A stretch of 24,454 bases of DNA from the IMG/VR virus record IMGVR_UViG_3300020195_000161, positions 1-24,454 of that record; one strand, written 5' to 3'. The notes beneath the pieces were generated by a model. It made no database searches and was not told where the DNA came from. It saw only the letters and a list, made by a program, of their open reading frames with translations. Shown here one piece after another: positions 1 through 24,454 of the stretch. Made by a program: the position numbers and the translations under genes. Position 1 is the first letter of the stretch; the number at the start of each line of letters is the position of its first letter. The DNA comes from a virus.

Positions 1-11
1 CCCATAAAATA

Positions 12-141
12 AATTAGCTCATAAATTACATAAATTACATAAATAGCGTTAAATAGCGTTAAATAGCGTTAAATAGCTCATAATTTACATAAATTACATA
101 ATTAGCTCATAAATTACATAATTAGCTCATAAATTACATAA
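12..141. repeat. AT-rich tandem repeat block of 10- and 20-bp units
   Basis: AAATAGCGTT is repeated three times without change at 41-70. The 20-bp unit ATTAGCTCATAAATTACATA occurs at 13-32, 101-120 and 121-140, with a degraded copy at 72-91, and the 9-bp fragment AATTACATA is inserted at 33-41 and 92-100. The periods of 10 and 20 bp equal about one and two turns of the helix, so sites recur on one face of the DNA. No protein is encoded on the + strand here. The role is unknown; a protein-binding array, an origin-like AT-rich element or a genome-end repeat are all possible. Confidence 0.85.
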
Positions 142-283
142 TTATTGGCCCTGTACAGGTATAGGGCCTGGCGTGCTTATCGGCGCTTAATTTCATTTCT
201 GATTTTTTCATTGAATTGCGGTGAGAGAAATCGGCGCGTTTCGCAAAGGCTTCCTTTTCTGCAGCATTCCACGCCTTTTTCAT
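134..283 (-). CDS. Possible small protein, 49 aa, unknown
   Basis: Reading the - strand from ATG at 283 to TAA at 134 gives a 49-residue charged, Ala/Lys-rich protein beginning MKKAWNAAEKEAFAKRAD. Local GC is higher than in the flanking DNA, as expected if it codes. The last residues and the stop fall in the AT-rich repeat block. There is no clear ribosome site at 283, but a good one (AAAGGA, 330-325) precedes a different ATG at 318, which opens a 9-codon frame ending just before 283. One inserted base would fuse the two into one gene, so this may be a frameshifted or decaying gene, or a leader peptide plus gene. I do not recognise the family. A competing + strand frame over the same bases looks less protein-like. 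Confidence 0.35.
   Translation of the reverse strand: MKKAWNAAEKEAFAKRADFSHRNSMKKSEMKLSADKHARPYTCTGPIIM
147..168. other. Hairpin, 9-bp stem with 4-base loop
   Basis: The arms GGCCCTGTA (147-155) and TATAGGGCC (160-168) pair over nine positions, with one G-T pair, around the loop CAGG. The hairpin stands at the inner edge of the repeat block. Neither strand carries a clean T-run after the stem, so it is not a typical intrinsic terminator. On the - strand the sequence that follows is AT-rich, so weak leftward termination cannot be excluded. Confidence 0.55.
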
Positions 284-522
284 TTCTTTCAATCAATGAT
301 CGTTGCGGTCTTATACATTTTAATTCCTTTGTTCGAGATGCAAAATATCAATGCTCTGTTATTTAATTAATACAAGATGAGCGTCATTTGATTGCATAAC
401 TTTTAGGCAAGTGTACAATTTTTGATTTTTACTTTTTCAATTTTAAAAATGAAAATAGAATGAAGGGGGGGGTGGGGCAAAAATTAAGATGCGGCGAAAA
501 GATGAAAAGACCCATTCCCATA
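169..522. other. Leader region with little recognisable content
   Basis: Apart from the possible small - strand gene reaching 283 and its upstream ATG at 318, I see no credible gene here. From about 330 to 460 the DNA is AT-rich with many short T and A runs. A G-run follows (eight Gs at 465-472, then T, then four Gs at 474-477), which stands out in this composition. No tRNA, no clear sigma70 promoter and no terminator were found. Confidence 0.5.
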
Positions 523-628
523 AAATTGTAATTTTCTGTAAACTTTTTTTGTAAATTGTAATTTTCTTTTTTGTAAATTGTAATTTTCTTTTTTGTAAAT
601 TGTAATTTTTTTTGTAAATTGTAATTTT
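523..628. repeat. Five phased near-palindromic sites upstream of terS
   Basis: The core AAATTGTAATTT, whose 5-bp arms AAATT and AATTT are exact inverted repeats around GT, occurs at 523, 553, 575, 597 and 616. Spacings are 30, 22, 22 and 19 bp, so the central copies sit two helical turns apart. Long T-runs lie between cores and should bend the DNA. Iterated, phased, palindromic and bent sites next to a small terminase gene fit either packaging recognition by the small terminase or operators controlling the late genes. The sequence cannot decide which. Confidence 0.85.
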
Positions 629-640
629 TTGTAATATAAA
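612..640 (+). promoter_or_regulatory. Candidate promoter for the terminase genes
   Basis: TTGTAA (612-617) and TATAAA (635-640) are separated by 17 bp and resemble sigma70 -35 and -10 boxes. The predicted transcript start is about 647-649, at the start codon of the small terminase gene, which would make a nearly leaderless message. The region is so AT-rich that a chance match is quite possible. The -35 box overlaps the fifth repeat, so anything binding the repeats could block or aid this promoter. Confidence 0.35.
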
Positions 641-648
641 TTAAACCT

Positions 649-1371
649 ATGAGTAGATTCCCACGACCACCAGGAGCATCTCCAATAGCACCAGATCCCA
701 TCACTGGTGAGGATGTTCTCTTCATATTGAAAACAGAATTAATGCCTGAACACTTTAATGACCCACAAGTGATTGGCTTTATAAGTAGTTATATCTATTG
801 CCGAGATATCAAACAGGCAGCTCTTGCCGCCAATATCTCTTACAGAGATGGACAAAAGATCAGGCATAAAAAAGATATTCATGCTGCAATTGAAAAGATC
901 ACAGACTCAGCAATCACGAAAAACAACCTTCACGCCTCAGAGATTGTTGAGCGAGTTAAAGAGATCGCATTTTTTGATCCAGCAGATTTGGTCAATCCTG
1001 ACGGTTCAATTAAAGAAAACATGCGAGACATTCCACCTGAGGCACGTCGAGCCATTAAGAAATTTAAAGTTAAGAATCTCTACGAGGCTGACGCCAATGG
1101 TATACCAAAAGTAATAGGTAAACTCGTTGAAGTGGAATTGTGGGACAAGCTTAAAAGTAACGAGTTATTGGGGCGTGAGAAAAATCTCTTTACAGAAAAG
1201 TCGATCGTCACACATGATGTGACAAGCAATATGCAAACTATATTACTACAAGCTAAAGAACGTGCGGAACAGCGAGCGTTAGAGGCCCGTAATCATGTAC
1301 CAGTTAAGCTGATCGACGTAACACCTCAAGAGTCAAATTCTCTCGGGGGTTCGAGTGACACCGACACTTAA
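649..1371 (+). CDS. terS: Terminase small subunit (Terminase_2-like)
   Basis: Recognises the phage DNA and hands it to the large terminase for cutting and packaging. The layout of the 240-residue product matches the Terminase_2 family: a helix-turn-helix region at about residues 42-75 (FISSYIYCRDIKQAALAANI), a helical middle, the family hallmark IAFFDPADL at 106-114, then LLGREKNLF at 173-181. The N-terminus is proline-rich. The ATG at 649 has no Shine-Dalgarno sequence and sits only 8 bp past a TATAAA box, so the message may be leaderless; the next in-frame ATG at 742 also lacks one and would cut into the fold. Five palindromic repeats end 20 bp upstream. The 3' end overlaps the next gene. 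Identification rests on recognised motifs. Confidence 0.88.
   Translation: MSRFPRPPGASPIAPDPITGEDVLFILKTELMPEHFNDPQVIGFISSYIYCRDIKQAALAANISYRDGQKIRHKKDIHAAIEKITDSAITKNNLHASEIVERVKEIAFFDPADLVNPDGSIKENMRDIPPEARRAIKKFKVKNLYEADANGIPKVIGKLVEVELWDKLKSNELLGREKNLFTEKSIVTHDVTSNMQTILLQAKERAEQRALEARNHVPVKLIDVTPQESNSLGGSSDTDT
1345..1349 (+). promoter_or_regulatory. GGGGG ribosome site for the GTG start at 1355
   Basis: Five Gs stand 5 bases before GTG at 1355. GGGGG can pair with the CCUCC of 16S rRNA through one G-U pair. The same arrangement precedes GTG 3453 and ATG 8687, which supports choosing GTG 1355 over the later ATG at 1373. Confidence 0.5.
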
Positions 1372-1621
1372 TATGAGACAAGTCGAGTGGATGGTGCCTG
1401 ACAACGCACAAGCCTATAAGGTTTCATGCGGTTCTAGTTTACCGATGAGAGTTGAAACAATCCTTGAACAAATGTGGGTTGATGAAGAAACTGGTGAGGT
1501 GGATTGGCGTGAGGTGGAAGTTTTAACCGCAAGAAAGGCTGGATATTTAGATGACACTACATCCAGCAATATCGCACGATGTTCTACTGCAATTAAAAAA
1601 CGAAAGAGGGCTGGGGTTTGA
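1355..1621 (+). CDS. Small hypothetical phage protein, 88 aa
   Basis: I do not recognise this protein. It starts with GTG inside the end of the small terminase gene (17-bp overlap), or possibly at ATG 1373 just past that gene's stop. The product is acidic in the middle (residues 42-55 are rich in Asp and Glu) and ends in a basic tail with KKRKR. Two cysteines are present and no membrane segment. Position between the two terminase genes and likely translational coupling suggest it is made with the packaging machine, but a role in packaging is only inference from position. Confidence 0.7.
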   Translation: MTPTLNMRQVEWMVPDNAQAYKVSCGSSLPMRVETILEQMWVDEETGEVDWREVEVLTARKAGYLDDTTSSNIARCSTAIKKRKRAGV

Positions 1622-1742
1622 TATTGTACCATCAGAGGAGTTCAACCACCTTGATGACAATCATTGCCATTGCTTTCCGCGCCTAATCTATTATGATCGA
1701 GATAATCAAAATGAAGTGTGGCTCCATAACCGGGAGATGTAG
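1551..1742 (+). CDS. Small hypothetical protein, 63 aa, overlapping the previous gene
   Basis: A 63-residue frame in the +1 frame relative to the preceding gene, overlapping it by 71 bp. The non-overlapping part, about residues 24-63, reads like a real protein (FNHLDDNHCHCFPRLIYYD, then an acidic/aromatic tail ending in WLHNREM). The HCHC cluster could bind a metal, but this is a guess. The ATG at 1551 has a weak, distant AAGG; no better start exists in the frame before the shared region ends. A programmed frameshift from the previous gene was considered but the A-run at 1595-1600 is in the wrong phase. No family recognised. Confidence 0.45.
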   Translation: MTLHPAISHDVLLQLKNERGLGFDIVPSEEFNHLDDNHCHCFPRLIYYDRDNQNEVWLHNREM

Positions 1743-1787
1743 TTTGTCATCTGTGTCTCATATTGGGAAAATTGCGACGGGCTTTAA

Positions 1788-3392
1788 GTGAAGATCGACA
1801 AAGCGCCGCCAACAAAAGAAGAAATTCAAACATTTAAAGAAATGATCGAAGAGTATCGCTATGATTTCGAGCGGTTGGTTTATATTATCTTCCCGTTCGG
1901 TGAACCAGGACATCCTTTAGAACACTTCAGACCTTATGAGTGGCAGATCAATGAGTGGCGTAAGCTCTCTTATCATTTAATGAATCCGGCCACGCGCTTT
2001 GAGACTTATAGATTGATTATATCGAGCGGTAACGGGGCTGCAAAGACCGCGTTTAGTTGTATGACTCTACTCATGCTCATGTTCACACAACAGCTTAGAG
2101 CACGTATTACGGCCAACACAGACCCTCAATTAAAACAGATCGTCTGGCCTGAGATGGACGTGTGGTTTAGATATGCTAGATACAATGAGTTCTTCTTTGA
2201 GAAATTAGGCACTTCAATTAAAGCGCGTAACCCACAACTCTCTGAGACGTGGCGTATTGATACGCTCACTTGGTCTGAAGAGACACCGGCTGCGATATCG
2301 GGACTACACAATAAAGGTAAAGCTGTCGCTTATCTCTTTGAGGAAGCACCGGGTATCCCTTCTGTGATCTGGCAATACGCATCAGGCGCATTCACTGAGA
2401 CTGAGACCATTAAGCTTTGGCTTGCAATGGGTAACTCGGATGATCCAGAGTCGAAGTTTGAGCAGAACATGATCTCTCCTGAATGGCACGCGCTACGAAT
2501 TGATACGAGAACTTTAAAACACATCGATCCAAATCAGATAGCCAGTTGGTTGCGTGAGTGCGGGGGGAATGAAGATCATGATGATTTCAGAGTCAGAGTC
2601 CGTGGTTTGCCTCGCAAAGTATCGAAAGATTCGATCATCTCGCTTGAAGCGGTACAGGCGGCAATCGCTCGTGCGAAAGATTTCGATAAAGCTCAAGTGG
2701 CTTTTCTACCGGTCATTCTTACGTGTGACCCCGCGTGGACTGGTGGGGATGAGACGACGATTGCGTATCACCAAGGGCAATACTCATGTCTACTTGATCG
2801 ATTCAAACTCGATAAATCACAAGGACAAGATCATACCTACACGTACATTAGAATGTGTAAATGGGAACGAGAGCTTAATGCAGATGCGGTCTTTATCGAT
2901 CAAGCTGAAGGAACTGCTCTCTATACGTTAGCCAATAACGACGGAAAAAACTGGGAGTTGATTTCATTTGCATCATCACCAACCGACGCACCTGATTTTG
3001 CATCGAGCGAGTATGCAAATATTAGAGCACAGATGTACTTTGAATATCAGAAGCACTTGATGAAGGGCGCAGTTTTAGATTCTGTAAATCCTGATTGGCT
3101 TGAAGACATTCAAAAACAACTTTGCTGGACCAAAGGGTCTCGTCACAAAATTAATTTAAAAAAGCTAGCCGAGCCGAAAGTAGAAATTAAAGCGCGTGTC
3201 GGTCAGTCACCAGATATCGCCGACGTTTTTGTTCTTAGAGGTGCTAGACCTGTACTTGAAAGACTTCCAGAAAATGATAGGCTCAGTGATGGAAACGGTC
3301 GAACGATTGGTGGTTCATCGTTTAAAATGCCTGATCACTCTTCCCCTTATACTGATGTTGAAGACGCCGTTTATAAGAATCTATACGACTAA
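1788..3392 (+). CDS. terL: Terminase large subunit (ATPase and nuclease)
   Basis: Motor that cuts concatemeric DNA and pumps it through the portal. The 534 residues have the expected two domains. The ATPase part has a Walker A-like loop SGNGAAKT at 80-87, a Walker B-like strand AYLFEEA at 181-187 followed by PGIPSVIW, and a coupling motif WLAMGN at 211-216. The nuclease part has CDPAWTGGDET from 313 (Asp314), VFID ending at Asp371, and SPDIAD at 474-479, matching the acidic residues of the RNase H-like terminase nuclease. Two departures from consensus: Ala where Gly normally precedes the Walker A lysine, and Glu-Glu where Asp-Glu is usual in Walker B. The start is GTG with only a weak upstream GACGGG. 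It lies 45 bp after the small gene before it. Confidence 0.93.
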   Translation: MKIDKAPPTKEEIQTFKEMIEEYRYDFERLVYIIFPFGEPGHPLEHFRPYEWQINEWRKLSYHLMNPATRFETYRLIISSGNGAAKTAFSCMTLLMLMFTQQLRARITANTDPQLKQIVWPEMDVWFRYARYNEFFFEKLGTSIKARNPQLSETWRIDTLTWSEETPAAISGLHNKGKAVAYLFEEAPGIPSVIWQYASGAFTETETIKLWLAMGNSDDPESKFEQNMISPEWHALRIDTRTLKHIDPNQIASWLRECGGNEDHDDFRVRVRGLPRKVSKDSIISLEAVQAAIARAKDFDKAQVAFLPVILTCDPAWTGGDETTIAYHQGQYSCLLDRFKLDKSQGQDHTYTYIRMCKWERELNADAVFIDQAEGTALYTLANNDGKNWELISFASSPTDAPDFASSEYANIRAQMYFEYQKHLMKGAVLDSVNPDWLEDIQKQLCWTKGSRHKINLKKLAEPKVEIKARVGQSPDIADVFVLRGARPVLERLPENDRLSDGNGRTIGGSSFKMPDHSSPYTDVEDAVYKNLYD

Positions 3393-3452
3393 CCTTGACA
3401 ATGAGATCGAGTAATTGCGACCATACTCTCAATAACGATAATCGGGGGCTCA
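3393..3452 (+). promoter_or_regulatory. Short gap with TTGACAAT and a GGGGG ribosome site
   Basis: This 60-bp gap carries TTGACAAT at 3395-3402, identical to the octamer in the gap after the capsid gene (8656-8663). No good -10 box lies 16-18 bp downstream, so a sigma70 promoter is not established. GATAAT at 3437-3442 is a possible -10 but lacks a matching -35. GGGGG at 3444-3448 serves the GTG start at 3453. No hairpin was seen. Confidence 0.3.
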
Positions 3453-3851
3453 GTGAGTAGAATCAGCGACGCTACAGGTATCAATATAGATGTAGCCGGT
3501 CCAAATCAGATAGACATTGGCGGCGGTCAAGTTGATTTCTTAGGTCAGTTGCATGATGTGGTTGGTGGTTTGTTTGAAAGTTATATGAAATGGCCTGGAA
3601 TCCAAGCTTTAAAAGAAGGCTGGAATGAAGCTTCAAACTTTAATAAAGACCGCGAGAAGACCTACGAAAACAAAGTTAAAGCTGATGAACAATCGGCCAG
3701 ACAAAAACTAATTGACGATGGTAATAAGAGAAAAGCTCTCCTTGATGAGATGGCAAGTCTTGCGGCAGTCGGCGGTCGTGGTAGATGGAATCAATTCTCA
3801 ACAATGTTCTCCGGTGACCAACAAGGCGAAAAAGATTTGTTGGGCGTATAA
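3453..3851 (+). CDS. Small conserved-type phage protein between terL and portal
   Basis: A 132-residue protein. The N-terminal third is Gly/Asp-rich, the middle (about 60-100) is charged and probably a coiled coil, and the C-terminus runs RGRWNQFSTMFSGDQQGEKD then LLGV. That tail resembles the R-x-R-x-STILTG-x-x-G...KTLLG ending I associate with small proteins found beside portal genes in many podoviruses; their function is not established. GTG start with GGGGG 4 bases upstream. Its stop overlaps the portal ATG (TAATG at 3849-3853), so the two are translationally coupled. Confidence 0.75.
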   Translation: MSRISDATGINIDVAGPNQIDIGGGQVDFLGQLHDVVGGLFESYMKWPGIQALKEGWNEASNFNKDREKTYENKVKADEQSARQKLIDDGNKRKALLDEMASLAAVGGRGRWNQFSTMFSGDQQGEKDLLGV

Positions 3852-5581
3852 TGCAACTTGAATCTTATAAGCGTAAAGACTGCGAGTTTTTAAGATCACA
3901 AGCCAAGTCTAAGTTTGACCCTTGTCGATCGACTTGGATTGATCTTTTACGTTGGGCACTTCCTCATCGTGGTAAATGGCTTCAATCGCAAAATGAAGGC
4001 GAGCGAAATAACCAACACATCGTTGATCCAACTCATGTTCTAGCACTTCGTTCATACGTTGCAGGATTTCTTGAAGGTAATACTTCAGCAACCAGGCCGT
4101 GGTATCGCACCGGAACAGCCGATAAAGAATTAAATATACGACCAAAGAACAAAGAGTGGTTAGATCTCTATACAAATCAAACGCTTAAAACACTTCAATC
4201 AGGTAATTTCTATCACGCAGCCGGTGAGTTTTATTACGACTATGGTGTTGTAAATACCGGTTCGTATTACATCGAGGAGCGCGATAACAATACGCTTTTC
4301 TGGCACGTTTTAATTCCAGGCTCTTACTACGTGATCAATAATGCGTATGGTGATGCGATGATCATGGTTCGTGAAATGTCTTTGAGTGTTAAAGCACTCG
4401 TTGATCTTTTCGGTAAAAAGAAAAACGGTAAGTGGGACTGGTCGAATTTTTCATCAAACGTGCGTAAAATGTATGAGGATGGTAACTACTCGACGAACAT
4501 CGATATAGTTTGTATCTATAAAGAGAATCCTGATTATGACGTAAATAAATCGATCGGTGGAAAAAATCGCAAGTGGATCAAGCTTTCTTACGAATCTAGT
4601 GCTGGAAATGCGCCATACTACTCCGTTGAATCGTCAGGAATGGGTAGCGTCAGTCAAGAAGACGGAGAGAAATATCTTTCAGTCAGTTACTCAAAACGTA
4701 AGCCATTCATTGTGGGTAAGTCACATAGTTCAGGTAATTTCGAGTGGGGTGAAAAAGGTCCTACGATCGATGCGCTTGGATTAATTAAATCACTCAATAA
4801 AAAAGCAATCGGTAAAGACCAAGCTCTCGAGCAAATGCTCAGACCCGCAATGCAGGGTCCAGCGTCATTAAAAAAATCATACATGACCACGGCACCCAAT
4901 TCATACGTGCCACTTGATCCACATTCACTAACCCAAAAAGGTTTACGGCCTATTTTTGAAATGAATCCTGGCATTGGCCCTTTAATTCAAGATGTCGAAG
5001 ACATGCGCCAACAAGTTGATCGACTTTATTATGCTGATTACCTTTTATATTTAAGTCGAAATCCAAAGACTCGAACTGCCACTGAAACTCAAGCGATCGT
5101 TCAAGAGCAACAACTCATCATCGGTCCCAACCTTCAGAGTCTCAATTGGACACATAACGTACCAGTGGTCGAGTTTGTAATGGATTACGTTCTCGACAAC
5201 GATCCGAACTTACCGCCACCACCAGATGATTTGGCCGGACAGTTTCTAAGACCTGAATTTATATCGGTTTTCGCGCAAGCACAAAGAGCTGCGGATTTAC
5301 CGAATATTGACCGATACATTGAACGAATGATGAACATCGGTCAGATTGATCCGCGCATGTTCGATAAAGTAAATCTTGACCGGTTGGCCGATCTTTATGA
5401 GGATCGGTTGTATTTACCTGCGGGATTGAATCGTGAGCAGTCGAAAGTGGATGCGATGAGAGCACAGGCTCAAGCACAAGCACAGAGACAGCAACAGATG
5501 GAACAGCTCGCTCAGGCAGCCGGTGCTGCAAAAGATTTAGGTATGCAAGCAAAACAAGGGGATAAAAATGAAAAGCGTTAA
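3851..5581 (+). CDS. Portal protein (head-to-tail connector)
   Basis: Forms the ring at one capsid vertex through which DNA enters and leaves and onto which the tail is built. The 576-residue product matches the podovirus head-tail connector family (T7 gp8-like, Pfam Head-tail_con): LRSYVAGFLEGNTSATRPWY at 66-85 corresponds to the family's LAAGL..LTSP.RPWF signature, followed by the NFYHAAGEFYYDYGVVNTGS region and a PGSYYV strand. The C-terminal 44 residues are Gln/Ala-rich (AQAQAQAQRQQQMEQLAQAA) and probably helical, as expected for a barrel or crown. Start ATG overlaps the previous stop. The last 14 bp overlap the next gene. Confidence 0.92.
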   Translation: MQLESYKRKDCEFLRSQAKSKFDPCRSTWIDLLRWALPHRGKWLQSQNEGERNNQHIVDPTHVLALRSYVAGFLEGNTSATRPWYRTGTADKELNIRPKNKEWLDLYTNQTLKTLQSGNFYHAAGEFYYDYGVVNTGSYYIEERDNNTLFWHVLIPGSYYVINNAYGDAMIMVREMSLSVKALVDLFGKKKNGKWDWSNFSSNVRKMYEDGNYSTNIDIVCIYKENPDYDVNKSIGGKNRKWIKLSYESSAGNAPYYSVESSGMGSVSQEDGEKYLSVSYSKRKPFIVGKSHSSGNFEWGEKGPTIDALGLIKSLNKKAIGKDQALEQMLRPAMQGPASLKKSYMTTAPNSYVPLDPHSLTQKGLRPIFEMNPGIGPLIQDVEDMRQQVDRLYYADYLLYLSRNPKTRTATETQAIVQEQQLIIGPNLQSLNWTHNVPVVEFVMDYVLDNDPNLPPPPDDLAGQFLRPEFISVFAQAQRAADLPNIDRYIERMMNIGQIDPRMFDKVNLDRLADLYEDRLYLPAGLNREQSKVDAMRAQAQAQAQRQQQMEQLAQAAGAAKDLGMQAKQGDKNEKR

Positions 5582-6527
5582 GAAAATGATCGTGTTTTTT
5601 GTTGTTCTACTGATAAGCACAATCGGCTATGCCGGTTTTCAGGGCTTTAGTGGTGCGACAAATCTAAAGATTTTCCAATCGATTAAATGCTCAACAGGTT
5701 TGACCTGTACTCGCGAAGGCGACAAGCTTTTGATGACATCGAGTCCGACACTCGCGGGCACTATAGTGGTTCAAGGCGCTGAAGGTGCTGCGGGTATCTT
5801 AAAACTGGAAGCCGATGAGTCAGATGACAATGCGGATGACTGGCAAATCTCATCTCTTTCAACTGGAACTTTCGTAGTTCAAACCGGCGCATCAGGTACA
5901 GCCGTAGATTTAACCACATGGACCAGCACAGGAGACGTTGCTTTTGGTGGAACAACTCCGTATGTGACAGTCGGTGATGCTGGTGCTGAAGATCATGGTA
6001 TCGCATTCGATGGTCACTCAGGTGGTATCGATTTCAATATTTCAAATGATGACTCAGTTGATCTTTTGGTCATAGGTGTCGGAACCGCAGCAGGTACAAC
6101 GGATGCAATCCGAATTGATGCCAACCAAATTGTTACTTTCGTTCAAGAAGTTGTAGGACTTGGAACAGATACGCTTTCTGGTTTTTTGCAAAAACAAACT
6201 GCAAGCACAACAGTATCTTTAACCGCCGTACAATGCGGACAAACCATCGTATCAAACAGCACAGACGTTGCTACATTGCCTGAAGCTTCGACGGTTCTCG
6301 GATGCCGATATACTTTCGTATGTGGAACCGCTGATGACTTCGACGTTAATCCAGCCGATGGTACTGACGTAATTGGAGTCGCAACATCATCAGGTGCAAC
6401 GATTACTCCTTCTGCTGGCGATGCAGTTCGCTGCACTGACCTCGGATCTAGCTTTACACTCGAAGCTGTTGGAGCGAATCTTTGGGCGTTTATTTCTCAT
6501 AACGGTGTTATTACAGACGTAAATTAA
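5568..6527 (+). CDS. Secreted beta-rich protein encoded within the head operon
   Basis: A 319-residue protein with a textbook export signal: Lys at 2, 5 and 6, a hydrophobic core at 7-19, and a likely cut after GYA at residue 22. The mature part is rich in Gly, Thr, Asp and Ala with short beta-like repeats, resembling phage fibre or adhesin segments. It has exactly six cysteines (41, 47, 223, 246, 252, 289), including the C-x5-C motif CSTGLTC, which suggests disulfides and so a location outside the cytoplasm. The ATG overlaps the portal gene by 14 bp and has a strong site, AAGGGG at 5556-5561. I do not recognise a named family. Virion proteins of podoviruses normally lack signal peptides, so it may be exported to the host surface rather than assembled into the virion. 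Confidence 0.85.
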   Translation: MKSVKKMIVFFVVLLISTIGYAGFQGFSGATNLKIFQSIKCSTGLTCTREGDKLLMTSSPTLAGTIVVQGAEGAAGILKLEADESDDNADDWQISSLSTGTFVVQTGASGTAVDLTTWTSTGDVAFGGTTPYVTVGDAGAEDHGIAFDGHSGGIDFNISNDDSVDLLVIGVGTAAGTTDAIRIDANQIVTFVQEVVGLGTDTLSGFLQKQTASTTVSLTAVQCGQTIVSNSTDVATLPEASTVLGCRYTFVCGTADDFDVNPADGTDVIGVATSSGATITPSAGDAVRCTDLGSSFTLEAVGANLWAFISHNGVITDVN

Positions 6528-6833
6528 TTGGATAGAGAATTAACGCAAGAAGAAATTCAAGAGAGGCTTGAGCACAGAGATGTGCTCTTAGCTATTCGTG
6601 AGATCTTAACAACACAATCAGGTCAGATTTTCTTCAAGTATCTCTTTAAGTATTTTGAAATAGGAGTGTTGCCGCCTGTTGGAATGGAAGGTAACATCTT
6701 ATCTGATAATCTTGGATTTTTACGTGCTGGAGTTGCGATATTTGATCTTGCATCAGAAGCAAATCCACACTTGTCTGCCACTTTTTTAGCAGACATTAAA
6801 AAGGAGAAGTATGAGCGGTTACGAAGAGAATAA
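6528..6833 (+). CDS. Bbp19-like structural protein (tentative)
   Basis: A 101-residue, mostly helical protein. It has a charged start (DRELTQEEIQERLEHR), then TTQSGQIFFKYLFKYFEIG at about 29-47 and a later GFLRAGVAIFDL segment. The pattern of a G-x-x-FF-x-LF core followed by a helix reaching the C-terminus resembles the Bbp19 family found near scaffold genes of BPP-1-type podoviruses. The start is a TTG directly after the preceding stop (TAA-TTG) with no clear ribosome site, so re-initiation is likely; a GTG at 6582 is an alternative but would remove 18 residues. It overlaps the scaffold gene by 23 bp. Exact function unknown; head assembly is inferred from position. Confidence 0.7.
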   Translation: MDRELTQEEIQERLEHRDVLLAIREILTTQSGQIFFKYLFKYFEIGVLPPVGMEGNILSDNLGFLRAGVAIFDLASEANPHLSATFLADIKKEKYERLRRE

Positions 6834-7584
6834 ACCTGAAACCCCTAAAGCTCCGGTGTCTGAACCACCGAAGAGTGAAGCGCCTGTAGAGTCAAAAGGG
6901 GTTGATGATGGGTTGGATGAATTCGGCTACGAAAAGGTCAAAGCAGAAAAACCTGTTGAGGATAAACCTGTTGAAAAACCGGTTACAACCAAAGCCGAAG
7001 AACCAGTTACCGAATCCAGCGGATACTCTAAAGAACCGACCAAAGTCGAAGAACCTAAAGTAGAGACACCGGCTTCCGATAAGAAGGCAGCAGAGACTCC
7101 TTCAGATGAATTTGAGATTAAAGAACCCGGTGAGTTATCAGTTGAAGAAGTGAAACAACTCAAAGCGTTTATGAAAGAAAATAAAGTACCAAAAGAAATC
7201 GCCGAGGCTTTAGTCAAACAACGAAAAGCTGAAATGACAGAGTTTAAAGAATTGGTTGAGAAACAAAAGAAGCTTAAAGAAACCAATGAACTTAAACAAC
7301 GACGTGAATGGTACGAAGAATTAAAAAATGACCCAGACTTTGGCAAAGATAAATTCGATCACAATATCAAGAGAGTAGACAAAGTGCTTGCTGATTTCTT
7401 ACCGAATCTAAAAAAGAAGTTGACAGAAGGTAAGGCAATGTTGCCTCCTTATGTCATGCGAGATTTGGTCAAGTTAGGTAATCACCTCTATTCAACTGAA
7501 GGGTTGGTCGAGGGGAATCCACCCACTAAACCAGACGATAACAAAGGTGATTCTATAAATGATCCTTTGGCATATTACTCTTAA
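6811..7584 (+). CDS. Scaffolding protein
   Basis: Temporary internal core that guides the capsid protein into a closed shell. At 257 residues it fits podovirus scaffolds and has their character: very hydrophilic, no cysteine, a disordered Pro/Glu/Lys/Val N-terminal half with KPVE-type repeats (about 46-95), then a long helical, Lys/Glu-rich segment (about 105-180) and a short ordered C-terminus ending DPLAYYS, where scaffolds usually contact the coat. It lies immediately before the major capsid gene. A strong AAGGAG at 6801-6806 supports the ATG. Assignment rests on composition and position, since scaffold sequences are poorly conserved. Confidence 0.85.
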   Translation: MSGYEENKPETPKAPVSEPPKSEAPVESKGVDDGLDEFGYEKVKAEKPVEDKPVEKPVTTKAEEPVTESSGYSKEPTKVEEPKVETPASDKKAAETPSDEFEIKEPGELSVEEVKQLKAFMKENKVPKEIAEALVKQRKAEMTEFKELVEKQKKLKETNELKQRREWYEELKNDPDFGKDKFDHNIKRVDKVLADFLPNLKKKLTEGKAMLPPYVMRDLVKLGNHLYSTEGLVEGNPPTKPDDNKGDSINDPLAYYS

Positions 7585-7596
7585 AGGAGAATTTCA

Positions 7597-8619
7597 ATGG
7601 CTCTTCTCGGATCAACACTAGTTACAATGGCCGATGTTGCGAAAAGCAAAAATAAAGAAATCGGCAAAGTAGCTGAAGTTCTTGTTCAGCACAATAAGGC
7701 GCTGAATGACATCCCATATATGGAGATGAACGAGGGTACTCGACACATAGAAGAAATTCGATCGGCGCTCCCTGCGGTTTATTATCGTAAAGCTAACCAA
7801 GCAATTCCAGCTTCTAAAACAACGACTGAAGAACGCACCTTTACGGCTGCTCACTTCGAGTCGAAGTCGCAGATTGACCAAGCGGTCGCATCACGAGGCG
7901 GCGCGGATCGCGTTGCTTATAATCGTTGGAATCAAGCGCAAGGTCACATCCAAGCTCACGCGATTGAACATGCAGACTTGATGTTCTACGGATCGCCGGT
8001 TGATGACGCACGAAAAGTTGCAGGTTTCGCAGATATTTTCTCAACCCTCGCAACGAGTGAACCTACCTCTGCACAAATTCTCGATGCAGGTGGAACCACT
8101 TCAGACAACACATCAATTTATCTTGTCCTCTGGGGCGAGCGTTCAGTTTTCGGCATTTATCCAAAAGGTACACAATCAGGTTTGAAGCGCACCGATCGTT
8201 CAAAAGGCGGTCAGTTAGTTCAAATCAATGCTCTCGATTCAGCCGGTAACGCTGGAAACTTCTGGGGCTATGAAGAACAATTTGAACTCGATCACGGTTT
8301 GGTAGTGAAGGATTACCGTCAAGTCGTTCGTATCGCGAATATCGATCCAGCTCTTTTGATTCTAGGTACAGGTCCAGATTTGATTGAGTTGATGGCGAAG
8401 GCACTTTACACCGTTGATTCAATGGAAAACGGAACCCCTGTTTTCTACATGAACCGCACGATCGAAGCTTGGCTAGATCTTCAGTCATTAGGTAAAGTCG
8501 GCGCTGGTGGTGGAGTGACTTACGAAAATTATCAAGGTTCACCAGTCCTGAGTTTCCGCAAGACTCCTTGCCGACGCATGGATACTCTTGTGAACACTGA
8601 AGACCGAATCACAACGTAA
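7597..8619 (+). CDS. Major capsid protein
   Basis: Builds the icosahedral head. The 340-residue sequence matches the podovirus capsid family with the HK97 fold: an N-terminal LVTMADVAKSKNKEIGKVAE, then MEMNEGTRHIEEIRSALPAV at 42-61, the HADLMFYGSP loop at 125-134, ILDAGGTTSDNTSIYLVLWG at 161-180, GIYPKGTQSGL at 186-196 and VVRIANID at 243-250. All of these are recognisable blocks of that family. Start ATG has a strong AAGGAG at 7584-7589, overlapping the scaffold stop, as expected for the most abundant protein. An intrinsic terminator follows directly. Confidence 0.94.
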   Translation: MALLGSTLVTMADVAKSKNKEIGKVAEVLVQHNKALNDIPYMEMNEGTRHIEEIRSALPAVYYRKANQAIPASKTTTEERTFTAAHFESKSQIDQAVASRGGADRVAYNRWNQAQGHIQAHAIEHADLMFYGSPVDDARKVAGFADIFSTLATSEPTSAQILDAGGTTSDNTSIYLVLWGERSVFGIYPKGTQSGLKRTDRSKGGQLVQINALDSAGNAGNFWGYEEQFELDHGLVVKDYRQVVRIANIDPALLILGTGPDLIELMAKALYTVDSMENGTPVFYMNRTIEAWLDLQSLGKVGAGGGVTYENYQGSPVLSFRKTPCRRMDTLVNTEDRITT

Positions 8620-8629
8620 TTTGAGAATT

Positions 8630-8657
8630 GGGCGCGAATTGTAACTGCGCCCTTTTT
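8630..8657 (+). terminator. Intrinsic terminator after the capsid gene
   Basis: GGGCGC (8630-8635) and GCGCCC (8647-8652) form a 6-bp GC stem around an 11-base loop, directly followed by five Ts (8653-8657). It begins 11 bp after the capsid stop codon. The same position is used by the main terminator of T7, just after its capsid gene. It should reduce transcription of the tail genes relative to capsid. Confidence 0.85.
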
Positions 8658-8686
8658 GACAATAAATTTTTAACTGGGGGCCATAG
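8656..8686 (+). promoter_or_regulatory. Gap with TTGACAAT and GGGGG ribosome site
   Basis: TTGACAAT (8656-8663) overlaps the terminator T-run and repeats the octamer seen at 3395-3402. No -10 box is found at proper spacing; CATAGA at 8682 is 20 bp away and overlaps the start codon. GGGGG (8676-8680) is the ribosome site for ATG 8687, six bases downstream. Confidence 0.3.
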
Positions 8687-9124
8687 ATGAGATTTGACAT
8701 AGAAAACCAATTGAGTGCAGCGCAAGATTTTACTGGTGGTGCAACCGTAAGTACAAACTCTTACGAAAAACAAACGGCTGCTCAGGACATTAGCATCGGT
8801 TGTAGAATGTCCCTTCTTTGCCATGTAACGACAGCGGCAGGTACGGGATCAACGCACACGATGGAAGTGGTTCAAACCACTAACGGAACTACGGGTGGTC
8901 TTCTTGTAGTTGCTGCGGTATCAAAACTTGCTGCAACTCTTGTGGCCGGATATGAATTTGAAATTCCGATTCCTGAAGGTTCATTGTCTTTGAAGTACAT
9001 TGGTTTCAGAAACACCTCAACTGGTGGAACAACGACTGTTAGCTTAGACGTTTATCTTGTGCCTTCTGATGAGATCGCTAACTACAAGTCATTCCCTAAA
9101 GTTGTTAGCGCAGACGTGATCTAA
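8687..9124 (+). CDS. Capsid cement (decoration) protein, Bbp16-like
   Basis: Probably binds the outside of the expanded capsid and stabilises it. The 145-residue product is beta-rich, with many Thr, Val, Gly and Ser. It begins MRFDIENQLSAAQDF, then TVSTNSYE, and near the end has LVAGYEFEIPIPEGSLSLKY followed by a short TGGTTTVSLDVYLVP strand pair. This pattern resembles the Bbp16 cement proteins that follow capsid genes in BPP-1-type podoviruses. It has two cysteines at about 39 and 45. It is the first gene after the terminator, and its stop overlaps the next ATG as TAATG. Confidence 0.78.
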   Translation: MRFDIENQLSAAQDFTGGATVSTNSYEKQTAAQDISIGCRMSLLCHVTTAAGTGSTHTMEVVQTTNGTTGGLLVVAAVSKLAATLVAGYEFEIPIPEGSLSLKYIGFRNTSTGGTTTVSLDVYLVPSDEIANYKSFPKVVSADVI

Positions 9125-9468
9125 TGAGTAATCGAGATTTTAAAATGCCTTCTCCGGCTGTAAAGTCGGAGGAAGTAAACGAAAAAAAAGTTGAACCTAG
9201 ACCCGTTGCATCTTCAAGTGGACCGTCACCTTCAAATGAAAAGAAGGTTGAAAAAGATTCTGCTGGAGTTGAAGTCGTTGCTTTAGGAAAAGGATTTTTC
9301 CGAAATAGTAGAAAGAAACTGGGCGACAAATTTCTCGTACCGAGTTTAGATTTAGTCGGTGACTGGATGAGATGCACTGATCCTGAAGTTGAAAAGCAGC
9401 ATCAGAATCTAATCAAGGAACGTAAAGCGAAACTTGCAGAGGCGGCAAAATCTAAGCTCGCCAAATAA
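9124..9468 (+). CDS. Small phage protein with a C-terminal GFFRNSRKKLGDKF-type domain
   Basis: 114 residues in two parts. Residues 1-48 are a disordered, Lys/Glu/Ser/Pro-rich tail. Residues 49-82 (VEVVALGKGFFRNSRKKLGD, then KFLVPS and GDWM) form a small beta unit of a type common in phage genomes: a VRAT-x-x-GFYG-x-x-R-x-x-GD-x-F strand pair ending in a WM motif. The function of that unit is not known to me. The C-terminus is a Lys/Ala helix. The ATG overlaps the cement protein stop. Position between cement and tail-tube genes suggests a head-completion or accessory capsid role, by inference only. Confidence 0.75.
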   Translation: MSNRDFKMPSPAVKSEEVNEKKVEPRPVASSSGPSPSNEKKVEKDSAGVEVVALGKGFFRNSRKKLGDKFLVPSLDLVGDWMRCTDPEVEKQHQNLIKERKAKLAEAAKSKLAK

Positions 9469-9480
9469 AGGTGGGGTTAG

Positions 9481-10110
9481 ATGTTCACAAAGGCTCAGAT
9501 CTATAACTTGGCACTCGGCGCTTTGCTTTTGCAGCGCCGAATTACCGATACCGAAACCGATACCTCTAACGAATGTCGAGTTTTAAATACCCACTGGGAT
9601 GCAGCGTTTGCTCTATCCCTTCAAGACATGGATCTTGATTCCACTTCAACACAAGTCACTTTAGAACTTCTAGAAGATATGTCCGAGAGTGTAGACGCCA
9701 CGAAACAGTGGAATTACGGCTACCAATATCCAACTGACTGCATGTTTCTACGTCGTATTCAATCAGGTGCGGTTACTGATAATCGCTACACTCACATCGC
9801 CAAGCGCGTTCAGATTTACATGGGCGAGCGAATGATTATGACTAATCAGGTTGAAGCTGTTGCCGAATATATTTCAAATGAGATCAGTGTTGAGCATTTA
9901 AGTGCCCCGGCAGGTATGGCCGTCGCTTATAAATTGGCTTCAATGGCTGCCCCTCTCGCTACTGGTAAGGGGGCCGCAAAACTTATAAGCTCAATCGAAC
10001 AGAAATATATTTTAAGCAAAGCTGAGGCTCAATCTCTGGACCAAAGGGAAAATGTAGTTTTCCACGATCCCGCTACCGAGTCAGAGTTTGTTGCAGAACG
10101 GACATCGTAA
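9481..10110 (+). CDS. Tail tubular protein A-like adaptor (T7 gp11-like)
   Basis: Connects the portal to the short tail tube and closes the filled head. The 209-residue length is close to T7 gp11 (196). Family features visible are IYNLALGALL near the start, a helical N-terminal domain with NECRVLNTHWDAAFALSL, the hallmark QWNYGYQYPTDCMFLRRIQ at 77-95, and a C-terminal helical segment. AAGGTGGGG (9468-9476) precedes ATG 9481. Its stop overlaps the ATG of the next gene as TAATG, so the two tail-tube proteins are made together. Confidence 0.85.
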   Translation: MFTKAQIYNLALGALLLQRRITDTETDTSNECRVLNTHWDAAFALSLQDMDLDSTSTQVTLELLEDMSESVDATKQWNYGYQYPTDCMFLRRIQSGAVTDNRYTHIAKRVQIYMGERMIMTNQVEAVAEYISNEISVEHLSAPAGMAVAYKLASMAAPLATGKGAAKLISSIEQKYILSKAEAQSLDQRENVVFHDPATESEFVAERTS

Positions 10111-13040
10111 TGAGTCTTAAGTTCCAGTCAAGTTTCGCCGCCGGTGAAATCGACCCGGCATTGCATGAGCGAACAAACTTGCAGAAATTCAATTCAGCAT
10201 TGGCTACAGCAAGAAACGTCATCGTCGGAAAAACTGGCAGACTTATTTCTAAAAATGGTCGTCGCATTTTCAAAAAAGCTAAAAACGATAACGATGAAAT
10301 TATCATTCATCCTATGCCTCGAATCGGAAAATTGCTTGAGTTTGGTAATTTGTATCTTCGCGTTTGGAACGTAGTGACCGGTGAATTGCAACAAGAGATA
10401 ATAACTCAGTTCACCACGGTGATGCTTCCAGACCTACACTTCCAAGACATCTCTGAACAAATGGTGATGATCACAAGAGATGGTGCAGCCGCGTGGTTGT
10501 TTTATCCATCTCAAATTGACAAAGTTGCAATTGAAACTACAAGTTGGTCTTTAGGATCAAACCCTTTTAATGTTCCCGAAGTTCCAACTTATGTGAGTTT
10601 AACGGCGGCTGGTGCGCCTGCGGGTCACGCTGTCGAGTATGCTGTTACTTGCGTTGTTAATGGTCAAGAGTCATTGCCTTTGACTCACGCAAGTCTTGTT
10701 GGAAATTTACCACTTGATGTTGATGATAGTAACGCTATTGTCTGCACATACACAGGAATCAAACTTTGGAACTTTTATGTGTGGTATGGTTTTCAATTCG
10801 CTGGAACAGATGACATCACCAAAGCTGTTTTTGAATTTAGAGTCTATCGAAGACCAACAGGCGCAGGTGCATTTGGCTTTATAGGAAGTACAACGGCTTT
10901 AACTCTCATCGATAACGGAGGCTTCGTATCAGGAACATTTCCTAACGACGATGTGAGTGGGAAATTCACTGATTACGGTGTAGCGGCTGATTATACTGTT
11001 CAACCACCAAGTAACGGTGACAGTGTTCGATCTGTGTTTGGTACAACAGGGACACCTCAATCAATCGGTATTGGTGCTACTTGTGTTTATCAACAAAGAC
11101 TTTTACTTGGTGTTGATGATCATGTCGAAACAAGTCGTACCGGTTATCCTTTCAACTTCACTCGCGACTATCCGCTTTCAAGTGATTCAGCTCTTACTTT
11201 TAAACACGGTGCTCAAGGATCTTCTAAAATTTTAAGAATGATTGAGAATGACGGTCTTGTTCTTTTTACAGCAAGCGGTGTGCATCTACATAATGGCGCG
11301 TTATCTCCAACTAATCTGGATCTTCCGAAAAAAGGAAATTGGGTCATTGATGCGCGTGTGCCGCCTATTGCAATTCCAGGTGGTGTGTTGTTTGTCGATC
11401 GATCAACGAATACGATCAGGCAACTTTTATTCTCTCAAGAGAGACAACAATATGCTGGTGAAGAACTTTCAATTTTTAACAGTCATTTGTTTACCGGTAA
11501 TAGAGTTAAGTCTTGGTCATTTGAAGAAGGTGACACACCTATTTTATGGGTCGTATTTAGTAACGGCACTTATGCAAGCTTCACGTTCGAGCCTGATCAT
11601 CAAATGCGAGCGTGGACAAGACATGACTCTGGAACCGATATCGAACGAGTCGTGTTCATGCCAGCCGTTCCTCCGAGCACTCTCTATGACGTTCTTGATG
11701 TCGGTGAAACTTTCTTCGTTGTAAAAAAGGGAACGCAACGATGGATCGAAAGAAGTGTTCCTCGATATGTTTCTGCTGCAATCAAAGATGAAAACGCTGA
11801 GTGGGATAAAAATAATTCAATCGCTGCAATGGACGGAATCCAAAGCTGGAGTCATTTGATCAATGACGATCTCACCGATGACAATTTAGTTTTAACTCCT
11901 GTGACCGCCGGTGTGTGGGATGGTCCTTTGACTTTAAGTTGCACCGATGACGCGATTTTTCCGTCAACTGGCATCGGGGCAGTGGGGACTTTATTTAGAT
12001 ATTTCGATGCAGATGGTGCAGGTTATGATCTTGAAGTCACCGCACGAGCGAGTAGTAACTCAGTGACAGTTTCTCCTAACATCGAATTTCCATTAGCGGC
12101 TGCAACAAACCCTAGACTCTATGAATGTAAATCGACCTTTGCGACAACTTATCAATATGCAAACATCGATGAGTTAGTTCAATACATTGGCGCTAACGAC
12201 TTCATCGTAACGGCCAATACTCCTGGTGTATGGAATGGTGCACTTACAATCACACAAAACGGCGGCACAGGAATATTCACGATCGCTGGTTTTGGTGCTG
12301 TAGGAACATTTTTAAGAGCCACTCTCGGTGCAACAACAGTCATGGTTGTCACAGGTCGAACAAGTGATTTGGTAATTACCGTGATGCCTCAAAGCACTTA
12401 TCCATCAGGTAGTACCATTCTTACGACTATAGGTGATTTATATATGGTAGCAGAGCACACTGATTTTTGTTTGGATCATCTCGAAGATGAAAACGTATCA
12501 GTCATTGGTGATGGCTATGTAATCGCTTCTCCAAATAATGATGTCGATTTTACTGTCGCCGATCTGTTAACAGTTAACTCCGGATCAATAACTCTTCCTG
12601 CAAATTACGCATACGTTCATATCGGAAGACCATACGTGATGGATATCGAAACACTCGACATTGATACAGTTGAGCAAAGACCAATTCTCATCGAAGATAA
12701 AACAGTAAATAAACTCTACATTAAACTTTATAACTCTCGCGGAATATATGTGGCATCAAGGTTCCCGGCAGGTGACACTCTGACAGGAATGGATTCATCA
12801 GGTATTCACGACGTTGGGATGGATGACACTGATACGATTCCATCGGATTACGATGAGGACGGCAACGGAGATGACATTATCGCTAACAGGTATCCAAGAG
12901 CGAGAAGTAAACGAGTTGAAGTGACTCTGCCTGGTGACTGGAAATCAAACGGTCGAGTGTGTATTCGACAAGTTGATCCAGTTCACTTTGAAGTGCTTTC
13001 AATTCTGCTCGATATCGAAGATCAAAGAAGGGATAAATAA
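10110..13040 (+). CDS. Tail tubular protein B-like nozzle (T7 gp12-like)
   Basis: Forms the distal part of the short tail. The N-terminus matches the family: FQSSFAAGEIDPALHERTNL, NSALATARNVIVGKTGRL, RNG.RIFKKAK. At 976 residues it is longer than T7 gp12 (794). Part of the extra length is an internal duplication: residues 598-661 and 703-765 share the order GVW[DN]G.LT[LI], G[IF]GAVGT, then a VTARASSNSVTV / VTGRTSDLVITV strand pair, 105 residues apart. Seven or so cysteines are present. A late VEVTLPGDWKSNGRVCIRQ segment precedes the C-terminus, typical of this family. The ATG overlaps the preceding stop. Confidence 0.87.
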   Translation: MSLKFQSSFAAGEIDPALHERTNLQKFNSALATARNVIVGKTGRLISKNGRRIFKKAKNDNDEIIIHPMPRIGKLLEFGNLYLRVWNVVTGELQQEIITQFTTVMLPDLHFQDISEQMVMITRDGAAAWLFYPSQIDKVAIETTSWSLGSNPFNVPEVPTYVSLTAAGAPAGHAVEYAVTCVVNGQESLPLTHASLVGNLPLDVDDSNAIVCTYTGIKLWNFYVWYGFQFAGTDDITKAVFEFRVYRRPTGAGAFGFIGSTTALTLIDNGGFVSGTFPNDDVSGKFTDYGVAADYTVQPPSNGDSVRSVFGTTGTPQSIGIGATCVYQQRLLLGVDDHVETSRTGYPFNFTRDYPLSSDSALTFKHGAQGSSKILRMIENDGLVLFTASGVHLHNGALSPTNLDLPKKGNWVIDARVPPIAIPGGVLFVDRSTNTIRQLLFSQERQQYAGEELSIFNSHLFTGNRVKSWSFEEGDTPILWVVFSNGTYASFTFEPDHQMRAWTRHDSGTDIERVVFMPAVPPSTLYDVLDVGETFFVVKKGTQRWIERSVPRYVSAAIKDENAEWDKNNSIAAMDGIQSWSHLINDDLTDDNLVLTPVTAGVWDGPLTLSCTDDAIFPSTGIGAVGTLFRYFDADGAGYDLEVTARASSNSVTVSPNIEFPLAAATNPRLYECKSTFATTYQYANIDELVQYIGANDFIVTANTPGVWNGALTITQNGGTGIFTIAGFGAVGTFLRATLGATTVMVVTGRTSDLVITVMPQSTYPSGSTILTTIGDLYMVAEHTDFCLDHLEDENVSVIGDGYVIASPNNDVDFTVADLLTVNSGSITLPANYAYVHIGRPYVMDIETLDIDTVEQRPILIEDKTVNKLYIKLYNSRGIYVASRFPAGDTLTGMDSSGIHDVGMDDTDTIPSDYDEDGNGDDIIANRYPRARSKRVEVTLPGDWKSNGRVCIRQVDPVHFEVLSILLDIEDQRRDK

Positions 13041-13615
13041 TGCCAGTACCTTTAGTCGTCGCAGGTGTAGTTGCCGGTTTTCAAATGTTCAGCGGTCTCA
13101 AGCAAGCTGAAGATGTCAGATCAGCCGCACGATTCAATAAAGAACTTGCTGAAATGAACGCAGGGTTTATTGAGATGGACGCATGGGAAGCTGAGAAATA
13201 TGGCTTCACTCAATCCACTCGTTACCAATCAGTGATTGATGATGTGATTTCAGATCAAAGAGTAGGGATGGCTGCGAGAGGTGTTGATGTTAGTTTCGGT
13301 TCTGCCAAAGAAGTTCAAGAAGCCAGTAAACTTTCAGGATTCTTAAATCAGTTAGATATGATTCAACAAGCTCAAAACCAATCAAAGAATTTAAAAAATC
13401 AGGCGCTCAGTGTAAGATTTGGCGCAACAATGGACGGCATTGCTGCTGACTCGAAATCTCGAGGCGCTGAGAATGCCGGATATCTTGCCGCAGCAAATAC
13501 GATGGCTAGTGCCTATAGCGGTTACGCTAAACCCGGAACGATTAACAGATCCGCTAATCGTGTTCAGGGTGCAACAGGTGATTTCGTAAGAGATCCTTAT
13601 GGGAGCATGGGTTAA
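13040..13615 (+). CDS. Ejection (core) protein, T7 gp14-like
   Basis: Likely one of three internal proteins released into the cell on infection; in T7 gp14 forms the pore in the outer membrane. Length is 191 residues against 196 for T7 gp14. It has a hydrophobic Gly/Val/Ala start (VPLVVAGVVAGFQMFSG), then an Ala-rich helix with FNKELAEMNAGF, QRVGMAARGVDVSFGSA at about 74-90, which is typical of the family, and a helical C-terminal half. No cysteine. Overlaps both neighbours as TAATG. Confidence 0.82.
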   Translation: MPVPLVVAGVVAGFQMFSGLKQAEDVRSAARFNKELAEMNAGFIEMDAWEAEKYGFTQSTRYQSVIDDVISDQRVGMAARGVDVSFGSAKEVQEASKLSGFLNQLDMIQQAQNQSKNLKNQALSVRFGATMDGIAADSKSRGAENAGYLAAANTMASAYSGYAKPGTINRSANRVQGATGDFVRDPYGSMG

Positions 13616-15408
13616 TGGCAATTCAACTACCTGAAATCAAAAGAAACATGGAAGCTCCTGCGCCGTCTTCTGCTGGACGCATTGATGCTAAGATGCCTGA
13701 TAAGTCAGGTGAAACTGAAGCGGTCGCTCAGGGCCTCGTAAAGCTCGGTAACACCGCTTATAATATCGCTGATAAGTATGAACTCAATGCTGTTGACGAT
13801 GAGAAGTTAAAAGCCAAAATTGCATACAGCGATTGGTATAGACGAAAAATTGAAGGTGATAGTAAGACTGGTCAATTGGGTCTTCAGCATATTCAAGGTG
13901 ATCCAACTCAGGCGTATAATGACTTTGATAAACAAGCGACTGAAAAGTTCGATGAGATTTTGGCTAATCCTAATCTCTCATCTCGTGCCAGATCCGGTGT
14001 TCAAACAGGATTACTTGAAGCTTACAATTCCTTACACTCAAATCGCTTAGTCACTTATGGAGGCCAACACGCCAAGTATCAGGCCAATCTCACAGACGCC
14101 GCTGTTAATTTAGATGTGGAAGGTGCTGTTGAATCGGTTCAATTCGTCGATGTGAATGATCCTAAAAGTACCGCTCTCTTTGAACAGAAAATTGACGGTA
14201 TCAGAAAAACATTCACGAACTATGCTCTTAAAACTGATGCCGCTGTTGATGCACCAGACGGTGAAGTTAAACACATCGACGGTGACGGAAACTTACGACA
14301 TCTAAAAATGGACCCAGCTATTAAGAATTCAATGAAGAAGAGTTACAGTAAAGCTGTTGGCACTTCAGTTGAAGTTTTAATTGATTCTAAGAAATTGCCT
14401 GAAGCCAAAATGTTCATGGATAAATATAAAGGCTACATCGACGGCGCTACGATGGGGAAGTTGACCAAAGAGTACGAAAAGAAAGAAGTTGAGATTGGTG
14501 CCGACATGCACTTGGCGAAAATTGGCGACATGCCTGAAGGTGCTCAACGAACTTACTTAAATAAGCTTCCTAAAAATACACCTCAACAAGTTGAGATATT
14601 TAAAAAACTTCGTGATGAGATTGACGACAATCAAATGAAAAAAGATCGAGCACTTGATCGTCAATCAAATAACATCGGCGATATGTTGGCGAAGAGTTAT
14701 TACGAAGCGACAGAATCAGGAAATCCTTATCATAGTCTTAATGACTTCATGAAAGGTACGACAAACGGAGTATTAAACTCAAAGCTTATGAACGGTATTG
14801 AAGACGATGAGAAGCGTAAAAAACTTCACGCATTGTTCACTGACGTTAAAGACTCTGATCCTAAAGTTTGGTCTAAGATGATGGAAGCTATCGCTAACAA
14901 AGACCTAAACAACTGGAGTCACGAGCAACTCACATTAGAAATGGGTGGGCTAAGTAAGCCTGACAAAGCTAAAGTCAGTAGTGCTTGGCTTCGAGCGAAT
15001 GACGATACCGACACTGAACAGAGAGGTAGATACGAGCAAGGTGTTAATTTAATGAAGCTCGCAGCGAACGATTATTTCAGAAAGTCTGGTAAGATCACAA
15101 ACAAATCGAGACGACAATACGATGACGCCGTTGCAGCCGTTGCGTTTGATCCACCACCAAAAGGTGCAAATGTTCAAGAGCATGTAAAGAGTGTTCTAGC
15201 TCGAGTGATAAAGGGTAAAGGTGAAAAAGTTCCCGTAGATACTCCATCTCCGACTACGGAACCATCGACCACTAAGAAAGCTTCAAAAATAGATTACAGA
15301 ACTATACCTAAAATTGAACAAGAGAGACTAAAACAAGAGTTTAAAAAAGCAAACGGTGGTCAAGATTTAGGACTTGAAAAATTTAAACAATGGTATGAAT
15401 CTCAATAA
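13615..15408 (+). CDS. Ejection protein, T7 gp15-like
   Basis: Second internal protein. Position between the gp14-like and gp16-like genes, long helical Lys/Asp/Glu-rich composition and length (597; T7 gp15 is 747) fit the gp15 role, the part of the ejection channel that spans the periplasm. Early residues have a Pro/Ala stretch, then LVKLGNTAYNIADKYELNAV, a recurring opening of such proteins. No enzymatic motif, no membrane segment and no cysteine. The Pro/Thr/Lys-rich stretch at about 541-562 looks like a linker before a short C-terminal helical unit. Sequence similarity to any specific family member cannot be shown by eye, so the call depends on context. Confidence 0.75.
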   Translation: MAIQLPEIKRNMEAPAPSSAGRIDAKMPDKSGETEAVAQGLVKLGNTAYNIADKYELNAVDDEKLKAKIAYSDWYRRKIEGDSKTGQLGLQHIQGDPTQAYNDFDKQATEKFDEILANPNLSSRARSGVQTGLLEAYNSLHSNRLVTYGGQHAKYQANLTDAAVNLDVEGAVESVQFVDVNDPKSTALFEQKIDGIRKTFTNYALKTDAAVDAPDGEVKHIDGDGNLRHLKMDPAIKNSMKKSYSKAVGTSVEVLIDSKKLPEAKMFMDKYKGYIDGATMGKLTKEYEKKEVEIGADMHLAKIGDMPEGAQRTYLNKLPKNTPQQVEIFKKLRDEIDDNQMKKDRALDRQSNNIGDMLAKSYYEATESGNPYHSLNDFMKGTTNGVLNSKLMNGIEDDEKRKKLHALFTDVKDSDPKVWSKMMEAIANKDLNNWSHEQLTLEMGGLSKPDKAKVSSAWLRANDDTDTEQRGRYEQGVNLMKLAANDYFRKSGKITNKSRRQYDDAVAAVAFDPPPKGANVQEHVKSVLARVIKGKGEKVPVDTPSPTTEPSTTKKASKIDYRTIPKIEQERLKQEFKKANGGQDLGLEKFKQWYESQ

Positions 15409-18400
15409 TGAAAACTGAAGACGTATCAGACATCATGACTATTGCGACCAGTACGCCTCAAGAGGCTGCTGATAATATCGCTATCGCCAGTCATTACGAT
15501 ACGACACCAGAAGCCGGTAAAGAATTAAGTCACATCCTAAAACCTGATATGGAAAATGAACGGTTAACACCTATCGTTCCTAGAGCTGTTGCCGAGCGAA
15601 TGAAGCAGTCAACTGAACACGCATCAATTATTAAAAAAGACTTAAATGCGTTGGAGAGAATCGGTAAAGGATTCAGCTACGCGATGGATTCGATCAAAGG
15701 TAGTATTGATTCGCGTCGTGTTTTTAATTTGAATTATAAAAAAATCAATCAAGGTTTAAGTGAAGAAGAAGCGTATGAACTCGACTCCACCAATGAAAAA
15801 ATTCAAAGTAACGATCTCAGAAAAGAATACGGATATGATTTCAAAGATGCTATTCCCGGTGAAATCGCAAGCACAATATTCGACATGGGTGCAGGGGCTT
15901 GGCAGAATAAACAATTAGTTGGATCTGGTACGGTTGCAGGACTTGCTGCCGCGACACTACCAGCACTATTAAGTTCAGCGGCTCCACCTGTTTCTGTTGG
16001 TGTTGCTGCTGCCGGTGCGTTCACTGGAACGATGGCAGGACTCGCCGTTTCACAAGTCAAAGACACATACGAGCAAAGTGTTGGTCAGGTTTATAATGAT
16101 CTGACTTACGTGATAAAAGACGACAACGGTGATAATGTCATTAAGACCGAAGACGAACGCATCCAAATTGCCAAAGGTGCAGGCGTTGTCATGGCTGCTC
16201 TTGATAGCTTATCGACAGCTTTCTTAGCCGGTAAATTCACAAAGAGTATGCTCAGACGAGAAGTGTTGAAGAAAGCTTTATCACCAACAGGTGGTCCGAT
16301 ACTTCGACTTATGAAGAATCTTGCTGGATCAGCCGCATCAGAAGGTGTCACTGAAGCTCTTCAACAATTCGTTCAACAAACCGCTAAGGAAATTGGCGGC
16401 ACTTGGGATGGTGACGACACTAAAAATTGGGAAGGTATGACGAGAGCCGCTGAAGCACTCATGCCGACAACCGGTACAGACGGTCAGATAATAGTTCCTG
16501 ATGCGTTAAAAGAACTTGGTGAAGCCGGAACATTGGGCGCAATTGTAGGTTCAGGGTTCACAGCCGCAGGTGTAGGTGGCGGTAAACTTCTTGATAAAGG
16601 TCTCAATAACATTGCAGAAAAGCGTCGTAAAAAATTACCACTGATCGCAGAAGAACAGGAATTATTAGATTCTGTATTTTCTCCAATGAGCGATGCTCAA
16701 GCGGGTAAGATTACCGTTAATCAAGAGGTCGCACCACAACCGGTCGCACCGAAAACTGATCTGACTGGTAAACAAGTTCAGATCATGGATCGTGTGACTA
16801 AAGTTGCTCATCTTGAATTGGCGCTCAATGATATTCTTAAAAACGTAAAAAATCTTGAGACTCAAAAATATCTTCCAGAAGAAATTGATATGATGGTTCA
16901 AGAAATGGCTAACGAGGAAGGACTTCGTGATGTTTGGGTCGATCCTGAAACATTAGCTAAGTTCAGCAACTCTGATAAGAAAAATACAGCCGTTAATAAC
17001 ATCTTAGATCCCACTCGCATTGCAGAAGGTCAGGCCGGATCATCCATCAGATTTACAATCGCTGAACTCATGAGGCTCGGTAAAGAGTTTCCAGAGATCA
17101 CAAGCATTATTTCGATGGAGCCTGAAGACCCTAGCGTTAAGGGTCACGTCGAGCGTTTAGAGAAGGTCGAAGAAAAGCGCAATAAGTTAAAAGCTGAAAT
17201 GCCACGAATCGAAGGAATTGATATTGGTCCCGGCATGAAGACAGAACAGATTGATGCTCCAGCATTACTTGCAACTTTAATGCAAGACGAAGATACAACT
17301 CGTATTCCATTACTTGCACTTGATGAGAGCCAAGAGATTTTAGAATTAACGAACAAAGCAATTGTTCAAGAGGCCAAGGATCGTAGAGCTGGAACTCAAA
17401 CAGTTCAAAATGACTTGAGAGAACTGAAACTTAATACGGTGAGAATGGCTCTTGAGAATCGAATCAGAAAAGTCGAATCTCTAATGGATGAGCGCGTTCG
17501 TGATGAAGACATTCAAGGTTTCCCGCAATTTCTAGAACAGCCAACCTTCACTGAAGAAATGTACGATGTCGTTCCTGAGAGTGAAGCGATCGAACACAAT
17601 GAAGCGGTGATTAAATCTCGAATCCAAGTTAGTAACGCATTAATTGAAGATGCTCAACTTGACCAAAATGAAGTCACTGAAATTGATAAGATGCGACTTA
17701 TCGTTAACGCAGAAAGTGCTGCTCTCACTGAAGCTGAGTCTGATGTGAACATTTCAATCGTTGAGGATTTCATAAATAACAAACGACAGTTTGGCGATCT
17801 CACTGAGTTTCAAGAAGAACAGATGCGTAAAGGTAATCCCATCTACGCGATTAATCCTGACTCGATCATGGATGGTGTAAGAGATAATTGGAGAGAAGTT
17901 TGGGATAAATATAAAGATCATCCTGTTTTAAAAGAGCGTGGCGTATTTAATAAAAAAGGCGCATCGATTGATTCCGTACTTTCGATTTTTGAAATTGAAA
18001 CAGCCGATGAATTCTTTAAAATTCTAGCCGAGAGTCCGACAGTTGAGCAATACGTTGAACGTCATGCGGCGTCTAGAGCTGCCGATATTGAAGCGGAAGC
18101 CAAGGGCAATACGCAATTTGATTTAAGTAAAACTGTTATTGCCTACGACGAGAGTACAAAACTTCATCTCAAGACCGGTAAGATTATGAGAGAGAAGTTT
18201 TGGTCAGTTAAAAAGAAACAGATCATGCGAACTGCTGCACCTGCGCCGAACATCGACGCACTTGCGATTAAGGCCAAGTTCAAAGTTAATGACACAAAGA
18301 TCAAACATCTTCACGCCAACCAATGGAAGGTTGCGGAGAGAAGATCACATCGTAATGCGTTGAAAGCGGCTCTTGACGAGAAACTTGAAGTTTGGGGAAG

Positions 18401-21400
18401 AGAGCATGAGAACGTAGCTTTATCGATGCAGATGGCAAAACAGACTCACGTAGAGATTGGTAAGTTCAATCACGCAGTCAAGCGGATTGCAAAAATGAAC
18501 TTACCTGAAAATCAGAAGATCCTTAAGAAGACTAAATTTCTCGAGGCGTGGAATAACATCATGGATGTTTATAACTTTGACCCGAGCAAAAAAGGTCAGA
18601 GCCAAACCGACGCCTATAACACTATGGCGAAACAAATGCTTTCGGATGGTCAGGGTGATTATCGAATCGCGCCTGAAGTTCAAGAGTTAATGAGTACCAA
18701 AGTTTCAGTCAATGAAATGACCGTCGATGAATTTACGTTCATGTATGAGAAGTTACAGAACATCATGCACGAAGCGAAGATGAAAAATAAGATGATGAAT
18801 AAGTATGAGAGAGATGTAAAAGAACTCTCAATGCGAATGATCAGTGACATGCTTGTTGAAAAGCTTCAAGCACATCCAGGTCATAATATTGATTACGCCA
18901 ACAGACCAGTAATTGCCTTATCTCCTGGTCAAACGATCGTTGATACACTGATGACCGGCGAAGCTTCAATGAGCAATATTAAATCAATCACTGATCAATT
19001 AGATGAAGGTAATCTTGGTGGTGTGTTTAGAGAAATGTTCTGGGACCCAATCGAAGGTACCGGTAAGTTTATAGGCCAATACGGTTTAAGAGCAAGAGCT
19101 GCACTTCAAGGTGAGATAAGAAGGCGTCACAAAGTTGCGATCGACAAGTACAATGCCGCTCACAAGAAATATAACGTAAAGACTAAGCTCGGTAAAGTCG
19201 TCGATTTCATTGATGAAGGTGAATATAAAAGAACCGGAATCACGAAAGCAGTTATTCCTGAATTTAGAAGAATCCGAGAACTTAATAATGGAAACTTAGT
19301 CAAGAGAGACCTTCTGATAATTGCTGGCAATATTGGTTCTGAGTCGGGTTGGCAACGAGTTGAAAATTACGGCAAAGCTGAAGGTAAGCAAATCTCTCGA
19401 GAGAAATGGGTGGAAATTCTAACTAGAGAATTAACTGTTGAAGACTTTCAATTCATACAAGAAGGTGTCTGGGATATCCACCAAGAATTAAAACCTCGAG
19501 TGGAAAAAGTTCATAAGATTTTAACTGGTGAAGATTTACGAATGGTTGAATCGCAGAGCTTCACAGTCCACGGTAAAGAGTTTGCTGGTGGTTACATGCC
19601 ACTTAAACTCAATGATAATACTAAAACTGACACTTCACAATTCACAGATCAAGATCTCAATTTCAACAAGCATCCAGCGTTCGAGGGTATGGTTTACACT
19701 CCAATGATGAAAGTGAGAACCGGAACAAATCTACCAATTGATTTAAACACTAATACTTTCACCCGTGGATTCGATGAAGTCTCACACGCTGTCACGATGT
19801 CAGTGCCAGTTAAAGACACGATGAAATTATTAAACGATCCTGAAATTGCCAAACATTTAAAAGCTGTTTTAGGAATCCCAAAATATAAAGCGATGCAAGG
19901 TTTATACGCAGGTCTTACAAATTCTATAAGTGCTCAAAATTCCGTTCAATACGCAGAGATGCAAAAAGTTTTAGCCAACATGATCAATAGAGTTGGCGGT
20001 GTATATATCTTAAACTCAATCATGGGGAACATTAACAGTTTTAAAGTCAACTTCCTCACAGTCCCTAAGATCATTAATAAAATGGGTGTTGTTCAAGGTA
20101 ACAAGCACATGACGATTGCTGGTTTACGGATCGGTAAAGCGTTTATGACAGGTCAGGGTCTTGAACCAATCTTAGAATTTTTCGGAGAACTTGACGGTAC
20201 AATTTTTGCCAGAAATCAGGGGCTCAATGATTTTAACGCTTCTACATTTGAAGATCTTCTCCCTAAAAAGAGACTAGATTTTAAACTTGGACCCAAGGTT
20301 AATTTTGGATATCACACTTTAAAGAATCTCCAAGAAGGAATGATCAAAGCATTGATGGACGGAGTTTTAGGCAATCAAGATTTGATGTTTAAAATGACAG
20401 TCTCTCTTGCGGGTTACAATCAATTCATGTCAGGCGATGTGCCCGGTGTGTCGATGAGTGACGTACAGGCTATGAGCGCAGAAGAACGACATCAGGGTGC
20501 CAAAGCTTATGCAAACTCCTTGTCTGCTTCAACCACAATGCGCGGTAAACCTTCTGATAAAGCAGCCGTTCAAAATATTTTGGCGACTAAAGATGTCTCT
20601 TTTGTACTCAATGAAGTTAGACAAACTTTCAATAATAATATTTCAGATGGACGCCAACTATTTTTCGATAGCAAAAAAGTTATTACGATGTCAAAGCGCG
20701 GTGACACTTGGGGCGCAGCTCATAGTTTCTGGGATGCTGGATCTCGTGCGACTCGAATGTTGTTCATCGGAATTTTTGCTACTGAAATTTTAACAGGTCT
20801 TGCTAGAGGTAAAAATCCTTTTGAAGATGAAGATGAAGACTTTGAAGACTTTGGTCCAGAACAAGTAACGAATTGGCTCTTAAATAAATTCTCACCGATT
20901 GAAGATTTTGAACCAACAGACAGTGAAACCACTAATCAAGTATTAGCCACCATTGGTGGTGTTGCAGGTGGAACTCTTAGACTTCCTGTAGATCTTGTTA
21001 TTAACAACGCTGCCTTCCTCAGAAGCATTGTATACTCTGAAATGACAGGACAAGGTATTACAACTCCACTCATGACAGGTATTACCGCTCTCGTTAAAGG
21101 TCCACAAGTGGCCGCACAAATGATGGGTGACGGTCTAAATGTGATTGAAGCATTTGATGAGTTAAATAAAAAAGAGAGAATATTGTTACTTCATTCTATT
21201 GGAATTCTCATAAAAGGAATACCGGTTAAATTAACGTCTCAAATTTATGACTATTATCAAGAGATGGGTGTTGATGATGATGAGAAGGCCTTTCAAATTG
21301 CATCTTTAGATCCGGTTAAAAAAGTCATGGATAGATTTGTTGAGAAATTTAATGAATCTGAAGAAGAGGCTTATGCGAGAACTGAGACTACAGAAATGCA

Positions 21401-21494
21401 AGCCGTCGTCGATTACGTTAAAGAAGAACGAGAGAAGATGACACCAACTCCAATAACAAAACCAAATCTTGAACCTGAAGAGATCGAGGAGTAG
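15408..21494 (+). CDS. Giant ejection protein, T7 gp16-like, 2028 aa
   Basis: Third internal protein, likely the one that enters the inner membrane and helps pull DNA in. It is far longer than T7 gp16 (1318). Visible parts: residues 171-215, a Gly/Ala-rich hydrophobic stretch able to cross a membrane; 304-322, AGSAASEGVTEALQQFVQQ, then a second Gly-rich hydrophobic stretch at 371-394; a long charged helical middle (about 440-1350); and near 1777-1800 another hydrophobic segment (MLFIGIFATEILTGLA), followed by an acidic run EDEDEDFEDF. I see no lytic transglycosylase signature, unlike T7 gp16. It contains no cysteine. Overlaps the previous gene as TAATG. A polyvalent protein with other injected activities is an alternative. 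Confidence 0.8.
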   Translation: MKTEDVSDIMTIATSTPQEAADNIAIASHYDTTPEAGKELSHILKPDMENERLTPIVPRAVAERMKQSTEHASIIKKDLNALERIGKGFSYAMDSIKGSIDSRRVFNLNYKKINQGLSEEEAYELDSTNEKIQSNDLRKEYGYDFKDAIPGEIASTIFDMGAGAWQNKQLVGSGTVAGLAAATLPALLSSAAPPVSVGVAAAGAFTGTMAGLAVSQVKDTYEQSVGQVYNDLTYVIKDDNGDNVIKTEDERIQIAKGAGVVMAALDSLSTAFLAGKFTKSMLRREVLKKALSPTGGPILRLMKNLAGSAASEGVTEALQQFVQQTAKEIGGTWDGDDTKNWEGMTRAAEALMPTTGTDGQIIVPDALKELGEAGTLGAIVGSGFTAAGVGGGKLLDKGLNNIAEKRRKKLPLIAEEQELLDSVFSPMSDAQAGKITVNQEVAPQPVAPKTDLTGKQVQIMDRVTKVAHLELALNDILKNVKNLETQKYLPEEIDMMVQEMANEEGLRDVWVDPETLAKFSNSDKKNTAVNNILDPTRIAEGQAGSSIRFTIAELMRLGKEFPEITSIISMEPEDPSVKGHVERLEKVEEKRNKLKAEMPRIEGIDIGPGMKTEQIDAPALLATLMQDEDTTRIPLLALDESQEILELTNKAIVQEAKDRRAGTQTVQNDLRELKLNTVRMALENRIRKVESLMDERVRDEDIQGFPQFLEQPTFTEEMYDVVPESEAIEHNEAVIKSRIQVSNALIEDAQLDQNEVTEIDKMRLIVNAESAALTEAESDVNISIVEDFINNKRQFGDLTEFQEEQMRKGNPIYAINPDSIMDGVRDNWREVWDKYKDHPVLKERGVFNKKGASIDSVLSIFEIETADEFFKILAESPTVEQYVERHAASRAADIEAEAKGNTQFDLSKTVIAYDESTKLHLKTGKIMREKFWSVKKKQIMRTAAPAPNIDALAIKAKFKVNDTKIKHLHANQWKVAERRSHRNALKAALDEKLEVWGREHENVALSMQMAKQTHVEIGKFNHAVKRIAKMNLPENQKILKKTKFLEAWNNIMDVYNFDPSKKGQSQTDAYNTMAKQMLSDGQGDYRIAPEVQELMSTKVSVNEMTVDEFTFMYEKLQNIMHEAKMKNKMMNKYERDVKELSMRMISDMLVEKLQAHPGHNIDYANRPVIALSPGQTIVDTLMTGEASMSNIKSITDQLDEGNLGGVFREMFWDPIEGTGKFIGQYGLRARAALQGEIRRRHKVAIDKYNAAHKKYNVKTKLGKVVDFIDEGEYKRTGITKAVIPEFRRIRELNNGNLVKRDLLIIAGNIGSESGWQRVENYGKAEGKQISREKWVEILTRELTVEDFQFIQEGVWDIHQELKPRVEKVHKILTGEDLRMVESQSFTVHGKEFAGGYMPLKLNDNTKTDTSQFTDQDLNFNKHPAFEGMVYTPMMKVRTGTNLPIDLNTNTFTRGFDEVSHAVTMSVPVKDTMKLLNDPEIAKHLKAVLGIPKYKAMQGLYAGLTNSISAQNSVQYAEMQKVLANMINRVGGVYILNSIMGNINSFKVNFLTVPKIINKMGVVQGNKHMTIAGLRIGKAFMTGQGLEPILEFFGELDGTIFARNQGLNDFNASTFEDLLPKKRLDFKLGPKVNFGYHTLKNLQEGMIKALMDGVLGNQDLMFKMTVSLAGYNQFMSGDVPGVSMSDVQAMSAEERHQGAKAYANSLSASTTMRGKPSDKAAVQNILATKDVSFVLNEVRQTFNNNISDGRQLFFDSKKVITMSKRGDTWGAAHSFWDAGSRATRMLFIGIFATEILTGLARGKNPFEDEDEDFEDFGPEQVTNWLLNKFSPIEDFEPTDSETTNQVLATIGGVAGGTLRLPVDLVINNAAFLRSIVYSEMTGQGITTPLMTGITALVKGPQVAAQMMGDGLNVIEAFDELNKKERILLLHSIGILIKGIPVKLTSQIYDYYQEMGVDDDEKAFQIASLDPVKKVMDRFVEKFNESEEEAYARTETTEMQAVVDYVKEEREKMTPTPITKPNLEPEEIEE

Positions 21495-21496
21495 AC

Positions 21497-23668
21497 ATGC
21501 GTTCAACTTTTGAACCAGTACATGAATTTATTGGTCTCAATAATTTAGCTGAGTATGATTTCGATTTTAAAATTACGAATCTAAATCAGCTTCGCATTAT
21601 TGAAATGAACGCTGATGGTGTAGTCACTCAAGATATCGACGGCACCAATGCTGTGTATCTTAGTAGTGTAGAATTTAACGCCACAGCCGGTGGTGGAACG
21701 GTTATATTAGCTGCCAATTTACCTGAGAACTGGCGCTTATTTATAATTCTCAATTACGATGAGCCAACACAAATACATTCATTTAAAAATAAAGGTGACT
21801 TTACACTTTCCAGAATTGAAGCAGCTCTCGATCACGTCGAAGGTGGCGTTCAAACCGCATCGTGGTTGGCTCAAAGAGCTGTCGGACTTCATCCAAGCGT
21901 TGCTATTGCAGACTTCAATCCTGCACTTCCATTAGATATTGCCGAAGTCGATAATGTAAATCGTGTTCTCATGACCAATGATGCTCACAATGGTTGGGAA
22001 TTAGGCCCTACAGCAACGAATATTGAAGAGTCAGAAACGTTTGCTCTTGCTGCCGCTGCGAGTGCTGCCGCTGCGAGTGCTGCCGCTGCCACCAGTGCCG
22101 CTGCGAGTGCTGCCGCTGCCACCAGTGCCACCACAGCTCTATCTGCCACTGGCACCATTTTCGTCGATAGGTTCACAGGTGACGGTGTCGATGTCACATT
22201 TAACACAACCCCAACACCTTCCAGTGAAAACGCCACTTTCATATTTATAGACGGTGTTTATAAGCAAAAAGATTCTTATAGTGTTGCAGGAGTTACGATC
22301 ACATTCTCCGTGGCCCCAGCAAACGGTGCCATCATTGAAGTGATAACCTATGAGACTTTTGATAGAACCCTTGTTCAAGTGATAGCTGATGCAGCCCTTG
22401 CCTCACAAGTAGCAGCGGCAGCGTCCGAGGTTGCAGCGCAGTCGTCTGAGAATGACGCTGAAGCATCAGAGATTGCGGCGGCGGCGAGTGCGGCGGCAGC
22501 GGCCATAAGTGCTGCATCTGCCACGATGACAGGTCCCGTTTCATCGACTGCAAATGCTCTCGCTAGGTGGAATGGTACAACCGGGCAAGCAATTAAAAAC
22601 TCGACCGTCACGCTTGGCGATACCGGCGCAATTGCAAATACGCCGACCGCCGACGTTGTGCCATTAACTTTAAGAAGCCCAGTGGGTGGATCATCAAACT
22701 TACTCGAACTCAAGGACTCAGGCGGAACAAGTGCAATGTTTGTAACGCCGGTTGGGAACATTGGATTTTCAAACGGTCTAATCATTGCAAATTCAAATTC
22801 TTCAATCACAAACAGCGGCAGCGGTACCATTTCATTTTCTGGTTCGACATCAGGCATTGATTTAGTTTCGGCGGCAGCGGTACTTGGGACTGCGCAAGTA
22901 TTGGTTCGAAGTGCTGTTACGAACTCACCGGTGTTTGCTGTTAAAGCAATGGCCTCACAAACCTCAAGTCTCACTGAATGGACAGATAGCTCAAACGCAG
23001 TCCTTTCGGGTGTGGATAAAGACGGCGTCCTATTTGCCCTTGAACGCGCTTCGGCTCCTGCAAGTCCTGTAGTAAACACTCACAAGCTTTATGTAAATAC
23101 CGCCGGCTCATGGTTCACGGTTAATAGCTCAGGTGTTACAAAAGCATTAGGTGGTGGCGGCGGCGGCGTTGGTGCTATCAGATGGTACTTGCCCGACTCA
23201 CTTGGAGCGGCAAGGGAGGTTTTAGACTCAGGCCTTGAAGTGTTCTCTTTCACTCAAGACACACTCACCGAGCAAAGACTTTTTGGAATGTTCACGGTGC
23301 CTGCTAGTTACATTGCAGGAATACAGATGTTTTTAAAAAAAGGTAAGGCTTTTGCCAACGCTACGTCTGGTAATTTCTTGTTTAAAACTGATGCTTATAT
23401 CTTTAAGCAAGACGTTAACGGTTCAACAACTCCAACAGGTTACGTATCAACGAACGCGCAACAAGCAGTCGATGCAAGTGCAAATGAAATTAGAACAATT
23501 AGTGATATTGATCTAACTAGCAACACCGGAACAATCAACGCGGTGGCGGTAGCTGCGGGAGATACTATTTTAATTAGGTTGAAGCGTGCATCTGGAACTG
23601 AGACATCTCAGGTTAACGATGACGTTAAACTTTTAGCTGATTCTTTTGAACTTGTGACTTCAATTTAG
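21497..23668 (+). CDS. Tail fibre
   Basis: Receptor-binding fibre, 723 residues. The N-terminal ~150 residues resemble the T7 gp17 virion-anchor domain (DFDFKITNLNQLRI, LSRIEAALDHVEGG). Then come an Ala/Ser/Thr-rich coiled segment (about 184-215), a small beta domain ending in FSVAPANGAIIEVITYE, a second Ala-rich segment (about 298-345) and repeated fibre-type units, including ALARWNGTTGQAIKNSTVTL and LTEWTDSSNAVLSGVDKDG. A Gly6 linker follows, and a C-terminal beta domain with FGMFTVPASYIAGIQMFLKK that probably binds the receptor. No cysteine. GAGGAG (21486-21491), inside the end of the previous gene, supports ATG 21497. Confidence 0.9.
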   Translation: MRSTFEPVHEFIGLNNLAEYDFDFKITNLNQLRIIEMNADGVVTQDIDGTNAVYLSSVEFNATAGGGTVILAANLPENWRLFIILNYDEPTQIHSFKNKGDFTLSRIEAALDHVEGGVQTASWLAQRAVGLHPSVAIADFNPALPLDIAEVDNVNRVLMTNDAHNGWELGPTATNIEESETFALAAAASAAAASAAAATSAAASAAAATSATTALSATGTIFVDRFTGDGVDVTFNTTPTPSSENATFIFIDGVYKQKDSYSVAGVTITFSVAPANGAIIEVITYETFDRTLVQVIADAALASQVAAAASEVAAQSSENDAEASEIAAAASAAAAAISAASATMTGPVSSTANALARWNGTTGQAIKNSTVTLGDTGAIANTPTADVVPLTLRSPVGGSSNLLELKDSGGTSAMFVTPVGNIGFSNGLIIANSNSSITNSGSGTISFSGSTSGIDLVSAAAVLGTAQVLVRSAVTNSPVFAVKAMASQTSSLTEWTDSSNAVLSGVDKDGVLFALERASAPASPVVNTHKLYVNTAGSWFTVNSSGVTKALGGGGGGVGAIRWYLPDSLGAAREVLDSGLEVFSFTQDTLTEQRLFGMFTVPASYIAGIQMFLKKGKAFANATSGNFLFKTDAYIFKQDVNGSTTPTGYVSTNAQQAVDASANEIRTISDIDLTSNTGTINAVAVAAGDTILIRLKRASGTETSQVNDDVKLLADSFELVTSI
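22049..22129 (+). repeat. In-frame short tandem repeats in the fibre gene
   Basis: The 15-bp unit GCTGCCGCTGCGAGT occurs twice (22049-22063, 22064-22078). A 30-bp unit made of GCTGCCGCTGCCACCAGT plus GCCGCTGCGAGT follows (22079-22108), and most of a second copy (22109-22126). All are multiples of three, so gain or loss of copies keeps the frame and changes the length of the Ala/Ser/Thr helix. Confidence 0.9.
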
Positions 23669-23676
23669 GGGATGAC

Positions 23677-24454
23677 ATGAAACTAATCTTTTTAATTATA
23701 TTTATTTTAAATGCTCTAACACTTCATGCCGACATGACAACACCTCCGAAGTCAGTGGAGCAACAATACTTTAACGCTAAAAACCTGCTTCGTGATCCAG
23801 GCTTTGAGATGGGTAAGGTTACAAGGAATTGGGTTGCAAGTGGTGGCACTTACGCGGTTTACACAACACCACTATCGGGTCAGAGAAATGGTAGTTGGGA
23901 TTCAAGCTCAGCCTCCCAAACCCTTACATCAAATGGCGTAACTGTTACTTCAGGGTATGGTCTATCGGGAAAAAACATTGCAGGTGGGTGTTCAATCAGA
24001 ACCACAAGTGGTACAGCCACACACACACTTGAGATTTACGATGGCACTAATATTTTATCAACTAACACAGTCACCTCATCGACAACTTATGCGAGTGTTT
24101 CAGTTAATGCGTCTGCACCTGCATCTGGCACTTTGTATTTGAGACTTAAAAGTGTGGCAGCTAATGAGCCTACTATAGAAGTTGATGATTGTTATTTTGG
24201 CTTAGCCGAAGGCTACAACGTTATGCAATTTAGCCAAGCTGTGTTGGTTGGAACTGCCAGGTGGAGTGGTGCAAGTTGTGCGTTTCTTTCCCCAACTCTA
24301 ACCACAAGTTTTCAAACTTTAGCCGGCGGCTCGGGTTGTTCTGTGGCGGTAACTGGTTCGGTGACGGCAGACACCACAACTTTAAAGGCGACGGTTGCCA
24401 ACGCCCCGCCCGGAAATTATCAAGTTATTTTATCGGGGTCTATGCATACGGACG
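23677..24454 (+). CDS. Secreted protein with carbohydrate-binding-like start (runs off the window)
   Basis: Open from ATG 23677 to the end of the window, 259 codons with no stop, so the true end is unseen. It has an export signal (Lys2, hydrophobic core to about residue 14, probable cut after LHA at 18). The mature start NLLRDPGFEMG (36-46) followed by NW resembles the NLL-x-x-GFE-x-G...W opening of family 4/9-type carbohydrate-binding jelly rolls, and the Thr/Ser-rich beta pattern up to EVDDCYFG (about 168-175) completes such a domain. Four cysteines occur (105, 172, 201, 221). AGGGG at 23666-23670 precedes the ATG, which is 8 bp after the fibre stop. It may be a secreted accessory to the fibre, a glycan-binding or surface-masking protein; this is inference. 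Confidence 0.85.
   Translation, partial: MKLIFLIIFILNALTLHADMTTPPKSVEQQYFNAKNLLRDPGFEMGKVTRNWVASGGTYAVYTTPLSGQRNGSWDSSSASQTLTSNGVTVTSGYGLSGKNIAGGCSIRTTSGTATHTLEIYDGTNILSTNTVTSSTTYASVSVNASAPASGTLYLRLKSVAANEPTIEVDDCYFGLAEGYNVMQFSQAVLVGTARWSGASCAFLSPTLTTSFQTLAGGSGCSVAVTGSVTADTTTLKATVANAPPGNYQVILSGSMHTD

Follow-up and report, generated by a model that had tools for sequence, protein, structure and literature searches.

The window, which is the whole 24,454-base virus record analysed here, has its late genes arranged head-first, in an operon of the epsilon15/BPP-1 type. The small and large terminase genes are followed by the genes encoding the portal, the protein studied here (ORF 5568-6527), a protein of 101 aa, a scaffold/protease-type protein and a GP7-family capsid protein, and then by genes for a cement protein weakly resembling Bbp16, for the tail and for an internal protein of 2028 aa. 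ORF 5568-6527 (5568..6527, + strand; 319 aa and a stop codon) encodes a spike/fibre-like protein predicted to be exported. Its upstream neighbour is the portal or head-tail connector gene (3851..5581, + strand; PF12236, E=5e-76; phrog_332). The overlap of the two genes claimed in the original prediction was confirmed with exact coordinates and amounts to 14 nt, and a Shine-Dalgarno-like AAGGGG (5556..5561, + strand) lies within the portal 3' end, 6 nt ahead of the ATG.

The gene had also been described as preceding the scaffold gene. It does lie upstream of the scaffold-type gene, but not directly, since the small conserved 101-aa gene (6528..6833, + strand) intervenes; this gene, which occupies the position of epsilon15 gp5 and BPP-1 Bbp19, marks the end of what is called below the portal-to-scaffold slot. 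The scaffold/protease-type gene itself (6811..7584, + strand) stands at the position of epsilon15 gp6. It matches a PHROG family named protease (phrog_458) and its sequence resembles an acidic helical scaffold; its counterparts in epsilon15 and BPP-1 are likewise annotated as proteases. The major capsid protein of the GP7 family is encoded at 7597..8619 on the + strand (PF20911, E=1e-84).

Signal peptide and its conservation

The N-terminus of the ORF 5568-6527 product, MKSVKKMIVFFVVLLISTIGYA^GF, reads as a textbook cleavable Sec signal peptide (residues 1-22; 5568..5633, + strand), with lysines at positions 2, 5 and 6, a hydrophobic run and G-Y-A^G at the cut. This n-h-c arrangement has small residues at -3 and -1, namely Gly and Ala in the window and A-x-A in many relatives. 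The clear signal peptide of the original prediction was thus recovered by a rule-based finder, which places the signal peptidase I (SPase I) cut after residue 22 (GYA^GF), in agreement with the alignment, and which matched no other of the 18 window genes. All signal peptide calls reported here were made with this finder. It was positive for 40 of 42 family members and for none of the control proteins in four sets (86 portals, 63 scaffolds, 72 TerL and the TTB proteins); its matches in 11 of 32 tail-tubular-A and 5 of 55 MCP sequences were treated as false positives. A lipobox, with Cys at +1, is absent from the protein (GYA^GFQG, with no Cys near the cut), and no outer-membrane beta-barrel was seen in it.

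Relatives were collected from a first search (28) and, in far larger number, through portal-based and C-domain-based scans; the alignment of the N-terminal module was too variable for a scan of the collection. A signal peptide was called by rule in 60 of the 62 distinct IMG/VR ORFs sharing the C-terminal domain. One exception (L029) has a signal-like N-terminus without K/R and so misses the rule. Homologues lacking the hydrophobic N-terminus, which the original prediction had named as evidence against export, came down to the other exception (L149), the only ORF with the C-domain and no signal peptide, which is very remote and also lacks the paired cysteines. Moreover, when an HMM limited to the mature N-terminal module, and so blind to the signal, was used, every ORF retrieved had a signal, with L029 once more failing the rule; in the alignment the SPase I motif is conserved immediately ahead of the mature module.

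No family for this protein was found in Pfam, PHROG or NCBIfam, and a RicinB_lectin identity was dismissed on account of weak matches below cut-off. No genuine homologue from a cultured phage was obtained when three family proteins were searched by tblastn against 50,697 phage records, where the matches were weak ones to fibre repeats; nor did a remote signal-less relative used as a query give any.

Modular architecture, cysteines and predicted fold

Three parts could be recognised in the mature protein. The N-terminal module (5634..5741, + strand; GFxGxxGxTxLxIFNxIxCSTGLTCTxxGxKLxM), defined by alignment and by the mature-part HMM, contains Cys41 and Cys47. It is followed by a variable, fibre-repeat-like middle (5742..6194, + strand), which weakly matches a fibre-like ORF of cyanophage P-TIM68 and has low AF2 confidence at residues 107-151, and by a conserved C-terminal beta domain (6198..6524, + strand) holding the cysteine pairs 223/246 and 252/289. 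In the epsilon15-like lineage the signal and the GFxGxxGxTxLxIFNxIxCSTGLTC module are kept, and exchange affects the middle and the C-terminal part (L046, L052, L055, L059-L061, L111). Other phages have the C-terminal domain, often at 60-70% identity, joined to any of about ten unrelated N-terminal modules, and each of these brings its own signal peptide; the module classes were assigned by eye, a first clustering having over-linked them through the shared linker. The N- and C-parts are thus swapped independently of each other. A conserved N-terminus with an exchanged C-terminus is the pattern of fibres and spikes. In two relatives (L143:5326-6297 and L146:5275-6237) the signal peptide is followed by what appears by eye to be a DUF2190-type, capsid-cement-like domain and then by the spike-like C-domain.

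The six cysteines expected in the predicted exported part were all found there (41, 47, 223, 246, 252 and 289), and the fibre, scaffold, giant protein and others of the window have none. Among 61 C-domains, Cys223 and Cys246 are both present in 49, both absent in 6 and single in 4, and the corresponding figures for Cys252 and Cys289 are 30, 27 and 1. The number of cysteines in the mature chain is even in 51 of 57 cases. A FastTree phylogeny that leaves out the cysteine columns puts the changes at 223 and 246 on a shared branch in 3 of 4 events, and each of the 3 changes at 252 is accompanied by one at 289. Coincidences across pairs number 0-1; the only one is in L143, with a joint appearance of 246 and 289. 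As judged by eye, Cys41 and Cys47 co-occur wherever the A-type module occurs and are both gone in the L121 and L144 variants. Such paired gain and loss is the behaviour expected of disulfides, and it is what an oxidising compartment would select.

Structure prediction and structure search, which had been proposed as a check, were run on the protein. The AF2 model is confident for the C-domain (pLDDT 88.8 when modelled alone), in the 80s for the N-module and poor for the middle, and its beta content agrees with the fibre-like composition noted originally. The nearest solved structure is the capsid spike of Pseudomonas phage Pa223 (PDB 9NY6; LUZ24 gp49), which was the top PDB match both for the whole model (E 2.5e-6) and for the C-domain (E 2.7e-4, TM 0.61, Foldseek probability 1.00). 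The same chain was independently top in a sequence profile search, as a weak and partial match (E 0.26). The Pa223 spike differs in having no signal peptide and another N-terminal part, and in the location of its gene, at the distant end of the block of structural genes. Next among the C-domain matches were folds of the CBA120 TSP4 (N-terminal region) and T4 gp10 types, which belong to non-exported tail and baseplate proteins, and the predicted fold would therefore mark a virion fibre rather than a capsid protein alone. The modelled C-domain has a spike-type fold, and full-length sequence homology to a known spike was not found beyond the marginal profile match; membership in the capsid spikes is not claimed.

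The portal-to-scaffold slot and other neighbourhoods

The portal-to-scaffold slot serves as a cargo site in the epsilon15-like lineage. Epsilon15 itself and Vibrio 1.185.O have nothing there, and most close relatives carry the present spike-like family. The same slot, from the portal to the Bbp19-like gene, is taken in Limnohabitans phage DC33 and phage zth2-2 by fibre-like genes whose N-terminus is conserved and whose C-termini differ, as in the family of ORF 5568-6527; they differ from it in sequence and in lacking a signal. More distant contigs have decoration-like or fibre-like signal-less genes there. The statement in the original prediction that head proteins should not be exported is thus less clear-cut than it was put, because signal-less fibre genes share this slot in relatives. 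With other capsid types too, the family gene has scaffold, MCP or portal genes as neighbours. It comes after the capsid gene in L013, is placed between the scaffold and capsid genes in L121 and is found just downstream of HK97-type head genes in L124, L143 and L145. The exceptions outside the head cluster are L127, where it stands beside an endolysin and a fibre gene, and L134, where it is near a helicase gene.

Several other arrangements were observed in this region. A long signal-less decoration-like cassette (115, 135, 288, 293 and 260 aa) occupies the slot at L074:6713-10043 and similarly in L085, L103 and L105. Four different signal-peptide proteins (193, 158, 221 and 428 aa) are encoded in the slot at L080:4472-7851; the first of these looks by eye like the decoration-like domain found without a signal in L063, L067 and L106, here bearing one. 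In L016 (5465-5956), and likewise in L014, a second, unrelated signal-peptide protein of 163 aa is encoded between the portal and the spike gene, and in L019 (6786-7313) an HNH-endonuclease-like gene (175 aa) lies directly behind the spike gene. Phage DC33 (L155; PQ492659.1) is assigned to the Inoviridae in GenBank, yet it has a 39-kb genome with an epsilon15/BPP-1-like portal region and is probably misclassified.

Possible function of the putatively exported protein

The product of ORF 5568-6527 most likely leaves the host cytoplasm, because it combines a genuine export signal with cysteine pairs. The signal peptide found throughout the family and the joint loss and gain of cysteines strongly support this part of the original prediction. 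The opposite reading, that of a head fibre or internal protein of the usual cytoplasmic kind with its hydrophobic N-terminus left uncut, would agree with the signal-less fibre-like genes in the same slot of relatives and with the signal-less Pa223 spike. It is nevertheless very unlikely, considering that the SPase I motif is conserved right ahead of the mature module, that a signal is kept across about ten unrelated N-module contexts and that the cysteines are paired. Export is unusual for a head-operon product and suggests either a spike that virions acquire externally or a protein that blocks the host surface.

The reading we put first, at a probability of roughly 40%, is that of a capsid-spike-type fibre which is exported, oxidised in the periplasm, freed at lysis and docked on heads. 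An accessory spike or fibre protein of the capsid-spike type would have been moved to the Sec route. It would be expressed late from the head operon, exported and processed by signal peptidase I at the site behind residue 22, and its pairs 223-246, 252-289 and probably 41-47 would be oxidised in the periplasm. After being freed together with the virions at lysis, it may dock through its N-terminal module on the outside of finished heads, at or after lysis, with the swappable C-terminal part acting as the putative adhesin. Outer decoration proteins are by nature able to bind finished capsids externally, so docking at or after lysis would join all the lines of evidence. Among the three functions originally suggested (blocking further infection, coating the host, or joining virions at or after lysis), the slot, the gene neighbours and the predicted fold favour the last. 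Against docking counts the dilution of material at lysis, and disulfides could also form after release; against a role on the capsid count the marginal sequence similarity to the Pa223 spike, the occurrence of the fold in tail and baseplate proteins and the L127 and L134 genes outside the head cluster.

The evidence from export and disulfides would fit equally well a receptor mask that stays in the periplasm or outer membrane and binds the phage's own receptor, stopping superinfection or the sticking of progeny to debris, and swapping of the C-terminal domain would suit changing receptors. There is a precedent in Llp of phage T5, a small acylated lipoprotein which binds FhuA and, as a phage protein exported to the host periplasm (as is predicted here), also prevents adsorption to lysed fragments (PMC9586334). 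We consider a mask the chief alternative, though less likely than docking. Llp is the product of an early gene, whereas ORF 5568-6527 lies in a late-type operon; the protein shows neither the lipobox nor the outer-membrane beta-barrel sought in it; its C-domain has a virion spike fold; and a mask leaves unexplained why, in several capsid lineages, the slot and its surroundings belong to head genes. Head genes as the usual neighbours also speak against another periplasmic or extracellular role, such as coating of host or debris or lysis timing, which is improbable. Such a role would find some support in the L127 gene adjoining an endolysin and in the existence of late phage proteins with cleavable signal peptides, such as the antiholin RI, the lysis regulator of the lytic phage T4 (PMC8385771). 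The signal peptide of RI is alike, but neither RI nor spanins have such a large, modular and swappable fibre architecture.

Lysogenic conversion by a moron gene, expressed from a prophage and altering the host surface, was rejected as the main reading and is the least credible of the alternatives. Morons of the lambda type with signal peptides do sit in late operons, and an integrase is present in the L024 and L121 records. However, these are only two of the 13 long records, and the absence of an integrase from the other 11, including all seven with the capsid type of the window, argues against conversion; in addition, no match was obtained when bacterial genome contigs were scanned for the family.

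Spikes and exported phage proteins are both already known. The dispensable fibre gp8.5 of phi29, for example, sits on the outside of the head (PMC9965433) and differs from the present protein in being cytoplasmic. The literature searched for exported virion proteins gave no precedent, and a head-operon spike-type protein with a conserved signal peptide and predicted disulfides has no counterpart in the databases or literature searched.

To our knowledge, tailed-phage virions are regarded as assembling entirely in the cytoplasm. It is a tentative proposal, and a slightly more doubtful one than docking itself, that a virion component built through the host Sec and disulfide machinery and mounted on heads at lysis has emerged in uncultivated tailed phages alongside several types of capsid. 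A widespread modular spike-like family which keeps its signal peptide and disulfide pairs and exchanges all else, beside the head genes of several capsid lineages, would mean either that virion assembly takes place in two compartments or that a large class of exported receptor masks has gone unnoticed.
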